Position numbers and translations under genes: made by a program. The notes under the pieces were generated by a model. It was given only the letters and a program-made list of their open reading frames with translations, had not been told where the DNA came from and searched no databases. Shown here piece after piece: positions 1 to 42,869 of a stretch of 42,869 nt of DNA. The stretch comes from an uncultured Burkholderiales bacterium. Its GTDB lineage: Bacteria > Pseudomonadota > Gammaproteobacteria > Burkholderiales > Burkholderiaceae_C. Each line of letters opens with the position of its first letter. Within the stretch, counting starts at the first letter, position 1. The stretch covers positions 1 to 42,869 of the forward strand of contig CAIRQX010000068.1 in NCBI GenBank assembly GCA_903880855.1, in the 5' to 3' direction.

Positions 1-1
1 G

Positions 2-157
2 CTCTCTTCAACAGACAGAGGGATGCCACCTCTTCAAGTCGAAGCCACCGCATTTGCATGGCTAGCCCGTCAAACCGTACTTGGTCTTACAGGCAACGCA
101 CCAAAAGTAACGGGCGCCAAAGGCGCCCGCATACTGGGTGGAATTTATCCAGCGTAA
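2..157 (+). CDS. anmK: Anhydro-N-acetylmuramic acid kinase, C-terminal fragment
   Basis: This is the last 51 codons of a gene that begins left of the window; the stop TAA is at 155-157. The translated end contains STDRGMPP, then VEATAFAWLARQ, then VTGAKGARILGGIYPA. This matches the C terminus of AnmK, where E. coli has EAMAFAWLA and a similar VTGA...LGAIFPA ending. AnmK phosphorylates and opens 1,6-anhydro-N-acetylmuramic acid during cell-wall recycling. The ATP-binding and catalytic parts are outside the window. The gene converges on erpA with 31 bp between them. The reading frame is intact to the stop. Identification rests on the C-terminal signature alone but is specific. Confidence 0.85.
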   Translation, partial: LSSTDRGMPPLQVEATAFAWLARQTVLGLTGNAPKVTGAKGARILGGIYPA

Positions 158-188
158 GTGAATTTTTCCGGCTTAAAGCAGACTTTGC

Positions 189-554
189 TTAGACCGAGAA
201 AGAAGAGCCACAGCCACAGGTAGTCGTGGCATTGGGGTTCTTGATCACAAACTGAGCACCCTGCAAATCTTCTTTGTAATCGATCTCAGCGCCAAGCAAA
301 TACTGGTAGCTCATCGAATCGATCAACAAAGACACGCCCGCTTTAGACATAGTGGTGTCGTCTTCGTTCACGATTTCGTCAAACGTAAAGCCGTAAGAAA
401 AACCTGAGCAACCGCCACCTTGCACAAAAACGCGTAATTTCAAATCTGGGTTGCCTTCTTCGGCTATCAAATCCGCCACCTTGGCCGCAGCACTATCGGT
501 AAACACGATAGGTTCAGGCATCTCAGTCTGGATGTTTTCAGCAACAGCACTCAT
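189..554 (-). CDS. erpA: Iron-sulfur cluster insertion protein ErpA
   Basis: This 121-residue A-type Fe-S carrier delivers [2Fe-2S] or [4Fe-4S] clusters to apo-enzymes in the cytoplasm. The three cluster-binding cysteines are visible: C49 in GGGCSGF, and C113 and C115 in TTCGCGSS near the C terminus, giving the family spacing C-x63-CGC. The ATG at 554 was chosen because a GGAG ribosome-binding site lies about 8 bases upstream. A TTG six codons earlier would place that site inside the gene. The gene follows rpsI on the same strand but is separated by a terminator and has its own -10 element, so it is probably transcribed alone. ErpA is favoured over IscA because of the full-length N-terminal part and the lack of isc neighbours. 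Confidence 0.93.
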
Positions 555-579
555 AAAGTTCTCCAAAAGCAATATTTAA

Positions 580-608
580 AGTATAGCGGTTTAGTCGGGA
601 ATTGCCCA
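580..608 (-). promoter_or_regulatory. Predicted sigma-70 promoter of erpA
   Basis: On the minus strand a -10 element TATACT (580-585) lies 17 bp from TGGGCA (603-608), which matches the -35 consensus at four of six positions. It sits between the rpsI terminator and the erpA ribosome-binding site. This is inferred from sequence only. Confidence 0.5.
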
Positions 609-637
609 GCAGTAACGCGACACCCATTGTGGGCATT

Positions 638-671
638 AAAAAAAGCCGCAAAGGCGAACCCTGCGGCTTTT
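638..671 (-). terminator. Rho-independent terminator of rplM-rpsI
   Basis: On the minus strand AAAAGCCGCA (662-671 complement) pairs with TGCGGCTTTT over an 11-nt loop. The stem is 10 bp and is followed by a run of seven T residues. It lies 18 bp after the rpsI stop codon. Confidence 0.9.
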
Positions 672-689
672 GGGCAAAACAGAAAACGA

Positions 690-1082
690 TTAACGCTTGC
701 TGAACTGCTTGCGGCGACGAGCTGAATGCAAGCCGACCTTCTTACGTTCCACTTCACGTGCATCGCGGGTCACGAAACCTGCGGCAGACAAGACGGGCTT
801 CAGCGTTGCGTCATAGTCGATCAAAGCGCGGGTGATACCGTGGCGCACTGCGCCTGCTTGGCCAGACTCACCACCGCCGTGCACATTGACTTGGATGTCA
901 AAAGCTTCGCCGTTGTTGGTTAGCATCAGAGGTTGCTTAGAAATCATGATCGAGGTTTGACGGCCGAAATACTCGGCGATGTCTTTGCCATTGATCTTGA
1001 TTTGGCCCGTGCCTTTTTTCATGAAGACGCGGGCAACGCTTGATTTGCGACGGCCAGTGCCGTTATTCCATTCACCGATCAT
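690..1082 (-). CDS. rpsI: 30S ribosomal protein S9
   Basis: This 130-residue protein of the small ribosomal subunit has a C-terminal tail that reaches the peptidyl-tRNA in the P site. The N-terminal [13 protein letters not shown] block, the central [19 protein letters not shown] block and the terminal RRRKQFSKR tail are all diagnostic of S9. The length equals the E. coli protein. The start ATG overlaps the rplM stop in an ATGA arrangement (1079-1082), so translation is probably coupled. It is the second gene of the conserved rplM-rpsI operon and ends at a clear terminator. Confidence 0.98.
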
Positions 1083-1534
1083 TTTGCGCTCCTAGGTGCC
1101 AAGGCGGGGATATCCAACACCTTAGGTTGCTGGGCGGTATGGGGGTGCTCTGCACCACCATAGACTTTGAGTTTTTTGATCATGGCGTAGCCAAGTGGGC
1201 CCTTAGGCAACATACCTTTGACGGCTTTTTCAAGCGCGCGGCCAGGATGCTTGGCTTGCATGTCACGGAAATTGGTAGAAGAAATACCGCCTGGAAAGCC
1301 CGAGTGGCTGTAGTAAATCTTATCCAAAGGCTTAGCGCCAGTGACTTTGATTTTGGAGGCGTTGATGATGACGATGAAGTCACCGGTATCGACGTGAGGC
1401 GTATAAATGGCCTTGTGTTTGCCGCGTAAACGGAGAGCAACTTCGCTGGCTACTCGTCCGAGCACCTTATCGGTGGCGTCAATCACAAACCACTCATGCA
1501 CCACGTCAGCGGGTTTTGCGCTGAAAGTAGACAT
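1079..1534 (-). CDS. rplM: 50S ribosomal protein L13
   Basis: This large-subunit protein is 151 residues with the chosen start. Diagnostic blocks are the opening [38 protein letters not shown], and the late [11 protein letters not shown] and LKVYGG segments. The C terminus runs about ten residues beyond the usual end near AQQPKVLDI. The ATG at 1534 ([10 protein letters not shown]) is preceded by AGGAAA about 6 bases upstream; an in-frame start 14 codons earlier is not supported. It leads the rplM-rpsI operon behind a strong promoter and a leader of about 140 nt. In E. coli, L13 represses this operon by binding its own leader, and the structured leader here suggests a similar scheme. Confidence 0.97.
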
Positions 1535-1607
1535 TGAGTTTCCTAATGAAGGTGGGTTTGTTGGTTTCTTTTCCACGGTCGGCGTTCTTCTGATGAGAAC
1601 CTCTTAG

Positions 1608-1640
1608 GTGGCTTCACTGCCACAAACTAGATTTGTGGCA
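1608..1640 (-). promoter_or_regulatory. Structured rplM leader with alternative hairpins
   Basis: TGCCACAAA (1618-1626) and TTTGTGGCA (1632-1640) form a perfect 9-bp stem with a 5-nt loop. In the leader RNA the GUGGC of this stem could instead pair with the next GCCAC (complement of 1608-1612) across AGUGAA. The two hairpins are mutually exclusive. The element lies between the predicted transcription start near 1674 and the rplM start codon, so a role in L13 autoregulation is plausible but not shown. Confidence 0.55.
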
Positions 1641-1680
1641 ACCCCTGCCGCGGAAACCTGATTGCGCTGCATAGCCTTCC

Positions 1681-1710
1681 ATTATAAGCAATTTCAAGCA
1701 CTTAGTGCAA
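1681..1710 (-). promoter_or_regulatory. Predicted sigma-70 promoter of rplM-rpsI
   Basis: The minus strand has a perfect -10 TATAAT (1681-1686) and a -35-like TTGCAC (1705-1710) separated by 18 bp. Transcription would start near 1674 and give a leader of about 140 nt. The promoter lies in the divergent spacer shared with rlmJ. Confidence 0.7.
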
Positions 1711-1751
1711 TTGTTTCATGCTCGGCACATCTAAGGGGGTATATTGCCCGC

Positions 1752-2639
1752 ATGTTCAGTTACCGCCACGCCTTTCACGCCGGCAATCATGCCGATGTGC
1801 TCAAACACACCACCCTGATCGCCGTTTTGCGCTATTTGATGCAAAAAGAGGCGTCTATTCAGTATGTAGACACCCATGCGGGTGCAGGACTCTACCGCCT
1901 AGACGGCGACTACGCTGAAAAAAGTGGAGAGGCTTCTGAGGGCATACTGAAAGTCATCCAAGCGAAGCAGGCACTTACCTCCCCCATCGTTTTGGACTAT
2001 TTGGAGATGGTGAACAGCTTCAACAGCACAGACAAAACCCGCGTCTACCCAGGCTCGCCCTTCATCATCCACCAACTGTTACGCCATGACAGCCGTGACC
2101 GTTTGAAACTCTACGAACTCCATCCCACCGACCACAAAGCCTTGGTCGGCAACGTGGCGCAACTCGAAGCGGGGCGCGCCATACAAATTAAAAGCGAAGA
2201 CGGCTTTGAAGCGCTCAAGGCTTTGCTTCCACCGCCCTTGTCGAGCAGCGGCTCGCGCCGCGCTTGTGTGCTGATGGATCCCAGTTACGAGCTGAAGTCC
2301 GATTACGCCCGCGTCCTCGACAGCGTGCAAGACAGCCTGAAACGCTTTGCGACCGGCACTTACCTGGTTTGGTATCCCGTCATCCCACGCACCGAAGCCC
2401 ACGATTTGCCACGCAAACTCAAATTGCTTTGCCAACCGATCAAAAAGCCTTGGCTCAATGCCACTTTTGCCATCGGCCGCGCAACCGAAGGTGATGACAA
2501 CGGCTTAAGCGCCAGCGGCATGTTAGTGGTCAATCCGCCACACACTTTGAAGGGCCAATTGCAAGCCGCCCTGCCCGAGTTAGAACAAATTTTGGGACGC
2601 GGACCCGGCCAAGGCTTTCTCGTGGAGTCTGGCGGTTAA
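1752..2639 (+). CDS. rlmJ: 23S rRNA (adenine(2030)-N6)-methyltransferase RlmJ
   Basis: This 295-residue SAM-dependent enzyme methylates A2030 of 23S rRNA. The opening MFSYRHAFHAGNHADVLKH matches the E. coli RlmJ N terminus closely, which fixes the start at the ATG at 1752 even though the frame is open 30 codons further upstream. A purine-rich AAGGGGG lies about 13 bases before this ATG. The SAM-binding motif is DTHAGAGLY. The catalytic N6-adenine methylase motif reads MDPSYE, where E. coli has DPPY, so the second proline is serine. The gene is divergent from rplM and ends five bases before the phenylacetate operator. The two are probably separate units. Confidence 0.93.
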   Translation: MFSYRHAFHAGNHADVLKHTTLIAVLRYLMQKEASIQYVDTHAGAGLYRLDGDYAEKSGEASEGILKVIQAKQALTSPIVLDYLEMVNSFNSTDKTRVYPGSPFIIHQLLRHDSRDRLKLYELHPTDHKALVGNVAQLEAGRAIQIKSEDGFEALKALLPPPLSSSGSRRACVLMDPSYELKSDYARVLDSVQDSLKRFATGTYLVWYPVIPRTEAHDLPRKLKLLCQPIKKPWLNATFAIGRATEGDDNGLSASGMLVVNPPHTLKGQLQAALPELEQILGRGPGQGFLVESGG

Positions 2640-2644
2640 ATTTC

Positions 2645-2675
2645 CCGACCGATTGGTCGGTTAATTATTTATACT
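2645..2675 (+). promoter_or_regulatory. Promoter and inverted-repeat operator of the paa operon
   Basis: CCGACC-GATT-GGTCGG (2645-2660) is a perfect 6-bp inverted repeat with a 4-bp centre, flanked on both sides by AATT. It lies 9 bp upstream of a -10-like TATACT (2670-2675), so it covers the -35 and spacer region. No convincing -35 hexamer is present. Betaproteobacterial paa genes are often controlled by the TetR-type repressor PaaR, and this is a plausible site for it. The regulator itself is not in the window. Confidence 0.6.
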
Positions 2676-2712
2676 CTGCTCTGGCGCATTTTTAGCGCGT
2701 AGGAGTGGATCC

Positions 2713-3738
2713 ATGTACACCCAATCATTCAGCGTTCCCGATGGGGACGCACCCGCCGCCGCAGTCAAGCTCGTCAGCGGCGCAACCAATAACGCAACGC
2801 AAGCCTTGCAAGACGCGTTCGATGCGCGCATCGACGCGGATGGCCGCATCGAACCGCAAGACTGGATGCCCGACGCCTACCGCAAAACGTTGGTGCGTCA
2901 AATCAGCCAGCACGCGCACAGCGAAATCGTGGGCATGCTGCCCGAAGGCAACTGGATCAGCCGCGCGCCATCACTCAAACGCAAAGCAATTTTGATGGCC
3001 AAGGTGCAAGACGAAGCGGGCCATGGCCTTTACCTTTACAGCGCGGCAGAAACTTTGGGCACCAGCCGCGACCAAATGCTCGATGCGCTGCACACCGGTC
3101 GCGCCAAATACAGCTCGATCTTCAACTACCCCACTTTGACCTGGGCCGATGTCGGCGTGATCGGATGGTTGGTCGATGGCGCCGCCATCATGAACCAAAT
3201 CCCTTTATGTCGTTGTTCCTATGGCCCGTATGCACGCGCCATGGTGCGTGTGTGCAAAGAAGAAAGCTTCCACCAACGCCAAGGGTATGAAGCACTGTTG
3301 GTCATGATGACTGGCACGCAAGAACAAAAAAACATGGTGCAAGACGCCGTTAACCGTTGGTGGTGGAAGTGTCTCGCCATGTTTGGTCCGCCAGACGCAG
3401 ACAGTCCTAACAGCGCGCAAGGTATGCGCTGGGGTATCAAACGCATCAGTAATGACGACCTACGCCAAAAATTTGTCGATGCCACCGTGCCACAAGCCAA
3501 AGTATTGGGAGTGACTCTGCCTGACCCCGATTTGAAATGGAATGAAGAGCGCCAACACCACGATTACGGCGCGATTGATTGGGACGAATTTTGGGCCACC
3601 GTCAACGGCAACGGGCCTTGCAACAAAGAGCGATTGAGCACCCGTGTCAAAGCATGGAACGAAGGTGCTTGGGTCCGCGAAGCCGCGTTGGCACATGCAC
3701 GTAAACAGCAAGCCAAGCAGATGAAGGAAGCAGCATGA
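2713..3738 (+). CDS. paaA: Phenylacetyl-CoA 1,2-epoxidase catalytic subunit PaaA
   Basis: This 341-residue protein is the diiron catalytic subunit of the PaaABCE multicomponent monooxygenase. The complex converts phenylacetyl-CoA to the ring-1,2-epoxide in aerobic phenylacetate degradation. Diagnostic segments are [16 protein letters not shown] (46-60), [11 protein letters not shown] from E71, [13 protein letters not shown] with the iron-binding ExxH (E101, H104), and [13 protein letters not shown] with a second ExxH near residues 184-187. The protein is about 30 residues longer than E. coli PaaA, mainly at the N terminus. AGGAG lies 7 bases before the ATG, supporting this start. It is first in paaABCDE and overlaps paaB by ATGA. 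Confidence 0.97.
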
Positions 3739-4049
3739 GTACCACCCCAGCAGCACCTAAAAAAGCTTTGAGCGAATGGCCTCTGTGGGAAGTATTTGTA
3801 CGCAGCAAGCAAGGTTTGGAACACAAACACTGCGGCAGTTTGCACGCCAGCGATGCGCAACACGCTTTACAAATGGCACGCGATGTCTACACCCGTCGCC
3901 AAGAAGGCGTGAGCATTTGGGTCGTGCCTTCCAACACCATCACGGCTAGCGCACCTGACGACAAAGCCGAATTGTTTGATCCAGCAGCCGACAAAATTTA
4001 TCGCCATCCCACCTTCTACAACATTCCAGATGAAGTGGGACACATGTAA
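3735..4049 (+). CDS. paaB: Phenylacetyl-CoA epoxidase subunit PaaB
   Basis: This 104-residue small subunit is thought to bridge PaaA-PaaC heterodimers in the epoxidase. The family pattern is clear: [24 protein letters not shown] near the N terminus, then [20 protein letters not shown], and the ending [19 protein letters not shown]. The length is close to the usual 95 residues. The ATG overlaps the paaA stop codon by four bases, and its own TAA shares one base with the paaC start (TAATG). The three subunits are therefore probably made by coupled translation. Confidence 0.95.
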
Positions 4050-4852
4050 TGGCTGCGTCCTCACACGCTGACACAGCGCACATCGACTATTTGTTGCATT
4101 TAGCGGATAACGCTGTCGTATTGGGACAACGCAATGGCGAATGGTGCGGCCACGGACCCGTGCTCGAAGAAGACATTGCCATGACCAATATGAGTTTGGA
4201 CTTGATTGGCCAAGCGCGCATGCTCTACCAACACGCTGCGACCCTCATAGGCGATGGCGCCACCGAAGACAGCCTGGCTTACTTTCGTGATGCGCATGTG
4301 TTTCGTAACTACACCATGCTCGAGTTGCCGCAACATGGCGCATTGGTTGGGTATGCCATTGACAACCGAGATTACGCCGTCACCATCGTGCGTAACTTTC
4401 TCTACAGCAGTTTGATGTTGCTGGTGTGGGAGCGTCTACAAAGTTCTAGCGACACACAACTCGCAGCGATTGCGGCTAAGTCGCTCAAAGAAGTGCGCTA
4501 CCACGTGCGCCATGCGGGTGATTGGTTGGTGCGGTTTGGCGATGGCACTTCAGAGTCGCATGAAAAGGCCCAAGCTGCGCTGGACCATTTGATGCCTTAC
4601 ACACAAGAGTTTTGGAGTGCAAGTGATTTTGAAAGTAGCGTTGCGGCCAACGGAGTAGGCGTTGATATCACCAGCCTTCGTAATGCATGGGAAATGCAAT
4701 TGCAAGACACACTTAGCGAAGCCACTTTACAAATTCCAACTGCAGGCGGTTTTATCACTACCGGAAAACAGCAAGTGCATTCAGAACATTTGACGTTCTT
4801 GTTAGAAGAGATGCAAAGCTTGGCACGCAGACATCCAGAAGGTGTTTGGTGA
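4049..4852 (+). CDS. paaC: Phenylacetyl-CoA epoxidase structural subunit PaaC
   Basis: This 267-residue ferritin-like helical protein pairs with PaaA and stabilises the oxygenase. Recognisable segments are YLLHLADNAVVLGQRNGEW (15-33), LEEDIAMTNMSLDLIGQAR, and SLKEVRYHVRHAGDWLVRFGDGT, as in other PaaC proteins. In E. coli, PaaC has the fold of a diiron protein but is not the active-site subunit. The ATG follows directly from the paaB stop. The TGA at 4850-4852 overlaps the likely GTG start of paaD. Confidence 0.95.
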   Translation: MAASSHADTAHIDYLLHLADNAVVLGQRNGEWCGHGPVLEEDIAMTNMSLDLIGQARMLYQHAATLIGDGATEDSLAYFRDAHVFRNYTMLELPQHGALVGYAIDNRDYAVTIVRNFLYSSLMLLVWERLQSSSDTQLAAIAAKSLKEVRYHVRHAGDWLVRFGDGTSESHEKAQAALDHLMPYTQEFWSASDFESSVAANGVGVDITSLRNAWEMQLQDTLSEATLQIPTAGGFITTGKQQVHSEHLTFLLEEMQSLARRHPEGVW

Positions 4853-5445
4853 GCGGATTGACCACCATTTCGCGCACACCTAGAGCTACAGCGCAAGCAG
4901 ATGGTGCGGGTGCGAGCGAGACCTTGTCGGAAATTTGGCGAGCCTTAGAAACGCTGACCGACCCAGAAATTCCTGTCGTGAGTTTGCGCGAAATGGGTAT
5001 CTTGCGCGATGTGCGTGGTGACGCATCACAAGGGTATGAAGTTGTCATCACCCCCACCTACAGTGGCTGCCCTGCCATGGAGCAAATCCATGACGACGTG
5101 CTTACAACTATGCGACAACTGGGACACAAAGCTAGCGTGGTGACACAACTGGCCCCTGCATGGACCACCGATTGGATGACTACAGAGGCACATGAAAAAC
5201 TGCGCGCCTATGGCATTGCACCTCCCTTGGCTTGTGCAACATCCGCGGCCCACGCAAATGCATCCGAGTCAAAGACCCATGTGCTCACATTCGCCAAACG
5301 CACTGCGGCCAATCAAAATATTGCATGCCCCCAATGCACATCAAACAACACCACCGAGATTTCACACTTCGGGTCTACCGCTTGTAAGGCACTCTACAAA
5401 TGTCTGACGTGTCTTGAAACGTTTGACTATTTCAAACCCTATTGA
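4849..5445 (+). CDS. paaD: Phenylacetate degradation protein PaaD (MIP18/SufT-like)
   Basis: This 198-residue protein is needed for an active epoxidase and probably helps mature its metal centres. The N-terminal half is a MIP18/SufT-type domain with ALETLTDPEIPVVSLREMGI and the TPTYSGCPAMEQI motif carrying a conserved cysteine. The C terminus holds a CxxC pair (CPQC) and a second one (CLTC), as in PaaD zinc-ribbon tails. The GTG at 4849 is preferred because it overlaps the paaC stop as GTGA. A TTG one codon earlier is also possible. It is followed after 13 bp by paaE. Confidence 0.92.
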   Translation: MSGLTTISRTPRATAQADGAGASETLSEIWRALETLTDPEIPVVSLREMGILRDVRGDASQGYEVVITPTYSGCPAMEQIHDDVLTTMRQLGHKASVVTQLAPAWTTDWMTTEAHEKLRAYGIAPPLACATSAAHANASESKTHVLTFAKRTAANQNIACPQCTSNNTTEISHFGSTACKALYKCLTCLETFDYFKPY

Positions 5446-5458
5446 TTGAATTGACACG

Positions 5459-6571
5459 ATGTCTGCTGCCACCCAATTCCATGCTTTGCCTGTTGCGCGC
5501 GTAGATGCTGAAGCGGGTGGCGCCATTGCCGTCACCTTTGCCGTGCCGGTTAACTTGCGCACAGTCTTCGCCTTCACGCCTGGGCAGTTCTTAACCCTGC
5601 GCGCGACGATCGATGGACAGGATGTTCGACGCAGTTATTCCATTTGCTCCTCTTTGCACCAGTGGCGCACAGAAGGCATAGTGCAAGTAGGCATTCGTCC
5701 TGTGGAAGGTGGCGTGTTCTCTAATTGGGCAGTGCAACATTTGCATGCAGGCGACAGTTTGCAAGTTATGCCACCACAGGGACGTTTTTGTGTGCAACGT
5801 CCTCGAGCTTTGCACCGCGTGGGTTTTGCGTCGGGGTCAGGCATCACACCGATTCTGTCGATCATGGCGAGCACTTTGCAAGACCAACCTGAATCTAAAT
5901 TCACCTTGGTCTATGGCAATCGCCGCATGGACAGTGTGATGTTCAACGAAGCACTGCAAGACCTGAAAGATACGTACCCTGACCGCTTAACGCTGATCCA
6001 TATTCTTTCTCGTCAAGCTCAAGAGGTGCCGTTGCTTGAAGGCCGTATCGATGAAGAAAAAGTCAACGCCATCATGCAAACTTTGTTGCCAGTCAAAAGT
6101 ATGGATGAAGTTTTTATTTGCGGACCTGAAGGCATGATTGAAGCTACTGAAAAAGCTTTACTCGAGGCTGGTGCACGCAAAGAACGGGTCTATGCAGAGC
6201 GCTTTGTATCGCAAGCTACCGGCGAACCAAAAGCCTCTCGCAGCATTGGCCAACAAACAGATGCATCCGCCAAAAAAGCAAAAGCCCAGCCTGCCATTGC
6301 CTTAACCGTGCAACTAGACGGCAAGTCTTACGACATGGACATTGCGTCTGACGACCTATTATTGGATACCGCACTAAACCACGGGCTCGATTTGCCTTAT
6401 TCGTGCAAAGGGGGCGTGTGCTGCACATGCCGCGCCAAAGTGATGGAAGGACAAGTAGAAATGGCCAAAAACTTCACGCTCAGCGATGAAGAAATTGCAC
6501 AAGGCTTTGTGCTGTCGTGCCAAGCACGCGCCAAAACTTCGCGCGTCGTGATCAGCTTTGATGAACGCTGA
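5459..6571 (+). CDS. paaE: Phenylacetyl-CoA epoxidase reductase PaaE
   Basis: This 370-residue reductase passes electrons from NADPH through FAD and a [2Fe-2S] cluster to the diiron oxygenase. The FAD domain has RRSYS at 57-61. The nucleotide domain has GSGITPILSIM and the later CGPEGM. The C-terminal plant-type ferredoxin domain has SCKGGVCCTCRAKV (near 315) and a final cysteine in LSCQARA. There is no strong ribosome-binding site before the ATG. The 3' end overlaps the convergent metF by 20 bp (6552-6571). The later pathway genes (paaG, paaZ, paaJ, paaK) are not in the window. Confidence 0.96.
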   Translation: MSAATQFHALPVARVDAEAGGAIAVTFAVPVNLRTVFAFTPGQFLTLRATIDGQDVRRSYSICSSLHQWRTEGIVQVGIRPVEGGVFSNWAVQHLHAGDSLQVMPPQGRFCVQRPRALHRVGFASGSGITPILSIMASTLQDQPESKFTLVYGNRRMDSVMFNEALQDLKDTYPDRLTLIHILSRQAQEVPLLEGRIDEEKVNAIMQTLLPVKSMDEVFICGPEGMIEATEKALLEAGARKERVYAERFVSQATGEPKASRSIGQQTDASAKKAKAQPAIALTVQLDGKSYDMDIASDDLLLDTALNHGLDLPYSCKGGVCCTCRAKVMEGQVEMAKNFTLSDEEIAQGFVLSCQARAKTSRVVISFDER

Positions 6572-7400
6572 TGCGCTCGACCAGTTGCTTGACTGCTTGC
6601 GCTTGGTTCATGGTGTAGAAATGCAAACTCGGCGCACCGCCGTTGAGCAATTGCTCGCATAGGTCTGCCACCACATCTAAACCAAACGCTTTGATCGATG
6701 CTGTGTCATCACCAAAGGCTTGCAAGCGCAAACGAATCCAACGCGGAATTTCTGCGCCACATGCATCTGAAAAACGCATCAACTGTGTCGAACTGATGAT
6801 GGGCATGATTCCGGGCACCACGGGGATATCTGCACCTAATTTGTAGGCATCGTCGACAAATCGGAAATACGCGTCGCTGTTATAAAAATATTGGGTGATT
6901 GCCGAGTTGGCACCCGCACGCACCTTGGTCACATAGGCTTGCAAATCAGCCTCAGGCGATTTGGCTTGAGGATGCACTTCGGGGTAGCAGCCCACTTCAA
7001 GCTGGAAATAGTCACCCGTTTCTTCACGGATAAACGCCACCAATTCACTCGCATAACGAAATTCACCAAATGTGCCGTGGCCACTAGGCAAATCACCCCG
7101 CAAAGCCACCATACGACGGATACCTGCGGCTTTGAATGCGGCCAGCTGCTCACTCACACTGTCGCGCGTAGCACCGATGCATGAAAAATGCGGTGCGGCA
7201 TCAAAGCCTTCCGACAGAATCGCTTGCACTTGTTGCAAGGTACCGTCTTGGGTCGAACCACCCGCACCATAGGTGACGCTAAAAAACTCTGGCTTCAAAG
7301 CATAGAGTTCATGGCGAACATTGACCAACTTGTCAGCGCCCTCCGGTGTCTTAGGTGGGAAAAATTCAAAACTGATCGGTGTGTGTTTGGCTGTGCTCAC
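6552..7400 (-). CDS. metF: 5,10-methylenetetrahydrofolate reductase
   Basis: This 282-residue FAD enzyme reduces 5,10-methylene-THF to 5-methyl-THF, the methyl donor for methionine synthesis. The opening SFEFFPPKTPEG (10-21) carries the conserved glutamate. Further on, FFSVTYGAGGST, HFSCIGATRD, VALRGDLP and IPVVPGIMPI all fit MetF. The start overlaps the tlyA stop by four bases (7397-7400), making it third in ahcY-tlyA-metF. The operon is probably controlled by the SAH riboswitch at its head. The 3' end overlaps paaE, so the two transcripts can be antisense to each other there. Confidence 0.97.
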   Translation of the reverse strand: MSTAKHTPISFEFFPPKTPEGADKLVNVRHELYALKPEFFSVTYGAGGSTQDGTLQQVQAILSEGFDAAPHFSCIGATRDSVSEQLAAFKAAGIRRMVALRGDLPSGHGTFGEFRYASELVAFIREETGDYFQLEVGCYPEVHPQAKSPEADLQAYVTKVRAGANSAITQYFYNSDAYFRFVDDAYKLGADIPVVPGIMPIISSTQLMRFSDACGAEIPRWIRLRLQAFGDDTASIKAFGLDVVADLCEQLLNGGAPSLHFYTMNQAQAVKQLVERISVHQS

Positions 7401-8149
7401 AGGGCTCTCCTGCCATACATAAAAAATTCTCGGTTGCCGTCGCCTCCAGCAATAGGGCTAGCCAACCATTGGAAGACATCCACGCCAGCTGCTGCACAAC
7501 TGTCGCGCAAACGCTTTTCAACGTCTTGGTATTTAGCGGGGTCTTTGACCAAGCCGCCTTTGCCAATGTCTGCCGGTTGTAACTCGAATTGTGGTTTCAC
7601 TAACAAAAGCAAAAGGCCAGAAGGCATCAACACATTCACGATAGCTGGAATGAGCAAAGTGAGGGATATGAAACTTACATCCGCGACAACCAGATCAAAC
7701 TTGGGCTCCGTCGCAAACAACGCCATAGACAGAGTGCGTGCGTTGCATTTTTCAATACAGCGCACACGCGGGTCTTGTTGCAAATTCGGATGCAGCTGGC
7801 CTTGGCCTACATCGACACCCGTGACATGCGCTGCGCCGTTTTGAAGCAAGACATCGGTAAAACCACCTGTCGATTGCCCTACATCTATGCACCGCAAGCC
7901 CGTCACTTGCAAACCCGTGGCTTGCAAAGCGCCTTCCAGTTTTAAACCACCACGAGACACATAACGTGATTCGGAATCGTCTGCCAACTCCAGCTGGCAA
8001 TCATTTGGCAAGACGTCCCCATTTTTGGAAACGTGTTGCCAAACGCCGCTGTGCGCCTGCCAACGTACACCAGCAGCAATTAGACGTTGCGCTAGTGAGC
8101 GCGAGCTGGCCAGTCCTCGCTCGACGAGCAACTGGTCGGCGCGCGGCAT
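7397..8149 (-). CDS. tlyA: TlyA-family rRNA 2'-O-methyltransferase
   Basis: This 250-residue protein has an N-terminal S4 RNA-binding domain (MPRADQLLVERGLASSRSLAQRLI) and an FtsJ-like SAM methyltransferase domain from about residue 80. Motif I reads CIDVGQSTGGFTD, usually DVGASTGGFTD in this family. The block KFDLVVADVSFISL carries the catalytic aspartate, and LVKPQFE follows. TlyA in mycobacteria methylates 16S and 23S rRNA, and family members are often mislabelled hemolysins. It starts one base after the ahcY stop (TAA-T-ATG) and overlaps metF, so it is firmly inside a SAM-cycle operon. A methyltransferase using SAM and releasing SAH suits that setting. Confidence 0.88.
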   Translation of the reverse strand: MPRADQLLVERGLASSRSLAQRLIAAGVRWQAHSGVWQHVSKNGDVLPNDCQLELADDSESRYVSRGGLKLEGALQATGLQVTGLRCIDVGQSTGGFTDVLLQNGAAHVTGVDVGQGQLHPNLQQDPRVRCIEKCNARTLSMALFATEPKFDLVVADVSFISLTLLIPAIVNVLMPSGLLLLLVKPQFELQPADIGKGGLVKDPAKYQDVEKRLRDSCAAAGVDVFQWLASPIAGGDGNREFFMYGRRAL

Positions 8150-8150
8150 A

Positions 8151-9584
8151 TTAGTAGCGGTAAGTGTCGGCTTTATAAGGGCCGCTCTTGCTCACACCGA
8201 TGTAAGAAGCTTGCTCGTCTGTGAGTTCAGTCAACATCGCACCGACTTTCTTCAAATGCAAACGCGCCACTTTTTCGTCGAGGTGCTTAGGCAAGACATA
8301 GACCTTGCCACTCTCGTAGTGGTCAGGGCGTGTGAAGAGTTCGATTTGTGCAATGGTTTGGTTGGCGAAGCTAGAAGACATCACAAAGCTGGGGTGACCC
8401 GTTGCACAACCTAAGTTCACCAAACGGCCTTTGGCTAGCAGCGTGATTTTTTTGCCGTCAGGGAAGATGATGTGGTCGACTTGTGGCTTGATCTCGTCCC
8501 ACTTGAGCTTCTCTAATGAAGCAACGTCAATCTCGTTGTCGAAGTGGCCGATGTTGCAAACAATGGCTTCGTCTTTCATAGCAGCCATGTGCTCGTAGCG
8601 GATCACGTTTTTGTTGCCAGTAGCAGATACAAAAATGTCGGCTTTGTCAGCTGCGTATTCCATGGTCACAACTTTGTAACCTTCCATAGCGGCTTGCAGT
8701 GCGTTAATGGGGTCAATCTCGGTCACCCACACTTGTGCGCTCAATGCGCGCAAAGCTTGTGCAGAGCCCTTGCCTACATCGCCATAACCTGCCACCAAGG
8801 CCACCTTGCCAGCGATCATGACGTCAGTTGCACGCTTGATCGAATCAACCAAAGACTCGCGGCAGCCGTAGAGGTTGTCAAACTTGCTCTTGGTCACAGA
8901 GTCGTTCACGTTGATAGCGCGGAACATCAATGAACCTTTGGCGGCCATTTCGTTCAAGCGCAGAACGCCTGTGGTGGTTTCTTCGGTCACGCCAATGATT
9001 TGCGCACCCTTGCGGCTGTACCAAGTTGGGTCGACAGCCAATTTGGCTTTGATGGCGTTGAACAAACAAATTTCTTCTTCGCTACCAGGATTGGCCAACA
9101 AAGAAGCGTCTTTCTCAGCGCGTTTACCCAAATGCATGAGCAAAGTAGCGTCGCCACCGTCGTCCAAGATCATATTGGGACCTTCGCCTTCAGAACCTTG
9201 TGCGCCAAATTCAAAAATGCGGTGGGTGTAATCCCAGTAGTCATCCAATGTTTCGCCTTTGTAAGCGAACACAGGTGTGCCGTTTGCTACCAAGGCAGCA
9301 GCGGCGTGGTCCTGCGTAGAGAAAATATTGCAAGAAGCCCAACGCACATTTGCGCCCAAGGCTTGCAAAGTTTCCACCAACACAGCCGTTTGGATGGTCA
9401 TATGCAAAGAACCTGTGATGCGAGCACCCTTCAAAGGCTGTGATTTGGCAAATTCTTGGCGAATTGCCATCAAACCGGGCATTTCGGTTTCAGCAATTTT
9501 GATTTCTTTGCGGCCCCAATCGGCCAAGGACATATCTGCGACGTGAAAGTCTGTTGTTTGCGCAGGTTTAAGAGATGCGTTCAT
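8151..9584 (-). CDS. ahcY: Adenosylhomocysteinase (S-adenosylhomocysteine hydrolase)
   Basis: This 477-residue NAD-dependent enzyme splits SAH into adenosine and homocysteine, relieving product inhibition of methyltransferases. Recognisable parts are [47 protein letters not shown] and the NAD motif [15 protein letters not shown] near residue 263. The usual C-terminal tail ends in YKADTYRY. The ATG at 9584 was chosen over an in-frame start ten codons earlier because GGAG lies 7 bases before it. It leads ahcY-tlyA-metF and follows an SAH riboswitch that should raise expression when SAH accumulates. Confidence 0.98.
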
Positions 9585-9610
9585 AAGAGGCTCCAAAAAT
9601 AGTTTGAGGG

Positions 9611-9673
9611 CCACTGACGCACAGATACAAGCACAAGGGGTTGGCCGAGGTGCTCACCTCACGTTGTCAGTGG
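9611..9673 (-). promoter_or_regulatory. Possible expression platform of the SAH riboswitch
   Basis: CCACTGAC (9611-9618) and GTCAGTGG (9666-9673) are perfectly complementary over 8 bp and bracket a small hairpin, GAGGTG/CACCTC (9647-9660). The distal arm runs three bases into the conserved 3' edge of the aptamer. This long-range stem could therefore compete with ligand-bound folding. The regulatory mechanism is inferred. Confidence 0.45.
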
Positions 9674-9742
9674 GTGAGCGCAGTTGGAAAAGTTTTCCGA
9701 GCCTCACTCCATCCACGCGGATGGAGCTGCAGCGCTCCTCGG
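9671..9742 (-). promoter_or_regulatory. S-adenosylhomocysteine (SAH) riboswitch aptamer
   Basis: The minus strand begins CCGAGGAGCGCTGC and continues with AGGCTCGG and then GCGCTCACC, the three conserved blocks of the SAH riboswitch. P1 forms from CCGAG and CTCGG. P2 is a perfect 8-bp stem CTCCATCC/GGATGGAG with a 4-nt loop. The GAGCGC of the first block can pair with GCGCTC of the third, giving the expected pseudoknot. It sits in the 5' leader of ahcY with a -10 element just upstream. Members of this class turn on SAH-recycling genes when SAH binds. Confidence 0.95.
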
Positions 9743-9751
9743 TTACCTGCA

Positions 9752-9757
9752 ATTTTA
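9752..9757 (-). promoter_or_regulatory. Predicted -10 element of the ahcY operon
   Basis: TAAAAT on the minus strand lies 9 bp before the riboswitch, so transcription would start at about the first base of the aptamer. The -35 region (around 9775-9780) is a poor match to consensus. Confidence 0.45.
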
Positions 9758-9845
9758 GCAAATTTCAAAATGGTCTATGTTGGCCACTTGCATAAAGGCC
9801 TTTGCCATGCTCATGGGATAGCCATGGAAATGCGCGCGCGTAAAT

Positions 9846-11477
9846 TTACCCTGCGGCTGACAAAGCTAAACCAGCATGCTCTCGAAGTGGATGGAAGTGG
9901 ATTTTGGGAAACCGCTCCTGCGCCAAACGCACGTCATAAGGAGACGTGCACAAATAGGCCAATGCATTCGCTGCATCCGTCGCCATGCGTTGTGGATAGG
10001 CATAGGTGAACTCGCGCAACTCTGCAGGCGTGTCTGCGGTGATCCAACGCGCGCTGGTGTATTGACAGTTTTCTAAACGCACATCACAGTCGTATTCTGC
10101 TTTCAAGCGGTGTTGCACCACTTCAAACTGCAATTGACCAACAGCACCTAGAAGCATGGCGCCACCCGCCTCAGGCTTGAACACTTGAATCGCGCCTTCT
10201 TCTCCGAGTTGGTCTAAGCCTTGTTGCAGTTGCTTGGTGCGCAGTGGGTTCTTCAAAATCACCGTCATAAACAATTCAGGCGCAAAGAAAGGTAACCCAG
10301 TGAACTGCAAAGCAGGCCCATCGGTGATGGTATCGCCCAATTGCACACCGCCATGCGTTGTAAAACCGATGATGTCACCCGCATAAGCCTCGTCCACCGC
10401 TTCGCGGCGTTGGCTCAAAAACGTGACAACCGAAGTCGGACGTAACTCTTTCGCAGTGCGTTGCACTTTCAACTTCATGCCTGGCTTGTATTGACCAGAG
10501 GCTACACGCACAAACGCGATACGGTCGCGGTGGTTCGCATCCATATTGGCTTGCACCTTGAACACCACGCCAGAAAAACCTGCATCTTCTGGATGGATAG
10601 TTTTCTCTTGCACTTGCTTATTAACGGTCAAATGGCTGATACGCGGCCCAGGTGATGGCGCCAAATCTACCAAGGCGTCTAACACTTCCATGACACCGAA
10701 GTTATTTACGCCAGAGCCAAAAAAGACAGGTGTTTGTTTGCCGGCTAAAAAAGCTTCTTTGTCAAAAGCAGGTGAAGCGCCAGTAGCCAACTCCATGCTG
10801 TCCATAGACGTCTGCCATTCGATCGCAAACCGCTCAGAGAGTTTGGCTTGCTCGGTTAATGGAATCGCTTCAAAGTCTTGCGGCAAACGTTCGCTGCCCG
10901 ACTCAAACACTGTCATCGCGTTGGTACGCAAATTAACAATGCCACCAAAAGTTTTGCCTTGGCCGACTGGCCAGGTCATTGGCACGCAGGGCATGCCCAA
11001 CTCACGCTCGACCTCGTCCAAGATATCGAGCGGGTCACGGACTTCGCGGTCCATTTTGTTCACAAAAGTGATGATGGGTGTATCGCGTTGGCGGCAGACT
11101 TCAATTAATCGGCGTGTTTGGGCTTCCACACCGTTGGCAGCATCGATCACCATTAACGCTGAATCGACAGCGGTCAAAACACGATATGTATCTTCAGAGA
11201 AGTCTTTGTGGCCAGGAGTGTCCAGTAAGTTGATCACATGGTCGCGGTAAAGCATCTGCATAACAGAAGATGCGACAGAGATGCCACGTTGTTTTTCAAT
11301 CTCCATCCAGTCACTCGTTGCATGACGCGAAGCCTTGCGCGCTTTAACGGATCCAGCAATTTGAATAGCCCCTGAAAACAAAAGCAATTTTTCAGTAAGT
11401 GTTGTTTTACCCGCATCAGGGTGAGAAATGATGGCAAACGTTCGACGTCGACCAACCTCGAGTGCAAATGAAGTCAT
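9846..11477 (-). CDS. prfC: Peptide chain release factor 3
   Basis: This 543-residue GTPase removes RF1 or RF2 from the ribosome after termination. The G domain shows SHPDAGKTT (18-26), DTPGH (86-90) and NKMD (140-143). Later RF3 segments include PVFFGSGVNNFGV and FKVQANMDANHRDRIAFVRVASG. The ATG at 11477 gives the usual N terminus (MTSFALEVGRRRTFAI). An in-frame TTG 11 codons upstream is less likely and would lie in the arm of a large hairpin. Only a weak TTGGA precedes the ATG. The gene follows uvrA on the same strand after a 279-bp spacer with two long hairpins, so it probably has its own promoter there. Confidence 0.96.
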   Translation of the reverse strand: MTSFALEVGRRRTFAIISHPDAGKTTLTEKLLLFSGAIQIAGSVKARKASRHATSDWMEIEKQRGISVASSVMQMLYRDHVINLLDTPGHKDFSEDTYRVLTAVDSALMVIDAANGVEAQTRRLIEVCRQRDTPIITFVNKMDREVRDPLDILDEVERELGMPCVPMTWPVGQGKTFGGIVNLRTNAMTVFESGSERLPQDFEAIPLTEQAKLSERFAIEWQTSMDSMELATGASPAFDKEAFLAGKQTPVFFGSGVNNFGVMEVLDALVDLAPSPGPRISHLTVNKQVQEKTIHPEDAGFSGVVFKVQANMDANHRDRIAFVRVASGQYKPGMKLKVQRTAKELRPTSVVTFLSQRREAVDEAYAGDIIGFTTHGGVQLGDTITDGPALQFTGLPFFAPELFMTVILKNPLRTKQLQQGLDQLGEEGAIQVFKPEAGGAMLLGAVGQLQFEVVQHRLKAEYDCDVRLENCQYTSARWITADTPAELREFTYAYPQRMATDAANALAYLCTSPYDVRLAQERFPKIHFHPLREHAGLALSAAG

Positions 11478-11488
11478 TCCAAGATTAT

Positions 11489-11579
11489 CGAACAAAGCCG
11501 AGTAGTCCAATGCGCGTGTGGCTCAATAAACGAGCGAAGCGAGGAGCCACATGCGCATTGGGCTGCTTGGCTTTGTTCG
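11489..11579. repeat. Long hairpin element 1, 36-bp stem with a 19-nt loop
   Basis: Arms 11489-11524 and 11544-11579 pair over 36 positions with only four non-Watson-Crick pairs. All four are G/T wobbles when read on the plus strand. The 19-nt loop (11525-11543) reads AATAAACGAGCGAAGCGAG on the plus strand. The inner stem end is GGCTC/GAGCC. The left arm ends 11 bp before the prfC ATG, so the structure could affect prfC expression. The element shares its loop, inverted, with the hairpin at 11645-11723. It has no T-run typical of a simple terminator. Its nature is unknown. Confidence 0.85.
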
Positions 11580-11600
11580 CGCATACCAATTTGCCACTTC

Positions 11601-11620
11601 TCGCAATACTACTAATGCGA
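11601..11620. promoter_or_regulatory. Operator-like dyad between the two hairpins
   Basis: TCGCA and TGCGA form a 5-bp inverted repeat around a 10-bp centre in the 65-bp segment that separates the two hairpins. This segment is the most likely place for a prfC promoter, although no strong -35/-10 pair was found. The evidence is weak. Confidence 0.25.
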
Positions 11621-11644
11621 TTTATTTTCAGATTCTGGGAGAGC

Positions 11645-11723
11645 GCAAAGCGAGATGGGATGTATCAACAGCTCCTCGCTGCGCTCGTTTATTGAGCTGT
11701 TGATACATCCCACCTCGCTTCGC
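11645..11723. repeat. Long hairpin element 2, 30-bp stem with the same loop inverted
   Basis: Arms 11645-11674 and 11694-11723 pair over 30 positions with two A/C mismatches on the plus strand, which become G/T wobbles on the minus strand. The loop (11675-11693) reads AATAAACGAGCGCAGCGAG on the minus strand, differing from element 1 at one base. The arms are unrelated to those of element 1 except for the inner GCTC/GAGC. The outer part of the stem contains CGAAGCGAAGCGAGG on the minus strand, which resembles the loop motif. It lies 33 bp after the uvrA stop codon. Confidence 0.85.
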
Positions 11724-11756
11724 TTCGTGTATTCGGTTGTTACGTATTTTGGTGAT

Positions 11757-14700
11757 TTATGTTCTTGCTAGAACTGGGGCTAGAGCGCGACCTGTGTGTG
11801 TGCCTAATTTCACTATTGCTTCTGGTGTATTTGCTGCAACTATCAGGCCGCCGCCATCTCCGCCTTCGGGTCCTAGGTCGATCACCCAATCTGCTTCTGC
11901 GATGACGTCTAAATCGTGCTCGATAACGACTACGCTGTGTCCGCCATCTACCAAGCGATGTAAGACTCGGATGAGTTTGTCTACATCGGCCATGTGAAGA
12001 CCGACTGTGGGTTCGTCTAGAACATAAAGCGTATGTGGTGCTTTGTTGCCGCGTCGTGTCACATCGTCACGGACTTTGCTTAGCTCGGTGACCAACTTGA
12101 TGCGTTGTGCTTCGCCACCGCTCAATGTGGGGGAAGGTTGTCCTAGTGTCAGATAACCCAGGCCTACATCTTTAAGTAATTGCAAAGGATGGCTGATGTT
12201 GGGCATGGTGGCGAAGAAGTCCACGGCTTCATCGACTTCCATTTGCAATACTTCACCAATACTTTTGCCGCGCCAACTGACTGCCAAGGTTTCAGGGTTG
12301 AAGCGTGCACCGTGGCAGGTTTCGCAAGGCACTTTGACATCCGGCAGAAAGCTCATTTCTATGGTGCGTAAGCCTTGGCCTTCACAGGTGTGGCAACGGC
12401 CTTCGCCCGTGTTGAAACTAAAACGGCCAGCGCCATAGCCACGGGCTTTGGCTTCTAGCGTCTCCGCGAATAGTTTGCGAATGATGTCCCAGAAGCCAAT
12501 ATAGGTTGCGGGGCAACTGCGTGGTGTTTTACCGATGGGTGTTTGGTCGACCTCTAATACGCGGTCAATGGTTTGGTAGCCGTCTAAGTTTGTGCATCCT
12601 AACCATGCGGGGTGTTTGCCAGCCTCATCGGCTTTGCGGCCTGCTTGGGTGGAGCGTTGTGTCACAACAGCCGCCACGTTATGCAACAACACATCGCGCG
12701 CCAATGTGGATTTACCTGAACCTGAAACACCGGTCACGGCGACTAAGCGTTTCAAAGGAATATCCACGCTTACTTCATTCAAATTGTGCAGCGACGCACC
12801 TTCTAAGGAGAGCCATTGCAAGACGGAATCGGTTTGGTTTAAAGAAACACCACGCCTCGCCTGCACAGGGTGGCGCATAGCTTGTAGCAAATATTTTCCA
12901 GTTTGTGATTCACTTACTGAAGTGATGTCATTGACTGTGCCTTCACCCATCAGTCGTCCGCCGCGCTTACCCGCGCTTGGGCCGATATCGATGATGTGGT
13001 CTGCGCGTCGAATCGTATCTTCATCGTGCTCGACAACTACCAAGGTATTGCCTTTGCTGCTGAGCAGATGCAAGGCGTTTAACAAGATTTGGTTGTCGCG
13101 CGCATGAAGGCCGATCGTGGGTTCGTCTAATACGTAACAAACGCCTTGTAAATTGCTACCCAATTGAGCGGCCAAGCGGATGCGTTGCGCTTCGCCACCG
13201 CTTAATGTTGGTGCGCCGCGGTCGAGCGTAAGGTAGTTCAGACCCACCTGTTCTAAGAACTCCAAACGACTTTTGATCTCAGGCAAGAGGTCGCGGGCAA
13301 TTTCAGCATCGCGCCCTTTGAGTCCTACGGTATCGCACCATGCACGTATTTGCGTGACGCTCAAGCGTGCGAGTTCAGTAATACCTACACCTGAAAACTT
13401 TACCGCGCGTGCAGTTGCGTTTAGTCGTGTGCCTTCGCATGTCGGACATGCCATATCGGTTAAATCCTCGACATCGGGTTCGGCGAAGGTTTGCTCGCGG
13501 CCTTTGTCTTTGTCGTCACGTACTGAGTCGTCTAAAACTTTACGTTGGTCTTTGCTGAGCTTGACGCCAATCCCTACGCAATCTGGACACCAACCGTGTT
13601 TGCTGTTGTACGAGAACAAACGCGGATCGAGCTCGGTGTAAGACGTTGCGCACACAGGACATGCGCGTTTGGTGGAATACACGTCTAGGCGTCCGATGCT
13701 CTGAGTGTCGAATCCGGCCACCATCGCTTCACGTAGACCGTCTAATTGACTCAATACGTGTAAGACGCCCTTGCCATGCTCTAAGGCAGTAGCCACAAAG
13801 CCGCGTAACTGGGCCTCGTTCGCAGCAGTAACCGTCACACTCGCTACTGGCAACTCAATCGTGTGCTCTTTGAATCTGTCTATACGCGGAAAATTAGTCG
13901 TTGGTAAAAAATGTCCATCTACACGCAAATGGGTGTACCCACGCGGACGCGCCCAGTCGGCTAATTCGGTGTAGACACCTTTGCGGTTAAGTACTAAGGG
14001 GCTGAGTAGCCCAATATGCTGGCCTTTGAATTCACGCATGAGTTGCGCAACGATGCGTTCAGGTGTTTGTGGTTCAACAGCAGCACCATCAATCACGCAG
14101 TGTTGCGTGCCTAGTTTGACAAAAAGCAAGCGCAAGAAATGCCAGACTTCTGTCGTGGTGCCAACGGTGGACTTTCTCCCGCCGCGTGATAAGCGCTGCT
14201 CAATCGCTACGGTTGGCGGAATGCCGTAGACCGCATCAACCTCTGGACGGCCTGCGGGTTGCACAATGCTGCGCGCGTAAGCGTTCAAGCTTTCTAAATA
14301 ACGGCGCTGGCCTTCGTTAAACAAAATATCAAAAGCCAATGTCGATTTGCCTGAGCCCGATACGCCAGTGATCACATTGAATTTTCCTCGCGGGATATTA
14401 ACGCTCAGGCTTTTGAGGTTGTGTTCTTTGGCGTTGACGATTTGAATGGCGTTGATGCGTTCTGCCAAGTAAGTGCCAGTGTTGTCTTTGACTTTTTTGC
14501 CTGCGTCGGCCTTTATTACATCCACCGCATATTCGACGCCCATGCTCTCTGCGTAATCACGCAATGCTTTGGCTGTATGCGACGTTGGATGCAACCTAAC
14601 TTCTTCGGGCGGTCCCTCTGTCACAAGAAATCCGCCTGCATCGCCACCTTCTGGGCCTAAATCAATCAACCAATCGCTTGCTCGTATTACGTCTAAGTTG

Positions 14701-17600
14701 TGTTCGATCACGATCAGTGAATTTCCGTCTTCCAACAAGCGGCGCATTGCGCGCATAAGTTTGGCGATGTCATCGAAGTGCAAGCCCGTAGTTGGCTCGT
14801 CGAATAAAAACAAAACACCTTTTTTGGCCAAGTTCTGCTTGCTAGATGTTTTTGCTTTCGCCGCATCGGCCAAAAATCCAGCCAACTTCAAGCGCTGCGC
14901 TTCACCTCCGCTTAAGGTGGGAACGGGTTGTCCTAGCTTCACATAGTCCAAGCCAACATCCACGATGGGTTGCAGAGCGCGAACAACGTCTCTGTCTTTG
15001 GCAAATATTTCTAATGCTTCGCCAACGGTGAGTTCTAGAACATCTGCTACGTTTAAGAAGACAGTTGTGGAGTCGGAGTAATTGGGGTCAGATCCCAATT
15101 GATTTAATTGGGATCTGACCCCAATTACTCCAATTACTCCAATTACTCGTTCAATCCTGATTTCCAATATTTCAGGTCTATAACGCTGCCCATTGCAATC
15201 TTGGCAACGTAAATACACATCGCTGAGGAATTGCATTTCTACGTGCTCGAAGCCAGAGCCCCCGCATGTGGGACATCTGCCGTCGCCGCCGTTGAAGCTA
15301 AATTTGGAGGCGGTGTAGCCGCGTTGCTGCGATAGGGGGGCAGTGGCGAATATTTCTCGCACTGCATCCCAAGCACCCACATAACTTGCGGGATTCGATC
15401 GGGCAGTTTTACCGATGGGGGATTGATCTACAAATACGACATCACTCAAATGGTCTGCACCTAATAGGCGGTCGTGCACGCCGGATGTCTCGGTAGCTTT
15501 TCCGAATTGGCGCAGCAAGGCTGGTGTCAAGATGTCTTGAATTAATGTGGACTTGCCAGAACCGCTAACACCTGTCACGCACACCAATCGTTGCAAAGGA
15601 AATTCAATCGCTAAATTCTTGAGGTTGTGTTCGCGTGCGCCTTCCAATATCAAGCGCGGTGTGTGGTCTGTCACCAAGCGCTTCAATCCGAGTCCGATCG
15701 TTTTTCGTGCGCCTAAATAAGCACCCGTTAAAGTATCAGCAGATTTCAAGGCCTCTGGTGTTCCATCAAAAACGATCGAACCACCACGCACACCGGGACC
15801 CGGGCCCATATCCAAAATGCGGTCAGCGCACATCATGACGGCAGGATCGTGCTCCACCACTACCAATGTGTTGCCAGCATCACGCAATCGCACCATGGCT
15901 TGGTTAATACGACTCATGTCTCTGGGGTGCAAACCAATACTGGGTTCGTCCAGCACAAATAAGGTATTCACCAATGAGGTGCCCAACGCTGTCGTGAGGT
16001 TGATGCGTTGCACCTCACCACCACTCAAGGTACGACTTTGGCGATCAAGCGTTAAGTAGCCGATGCCAACGTCGTTCAAATATTTCAAGCGAGTGCGAAT
16101 TTCTTCCATCAACAAATGCAAGGCCTGGGCATCTTGGCCTTGCACATCAATTTGCATGGCATTGAAAAACTTATGCAATTTGTCAATCGACAAAGTCATT
16201 AAGTCATGCAGGCACAAACCAGGTAATGCTTCCAATTGCTTACGTGTCCACTGCACGCCTTGCGGCATAAAGCGCTGCGCAGGTTGCATCACAGTATTTG
16301 CGTTCTCTTTGGAGCCAATTCGCCACAACAAACTGTCCGTCTTTAGACGCGCACCACCACAGACGTGGCACGGCGTGTAACTGCGGTATTTCGACAACAG
16401 CACACGAATGTGCATCTTGTACGACTTGGTCTCCAAGTATTCAAAGAATCGTTTGATGCCGTACCACTGGTGGTTCCATTTGCCTTTCCATAAAGGCGAA
16501 CCACCTATGACCCACGCTTGCTGCTCTTTAGATAATTTGTACCAAGGCGTGTCGCGCGGTATTCCTTCGGCCTCAGCATGGCGCATCAAATCGTCTTGGC
16601 ATTCTTTCCACGCAGGTGTTTGAATCGTTTTGATGGCGCCAGCACGCAAAGTGAGTTTTTCGTTAGGGATGACTAAACCATAGTCAACACCAATCACCCG
16701 ACCAAAGCCGCGACATGTTTCGCACGCACCCACTGCCGAGTTGAACGAAAACATCGACGGGATGGGACTCGCGTAAGTGAGATCGCTGTCTGGACAATGG
16801 AGGCCGGTGGAGAAGCGCCAGATTGCAAATAAATTGGGGTCAGAACCTAATTCTTTCGCAGAAAAATTAGGTTCTGACCCCAATTTATTTGCTTCTTCCA
16901 TATACACATTCAACCGGCCACCGCCACGCTTGATAGCCAACTCGATGGCTTCTAAAACACGCGGCTGTTCCGCATTCCCGTTTTTAAATCGGTCTGCTAC
17001 TACATCTAATAGTTTGCGCGGGCCAGTGGGGGTGGCCACTTCGCGCTCTGCGTGAACACGGGTAAAACCACTGGCGCTTAGCCATTGCTCTACTTCTTGT
17101 GCTGTGGTGTTAGCGGGCAACTCCACGGGGAAGGTAAATATCAGTCTTGCATCCGAAGACAGCAACGCACTGCGGCGTTGCAGTTCTGCATAAATGGTTT
17201 GGGGCGTATCGTGCTGCACCGCTTGCGCAGTTTGACGGTCAAATAACTGTCCGCTTCTAGCAACCAACAACTTCAAGTGGTCGTTAATCTCTGTCATCGT
17301 GCCCACGGTGGAGCGCGAACTGCGCACAGGATTGGTTTGGTCAATCGCAATCGCTGGTGGGACGCCTTCGACTTTGTCGACGGCAGGCCTGTCCATGCGG
17401 TCTAAGAACTGCCTGGCGTAAGCGCTGAATGTCTCTACATAGCGTCGCTGTCCTTCGGCATACAAAGTGTCGAACACCAAACTCGACTTGCCAGAGCCAC
17501 TGGGGCCTGTGACCACTGTCAATTCACCAGTCCGGATATCTAGATCGAGATTCTTAAGGTTGTGCTGGCGTGCGCCGCGGATGCGAATAGTGCCTGACAT
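11757..17600 (-). CDS. uvrA: Double-length excinuclease subunit A (tandem UvrA fusion)
   Basis: This 1947-residue protein holds two complete UvrA units, about 1-1010 and 1045-1947. UvrA is the damage-sensing ABC ATPase of nucleotide excision repair. There are four Walker A motifs: GPSGSGKS (32-39) and GVSGSGKS near 675, 1077 and 1621. Four LSGGE signatures lie near 523, 895, 1467 and 1826. Each unit has its zinc-binding CxxC clusters (for example [24 protein letters not shown]) and the UvrB-binding region. Normal UvrA is about 940 residues, so this is a tandem fusion. Two palindromic insertions lie in frame near residues 237-259 and 818-842. The start ATG has only weak GAGAG upstream. Whether a separate single UvrA exists elsewhere cannot be seen. 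Confidence 0.93.
15075..15131. repeat. Perfect 26-bp palindrome inserted in frame in uvrA
   Basis: Arms 15075-15100 and 15106-15131 are perfect inverted repeats around a 5-nt loop, with the core GGGGTCAGATCCCAATT. It is read as coding sequence, giving [17 protein letters not shown] in UvrA between RPEILEIRI and the next conserved block. The core resembles short palindromes scattered in many betaproteobacterial genomes and linked to REP-type or IS200-like elements. That link is from general knowledge, not shown here. Confidence 0.9.
15122..15148. repeat. Three 9-bp tandem repeats next to the uvrA palindrome
   Basis: CAATTACTC occurs three times without interruption, and the first copy overlaps the right arm of the palindrome. 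On the coding strand this gives three V-I-G units in UvrA. It looks like slippage-driven expansion of the palindrome edge that kept the reading frame. Confidence 0.85.
16825..16892. repeat. Perfect 28-bp palindrome inserted in frame in uvrA
   Basis: Arms 16825-16852 and 16865-16892 are perfect inverted repeats around a 12-nt loop. The core GGGGTCAGAACCTAATT matches the second uvrA palindrome at nearly every base. Read in frame it encodes NKLGSEPNF and [10 protein letters not shown], so both arms give LGS(D/E)PN. It lies in the first UvrA unit just ahead of the segment leading to the zinc-binding CETC motif. Confidence 0.9.
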
Positions 17601-17711
17601 GGCGGGGCTCTCTGAAGTGTGCCCAATATTCTAGGGAGTCCCACTCACATGGGTTGTCACAAGGGTTTTGCTTATTAATTCAGCAATACATACAAAGAAC
17701 AGCACAAAGCA

Positions 17712-17741
17712 AAACGCCACGGACCGAAGCCCGTGGCGTTT
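17712..17741 (-). terminator. Terminator after the MHS transporter operon
   Basis: AAACGCCACGG and CCGTGGCGTTT form an 11-bp perfect stem with an 8-nt loop, followed on the minus strand by TTTTGCTTTG. It lies 22 bp after the small membrane protein gene and isolates that operon from uvrA. Confidence 0.85.
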
Positions 17742-17763
17742 GCATCTGGTTAAAAGCTAATGC

Positions 17764-17946
17764 TTACTTTGCTGCAGAGGCGTCTGAGGCTGGAGCAGTT
17801 GCAGCCGAAGCCGCTTCTGCTGGGGCTGCACGCGTGGCGTCTTCGCCATGCTTTTCACCGCCCATGTCCAAATTACTACCGCCCTTGAAGATGACAAACA
17901 TCGCCAAGGCTGCAAAGATCACAAAGCCTAGAAAGATTTTCAGCAT
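17764..17946 (-). CDS. Small single-pass membrane protein of unknown function
   Basis: This 60-residue protein has one N-terminal membrane segment (LKIFLGFVIFAALAMFVIF, residues 2-20). A short polar stretch with GGSNLDMGGEKHGED follows, then an Ala/Pro/Ser-rich tail. The ATG at 17946 starts one base after the transporter stop codon, so the two are almost certainly co-transcribed. No strong ribosome-binding site is visible. The same frame is open further upstream into the transporter gene, but the membrane-segment start is more natural. I do not recognise a family. A helper or stabiliser of the transporter is possible from context only. Confidence 0.65.
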   Translation of the reverse strand: MLKIFLGFVIFAALAMFVIFKGGSNLDMGGEKHGEDATRAAPAEAASAATAPASDASAAK

Positions 17947-17947
17947 A

Positions 17948-19606
17948 TCAATCGTGTTGGTAGATATCCACGTCCTTGGTTTCTTTGATGAACAACATAC
18001 CAATCACGAATGTCATACCCGCAACGATGATCGGGTACCACAAACCGTTGTACATATTGCCCGTCTGCGCCACGATCGCAAAGGCGGTGGTAGGCAGCAA
18101 GCCGCCGAACCAACCGTTACCGATGTGATAAGGCAGAGACATGGAGGTGTAACGGATACGTGTAGGGAACATTTCCACCAACATCGCAGCGATGGGTCCA
18201 TAGACCATGGTGACCAAGATAACCAAGTAAGTCAGGATGATGGTGACCTTGACTTTGTCGACCTTTTCAGGATCGGCCTTAGCAGGATAGCCAGCTGCTT
18301 TCAAAGCATCCGCAACAGCCTTCTTGAATTCGGTTGACTTAGCTTTATTCTCATCTGCAGTCAAACCTTTAGCGCTGTAACCGATGATTTCTGTATCACC
18401 AATCTTGATCGTGGCAGGAGTGCCTGCGGTACCTGCAGCGTTTTCATAACTCACAGAACTAGTAGCCAGCACTTGCTTAGCGATATCGCATGAGCTGGTG
18501 AACTTCAAAGTGCCCGTGGGGTTGAACTGGAATGAACACTCAGCTGCATCCGCTGTGACTAACACTTTGTTCTTTTGCTGTGCTTCGTAGAGGTCGGGAT
18601 TAGCAGACTTCGTGAGCGCCTCAAAAGTGGGGAAGTATGTCAACACAGCCAACAAGCAACCCAACATGATGATGGGCTTGCGGCCGATCTTGTCAGACAA
18701 GGAGCCAAAGACGATGAAGAAAGGCGTACCAATCAACAAAGAGGCCGCCACCAAAATATTGGCCGTTGGACCGTCTACTTTCAATGCCTGCGTCATGAAG
18801 AACAAGGCATAGAACTGGCCTGAATACCAGACCACAGCTTGGCCAGCAGTTAAGCCGATCAACGCCAAGATCACGATCTTGAGGTTTTTCCATTCGCCGA
18901 ATGATTCAGACAAAGGCGCCTTAGAAGTTTTGCCTTCTGCCTTCATCTTGGCAAACGCAGGGGATTCGTTCATCGACAAACGGATGTAGACCGAGACGGC
19001 CAACAAGGCGATGGAAACGATGAACGGTACACGCCATCCCCAGTCAGCGAAAGCAGCTTCGCCGATAAGGGTACGGGTTCCCAAAATCACCATCAACGAC
19101 AGGAACAATCCCAAAGTTGCAGTGGTTTGAATCCAAGAGGTGTATGCACCACGTTTGTCGTGCGGTGCGTGCTCTGCCACATAGGTTGCAGCACCGCCAT
19201 ATTCGCCACCCAAAGCCAAGCCTTGTAGCAAGCGCAAACCAATCAAAATGATAGGAGCGGCCACACCAATGCTGGCGTAGTTAGGCAAGATACCAACAAT
19301 GAAGGTCGACAAGCCCATGATCAAAATCGTCACCAAGAAGGTGTATTTACGACCAATCATGTCGCCCAAGCGGCCAAAGAAGATGGCGCCAAAAGGACGG
19401 ACGATGAAACCAGCAGCAAACGCTAGCAACGCAAAAATGAAAGCCGAGCCTTCATCTAGTCCACTAAAGAATTGCTTGGCGATGATGGCTGCTAATGAAC
19501 CATACAGATAAAAGTCGTACCACTCAAAAACGGTGCCCAAGGAAGAAGCGAAGATGACCTTCTTTTCTTCACCGGACATGGGACGATTGACGTCTAATGT
19601 TGACAT
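17948..19606 (-). CDS. MHS-family MFS metabolite:proton symporter with a large periplasmic loop
   Basis: This 552-residue major facilitator of the metabolite:H+ symporter type (related to ProP, ShiA and KgtP) probably imports a small organic solute. Family marks are FEWYDFYLYG near the N terminus, RPFGAIFFGRLGDMIGRK in the loop after helix 2, GLALGGEYGGAATYVAEHAP, and SDKIGRKP in the second half. The usual length is about 430-450. The extra length lies between helices 9 and 10, about residues 330-450, on the predicted periplasmic side, and contains two cysteines (near 356 and 372). AGGAGA lies 6 bases before the ATG. The substrate cannot be told from sequence. A small membrane protein gene follows directly. 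Confidence 0.88.
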   Translation of the reverse strand: MSTLDVNRPMSGEEKKVIFASSLGTVFEWYDFYLYGSLAAIIAKQFFSGLDEGSAFIFALLAFAAGFIVRPFGAIFFGRLGDMIGRKYTFLVTILIMGLSTFIVGILPNYASIGVAAPIILIGLRLLQGLALGGEYGGAATYVAEHAPHDKRGAYTSWIQTTATLGLFLSLMVILGTRTLIGEAAFADWGWRVPFIVSIALLAVSVYIRLSMNESPAFAKMKAEGKTSKAPLSESFGEWKNLKIVILALIGLTAGQAVVWYSGQFYALFFMTQALKVDGPTANILVAASLLIGTPFFIVFGSLSDKIGRKPIIMLGCLLAVLTYFPTFEALTKSANPDLYEAQQKNKVLVTADAAECSFQFNPTGTLKFTSSCDIAKQVLATSSVSYENAAGTAGTPATIKIGDTEIIGYSAKGLTADENKAKSTEFKKAVADALKAAGYPAKADPEKVDKVKVTIILTYLVILVTMVYGPIAAMLVEMFPTRIRYTSMSLPYHIGNGWFGGLLPTTAFAIVAQTGNMYNGLWYPIIVAGMTFVIGMLFIKETKDVDIYQHD

Positions 19607-19699
19607 GTGTTCTCCTAAAGATTCGCTCTCGTGATGAGACGCGATGCGGGATTCTTAAGAGGGGCACTGACAGATTTCTTACAGAAGCCCTTTTGCATG

Positions 19700-19774
19700 A
19701 GGGATTACCCTTAATAAATACGTAGTATGAAGCGAATTGAACCAAAGATAAGTTAAGGCTTGCGGGTAATCCCT
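19700..19774. repeat. 11-bp inverted repeat flanking the transporter promoter region
   Basis: AGGGATTACCC (19700-19710) and GGGTAATCCCT (19764-19774) are exact inverted copies 53 bp apart. The right copy is in the last codons of the DsbA-like gene and the left copy lies upstream of the transporter gene. It could be a leu-operon terminator stem or a regulator site. No T-run follows. Confidence 0.35.
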
Positions 19775-20394
19775 GTCTTTATTGTTTCTACGCTTCGCCA
19801 ATCAGCTTCATCGAAAAGTGGATTTTTATCCATGTATTGACGCAACATTGGTAAGGCATCCAAACCCCAAAACAGTTTGTCGTCGACAGCAAAAGTGGGC
19901 ACACCAAACACACCTTGTGTAATAGCTTGTTCGGTATTGTTTTTCAATTGGTTTTTGACTTCGGCCTCTTGCATATCGCGCTTAGGCGCTAAGCCAGCCG
20001 AGAGCTCTGCAAAGCGATTCACGTCATCGGCCGCGTGTCCGCCTTTCCACACATGGCGAAAAATGGTCTCGCACACATAACGGTTCGGTGCACCATCGTC
20101 ACTGCAGGCAACTGCCAAACGCAAGAGCGACAAAGGATTGAAAGGATGGGCGAGTGGCATGTCTAACTGAACACCCATTTGTTTGGCTTGCCAAACAACT
20201 TGTCGATACGTCCACTCGCGCTTGCCAGGGATTTCTGCTGGGCCCATATGGCCATGGTGGTTAAGCACAGCACCAAACAAAATCGGCCGGTACTCCACAC
20301 GATGGCTGATACCCATCAACTGCTTGGGCAATTCTTCAAATGCCAAATACGCGTAGGGAGAAATAAAGTCTAGATAAAAAATGATGTGGGTCAT
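19753..20394 (-). CDS. DsbA-like 2-hydroxychromene-2-carboxylate isomerase family protein
   Basis: This 213-residue thioredoxin-fold protein resembles kappa-class glutathione transferases and HCCA isomerases. It opens with IIFYLDFISPYAYLAFEEL, where the family has FDFxSPYAYLA. The late GVFGVPTFAVDDKLFWGLDAL carries the cis-proline of the thioredoxin fold and the family W-G motif. There is no CxxC, which argues against an oxidoreductase DsbA. It is the last gene of the liu operon on this strand, 19 bp after the DUF1289 gene. Its substrate is unknown; HCCA isomerase itself acts in naphthalene catabolism. Confidence 0.82.
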   Translation of the reverse strand: MTHIIFYLDFISPYAYLAFEELPKQLMGISHRVEYRPILFGAVLNHHGHMGPAEIPGKREWTYRQVVWQAKQMGVQLDMPLAHPFNPLSLLRLAVACSDDGAPNRYVCETIFRHVWKGGHAADDVNRFAELSAGLAPKRDMQEAEVKNQLKNNTEQAITQGVFGVPTFAVDDKLFWGLDALPMLRQYMDKNPLFDEADWRSVETIKTGITRKP

Positions 20395-20413
20395 GAATGG
20401 CTTTCAAAGAAGA

Positions 20414-20698
20414 TCACGCTTGGGTGCGCGCTTGCAAGCGTTGTGCAATCAGTCGCCACACATCTCTCTTGGCTTCAGGTACGCGATGGCCCCAGCCTGT
20501 GATTTCATCTAGGGTGCGAAAACAACCTTCACACAAGCCCGTTTTTTCAGCCATGCGACATACCGAAATGCAAGGCGAACTGGGTAGTTCGTCATCTTCT
20601 GATTGCAAAACACGTTCAGCCTGCTTAAACAAACGTAACTCAACGGGCGAGAGTTTCGGTGGGTTTGGACTGAACAAGGTTCTCAACATGGCGCGCAT
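20414..20698 (-). CDS. DUF1289 domain protein
   Basis: This 94-residue protein carries the DUF1289 cysteine signature: SPCISVCRMAEKTGLCEGCFRTLDEITGW, with four cysteines (SPCISVC and LCEGC) likely to bind a metal. The function of the family is not known. The start could be the ATG at 20698 or the one three codons later, since neither has a clear ribosome-binding site. It lies 19 bp after the HMG-CoA lyase gene and 19 bp before the DsbA-like gene in the same orientation, so it is probably part of the liu transcript. Confidence 0.82.
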   Translation of the reverse strand: MRAMLRTLFSPNPPKLSPVELRLFKQAERVLQSEDDELPSSPCISVCRMAEKTGLCEGCFRTLDEITGWGHRVPEAKRDVWRLIAQRLQARTQA

Positions 20699-20717
20699 TG
20701 TGCGTCAAACTTACGCG

Positions 20718-21632
20718 TTATCCAGCACGCTTGTTCAATACTGCGCGCGCCACCAAGGAATTAGGTTGGCGCCCTAAAGCCTGGCTGATAAAAGCACCTG
20801 CATCGACCAACGCATCCAAATCGATCCCTGTATCAATGCCCATGCCCTGCATCATGTACACCACATCTTCTGTTGCCACGTTGCCTGTGGCGCCTTTGGC
20901 GTAAGGGCAACCGCCCAAGCCAGCGATAGAAGACTGAAAGTTCCACACACCCATTTCCAATGACGCCAAGGTATTCGCGAGCGCTTGTCCGTAGGTGTCG
21001 TGAAAATGGCCTGATACATCGTTCAGCGCGTAATGTTTGAGCGTGGCCTCCATGGCGGCTTGTACTTTGCGCGGCGTGCCCACACCGATGGTGTCTGCTA
21101 CATCGACGCGTTGTATGCCAATGCTTTTCATCAGGCCTGCCAAGTAAGCCACTCTTTCAGGTGCTACATCGCCTTCATAGGGACAACCCACCGTACAACT
21201 CATCGCGCCACGCACTGCCATGCCAGCATCACGCGCGGCTTTCACGACGGGTGCAAAACGTTCGATGCTCTCAGCGATAGAGCAGTTGATATTTTTTTGG
21301 CTAAAAGCTTCACTGGCTGCGCCAAACACCACAACCTCATCTGGCTTGGATAACAACGCGGACTCAAAACCTTTCATATTCGGCGTGAGCACCGAATAAC
21401 GAACGCCTTCGCCACGCGCGATTCCAGACATCACTTGCGCGTTATCCGCCATTTGCGGTACCCATTTGGGCGAAACAAAACTGGTGACCTCGATTTCTTT
21501 CAAGCCAGCGGCTTGTAAACGGTGTACCAATTCGATTTTGATGGCGGCAGGCACAGGTTGCTTTTCATTTTGCAAGCCATCTCGCGGGCCCACATCGACT
21601 AATTTCACGCGGCGAGGAAGATTCAATAACAT
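20718..21632 (-). CDS. mvaB: Hydroxymethylglutaryl-CoA lyase
   Basis: This 304-residue metal-dependent lyase splits 3-hydroxy-3-methylglutaryl-CoA into acetoacetate and acetyl-CoA, the last step of leucine degradation. The TIM-barrel opens with KLVDVGPRDGLQNE (10-23). It also has VTSFVSPKWVPQMAD, GHFHDTYGQALAN with the metal-binding HxH, and the catalytic-loop GGCPYAKGATGNVATEDVVYM. The start ATG is three bases after the liuD stop codon. In liu nomenclature this gene is liuE. Nothing is missing or unusual in the sequence. Confidence 0.96.
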   Translation of the reverse strand: MLLNLPRRVKLVDVGPRDGLQNEKQPVPAAIKIELVHRLQAAGLKEIEVTSFVSPKWVPQMADNAQVMSGIARGEGVRYSVLTPNMKGFESALLSKPDEVVVFGAASEAFSQKNINCSIAESIERFAPVVKAARDAGMAVRGAMSCTVGCPYEGDVAPERVAYLAGLMKSIGIQRVDVADTIGVGTPRKVQAAMEATLKHYALNDVSGHFHDTYGQALANTLASLEMGVWNFQSSIAGLGGCPYAKGATGNVATEDVVYMMQGMGIDTGIDLDALVDAGAFISQALGRQPNSLVARAVLNKRAG

Positions 21633-21635
21633 TAC

Positions 21636-23669
21636 TTAGACTTTCAGTTTCAACAATTCTGCACCTTCGTTGACTTGATCACCTGTCGCATACAGCAACT
21701 CCACTACTTCACCGTCAACAGGTGCGGTCATGGTGTGCTCCATTTTCATGGCTTCCATCACTGCTAGCGCTTGACCGGCCTTGACTTTATCGCCCGCTTT
21801 GACAGCAAACGACACTACTTTTCCCGGCATCGGTGCCGTTAAACGTCCGCCTACTTCTTGCACTGCACCAGCGTGGGCCAATGTATCAACCATAGTGATT
21901 TGCGATGCGCCTTGCGCAGCAAACACGTGCGCCACGCCATCGGCGCCTACGTGCTGCATAAAGACTTGCACATTTGCGTGGTGATGGGCATATTCAATTT
22001 TCAAACCATCTCCATCTACTCGCCATACCAGTGGTGCAGAAACATCACCTACCTCCAAATACAAGCCATCATCTACGCCATACGTCAGCACTGCTGTGTG
22101 TGCTTGGTCATGGAACACCACATCAAAGCGTCGGGTAGCTACGCCATAGGCACGCCAACCATCTCTTCGACTAAATGGGTCATGGCCCTGCAAAGCAGAA
22201 TCCTGATGCAGGGTGTGGGCCACCACTGCTGCAACCGTTAAAGGCAAGCCCAGAGGCTCTTGCGCAAACAAATGCTTTTCTTCTCGGGTGATTAAGGCTG
22301 TGTCGAGTTTGGCAGTTTTAAAAGATTCGGTTTTTAAAACATGCCGCAAAAACTGCACATTGGTAGTCAAGCCCACGATACGGGTTTGCGCCAAAGCAGC
22401 ATCCAGATAAGCCAATGCTTGCTCGCGCGTCTCACCATGCACGATGAGTTTGGCCACCATCGAGTCGTAGAACGGGCTGATGCTGTCGCCTTCACGTACA
22501 CCGTCATCTATTCGCACTGCACCACTCACACTGCCGTGCTTAGCCACTTCAAAACTGGAGCAGGCTGGCTTGCGATACACCTGCAAAACACCTGTTGCCG
22601 GTAAGAAGTTGTTGTCAGGGTTCTCGGCGCATATACGCGCTTCAATCGCATGGCCATGCATACGCAATTGGTCTTGTTGCAAAGGCAACGCCTCGCCACT
22701 AGCAACTCTTAACTGCCATTCGACCAAATCCAATCCTGTGATCGCTTCTGTCACAGGGTGTTCAACTTGCAAACGCGTATTCATTTCCATGAAATAAAAC
22801 TTCATCGACTCAGGCTTGTCATAGGCCGCTTGTTCGACGATGAATTCCACGGTGCCCGCGCCCACATAGTTCACAGCTTTGGCAGCAGCAACTGCGGCTT
22901 CGCCCATTTGCTTGCGCAGCGCGGCAGTCATGCCAGGCGCTGGGGCTTCTTCGAGCACCTTTTGATGGCGACGTTGCACCGAGCAATCACGCTCGAACAA
23001 GTACACACAATTACCCTGAGTGTCTGCAAAAACTTGAATCTCAATATGGCGCGGACGTTGCACATATTTTTCAACCAAGACCGCGTCGTTACCAAAACTG
23101 TTGATCGCTTCACGCTGACAACTCGCCAAGGCATCCGTAAAGTCTGTGGATTTTTCAACGATACGCATACCCTTGCCACCGCCACCCGCACTGGCTTTGA
23201 TCAGCACGGGGTAGCCCATCGCATCGGCTTCGCGCTGCAACAGTTGTGGGTTTTGGTCAGCGCCGTGGTAGCCCGGCACCAAGGGCACGCCTGCTTGCTG
23301 CATGCGTTGTTTAGATTCTGCTTTCAAGCCCATGGCTTGAATGGCGGATGCGGGTGGTCCAATAAACACCAAACCCTTTGCGGCACAGGCTTTGGCGAAT
23401 TCTTCGTTCTCACTTAAAAATCCATAACCGGGATGCACCGCCTGTGCGCCAGTGTCGATGGCGGCTTGCAAGATACGCTCCCACTGCAAGTAACTGTCTT
23501 TGGGCGCACTGCCGCCCACATGCACGGCTTGGTCACACACTTGCACATGTTTGCTGTGCGCATCTGCATCGGAATACACCGCAACCGTTTGAATACCCAT
23601 GCGCTTGGCGGTAGCGGCTACGCGGCAAGCAATTTCACCGCGGTTGGCTATCAAGATTTTGTGAAACAT
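21636..23669 (-). CDS. liuD: 3-Methylcrotonyl-CoA carboxylase, biotin-containing alpha subunit
   Basis: This 677-residue subunit holds biotin carboxylase and biotin carrier domains. It uses ATP and bicarbonate to carboxylate biotin, and the beta subunit LiuB transfers the carboxyl group to 3-methylcrotonyl-CoA. The N-terminal domain opens with FHKILIANRGEIACRV and shows the ATP-binding KASAGGGGKGMRIV and EMNTRLQVEHPVTE. Biotin attaches at K642 in AMKMEHT near the C terminus. The identity as methylcrotonyl- rather than propionyl-CoA carboxylase comes from the neighbours liuA, liuB, liuC and HMG-CoA lyase. The gene is 10 bp from liuC. Confidence 0.95.
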   Translation of the reverse strand: MFHKILIANRGEIACRVAATAKRMGIQTVAVYSDADAHSKHVQVCDQAVHVGGSAPKDSYLQWERILQAAIDTGAQAVHPGYGFLSENEEFAKACAAKGLVFIGPPASAIQAMGLKAESKQRMQQAGVPLVPGYHGADQNPQLLQREADAMGYPVLIKASAGGGGKGMRIVEKSTDFTDALASCQREAINSFGNDAVLVEKYVQRPRHIEIQVFADTQGNCVYLFERDCSVQRRHQKVLEEAPAPGMTAALRKQMGEAAVAAAKAVNYVGAGTVEFIVEQAAYDKPESMKFYFMEMNTRLQVEHPVTEAITGLDLVEWQLRVASGEALPLQQDQLRMHGHAIEARICAENPDNNFLPATGVLQVYRKPACSSFEVAKHGSVSGAVRIDDGVREGDSISPFYDSMVAKLIVHGETREQALAYLDAALAQTRIVGLTTNVQFLRHVLKTESFKTAKLDTALITREEKHLFAQEPLGLPLTVAAVVAHTLHQDSALQGHDPFSRRDGWRAYGVATRRFDVVFHDQAHTAVLTYGVDDGLYLEVGDVSAPLVWRVDGDGLKIEYAHHHANVQVFMQHVGADGVAHVFAAQGASQITMVDTLAHAGAVQEVGGRLTAPMPGKVVSFAVKAGDKVKAGQALAVMEAMKMEHTMTAPVDGEVVELLYATGDQVNEGAELLKLKV

Positions 23670-23679
23670 GTTGTCTACC

Positions 23680-24471
23680 TTAGACCAACCAATTGGGTGG
23701 GCGTTTGTTCAAGAACGATTGCAGGCCTTCTTTGCCTTCAGCACTCGCGCGAATGTCGGCAATACGTTTGGCGGTTTCATCGCGCAAAGTTTGTGTATTG
23801 GGGACGTTGGCCACATCACGCACCAACTGCTTGCATAAGCGAACGGCTTGCGGGCCATTGGCTATCAATTGACTTACCTGTTGCGCGACGACAGTGTCGA
23901 GTTGATCTGCCGCACAGACTTCGTGCACCATGCCCATCGCGAAAGCTTGCTGGGCAGTGAAACGCTCTGCGCTTACAAAATATCTGCGGGAAGCTTGCAC
24001 GCCCATCGCACGCAGAACATAAGGACTGATGGTGGCAGGCATCAATCCAAGCCGCGCTTCCGACAAACAAAACTGCATGGTGTCTACTGCCACTAATACA
24101 TCGCAGACAGACGCCAAGCCCATACCGCCCGCATAACAGTCTCCTTGCACGCGACCAACAATGGGCACGGGGCATTGGTCCAAGGTCCACAACATGTCTG
24201 CCAGTTGTTGCGCGTCGGCTCGGTTTTGGTCCCAGCTATAGCCCGACATGGCTTGCATCCAATTTAAGTCAGCACCAGCACAAAAAGCTTTGCCGTGTGC
24301 AGCCAAGACCACGACGCGCAATTGGTCATTGCGCGCAATGTCTTGGAACACTTGCGTCAGTTCTGCGATCACCGTCTCGTTGAAGGCATTACGCACATCA
24401 GGGCGGTTCAGCCACACCTCGATGGAATAAGGGTTGGGACGACGAAGTTCAAGCGTGGTGGGATTTTGCAT
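23680..24471 (-). CDS. liuC: Enoyl-CoA hydratase, probable methylglutaconyl-CoA hydratase
   Basis: This 263-residue crotonase-fold enzyme probably hydrates 3-methylglutaconyl-CoA to HMG-CoA. The oxyanion-hole segments are AAHGKAFCAGADLNWM and VQGDCYAGGMGLASVCDVLVA. The family's N-terminal LNRPDVRNAFNE is also clear. AGADLNWMQAMSGYS with the following NRADAQQLADML fits the LiuC subgroup. The ATG is one base after the stop of the acyl-CoA dehydrogenase gene. Specific assignment relies on its place between the two carboxylase subunit genes. Confidence 0.92.
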   Translation of the reverse strand: MQNPTTLELRRPNPYSIEVWLNRPDVRNAFNETVIAELTQVFQDIARNDQLRVVVLAAHGKAFCAGADLNWMQAMSGYSWDQNRADAQQLADMLWTLDQCPVPIVGRVQGDCYAGGMGLASVCDVLVAVDTMQFCLSEARLGLMPATISPYVLRAMGVQASRRYFVSAERFTAQQAFAMGMVHEVCAADQLDTVVAQQVSQLIANGPQAVRLCKQLVRDVANVPNTQTLRDETAKRIADIRASAEGKEGLQSFLNKRPPNWLV

Positions 24472-24472
24472 A

Positions 24473-25606
24473 TCAATAACGCTTAGCCACTTCTTCCAAC
24501 ATCACTTCAGTCGCACCGCCACCGATGGCGAGCACACGCGCATCACGCCACAAACGTTCAATCGGCGCTTCACGCATATAGCCCATGCCGCCCCAAAATT
24601 GCTGGCAACCACCGACGACTTCGTTGACCAACTCTCCGCTCAAAGCTTTGAGCATAGAGACTTCTTGCACGATGTCGTGCCCTTGCGTGACAGACCATGC
24701 GCAGTGGTACATGAACTGGCGCAACGCACGCGTTTTGGCGTCCAACATCGATAGTTTTTGACGGATGTGCTGCATCTCCCACAGCGACTTACCAAAGGCT
24801 TGGCGTTGGCGCACATAGTCCAAGGTAAGTTGCAAAGCGCGTTGGCAATGTCCCACCGCCATGGCGCCTAAGGCAATGCGTTCGGTCTGGAAATTTTTCA
24901 TCACCGAATAAAAACCTTTGTCGACTTCGCCTAACAAAGCTTCTGGACCTAAGCGCACGTTGTCCAACACCAACTCTGCTGTGTCAGAACTCAACCAACC
25001 TGTTTTGTCTAATGAGCGGCCGACGCTGAAACCTGGCGTTCCTTTTTCGACAATGAAAATTGACATTTGGTGGCGGCCTGTACCGGTTTTGGCAGCGATG
25101 AAATACAAATTCGCATTCACACCATTGGTGATAAAAATTTTGCTGCCATTGAGCACCCACCCGTCACCCTCGCGTTTGGCTGTGGTGCGAATACCTGCAA
25201 CATCTGACCCAGCTCCCGGCTCAGTGATGCCCACGGCAGTAATGGTTTTGCCTGAAACCACATCCGGTAAATACTTAGCCTTTTGCGCCGCAGTGCCCGC
25301 ATGGTGCAAATGGGGACTCGCCATATCGGTGTGTACCAAGACCGTGATGATGAAGCCCGCAAAAGTGGATTGCGACAGTGCTTCTGCAAACACCAAATTG
25401 GTCAATGCATCAGCTTCTGCGCCACCGTATTCGCTCTCGTACATCAAACCAAAAAAGCCTGCGTCGCCCATACGTTTTAAAACATCACGCGGCACGCTGC
25501 CCGCATGCTCCCACGCCATCGCATGGGGCTCGACTTCACGGTCGATGAAGCGTTGTACTTGGTCGCGCAGAGCTTGGTGTTCGGGGAGGTGGTAGATGTG
25601 GTTCAT
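24473..25606 (-). CDS. Acyl-CoA dehydrogenase, second in the liu operon
   Basis: This 377-residue FAD-dependent enzyme desaturates an acyl-CoA. Marks are ITEPGAGSDVAGIRTTA, WVLNGSKIFITNG for the flavin and substrate region, and GGMGYMREAPIERLWRDARVLAIGGGATEVM at the end. That end has the catalytic-glutamate arrangement typical of MCAD-like enzymes. It resembles citronellyl-CoA-type dehydrogenases more than isovaleryl-CoA dehydrogenase, which is encoded separately at the head of the operon. The ATG at 25606 is chosen over an in-frame GTG four codons earlier; both lack a good ribosome-binding site. An 80-bp gap separates it from liuB. The substrate is uncertain. Confidence 0.88.
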   Translation of the reverse strand: MNHIYHLPEHQALRDQVQRFIDREVEPHAMAWEHAGSVPRDVLKRMGDAGFFGLMYESEYGGAEADALTNLVFAEALSQSTFAGFIITVLVHTDMASPHLHHAGTAAQKAKYLPDVVSGKTITAVGITEPGAGSDVAGIRTTAKREGDGWVLNGSKIFITNGVNANLYFIAAKTGTGRHQMSIFIVEKGTPGFSVGRSLDKTGWLSSDTAELVLDNVRLGPEALLGEVDKGFYSVMKNFQTERIALGAMAVGHCQRALQLTLDYVRQRQAFGKSLWEMQHIRQKLSMLDAKTRALRQFMYHCAWSVTQGHDIVQEVSMLKALSGELVNEVVGGCQQFWGGMGYMREAPIERLWRDARVLAIGGGATEVMLEEVAKRY

Positions 25607-25686
25607 GGTGCTGCTCACGTCATCAGAAAATTAGTGGATAAGGTGTATGGAATATGCGGAGAGAAACTGAAGTGACTGTCTAGGGC

Positions 25687-27294
25687 TTACATGCGGAAAA
25701 CACCAAAACGTGTGTCTTCAATAGGCGCATTCAAAGCAGCAGATAGTCCGAGCGCCAAAACACGGCGTGTGTCTGCTGGATCAATCACGCCGTCATCCCA
25801 CAAGCGGGCGCTGGCGTAATACGGGTGTGACTGATGGGAAAACTGGTCGAGCAAAGGTTGTTTGAATTTGGCTTCTTCTTCTTTGCTCCAAGTGCCGCCT
25901 TTGGCTTCAATGCCATCGCGGCGCACAGTGGCCAACACGCTGGCGGCTTGCTCGCCGCCCATTACGCAAATGCGTGCGTTAGGCCACATCCATAAAAAGC
26001 GCGGATTGAATGCACGGCCACACATGCCGTAGTTGCCTGCGCCGTAACTGCCACCAATGATGATGGTGAATTTAGGCACCTGCGCCGTTGCCACCGCAGT
26101 CACCATCTTGGCGCCATGACGCGCAATGCCTTCGTTTTCGTATTTGCGACCGACCATAAAGCCGGTGATGTTTTGTAAAAACACCAAGGGGATTTTGCGT
26201 TGACAACACAACTCAATAAAGTGCGCGCCCTTTTGCGCAGACTCGCTGAACAATACGCCGTTATTGGCAACGATGCCCACTGGCATACCCTCAATATGGG
26301 CGAACCCGCAAACCAAGGTGGCGCCAAAACGCGGTTTGAATTCATGCATTTCAGAACCGTCCACGATGCGGGCGATGATGTCGCGCACCTCATACGGTTT
26401 GCGCGTGTCTGCAGGGATCACGCTGTAAATTTCTTTCGCGCCATACAAGGGTGGCCGAGGCGAGACCAGCGCAGCGTGCATTTCTTTTTTACGGTTGAGT
26501 CGCGCGACGGCTTCACGCGCCAGCGCAATCGCATGCGCGTCGTTATCGGCCAAATGGTCTGCCACGCCCGATAAACGGGTGTGCACATCACCACCACCTA
26601 AGTCTTCGGCAGACACGATTTCACCAATCGCAGCTTTCACCAAGGGCGGGCCACCTAAAAATATAGTGCCTTGGTTTTTAACAATGATGGTCTCGTCGCT
26701 CATCGCGGGCACATAGGCGCCGCCAGCCGTGCAACTGCCCATCACCACCGCAATTTGCGACAGGCCTTGCGCGCTCATATTGGCTTGGTTGTAAAAGATG
26801 CGCCCAAAGTGGTCGCGGTCTGGAAACACATCGTCTTGGTTGGGCAGGTTGGCACCGCCCGAGTCCACCAAATAAATACATGGCAAATTATTTTGTTGTG
26901 CGATTTCTTGCGCACGCACATGCTTCTTGACGGTCATCGGATAGTAGGTGCCGCCTTTGACCGTCGCGTCATTACACACGATTAGGCAGTCGACGCCACT
27001 CACACGGCCAATACCCGTGATCACACCAGCGCCAGGCGCATCGCCGTTGTACATGGCGTATGCCGCCAAAGGACTCAGCTCTAAAAATGGCGTTCCAGGA
27101 TCCAGCAACATTTGCACACGGTCACGTGGGAGCAATTTGCCGCGACCTACATGCTTGGCACGTGCGGCCTCACCACCGCCATTGGCAACGCTTTGAATTT
27201 GCAAACGCAAATCGTCGACTGCCGCTTGCATAGCGGCAGCATTGGTTGCCGCCTCAGCGCTGCGCACCTGCACCTGTGTGTGAATCAATGACAT
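25687..27294 (-). CDS. liuB: 3-Methylcrotonyl-CoA carboxylase, carboxyltransferase beta subunit
   Basis: This 535-residue subunit transfers the carboxyl group from biotin to 3-methylcrotonyl-CoA. The carboxyltransferase halves are visible: [34 protein letters not shown] at the N terminus, the [18 protein letters not shown] block, and in the second half [26 protein letters not shown] and [22 protein letters not shown]. These are diagnostic of MCC beta rather than propionyl-CoA carboxylase. AGGATTCGC immediately precedes the ATG. The gene starts 8 bp after the thiolase stop. Confidence 0.96.
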
Positions 27295-27302
27295 GCGAAT
27301 CC

Positions 27303-28496
27303 TTAAAGCAATTCAATCGCCATGGCCGTGCCTTCGCCGCCACCGATACACAAAGTGGCTAAACCTTTTTTGAGTCCACGCGCTTGTAACGCATGAATTA
27401 AGGTCACTAAGATGCGCGCACCCGACGCGCCGATGGGATGACCCAAGGCACAGGCGCCACCGTTCACATTCACTTTGTCATGTTGCACGTTGAGTTCTTT
27501 CATCAAAGCCATAGGTACTACGGCAAACGCCTCATTCACTTCCCACAGGTCTACGTCTTGTACTTGCCAACCTGCTTTGGCCAAAGCTTTTTGCGTAGCA
27601 CCTACCGGCGCAGTTGCAAACCACTCTGGGGCTTGGGCGTGGGTGGCGTGGCTGACGATACGTGCCACGGGCTTACAACCTAATTGGGTGGCTGTGCTTT
27701 GGCGCATTAGCACCATCGCAGCAGCACCGTCGTTGATAGATGAACTAGAAGCCGCAGTGATCGTGCCGTCTTTTTTAAACGCAGGTTTGAGGCTGGTGAT
27801 TTTGTCGAGTTTGACTTTGCCGGGGCCTTCGTCGATCGACACAATCGTCTCGCCAGCGCGGGTTTTGACGGTGACGGGGGCAATCTCTTTGGCAAAGCCA
27901 CCTGATGCAGTGGCGGCCTTGGCGCGCTCCACACTGGCTGTGGCGAAGGCGTCTTGCTCGGCACGGGTAAAGCTGTATTTGGCGGCGCAGTCTTCACCAA
28001 ACGTGCCCATGGAGCGTCCGACTTCGTAAGCGTCTTCCAAACCGTCGAGCATCATGTGGTCAAACACTTTGTCGTGGCCCATGCGGTATCCAGCACGGCC
28101 TTTCATTAGCAAGTAGGGCGCGTTGGTCATGCTCTCCATGCCACCAGCGACCAGCACATCGTGCGAGCCCGCTAACAACATATCGTGGGCGAACATCGCG
28201 GCGCGCATGCCTGAGCCACACATTTTTGACAAAGTGACTGCGCCAGCACTTTGGGGCAATCCCCCTTTGAATGCGGCTTGGCGAGCAGGCGCTTGGCCTT
28301 GGCCGGCCATCAAACAATTGCCAAATAAAACTTCGGTGACTAAGTCAGACGAAATACCAGAACGCTCTATTGCAGCGCGAATAGCCACGCCACCCAAATC
28401 GTGCGCAGACAGCGATGCGAAGTCCCCTTGAAAACTGCCCATCGGCGTGCGCGCCGCACTGACGATAACAACTGGATCTGAAGATGCATTGGACAT
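27303..28496 (-). CDS. Acetyl-CoA acetyltransferase (thiolase)
   Basis: This 397-residue thiolase condenses two acetyl-CoA or cleaves acetoacetyl-CoA. The nucleophilic cysteine lies in [11 protein letters not shown]. The second active-site block is [18 protein letters not shown] with the catalytic histidine, and the final [13 protein letters not shown] holds the general-acid cysteine. The ATG has AGGAG 8 bases upstream. In this operon it could process the acetoacetyl-CoA formed from leucine-derived acetoacetate. It is also compatible with polyhydroxybutyrate precursor synthesis, but no phb genes are nearby. Confidence 0.93.
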
Positions 28497-28524
28497 ATGA
28501 GAGTCTCCTAAAACTTTTTATTAA

Positions 28525-29178
28525 TTACATGCCGCGCGGATAGCGCTTGAAGGCATTGCGAAATACGTTGACCACTTCATCGCTGTGGTTCATGGTGACA
28601 CCGAGGTCTTTGACCAATCCGTCGTGCACGCCATAGACCCAACCATGGACCGCGACTTTTTGGCCGCGTCCCCACGCGTCTTGCATGACGTTAGAAAGCG
28701 CCACATTGCCCACTTGTTCGATCACATTCATTTCACACATGGCGTTTTCTAACTCGGCTTGGGGCAAATGGTTCAGACGCTGGCGATGGCGCAAACGTAC
28801 GTCTTGCACATGGCGCAACCAGTTGTCTGCCAAACCAATGCGTGCTCCACGCGTGGCAGCGAGTACACCGCCACAACCGTAATGCCCGACCACCATGATG
28901 TGCTCAACCTTTAAGCAATCGACCGCGTACTGAATGACCGATAGCGCATTGAGGTCAGAGTGCACTACCACATTGGCAATATTGCGGTGCACAAATACTT
29001 CACCGGGTTCTAGGCCGGTAATTTGGTTGGCAGGCACCCGGCTGTCAGAACAACCGATCCACAAATATTTAGGCGTTTGTTGGTGCGTGAGGCCTGAGAA
29101 AAATCCCGGTTGTTCACGCTCCATGCGCGCGGCCCAGGCACGGTTGTTATCGAACAGATGTTGCAAGCTTGAAGTCAT
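28525..29178 (-). CDS. Beta-class carbonic anhydrase
   Basis: This 217-residue zinc enzyme interconverts CO2 and bicarbonate in the cytoplasm. The zinc ligands are C43 in IGCSDSRVP, H99 and C102 in GHYGCGG; the catalytic D45-R47 dyad is intact. VFVHRNIANVV and the C-terminal VHGWVYGVHDG also fit the family. It lies between the isovaleryl-CoA dehydrogenase and thiolase genes, in the same orientation. The likely role here is to supply bicarbonate to the biotin carboxylase encoded downstream. That role is inferred from position. Confidence 0.95.
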   Translation of the reverse strand: MTSSLQHLFDNNRAWAARMEREQPGFFSGLTHQQTPKYLWIGCSDSRVPANQITGLEPGEVFVHRNIANVVVHSDLNALSVIQYAVDCLKVEHIMVVGHYGCGGVLAATRGARIGLADNWLRHVQDVRLRHRQRLNHLPQAELENAMCEMNVIEQVGNVALSNVMQDAWGRGQKVAVHGWVYGVHDGLVKDLGVTMNHSDEVVNVFRNAFKRYPRGM

Positions 29179-29239
29179 TCGTTAGATCTTTCAGGTTTGT
29201 AAAAGCATCACGGGTTTAAGAAAGCCTACTTTTGGATGG

Positions 29240-30421
29240 TTACAGCGTTTCAGCAAACAGCTCACGGCCAATCAACATGCGGCGTATTTCACTGGTGCCT
29301 GCGCCAATCTCATAGAGCTTGGCATCGCGCCACAAACGTCCGAGCGGGTATTCGTTGATGTAACCATTGCCGCCAAAAATTTGTACGCCTTCGCCCGCCA
29401 TCCACGTGGCTTTTTCAGCGGTCCACAAAATCACACTCGCGCAGTCTTTACGCACTTGGCGCACATGCTCCGCACCCAACATATCGAGGTTTTTGGCAAC
29501 GGTATAGGCAAACGAGCGTCCTGCTTGCAGCACGGTATACATATCTGCCACTTTGCCTTGTATGAGTTGGAACTCGCCAATGCTCTGGCCAAACTGTTTG
29601 CGGTCATGGATATAAGGAATGACGTTGTCCATCACCGACTGCATGATGCCCAAAGGTCCGCCGCTCAACACCGCACGTTCGTAGTCGAGGCCGCTCATCA
29701 ACACTTTGGCACCGTTGTTCAAGCCGCCCAAGATGTGGCTTTCAGGCACTTCGACGTTGTGGAACACCAATTCGCCTGTATGGCTACCGCGCATGCCCAG
29801 CTTGTCGAGCTTTTGTGCGACGCTGAAACCCTGCATGCCTTTTTCAATCAAGAAAGCTGTGACGCCACGGGCGCCGAGTTCAGGTTCGGTTTTGGCATAG
29901 ACCACCAAGGTGTCAGCATCAGGGCCGTTGGTAATCCACATCTTGCTGCCATTGAGGACGTAGTAGCCACCTTTGTCTTGGGCTTTGAGTTGCATGCTGA
30001 TGACATCGCTGCCGGCATTGGGTTCAGACATCGCCAAGGCGCCTACATGTTCGCCGCTAATGAGTTTGGGCAAATATTTTTGACGTTGCGCGTCAGTGCC
30101 GTTGCGTTTGATTTGGTTCACACACAAATTGCTGTGCGCGCCATAGCTCAAGCCGACGCTGGCAGAAGCGCGCGAGATTTCTTCCATCGCCACCATATGG
30201 GCCAAGTAGCCCATATTGGCGCCGCCAAATTCTTCGCCGACGGTAATGCCCAACACGCCTAAGTCGCCCATCTTGCGCCAGAGGTCCATGGGGAATTGGT
30301 CGTTGCGGTCGATTTCGGCCGCGCGGGGCGCAATCTCGGTTTGCGCGAACTCGCGTACCGCATCGCGCAGGGCGTCGATGTCTTCGCCGAGTTGGAAATT
30401 GAGTCCTGGCAAATTGTTCAT
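29240..30421 (-). CDS. liuA: Isovaleryl-CoA dehydrogenase
   Basis: This 393-residue flavoenzyme oxidises isovaleryl-CoA to 3-methylcrotonyl-CoA in leucine breakdown. The segment [20 protein letters not shown] contains the glutamate (near residue 246) that is the catalytic base specific to isovaleryl-CoA dehydrogenases. [29 protein letters not shown] and the final [20 protein letters not shown] also match. AGGAG precedes the ATG. The start overlaps the liuR stop by four bases (30418-30421), so it is the first enzyme gene of the operon. Confidence 0.97.
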
Positions 30422-30828
30422 GGTTTGGCTCCTTTGGTCTTGCCGCCCTGCTTGCTTAGCAGTGAGCGCGCCTCTTTTTCATGGGATTTGACTTCTTCTA
30501 AGTTGGCTTGTAACTCAGCCATTTGGGCTTCGAGTTGGCACTTGTGGTCAGCCAAGACGACCAAGAACTTTTCGAGTTGCGGTCCGGTGTCGCGCGGGCT
30601 GTCGTACATGTCGATCAGATCTTTGGCCTCGGTCAAGGAGAGCCCAAGGCGCTTGGCGCGTAAGGTGAGTTTGAGGCGGGTACGGTCTCTACCAGAATAC
30701 ACGCGGTTGCGACCCGCAGGGCCCGAGCGCTCGGGCTGCAAAAGCCCCATGTCCTCATAAAAACGGATCGCGCGGGTGGTGAGATCGAACTCGCGCGCTA
30801 GGTCGCTGATGGAGTAAAGGGTGGCCAT
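30418..30828 (-). CDS. liuR: MerR-family regulator of the leucine degradation operon
   Basis: This 136-residue regulator has the MerR winged-helix domain at the N terminus: [32 protein letters not shown], followed by [27 protein letters not shown] helical, probably coiled-coil region from about residue 90 would form the dimer, with a short lysine-rich tail. LiuR-type proteins control branched-chain amino acid catabolism in proteobacteria. It is first in the operon, overlaps liuA by ATGA, and sits directly behind a promoter with a 16-bp palindrome, so autoregulation is likely. The ATG lies only 12 bp from the -10 element and has no clear ribosome-binding site. Confidence 0.92.
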
Positions 30829-30840
30829 AAGTGCTTGACG

Positions 30841-30869
30841 TTTTTAGTTTACGTTTACGTAAACGTCAA
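30841..30869 (-). promoter_or_regulatory. liu operon promoter with LiuR-type palindromic operator
   Basis: On the minus strand TTGACG (30864-30869) and TAAAAA (30841-30846) are 17 bp apart. The perfect palindrome ACGTTTACGTAAACGT (30851-30866) fills most of the spacer and touches the -35. A dyad in the spacer is the usual arrangement for MerR-type regulators, and the sequence resembles predicted LiuR sites. Transcription would start about 7 nt before the liuR start codon. Confidence 0.8.
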
Positions 30870-30898
30870 TTATGACGGCAAATTCCCGAAGCGTGAAA

Positions 30899-31822
30899 TT
30901 AGCCCCACGGCGCCAGCGGCTCATCCCGCAAAACGCGGCGGCGCTCGGGGTAGTCAGGCATCACACTTTTCACGGTGTCCCAGAACTGCGGGCTGTGGTC
31001 CATCACCTTCAAGTGGCTGAGTTCGTGGGCGACGACGTAGTCGATCACGTCCAACTTGTGGTGGATCAACCGCCAATTTAGGCGGATCGCCCCGTCTGCC
31101 GAAGCCGTGCCCCAACGCGTGGACGCACTGCTGAGCGACAAGCGCTTCCAAGCCACGCCTAAGCGTGGCGCATAGTAATCCAGGCGTTCAGCGAATAGTT
31201 CTTTGGCGCGGCGCATCAGCCAGGCTTGGGTTGCATCGCGGATTTGCTCTGGGCTTGCGGTTATGGGGAGACCTATGCGTAAAACAAAAATTGCGGGGCT
31301 TTCGCTTCCCAACGTTTCAAGTTGCGCGCTATTTTTCTTAAGCGCCGCCGAGGAGTCGAGCACTACTTGCAAAGATGCACCTAGGTAGCGCAACACCACA
31401 CCATCACGCCATTGGATGCGGGCTTCGCCCAAGCGGCGTTGGTGCTCTTGCATTTCAACCAGCTTGCGCACGATCCAATCGGCCTTCTCGTGCAAAGTAG
31501 ATTCGATCTCGCCGACTGTCACCCACCGTGGTGCGCTGACCTCTAGCCCATCAGGGCCAATGACCATTCCAATCGTTCGTCGCTTAGCGCGGCGAAAGGC
31601 ATAAGCTACATCGCAAGTGGCTAAAGCGATGCGCCGACTCGCGCGTGGATGGGCAAACTGCGCAGGGGAAAGAGACTGAGACAGCGGCCTAGCCGGGCGC
31701 TCAGGATTAGAAAGGGGACCACTGCTTTTCAGTAGCGTTTCGCTAGAAAGTCCACCTTGAGCAGCACCAGTCGACGGCGTCACATCGAAGAGATCCAGCA
31801 CACGTTGAATGAACTGACCCAT
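30899..31822 (-). CDS. YgjP-like (DUF45/M48) zinc metallopeptidase family protein
   Basis: This 307-residue protein has the YgjP-type C-terminal domain: YVVAHELSHLKVMDHSPQFWDTV with the zinc-binding HELSH near residues 264-268, a third histidine in DHSPQFW, then MPDYPERRRVL. The central part includes VAWKRLSLSSASTRWGTASADGAIRLNWRLI, also typical. The N-terminal 60 residues are Ser/Pro-rich and not conserved. The ATG at 31822 has GAGG 9 bases upstream and is preferred to an in-frame TTG three codons earlier. It is the last gene of the corC-to-plsC group, 11 bp after plsC. The cellular substrate of this family is not known. Confidence 0.87.
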   Translation of the reverse strand: MGQFIQRVLDLFDVTPSTGAAQGGLSSETLLKSSGPLSNPERPARPLSQSLSPAQFAHPRASRRIALATCDVAYAFRRAKRRTIGMVIGPDGLEVSAPRWVTVGEIESTLHEKADWIVRKLVEMQEHQRRLGEARIQWRDGVVLRYLGASLQVVLDSSAALKKNSAQLETLGSESPAIFVLRIGLPITASPEQIRDATQAWLMRRAKELFAERLDYYAPRLGVAWKRLSLSSASTRWGTASADGAIRLNWRLIHHKLDVIDYVVAHELSHLKVMDHSPQFWDTVKSVMPDYPERRRVLRDEPLAPWG

Positions 31823-31833
31823 GTGTCGCAACC

Positions 31834-32595
31834 TCAGGCGCTTGTTAAGACAGGTTCGGCATAGGCCTCTGGATCAAGCCTATGCATTTCCGATTCAATC
31901 CACTGCTCGACTTGCTTGGTAAGTTCGTCCGCCTCGCGCCCAATGCTAGGGATGGGTGCGCCGATAGACACTTCCACCACGCCCGGGTATTTGATGAAGG
32001 CTTTGCGCGGCCAGCACGTTGCGGACGTCACCGCAATCGGAATGACGGGGGCGCCTGTTGCAATAGCAAGCCTTGCCCCGCCACTTTTGTAAACGCCACG
32101 TTGCCCACGCGGAATGCGGGTGCCCTCAGGAAACATGATGACCCACACGCCTTTTTCTAACAAAGCCTTGCCTTTCTCAACGACTTTGGCAAAGGCTTTG
32201 GCGCGTTGCGATCTGTCAATGTGCACCATGTCGAGCAAGCCAATCGCCCAGCCAAAAAATGGCACGTAGAGCAATTCACGCTTGAACACATAAGCCAAAG
32301 GGTGGGGCATGATGGCTGGCATCAAAAATGTCTCATAGGTCGACTGGTGTTTGACCAACAAAATCGCAGGACTGGTTTGACCCGCGGGTAGATTCTCAAA
32401 TCCTTGGGTTCGGTATTCGATACCTAATATGACACGCGCAGCTTGGATGCTTAACCACAACCAAAACTGCGCAACCTTGTACCGCGCCGCAGCGCCAACA
32501 CCCACAGCAGCACTCAACACAATCAACAGCGCACAAGGAACAATGCTGAGGGCCATCACAGCCATGTGTAGCACCGAACGCAAAAAAGCGATCAT
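31834..32595 (-). CDS. plsC: 1-Acyl-sn-glycerol-3-phosphate acyltransferase
   Basis: This 253-residue inner-membrane enzyme acylates lysophosphatidic acid to phosphatidic acid. A hydrophobic N-terminal segment (about 8-36) anchors it. The substrate motif FPEGTR is at 155-160. The catalytic motif, usually NHxxxxD, reads KHQSTYE with H83 and E88, so glutamate replaces aspartate. LLYVPFFGWAIGLLDMVHIDR and VPVIPIAV-like APVIPIAV also fit PlsC. The start overlaps the gmhB stop by four bases. It belongs to the envelope gene run corC-lnt-glyQS-gmhB-plsC. Confidence 0.94.
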   Translation of the reverse strand: MIAFLRSVLHMAVMALSIVPCALLIVLSAAVGVGAAARYKVAQFWLWLSIQAARVILGIEYRTQGFENLPAGQTSPAILLVKHQSTYETFLMPAIMPHPLAYVFKRELLYVPFFGWAIGLLDMVHIDRSQRAKAFAKVVEKGKALLEKGVWVIMFPEGTRIPRGQRGVYKSGGARLAIATGAPVIPIAVTSATCWPRKAFIKYPGVVEVSIGAPIPSIGREADELTKQVEQWIESEMHRLDPEAYAEPVLTSA

Positions 32596-33212
32596 GCGGA
32601 GCTACCAGCGCTGTGCGAAGTTTGCGTAGCTTTAGCGCTGGATTTAGCTGCCGCTTGGGTTTTGAGAAGTAGCCAATCTACGAACGCAGAGAGGTCTACA
32701 TGCGCCTGCGTATTGGCAGGGAAATCTTTTGGTAAATTACTTTGGCCTTTGTATTGCGCACCCTTGCCCGTCATCACCAAGTGCGGCTCGCAACCCACTG
32801 CGATGGCGGCTTGTAAATCGCGCAAATGGTCGCCCACAGCGGGTACGCCCTTGAGGTCCATGCCGTAGCGTTCGCCGATTTGCTCGAACAAACCTGAAGC
32901 AGGTTTACGGCAGCTGCAGTTCTCATCGGGGCTATGTGGACAGAAAAACACCGCGTCCACACGCCCACCCACAGCGCCTAGCATTTTGTGCATCTTGGCG
33001 TGCATGGCATTGAGCGCGGCGACATCAAATAAGCCGCGGCCTAAGCCCGATTGGTTAGACGCGACCACCACATGCCAACCTGCGTGGTTCAGACGCGCAA
33101 TCGCTTCGAGCGCACCGGGCATGGGAGTCCACTCTTGTGCCGTTTTGACATATTCGTCGCTGTCGTGGTTGATAGTGCCGTCGCGGTCGAGGATGACGAG
33201 TTTGGTGATCAT
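32592..33212 (-). CDS. gmhB: D-glycero-beta-D-manno-heptose-1,7-bisphosphate 7-phosphatase
   Basis: This 206-residue HAD phosphatase acts in the ADP-heptose pathway for lipopolysaccharide core. The nucleophile pair is D9 and D11 in LDRDGTIN. The structural zinc site C91, H93, C99 and C101 (CPHSPDENCSC) separates GmhB from other HAD enzymes. VVASNQSGLGRG and VGDHLRDLQAA are the remaining HAD motifs. The C terminus carries about 20 extra Ala/Ser/Lys residues of low complexity. It starts 10 bp after glyS and overlaps plsC by four bases. Confidence 0.95.
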   Translation of the reverse strand: MITKLVILDRDGTINHDSDEYVKTAQEWTPMPGALEAIARLNHAGWHVVVASNQSGLGRGLFDVAALNAMHAKMHKMLGAVGGRVDAVFFCPHSPDENCSCRKPASGLFEQIGERYGMDLKGVPAVGDHLRDLQAAIAVGCEPHLVMTGKGAQYKGQSNLPKDFPANTQAHVDLSAFVDWLLLKTQAAAKSSAKATQTSHSAGSSA

Positions 33213-33222
33213 GTGTGATGCC

Positions 33223-35358
33223 TCAAACTGCCAAGCACGCCAAATCGGCCACTTGGTTCATCGCCACATGCAACTGCTTGAGTAAGCGCTGGCGGTTATG
33301 ACGCAGCGCAAGGTCTTCGGCATTGACCATCACGTCGTCGAAGAAAGCATCTACCGGTGTGCGCAAGGCAGACAGGGTTTGCAAAGACGCGGTGTAGTCG
33401 CCAGCCACCCATTGCTTATGTGCCTCAGGTGTTAAACGTTGCATAGTTTTGAACAGCGCTTTTTCTGCGGCTTCGGCAAGCAAGCTTTCGTTGACATCGC
33501 CTTGTACATCGTCGGCTTTTTTCAAGATGTTGCCAATGCGTTTGTTGGCGGCAGCCAGGGCTTGGCTTTCAGGCAATGTGGCAAAAGCACGCACGGCCTG
33601 CAGGCGACGCGTGATGTCAGAGAGTTCTTGTGGACGCAGGGCCAAGACGGCTTCGACTTCTTGTGCCGAGAAGCCTTGTTCGCGCAAACTGGCCGACAAG
33701 CGGTCGTAGAAAAACGCAGTTAACTGTGTATGTGGATCCGTGATCGCGCTACCAAATACCGCAACGGTTTGGCCAATGATGTCCGACAGCGACAAGGTGA
33801 GTGAAGATTCGCGCAACATGCGAATCACGCCTAAAGCATGGCGGCGCAAAGCAAAGGGGTCTTTGTCACCCGTTGGCAAATTGCCTATGCCGAACATCCC
33901 CACCAAGGTTTCGAGTTTGTCCGCCATAGCGACTACTAAACCAACCGTATTGCGCGGCAAGTCGTCACCGGCGAAGCGCGGTTTGTAATGGTCTTCAATT
34001 GCCTCGGCGATGTTTGCGTGCAGCCCATCGTTGCGCGCGTAGTAACCGCCCATGATGCCTTGTAACTCTGGAAATTCACCCACCATGTCGGTGAGCAAAT
34101 CGGCCTTGGCCAATTGCGCCGCGGTATCTACCGCATGCAAAAACGTGGCGTCGTCCCCTTTGTGCATCAAACCAGCAATAGCTTTGGCGATGGCGCTTAC
34201 GCGTTGGGTTCGCTCAGCTTGTGTGCCAAGTTTGTTGTGATAGACCACATTGGCCAAGCCTTTGGCGCGGATCGCCATGGATTTTTTGCGGTCTTGGTCA
34301 AAGAAAAATTTGGCGTCTGCCAAACGTGGGCGCACCACGCGTTCGTTGCCGCCAATCACTGCGCTGGCGTCATCAGGCGTGATGTTGCTGACCACCAAAA
34401 ACTGGTTGCTTAACTTACCCTGCACGTCGAGCAAAGGAAAGTATTTTTGGTTGGCCTTCATGGTGAGGATCAAACACTCGGGCGGGACGTCTAAGAATTC
34501 TTTTTCGAACATGCAGCTAAGCACATTGGGGCGCTCGACCAAGGCGGTGACTTCGTCTAACAAAGCGCTGTCTTCGATAGCGCGCACGCCGCCGCCGATC
34601 TTGGCTGCTACGGCCGCGAGTTGGCGCGTGATGTCATCACGTCGCTCAGTAAAGCTTGCGATCACAGCGCCTTCGGATTTCAGTTGTTCAGCGTAGGTGT
34701 CGGCGCTTTTGAAAACTACAGGCGAAACCTTGGCTTCAAAGCGATGACCTTGGGTGCTGTTGCCCGCTTGCAAACCGAGTGCCGTCACTGGCACGATGGT
34801 GCTTCCATGCAGCGCCACCAATCCGTGGGCGGGGCGAACGAACTGCACGCTGCTCCAACCTGGAAGTTCGCAGTCTTTTTCTAACTGGTAGGTCATCACT
34901 TTAGGAATGGGCAACTTGGCGATCGCTTCGTCCAAAGCTTTTTGCAAACCAACTGACAAGGTCGCGCCTTTGACTTGGCTGTCGTAGAACAGCACCAATG
35001 TATCTTTTCCAGGTTCTGGCGATTTACGCAGTTGCGCTACAGCGTCGGCGCCAGCACCAAGTGCTTGGAGTTTTTTCAGCAAGGCGGGTGTTGCGTTACC
35101 GCTGGCGTCTAAACCCACCGCAACTGGCATCAGCTTTTGCTCAACTTGGCGATCAGGTGCTTGTGCAATAACGGCGCTCATGTGCGCAGCCAAACGGCGC
35201 GGCGTAGCGTAAGACGTCACGACAGAGTTGTCACTCAGCAAACCCTGCGCACGCAGCTGCTCAGACAAAACCTCTGAAAAGGCGTTGCCCAATTTTTGTA
35301 AGGCTTTGGGCGGGAGTTCTTCAACAAATAGCTCAACGAGCAGGCTTTGGGTGGTCAT
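33223..35358 (-). CDS. glyS: Glycyl-tRNA synthetase beta subunit
   Basis: This 711-residue subunit works with GlyQ in the bacterial alpha2-beta2 glycyl-tRNA synthetase and carries tRNA recognition. Family segments include [19 protein letters not shown] at the N terminus, [28 protein letters not shown], and [33 protein letters not shown] in the HD-like part. The C-terminal anticodon-binding region ends at [21 protein letters not shown]. The start overlaps the glyQ stop by ATGA, giving coupled synthesis of both subunits. Length is near the usual 690. Confidence 0.98.
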
Positions 35359-36269
35359 TGTGTGGCTGCTGTTTTGGGTGCGATTTGATCCACCCAGGCG
35401 CGTGGCGCCATGGGGAAGCCTAAGCGTTCGCGGCTGTCGTAATAACTTTGGGCAACCGCACGCGCGAGGTTGCGAATGCGGCCAATGTAGGCGGCACGCT
35501 CGGTCACGCTGATAGCGCCTCGTGCGTCAAGCAAGTTAAATGTGTGGGCGGCTTTGAGCACCTGTTCGTAAGCAGGCAAGGCAAGTTGCTCGGTCATCAA
35601 ATGCTGCGCTTGCTTTTCATGGGCACCAAATGCTTGGAATAAAAATGCTGCGTCGCAGTGTTCGAAGTTGTAGGTCGATTGCTCTATTTCGTTTTGCTTG
35701 TAGACATCGCCGTAACTCAAGCCCTCGGTCCACGTTAGGTTGTAGACGTTGTCGACACCTTGCAAATACATGGCGAGGCGTTCGAGGCCGTAGGTGATCT
35801 CACCGGTAATGGGTTTGCAGTTGATACCACCGACTTGTTGGAAATAGGTGAACTGCGTCACCTCCATGCCGTTCAACCAGACTTCCCAGCCCAGGCCCCA
35901 GGCGCCAAGCGTGGGGTTTTCCCAATCGTCTTCTACAAAGCGGATGTCGTTTTTTTTGAGATCGAAGCCCAATGCTTCTAGGGAACCTAAATACAACTCC
36001 AAGATGTTGCTGGGCGCTGGCTTCAAGACAACTTGGTATTGGTAATAGTGCTGCAAGCGGTTGGGGTTTTCGCCATAGCGGCCGTCCTTGGGACGACGGC
36101 TCGGTTGCACATATGCGGCCTTCCAAGGTTCTGGGCCTAAAGCGCGCAAAAAAGTGGCGGTATGCGAGGTGCCGGCGCCTACTTCCATATCGATGGGTTG
36201 CAATAAAGCGCAACCATGTTCACCCCAATAAGACTGGAGTTTGAGAATAATTTGTTGGAAAGTCAGCAT
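35355..36269 (-). CDS. glyQ: Glycyl-tRNA synthetase alpha subunit
   Basis: This 304-residue catalytic subunit joins glycine to tRNA-Gly in the alpha2-beta2 enzyme. The sequence opens [36 protein letters not shown]-like and continues with [32 protein letters not shown], the class II core. [22 protein letters not shown] and [15 protein letters not shown] follow, all diagnostic. The gene precedes glyS with a four-base overlap and follows lnt after 32 bp. There is no sign of an upstream T-box, which is not expected in this group. Confidence 0.98.
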
Positions 36270-36301
36270 GGAACCTAGCGGCGTGTATTTTTGTGTGAAT
36301 T

Positions 36302-37924
36302 TTAAGGGCCGAAGCGGCGGCGCCCGTGTCTAGCGCGGTGCGCTAAGGCAGCGACTGCTAACACTGTGGCAATACCCAACAACCACAGGGGCGCCAGACC
36401 TAATTTGCTAGCCCATTGGGTGTAGGGCGTGAGCGCGCTGTGCACACCTTTGACTTCACCAGACAAGACGCCTTGCACGCCACTGGCAAGTCGGTGTGTG
36501 ACCACGCCTTGCGCATCGATGATGGCCGTAGCGCCCGTATTGGTGGCACGCAACATGGGACGGCCCAACTCCATCGTTCTTACGCGCGATATATGCAAAT
36601 GCTGGTCTATCGCCACGGTGTTACCAAACCACGCGATGTTGCTGAGGTTGATCATCAGCGTGGGGGAGTGCTCAGGGTCTGAGAAGTTCTGTGCAAGTTC
36701 TTCGCCGAATAAATCTTCATAGCAAATATTGGTGGCGATGCGCTCGCCTTTGAACTCCAAGAGCGGCTGGCCCAAATCGCCGCGTCCAAAGCTGCCTAAC
36801 GGGATCCGCATCAAGTCGACAAACCAACGAAACATCGGCGGCACAAATTCGCCAAAAGGAACCAAGTGGTGTTTGTCGTAGCGGTAGTTCGCAGCGCTTG
36901 CATTGGGCATGAGCGCCATGGCAGAGTTGGTGAGTTGCCCCTGGGTGCTGGGGCCCGCTTCTCGCATCGGCATTCCGATCAAGGCAAGTTGTTGGTGTTG
37001 CGCGAAGTGCTGTTTGAGTTCGCCCCAAAAGTGCTCGGGCAAGTTATCTGCCAGCACAGGGAGGGCCGTCTCAGGCAAAGCAATAAAGTCTGCGGTGTTC
37101 GCCAAGAGCGCTTTGCGATAGTCAGCAAGCGCTTGTGGGACTGCCGCACCAAATTTCAGGTCTTGCGGCACATTGCCTTGCACCAAGGCAACTTTCAAAG
37201 CCTGCTGGGATGCGCCTTGATTGGTGGCTGGTTGTTGGGTGTTGGCTGTGGTCCAGGTGTAAGCGAGAACCACAAGGAGAGAAAGACGAATACCCCACCC
37301 AATACGCGAGGGGTTTTCAATATGCTCTGCGCGTTTGGCAGCGACCAACATACATGCAAATGCAGCGATGGCGCTCACACCATAAACGCCCACCCACGGC
37401 AACCAATGTCGTAGCGGGCTGTCGACGTGTGCGTAGCCAATAGCGCCCCAAGGAAATCCGGTGAACAAGGTGCCACGCAGTAACTCTGCCAGCATCCACG
37501 CAAAAGCAAACGAGAAGGCGCGCGAAAAAACACCTTGGCCTTGGTGGCACCAACGGCGATACATAGCGCCAGCCAGCCCGTAATAGAGTCCTAAAGCAAT
37601 GGCTAGCAGGGCAACAGCTGCTGCTGCCAAAGACGCATGCATCTCACCGTAAATATGCATCGATATAAAAAGCCACCAAAAGGTGGCTAGCAACCATGCA
37701 CTCGCAAAAACCCAGGCTTGCCAAAAAGCTTGGGTGGCACTGTTGCTTCGGTCGAGCACTGCGGCCAATATGGCAAGGCTTGTGAGTTGAAGCGCCGCGA
37801 TGGGTTGGCCATACGAAGCGCCCTCAAAAGGCCATGCCAAAGCGAAGGCTTGCAAGACACCAGCAACCACCAGCACCACGTAAAGGCCCAAGTTTTGTAG
37901 ATGGCGTGACGCAGCCGTTTGCAT
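36302..37924 (-). CDS. lnt: Apolipoprotein N-acyltransferase
   Basis: This 540-residue inner-membrane enzyme adds the third acyl chain to lipoproteins. The N-terminal 240 residues contain about seven hydrophobic helices, and the C-terminal part is a nitrilase-like periplasmic domain. The catalytic triad is visible: E near 285 in [11 protein letters not shown] near 351 in [12 protein letters not shown], and C near 401 in [10 protein letters not shown], with spacing like E. coli E267, K335 and C387. A final hydrophobic helix closes the protein. It follows corC with a shared base (TAATG), the usual corC-lnt pair. Confidence 0.97.
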
Positions 37925-38835
37925 TACGGCGCTTTATCGGTCTGCTGAGGTGTTTGGACGGTATTTGCTTGCACAGCAAATACCTTGAACCATTTGACCG
38001 CCCCTGCTTTGGTCAGCAAGACTTGAAAGCGTAAACCGTTGATCTCGAATAATTCGCCGCGACGTGGCACATGCCCCATAGCATGGGCGATGAAGCCACC
38101 AATGGTGTCGAAGCGGTTTTCTTGCGGCTCTGCTTCGTCAGGGGTAAAGATGGAGGTCTCGAATGCTTCTTCGACACGGTCTATGGCGGTGTCACCACTG
38201 ACGCGAAAGCTTCCGTCTACGAGAGCGTAGATATCGCCCGCGTCATCTTGTTCGTCGAACTCATCTTCGATGTCGCCAACAATTTGTTCAAGCACGTCTT
38301 CAATGGTGATGAGTCCAGCGACGCGGCCAAATTCGTCGACCACCAAAGCCATGTGGTTACGGGTATTTCGAAAATCACGTAACAAGTCGTTCAAGCCCTT
38401 GCTCTCGGGAATAAAGACTGGCGGGCGCAATAAGGTGCGTATATTGAGCGCAGGAGCGCGCTGCAGTTTGAGCAGGTCTTTGGCCAACAAAATGCCGATG
38501 ATGTTGTCGCGCTCGCCTTCAAACACTGGGAAACGCGAGTGGGCAGTGTCAATGACTTGGTGCAGGCTCTCGTCTAGGGATGCGTCAATATTGATCAAGT
38601 CCATCCGCGCCGCAGCCACCATCACCTTGCCGGCGGTTAATTCGGCCATGCGCAAGACGCCTTCGAGCATGATGCGGCTTTCTGCGCCGATGACTTGGTT
38701 GTCTTCTGCGTCCGCAAAAACTTGGTGGAGCGCTTCGCTGCTATCAGGCTTTGGGCGAATGCGATCTATCCATCGTTGCCAAAGGCTTTTGCCCGTCTCG
38801 TGATGCGAAGAGTTAGATGTCGAGGAGTCTGTCAC
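37924..38835 (-). CDS. corC: CorC/HlyC-family CBS-domain protein
   Basis: This 303-residue cytoplasmic protein has two CBS domains (about 65-190) and a C-terminal CorC/HlyC domain. Key segments are ESRIMLEGVLRMAELTAGKVMVAAARMD, FPVFEGERDNIIGILLAKDLL, MALVVDEFGRVAGLITIEDVLEQIVGDIEDEFDE, and FDTIGGFIAHAMGHVPRRGE. Family members are linked to magnesium or cobalt efflux and ribosome health, and normally precede lnt. The start is GTG at 38833-38835; no in-frame ATG is nearby. A 119-bp spacer separates it from the GNAT gene. Confidence 0.93.
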   Translation of the reverse strand: MTDSSTSNSSHHETGKSLWQRWIDRIRPKPDSSEALHQVFADAEDNQVIGAESRIMLEGVLRMAELTAGKVMVAAARMDLINIDASLDESLHQVIDTAHSRFPVFEGERDNIIGILLAKDLLKLQRAPALNIRTLLRPPVFIPESKGLNDLLRDFRNTRNHMALVVDEFGRVAGLITIEDVLEQIVGDIEDEFDEQDDAGDIYALVDGSFRVSGDTAIDRVEEAFETSIFTPDEAEPQENRFDTIGGFIAHAMGHVPRRGELFEINGLRFQVLLTKAGAVKWFKVFAVQANTVQTPQQTDKAP

Positions 38836-38954
38836 ACATTGCGTAGCTTGTGGCCACTTAATTTATCAAATGTGAAGCATAGCCCATGGCGTTGGAACGC
38901 AGACGTATGTCGCGGGTATTTTTTGCGACGATCTATGGATGGTGACTTGGCCGT

Positions 38955-39692
38955 TTATTCCGCCGATTGGTGACGCCCAGCCCTAACGCCTTCGCGGATT
39001 TCTTGGACTTGGGTCAGGAAATACCAGAAATTTTTGACATCTTCTTTGATGCTGTAGTTAGTTTGGGCGTATTGGTCGGTGAATAGCTCTGCGATGCGGG
39101 TTCTGAGGCTGCCCCTCGGCACCTTAAGTAGCGCTTGCGTTTCTGCGCCATCTCGTTCTAGCGTGGCGCCTGCTTTGCGGGCAATTTTGAGCATCGGGGC
39201 GTTTTCGCTCAATGCGTGGATGAGGATGGTCGCGGCATTGGCATTGCGCGCATGCATCAAAGCGCGCTGGAATAGGTGGTAGCCATAGCCACGCCCTCTG
39301 GAAGAAGAGTGCACTGACACCCCAAACTCCGCAGCCATTTGCTGTGTGGTTGTCCCACTCGCTTGGATATTGAAGGTCAAGTGCGCCATGGCGAGAATTT
39401 GCAGATCACGATTAAAGATGCCGTAAATTTCGTCGCGTTCGAAGTTCAAGGAACGCACGTAGCTTTTTATGTGTTCATCGTTAGCCGCATAGCCAAACCG
39501 CAAGTACCGGTCTTTTGCATTCAGTGAGAGCAAATGCTTTTGGATATCGGGGAGGTTGTAAGGGCGCAGGTGGCAAATCGGCACCAACACATCGTGCTCG
39601 TTAGGTACAAGATCTATCGGTACGCCAGCGAATCGCAATAGCTTGCGACTTTTGACGGCCAAGGATTGGATGAGCGTTTGGACTAATTTCAC
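38955..39692 (-). CDS. GNAT-family N-acetyltransferase
   Basis: This 245-residue protein has a GNAT fold. FRAP-like start HLRPYNLPDIQKHLLSLNAKDRYLRFGYA (42-70) is typical of a subgroup with a long N terminus. The acetyl-CoA motif is SSSRGRGYGYHLFQRALMHAR. The C-terminal part after residue 200 is charged and ends near RHQSAE. The GTG at 39692 is the first start codon of the frame, but the predicted transcript would begin there, giving a leaderless mRNA. A TTG codon 11 residues later is the main alternative. The substrate is unknown. It is divergent from fadD. Confidence 0.85.
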   Translation of the reverse strand: MKLVQTLIQSLAVKSRKLLRFAGVPIDLVPNEHDVLVPICHLRPYNLPDIQKHLLSLNAKDRYLRFGYAANDEHIKSYVRSLNFERDEIYGIFNRDLQILAMAHLTFNIQASGTTTQQMAAEFGVSVHSSSRGRGYGYHLFQRALMHARNANAATILIHALSENAPMLKIARKAGATLERDGAETQALLKVPRGSLRTRIAELFTDQYAQTNYSIKEDVKNFWYFLTQVQEIREGVRAGRHQSAE

Positions 39693-39698
39693 CTTCCT

Positions 39699-39726
39699 AT
39701 TATAGGGTTTTCCCTAGTTTTGTCAA
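39699..39726 (-). promoter_or_regulatory. Consensus sigma-70 promoter of the GNAT gene with spacer dyad
   Basis: The minus strand has an exact -35 TTGACA (39721-39726) and exact -10 TATAAT (39699-39704) separated by 16 bp. The spacer contains the inverted repeat TAGGG-AAAA-CCCTA, which overlaps the -10. The expected transcription start is the G of the GTG codon at 39692, six bases beyond the -10. Confidence 0.85.
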
Positions 39727-39790
39727 TTTATCTGCGCTAGTCGGGACATTACCGATGCAGTTGCTGCGATTGGGAAAGGAGAATGGAGGA

Positions 39791-41500
39791 ATGACTTTTT
39801 CTACACAAAAACCTTGGTTGGATGCTTATCCAGCCGGCGTACCCCACGAGATCGACACTTCCAGTTTTCGCAACTTAGCCCATCTACTGGAAACCTCTTT
39901 TAAAAAGAACGCCGCCTCGCCTTTTTCTGTGTGCATGGACCGTTGGATGACTTATGGCCAGGTAGACGATGCTTCCGCCAGCATGGGGGCCTGGTTACAA
40001 CATTTAGGTTTGCCTTCAGGTGCGCGCGTGGCCATCATGTTGCCCAACGTGCCCCAGTTTGCCGTCACGATGTCGGGCATCTTGCGTGCCGGCTTTGTCT
40101 GTGTGAATGTGAATCCACTCTATACCGCGCGTGAATTGAAGCACCAGTTGTGTGACTCGGGCGCCACCACCATAGTAATTTTGGAAAACTTTGCCCACAC
40201 CCTTGAAGAAGTGATCCAAGACACGCCGATTGAAAATGTGGTGATCGCTTCTATGGGCGATATGCTGGGTTTTTGGTTTGGACGCTGGATCACTTTTGCT
40301 GTGCGGCACTTAGCGCGCATGGTGCCGGAATACAAAATTCCGAGAATGACTGCCTCTGGTAAATCGCGCACATTGATTGCATTTAACGAGATGATGGAAG
40401 AAGGCGGCAAGTATTCGCTCAAGCCGTCTATGCAATCGCGCGACGATCCTGCTTTTTTGCAGTACACAGGTGGTACTACTGGGCTGTCAAAAGGTGCCGT
40501 TTTAACGCATAACAATGTGATCGCAGCCATTTTGCAAGCGCAAGCTTGGTTTACGCCAGCAGTTTTGCGTATTGGCGATGTTTCCAAAATCAATTGCATC
40601 ACCGCGCTACCGCTCTATCACATCTTCGCTTTGACACTTTGTTTTTTGAGCGTGCAATGGGGGTCGTATATGACGCTCATTCCCAATCCGCGGGATATTG
40701 ATAAATTTGTGGATGTTCTGAAAAAACGGCCATTTCACTTATTGCCCGCTGTGAACACTTTGTTCAATGCGTTGTTACAGCATCCGCATTTCAAGTCTCT
40801 CGATTTTTCGCATTTATGTGTCTCGCAAGCTGGCGGCATGGCGGCCTCTGAGGGTACGGCTAAGCGTTGGCAAGAAGTGACGGGGTCTGCCATGGTGGAA
40901 GGCTGGGGAATGAGCGAGACCGTGGCTATTGGCACCAACAATCCGGTGACGGCAACCAGCTTTAGCGGCACGATTGGATTGCCTTTGCCCAGTATTGACA
41001 TTGCCATCAAGGATGATGATGGCAACAGCCTTGCCTATGGCGAGGTGGGGGAACTTTGTATCAAAGGCCCGAATGTGATGGTGGGCTATTACCAGCAACC
41101 CGACGAAACGCACAAGGCTTTTACGTCTGATGGTTTCATGCGTACAGGCGATATTGCTGTGATGGACGACAAGGGATTCACACGCATTGTGGACCGCAAG
41201 AAAGACATGATTTTGGTCAGCGGTTTCAATGTGTTTCCTAACGAATTAGAAAACGTCATCTCTTTATGCCCAGGTGTTGTGGAGTGCGCTGCCATCGGTG
41301 TGCTGGACGACAAGCAAGGCGAAGCGATTAAGGTTTTTGTGGTCCGTAACGATGTCACGTTGACGGAAGACGATGTGGCGCGCTATTGCAAGCAGAATTT
41401 AACTGGTTACAAGCAGCCTAAATATATTGAGTTTAGAGATGATTTGCCCAAGACCAACGTGGGCAAAGTTTTGAGGCGAGAGTTACGATCGCATGCCTAA
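39791..41500 (+). CDS. fadD: Long-chain acyl-CoA synthetase
   Basis: This 569-residue AMP-binding enzyme activates fatty acids to acyl-CoA. The P-loop-like YTGGTTGLSKGAVLTHNN lies near residue 225. GWGMSETVAIGTNNP, the FMRTGDIAVMDDKGFTRIVDRKKDMILVSGFNVFPNELE block and the C-terminal KTNVGKVLRREL complete the family pattern. The ATG at 39791 has AGGAG 9 bases upstream and a second GGAGG immediately before it. An in-frame ATG 12 codons earlier is not favoured. The gene is divergent from the GNAT gene and overlaps the next gene by eight bases. Confidence 0.95.
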   Translation: MTFSTQKPWLDAYPAGVPHEIDTSSFRNLAHLLETSFKKNAASPFSVCMDRWMTYGQVDDASASMGAWLQHLGLPSGARVAIMLPNVPQFAVTMSGILRAGFVCVNVNPLYTARELKHQLCDSGATTIVILENFAHTLEEVIQDTPIENVVIASMGDMLGFWFGRWITFAVRHLARMVPEYKIPRMTASGKSRTLIAFNEMMEEGGKYSLKPSMQSRDDPAFLQYTGGTTGLSKGAVLTHNNVIAAILQAQAWFTPAVLRIGDVSKINCITALPLYHIFALTLCFLSVQWGSYMTLIPNPRDIDKFVDVLKKRPFHLLPAVNTLFNALLQHPHFKSLDFSHLCVSQAGGMAASEGTAKRWQEVTGSAMVEGWGMSETVAIGTNNPVTATSFSGTIGLPLPSIDIAIKDDDGNSLAYGEVGELCIKGPNVMVGYYQQPDETHKAFTSDGFMRTGDIAVMDDKGFTRIVDRKKDMILVSGFNVFPNELENVISLCPGVVECAAIGVLDDKQGEAIKVFVVRNDVTLTEDDVARYCKQNLTGYKQPKYIEFRDDLPKTNVGKVLRRELRSHA

Positions 41501-42416
41501 AACGATGACGCCTCCTCCAGGCGTACATTTTTTAGAACGCGGTTGGTTATCTAGTAACAACATTTTGTTAGTCGATCAAGACCAAGCGGTTTTGATCGAC
41601 ACGGGTTACTACAGCCATGCGCATCAAACATTGGATTTGGTGAAGCACCATCTCAATGGACGTCCACTCACCGCCATCATCAATACACACTTGCACAGCG
41701 ACCACTGTGGTGGCAATGCCTTTTTACAAGCGTCCTTTCCTAACGCCACAACGTGGATTCCTCCAGGTCATGCGCCTTTTGTTCGCCAATGGGATGCTTT
41801 AGCGCTTGGCTATATTGGTACTGGGCAGCATTGCCCCCCATTTATTTCACAAAACAGCCTGAGTGTGGGCCAAGATTTTTTGATTGGTGGTCATGCATGG
41901 CAATGCTTTGCTGCACCTGGCCATGATCCACACTCTTTTATTCTTTTTTCACCTGATACGGGCATTTGTATCACGGCCGATGCATTATGGAAAAACGGTT
42001 TCGGGGTCGTTTTTCCTGAAATAGAAGGTGAAGAAGGGTTTGCCGATGTGAGTGCCTCTTTAGATTTGATTGAGTCACTTCAGCCTTCCGTCATTTTTCC
42101 TGGCCATGGCTCGCCATTTACGGATGTAGCAGGGGCTCTTATACGTGCACGAGCGCGTTTGACACGCTTTATCGAGAAGCCGGAATCACATGCACTTTAT
42201 GCGGCCAAGGTGTTGGTGAAGTTTAAATTGCTTGAGGTGCAGCGCATCGAACGGTCGGCGTTTACACATTGGGCATTGACTGCTGCGCATTTGGAGAAGC
42301 TTCACCATGCCTATTCGAGTAGCTTGTCTTTTGAAAACTGGTTCGAATTTATTTGCGACGATCTGGTTCGTAGTAAAGCCGCCGAAATCGATGCCGATTA
42401 TTTGATAAACGCTTGA
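41493..42416 (+). CDS. MBL-fold metallo-hydrolase
   Basis: This 307-residue metallo-beta-lactamase-fold protein has the metal motif INTHLHSDHCGGN (HxHxDH, near residue 66). A further histidine lies in AAPGHDPHSFIL, an aspartate in ITADALWKNGFG, and a late histidine in IFPGHGSPF. A helical C-terminal region of about 100 residues follows and ends near DADYLINA. Overall it resembles hydrolases acting on thioesters or quinolone-like substrates, but no specific substrate is clear. Its ATG lies eight bases inside fadD, so it is co-translated with an acyl-CoA synthetase. Thioester hydrolysis is therefore a reasonable guess only. Confidence 0.88.
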   Translation: MPKTMTPPPGVHFLERGWLSSNNILLVDQDQAVLIDTGYYSHAHQTLDLVKHHLNGRPLTAIINTHLHSDHCGGNAFLQASFPNATTWIPPGHAPFVRQWDALALGYIGTGQHCPPFISQNSLSVGQDFLIGGHAWQCFAAPGHDPHSFILFSPDTGICITADALWKNGFGVVFPEIEGEEGFADVSASLDLIESLQPSVIFPGHGSPFTDVAGALIRARARLTRFIEKPESHALYAAKVLVKFKLLEVQRIERSAFTHWALTAAHLEKLHHAYSSSLSFENWFEFICDDLVRSKAAEIDADYLINA

Positions 42417-42447
42417 TGATTTTTTCGTGCGCCTAATGCACAAAAAC

Positions 42448-42479
42448 AAAAAGCCCATCTCGTTAGAGATGGGCTTTTT
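42448..42479. terminator. Bidirectional terminator shared by the rRNA operon and the MBL gene
   Basis: AAAAAGCCCATCTC (42448-42461) and GAGATGGGCTTTTT (42466-42479) form a perfect 14-bp stem with a GTTA loop, with A and T runs on the two sides. It lies 31 bp after the MBL stop on one strand and 12 bp after the 5S rRNA on the other, so it can serve both. Confidence 0.93.
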
Positions 42480-42491
42480 GAGGCTGTAAGA

Positions 42492-42606
42492 GCCTGACAA
42501 TGTCCTACTTTCACACGGGAACCCGCACTATCATCGGCGCTAAGTCGTTTCACTGTCCTGTTCGAGATGGGAAGGAGTGGTACCAACTTGCTATGGTCAT
42601 CAGGCA
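42492..42606 (-). rRNA. rrf: 5S ribosomal RNA
   Basis: The minus strand reads from TGCCTGATGACCATAGCAAG to a 3' end in GACATTGTCAGGC, about 115 nt. The ends pair (GCCTG with CAGGC) as helix I. Internal ATCTCGAACAGG and CGCCGATGATAGTG are standard 5S segments. It is complete. Confidence 0.97.
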
Positions 42607-42619
42607 TAACTTGTTGTCA

Positions 42620-42636
42620 CCTTGATCAAATCAAGG
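42620..42636. other. Hairpin in the 23S-5S spacer
   Basis: CCTTGAT and ATCAAGG form a 7-bp perfect stem around CAA, 14 bp upstream of the 5S gene on the minus strand. It is probably part of precursor rRNA folding. Confidence 0.5.
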
Positions 42637-42701
42637 CAACGAATTCATAGAGTCTGGAATCAGTTTTAGTCTTTCGACTCTTTTTGAATGCGTCACTTGG
42701 C

Positions 42702-42735
42702 ATAACTTCCTTGATCATTTCTGAATCAAAGTTAT
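42702..42735. other. Hairpin just after the 23S rRNA 3' end
   Basis: ATAACT (42702-42707) pairs with AGTTAT (42730-42735), and TTGAT (42711-42715) pairs with ATCAA (42725-42729). It lies directly after the predicted 3' end of 23S rRNA in the spacer, a place where processing structures are expected. Confidence 0.45.
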
Positions 42736-42736
42736 A

Positions 42737-42869
42737 GGGTCAAGTCGCACGAGCAATTAGTATCAGTTAGCTTAACGCATTACTGCGCTTCCACACCTGA
42801 CCTATCAACGTCCTGGTCTTGAACGACTCTTTAGGGGGCTCAAGGCCCCGGCAGATCTCATCTTGAAAC
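42737..42869 (-). rRNA. rrl: 23S ribosomal RNA, 3' end
   Basis: The minus strand contains the last 130 or so bases of 23S rRNA, including CCTTGAGCCCCCTAAAGAGT, GTTGATAGGTCAGGTGTGGA and GCTAACTGATACTAATTGCT. The 3' end is placed after GACTTGACCC because this block pairs with the 23S 5' end; the exact base is approximate. The rest lies right of the window. Confidence 0.95.

Follow-up and report, generated by a model that had tools for sequence, protein, structure and literature searches.

Long intergenic hairpins with a conserved tip and variable arms form a repeat family centred on one Burkholderiales genus

The two long hairpins found between two neighbouring genes of an uncultured Burkholderiales bacterium are two diverged members of an intergenic hairpin repeat family centred on one genus. 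Members of the family share a conserved tip on a covarying stem, carry wobble pairs that favour one strand, lie near the 3′ ends of genes and recur as inverted pairs. Some arms are homologous between loci, and copies have been lost in a manner resembling deletion. As an explanation we propose, with slightly less than even confidence, a REP-like hairpin repeat acting as single-stranded DNA, in which the tip is read by a putative factor and the arms are copied by template switching. The window, in what follows, is the whole stretch of 42,869 nucleotides that was analysed.

A preliminary description of the window had reported twin long hairpins with stems of 36 and 30 bp and 19-nt loops, one on each strand, between uvrA and prfC. 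The coordinates and the folds confirm it (Table 1). The two flanking minus-strand open reading frames are presumed to be prfC and uvrA, and the product of the latter has about double what we take to be its usual length. Element 2 follows the uvrA stop codon at a distance of 33 nt, and the base of element 1 precedes the probable ATG of prfC (11477–11475, minus strand) by 11 nt. Of 200 dinucleotide shuffles, none reaches the fold of the native sequence, whichever strand or element is taken; for the loop-sense strand the z scores are −12.13 (element 1) and −11.55 (element 2) folded as RNA, and −10.00 and −10.53 folded as DNA. By RNA folding energy the sense strand is the more stable one in both elements (−68.4 vs −50.7 kcal/mol for element 1, −55.2 vs −48.0 kcal/mol for element 2). 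The inverted segment common to the two is made of the loop together with GCTC/GAGC, giving the pair a local tip variant, CTC-AATAAAC-GAGCGNAGCGAG-GAG. Two palindromic repeats of the GGGGTCAGA type also lie within the uvrA frame; they encode LGSDPN-like stretches and leave the reading frame intact. REPs within uvrA have been reported for other species (PMC3733652).

Table 1. Coordinates of the hairpins and neighbouring features in the window.
Feature	Position	Strand	Evidence or remark
SAH riboswitch	9669–9746	−	Rfam RF01057, 55 bits
prfC (neighbour)	9846–11477	−	Open reading frame; presumed gene name, as in the preliminary description
Element 1, hairpin with 36-bp stem	11489–11579	+ (loop sense)	Fold, wobbles, R1 match (element 1 was in the set from which R1 was built)
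Arms of element 1	11489–11524 and 11544–11579		36 nt each
Loop of element 1, AATAAACGAGCGAAGCGAG	11525–11543	+	19 nt; mini-hairpin GC-GAA-GC
Inverted segment common to both elements	11521–11547 (+) vs 11671–11697		27 nt, 96% identity
Element 2, hairpin with 30-bp stem	11645–11723	− (loop sense)	Fold, wobbles, R1 match (element 2 was in the set from which R1 was built)
Arms of element 2	11645–11674 and 11694–11723		30 nt each
Loop of element 2, AATAAACGAGCGCAGCGAG	11675–11693	−	19 nt; mini-hairpin GC-GCA-GC
uvrA (neighbour)	11757–17600	−	Open reading frame, 1947 aa; presumed gene name
GGGGTCAGA-type repeats	15052–15154 and 16825–16892		Palindromic, within the uvrA frame

The exact string AATAAACGAGCG occurs in this genome in elements 1 and 2 only. 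Searching the genome and its relatives for the loop recovered the same twin arrangement at the uvrA–prfC locus of the congeners G014, G022 and G062 (in G062 a single loop base of element 1 differs), and a looser loop pattern brought up three further hairpins of 30–31 bp in this genome, whose loop, GACATCAAGAGCGAAGCGAGGA, is related to that of the window. The family itself was found via genus-wide patterns and then by two covariance models built here, R1 and R2. R1 matches at least 29 of the 84 genomes of the genus at E ≤ 1e-3, with at least 18 matches in the window's own genome. R2 matches at least 39 of the 84 at 1e-4, with at least 19 matches in the window's own genome and up to at least 32 in another, although a hairpin may in some cases be counted once for each strand. 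G027 and G029, whose genomes are single contigs, have at least 16 and 21 R2 matches. The repeat family with a constant loop and variable arms that had been suspected from the window is thereby borne out. Beyond the genus the matches thin out: at least 6 of 299 genomes sampled from the taxonomic family match R1, four of them belonging to this genus and including the window's own, and at least 5 of 399 genomes sampled across the order match R2 (the window's own, two from genus g78, one from g64 and one from g39). All these counts are lower bounds, as the candidates scored per genome numbered 50 (R1, genus), 14 (R1, family), 49 (R2, genus) and 10 (R2, order). Four contigs (L130, L178, L191 and L192) end inside family hairpins or no more than about 50 bases from them, and copies in draft genomes are therefore probably under-counted.

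A hairpin repeat with this exact loop, general to bacteria, was considered and rejected. The pattern of 18 specified bases occurs in 33 stretches of genome_contigs, where by our own estimate about 7–8 are expected by chance, and every match other than those in G022, G014 and G062 has a stem of at most 2 bp. Two exact loop patterns gave no match in viral_contigs. The literature on such repeat families, template switching, mini-hairpins and REPINs, taken mostly from outside the subscription journals, yielded no recognised description of this family.

Stems are near-perfect and 21–36 bp long in the 135 hairpins measured, with one of 17 bp besides. The tip consensus runs GC-GACAT, then a mini-hairpin (often C-GNA-G), then GGA-GC; GCCAT, GACGT or GATTT may replace GACAT, and TGA or TAA may replace GGA. 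The 19-nt loop shared by elements 1 and 2 is one local variant of this GACAT..GNA..GGA tip, so that what is constant in the family is the tip and not the 19-nt form. In an alignment of 53 sequences (A3), all 29 modelled stem pairs are altered on both sides. Of the cells of these pairs, 91.7% are paired, against 55.6% when shuffled and 33.7–41.2% with slid partners; the latter control leans toward the modelled structure, which was itself derived from this alignment. The mini-hairpin likewise varies on both sides (GCGC/GCGC, GAGC/GCTC, GCAC/GTGC). By automatic picking, a GNA triloop is present in 41 of 71 distinct loops, compared with 4.3% of shuffled loops, and the GNA turn is absent from 30 of the 71; AAA is found in 6 further loops. 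DNA mini-hairpins closed by GNA or GNNA loops have been described as extraordinarily stable (PMC4686876). The tip also differs between genomes, being GACGTT in G002 and G059 and GACATC in G074 at what is apparently one locus.

Of the non-Watson-Crick positions, the four in element 1 are without exception G.T on the plus strand and the two in element 2 are G.T on the minus strand, that is, on the loop-sense strand in each copy, as first described. In other copies, too, the wobbles fall on the loop-sense strand; an equal split between the strands, which by the preliminary description would have refuted its interpretation, is not observed. With the outer four pairs trimmed to leave the stem core, the loop-sense strand of 36 non-redundant loci carries 52 G.T, 3 A.C, 15 G.A and 1 T.C mismatches, and that of 20 later loci, dissimilar to the first set, carries 42 G.T, 1 A.C, 6 G.A and 1 T.C. 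Untrimmed, the G.T:A.C ratios are 55:10 and 45:3, the added A.C sitting at the stem base; trims from 0 to 6 were also computed. Near-identical orthologs were removed from both sets. The 79 hairpins kept for listing wobbles had one of seven typed loop motifs and a loop region of at most 50 nt, by which the minus hairpin of locus C103 was dropped. For the second set, 56 of 63 matches were kept, the seven omitted being the weaker strand of another match; orientation was taken from the strand of the G-U-tolerant model, and the loops are consistent in that sense. Since G.T prevails over A.C on the loop-sense strand, that strand folds as a single strand.

C-to-T change on the wobble strand while single-stranded had been offered as an alternative to selection for an RNA hairpin; taken as a change on one replication or transcription strand, it fits these data poorly. 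In three pairs of oppositely oriented hairpins (L182, L199 and L193) the G.T bias is present in both members; two others (L139 and L140) show it less distinctly, with A.C close to the base of the stem in their minus members. The bias thus tracks the element's own orientation, and a strand bias of replication or transcription is insufficient to account for it.

Where the hairpins lie bears on whether the folded strand is DNA or RNA. Placement was derived from open reading frames of at least 100 codons and not from annotation, and 41 of 56 loci could be classified (14 were unclear and 1 far). Twenty-five lie in convergent gaps, 12 in codirectional gaps and 4 between divergent genes. The gene on the 3′ side ends toward the hairpin at 33 of the 41 loci, with its stop codon 8–69 nt away in 27 of these, and the gene on the 5′ side points into the hairpin at 29. 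Hairpins neighbouring each other in one gap form 22 pairs among the 150 matches listed: 20 are in the (−,+) arrangement, 2 are (−,−) and none is (+,−), with 7–152 nt between the members. The window pair is (+,−) and is therefore unusual. Ten congeners (G001, G003, G006, G027, G028, G029, G065, G071, G075 and G076) have a family match at the 3′ end of prfC as well; by comparison of coordinates it lies 12–18 bases beyond the matched end of prfC, except in G028, where it overlaps by 7.

The loop-sense strand might be transcribed, as part of a 3′ UTR or as a small RNA, so that the hairpin would serve, for example, as an RNA stabiliser or present a protein-binding tip. We regard this as doubtful, albeit the most serious of the rival explanations. 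Toleration of G.T, as G-U, on one strand, the G.A pairs, the very strong covariation, the A/C-rich and T-poor flanks of the sense strand and the 29 loci with a 5′-side gene directed into the hairpin all suit it. However, the sense strand of the hairpin is antisense to the genes in 8 of the codirectional gaps and sense in only 4, and the 3′-side gene would transcribe the antisense strand at the 33 loci where it ends toward the hairpin. At 12 of the 41 loci (8 '−−' and 4 '−+') the 5′-side gene does not read into the sense strand, which favours DNA over mRNA. The shortest spacings within pairs leave little room for divergent promoters. Rfam has no family at or above its gathering score at the window hairpins or in 20 further loci; a search of 7 loci with E up to 1 gave, at the hairpins, microRNA models and a single viral stem-loop model, all below threshold. 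We prefer single-stranded DNA to RNA as the folded form, by a modest preference only.

Reading the other strand, the hairpin past a stop codon followed by T-rich sequence would be the intrinsic terminator of the adjacent gene. The convergent placement, with the 3′-side gene ending toward the hairpin, could be explained in this way, together with the A-runs at the 5′ foot (T-runs after the antisense hairpin), which occur at 9 loci of the first set (36) and 6 of the second (20), a T-run on the other side being found at 1 locus in each set. Such a role is nevertheless unlikely, as each G.T of the sense strand becomes A.C in the supposed terminator RNA, the A-run is missing in 41 of the 56 loci, and four of the classified loci lie between divergent genes. 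Moreover, termination is not known to require so long a stem with a conserved tip.

The arms had been supposed to copy local sequence, and this did not hold. When the 20 innermost nucleotides of the left arm are compared with the remainder of their own locus, 1 arm of 56 reaches 16 matches (0.18% of shuffled arms do so), and the four arms of the window match the rest of it no better than shuffled arms. Instead, some arms are homologous between loci. For instance, the arms of C64 (minus) and C116 (plus) are identical at 20 of 22 nt. Among arm pairs within this genome, 7 of 91 reach at least 15 of 22 matches (0.16% of shuffles) and 84 stay below, so that the arms alone do not establish homology between most loci. 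An arm of element 1 is identical to the minus hairpin of C103 at 19 of 31 positions, a score equalled but never exceeded in 2000 shuffles.

Within a locus, the arms often change jointly. In 34 comparisons of orthologous hairpins, which are pairwise, overlapping and not phylogenetically independent, 946 pair positions are unchanged, 67 differ in a single arm and 37 in both arms. Double changes make up 37 of the 104 changed pairs; 35 of the 37 go from one Watson-Crick pair to another, and 16 of those 35 are of transversion type. At C60, G000 and G014 differ by 7 double changes and no single one, and at C37b one double change separates G000 from G022, with stem and loop otherwise identical. Element 1, compared between G000 and G062, has 4 single and no double changes, and other groups too are mostly single. 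Paired double changes in the arms are such as template switching would give, and template switching is known to yield paired changes and inversion (PMC8794818; PMC8604942). At locus C72, the hairpin of G000 aligns inverted, at 92%, to the hairpins of G022 and G004 with the flanks collinear; its arms match at 56 of 62 positions in the same sense and at 53 of 62 when swapped. Judging from these alignments, either the loop or the whole hairpin may have been inverted. In G062 (C86, L135) the left arm at this locus is gone, and what remains is the right arm with a portion of the tip.

The clean double changes, transversions included, and the inverted hairpin or loop at C72 would also be expected if the palindromes were neutral, with template switching alone creating them and maintaining their perfect pairing. 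We consider this very improbable because the 52:3 and 42:1 bias on one strand and the tip conserved at many loci are left unexplained. Template switching offers no cause for the G.T bias; selection for folding of one strand is thus needed as well.

Orthologous loci illustrate how copies persist and decay. G005, G048 and G065 carry pairs orthologous to the twin at C103 in G000, and G074 has a match to one of its hairpins (flanks 75–78% identical); in G014, G022, G004 and G062 the twin is reduced to short relics. At C103 a single tip is common to both hairpins of G000, and those of G005 have another that is near-identical in both; one arm pair is clearly conserved. These few cases hint, on the alignments available, at concerted tips. 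The hairpin at C161 is absent from G007, where the flanks are 96–97% alike and the 5′ leader of the element is retained, so that the loss looks like a deletion. The search for empty sites brought up no clean insertion, and both absences examined (C103 and C161) resemble deletions. For the window pair no empty orthologous site is available, as a motif script applied to the gap upstream of prfC at 30 loci found uvrA in only two (L067, the window, and L068, in G062).

A mobile gene carried between flanking hairpins was sought as well. The candidate, a stretch of 1.8 kb, was rejected, being presumably recA and the gene after it. Among the loci L200, L180, L182, L199 and L204, family hairpins lie upstream of recA and, in G022, a twin lies downstream of the gene after recA; similar arms are present in G000, G007 and G014.

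In the reading that we favour, the loop-sense strand of the palindrome would fold, when single-stranded, into a long hairpin with a conserved cap, consisting of a G-C pair, the GACAT-type strand, a mini-hairpin of 2–6 bp often with a GNA turn, GGA and a G-C pair. The folding strand would be single-stranded DNA, as in REP and IS200-type systems. A putative factor would recognise the tip and require just a long stem underneath, leaving the stem sequence to drift freely. Template switching during replication would copy one arm to the other and so produce clean double changes and, at times, an inverted loop. The family would have spread by copying and would now be subject mostly to vertical inheritance and erosion.

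The likeness to REPs is considerable. REPs are intergenic palindromes near gene 3′ ends that favour convergent gaps, form inverted dimers and contain G.T stem pairs (PMC3733652). TnpAREP binds the folded single strand of a REP strand-specifically (PMC8266576), and RAYT genes are flanked by REPs (PMC2817692). Family hairpins are intergenic too, near 3′ ends and in convergent or codirectional gaps (25 and 12 of 41); inverted dimers are frequent (20 of the 22 pairs among the matches listed), and their stems contain G.T pairs. However, REP stems measure 5–13 bp (GTAG) or 8–9 bp (CGTC) (PMC3733652, Table 1), far short of the family stems, and in the family hairpins the tip is conserved and the stem variable. 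A general terminal tag is also lacking, as judged from counts of GTAG and GNAG: GTAG stands at the 5′ foot of 5 of the first 36 loci and 1 of the later 20. GNAG, counted with its last G as the first stem base, is there at 11 of the 36 and 1 of the 20, with enrichment over adjacent positions in the 36-locus set.

Y1/RAYT genes occur in 65 of the 84 genomes of the genus. In 9 of the 10 RAYT loci read, REPs of the GGGGTCAGA type lie nearby (on both sides of the gene in 7, on one side in 2), and L253 has none. The REPs of L252 and L254–L261 are AATTGGGGTCAGA(A/T)CCCAATT-like, the same kind as the repeats in uvrA. Three of the 10 loci (L253 of G074, L252 of G029 and L254 of G070) have a family hairpin on one side only, at a distance of about 1 kb from the gene, and those three hairpins carry a GCCATCA..ACGTTAA tip. 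None of the 10 loci is flanked on both sides by family hairpins. For these loci the family is ruled out as the cognate REP of the RAYT genes, nine of which have the GGGGTCAGA-type REPs instead. By analogy it is plausible that the family works like a REP; that it is a REP does not agree with the defining features compared here, the short stem among them.

Other systems share part of the pattern. As in the family hairpins, a hairpin folded from one strand is the working form of IS200/IS605 ends and of integron attC sites. The latter also tolerate variable stem sequence, and their conserved part is at the base, whereas the family hairpins are conserved at the apical tip. ERIC, RUP, Correia and YPAL elements are likewise intergenic, foldable, present at many loci and about 100 bp long. 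Such families are conserved in sequence along their whole length; in contrast, most arms of the present family are unlike between loci (the 84 of 91 pairs in this genome below 15 of 22 matches) with the pairing kept.

The usual pattern of small palindromes, a conserved stem with a freer loop, is reversed in the family hairpins. The family is a natural record, at many loci, of joint change of the arms of hairpins, and the orthologous copies in related genomes allow template switching to be timed against single mutations. The strong strand-specific mismatch bias makes an RNA or a single-stranded DNA function directly testable. It is possible, though on balance we think it doubtful, that the hairpins represent a new class of repeat, in which the recognised part would be a GNA-capped tip of single-stranded DNA and the stem a scaffold drifting via template switching. 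The stem could drift freely in that case because any new mutation would be carried over to the opposite arm by template switching; a putative tip-reading protein would move, pair or use the hairpins, and the tip variants would follow species.

Two other recurrent sequences came to light. The string AATAAACGAGCGNAGCGAG was met in L028, L035, L039, L044, L047 and L054 (Rhodocyclaceae) and in L040: in Rhodocyclaceae it recurs shortly before hairpins of a C-run and a G-run, and in a Sterolibacterium contig it occurs four times at a spacing of 168 nt. None of these occurrences forms the loop of a long hairpin. Separately, L036, L045 and L058 (titled Gastranaerophilales) and L051 and L056 (uncultured bacterium) have in common AATAAACGAGCGTAGCGAG with a conserved GTTAGCGGC..CTGCTGAGCTATAG tract after it, perhaps a separate repeat.
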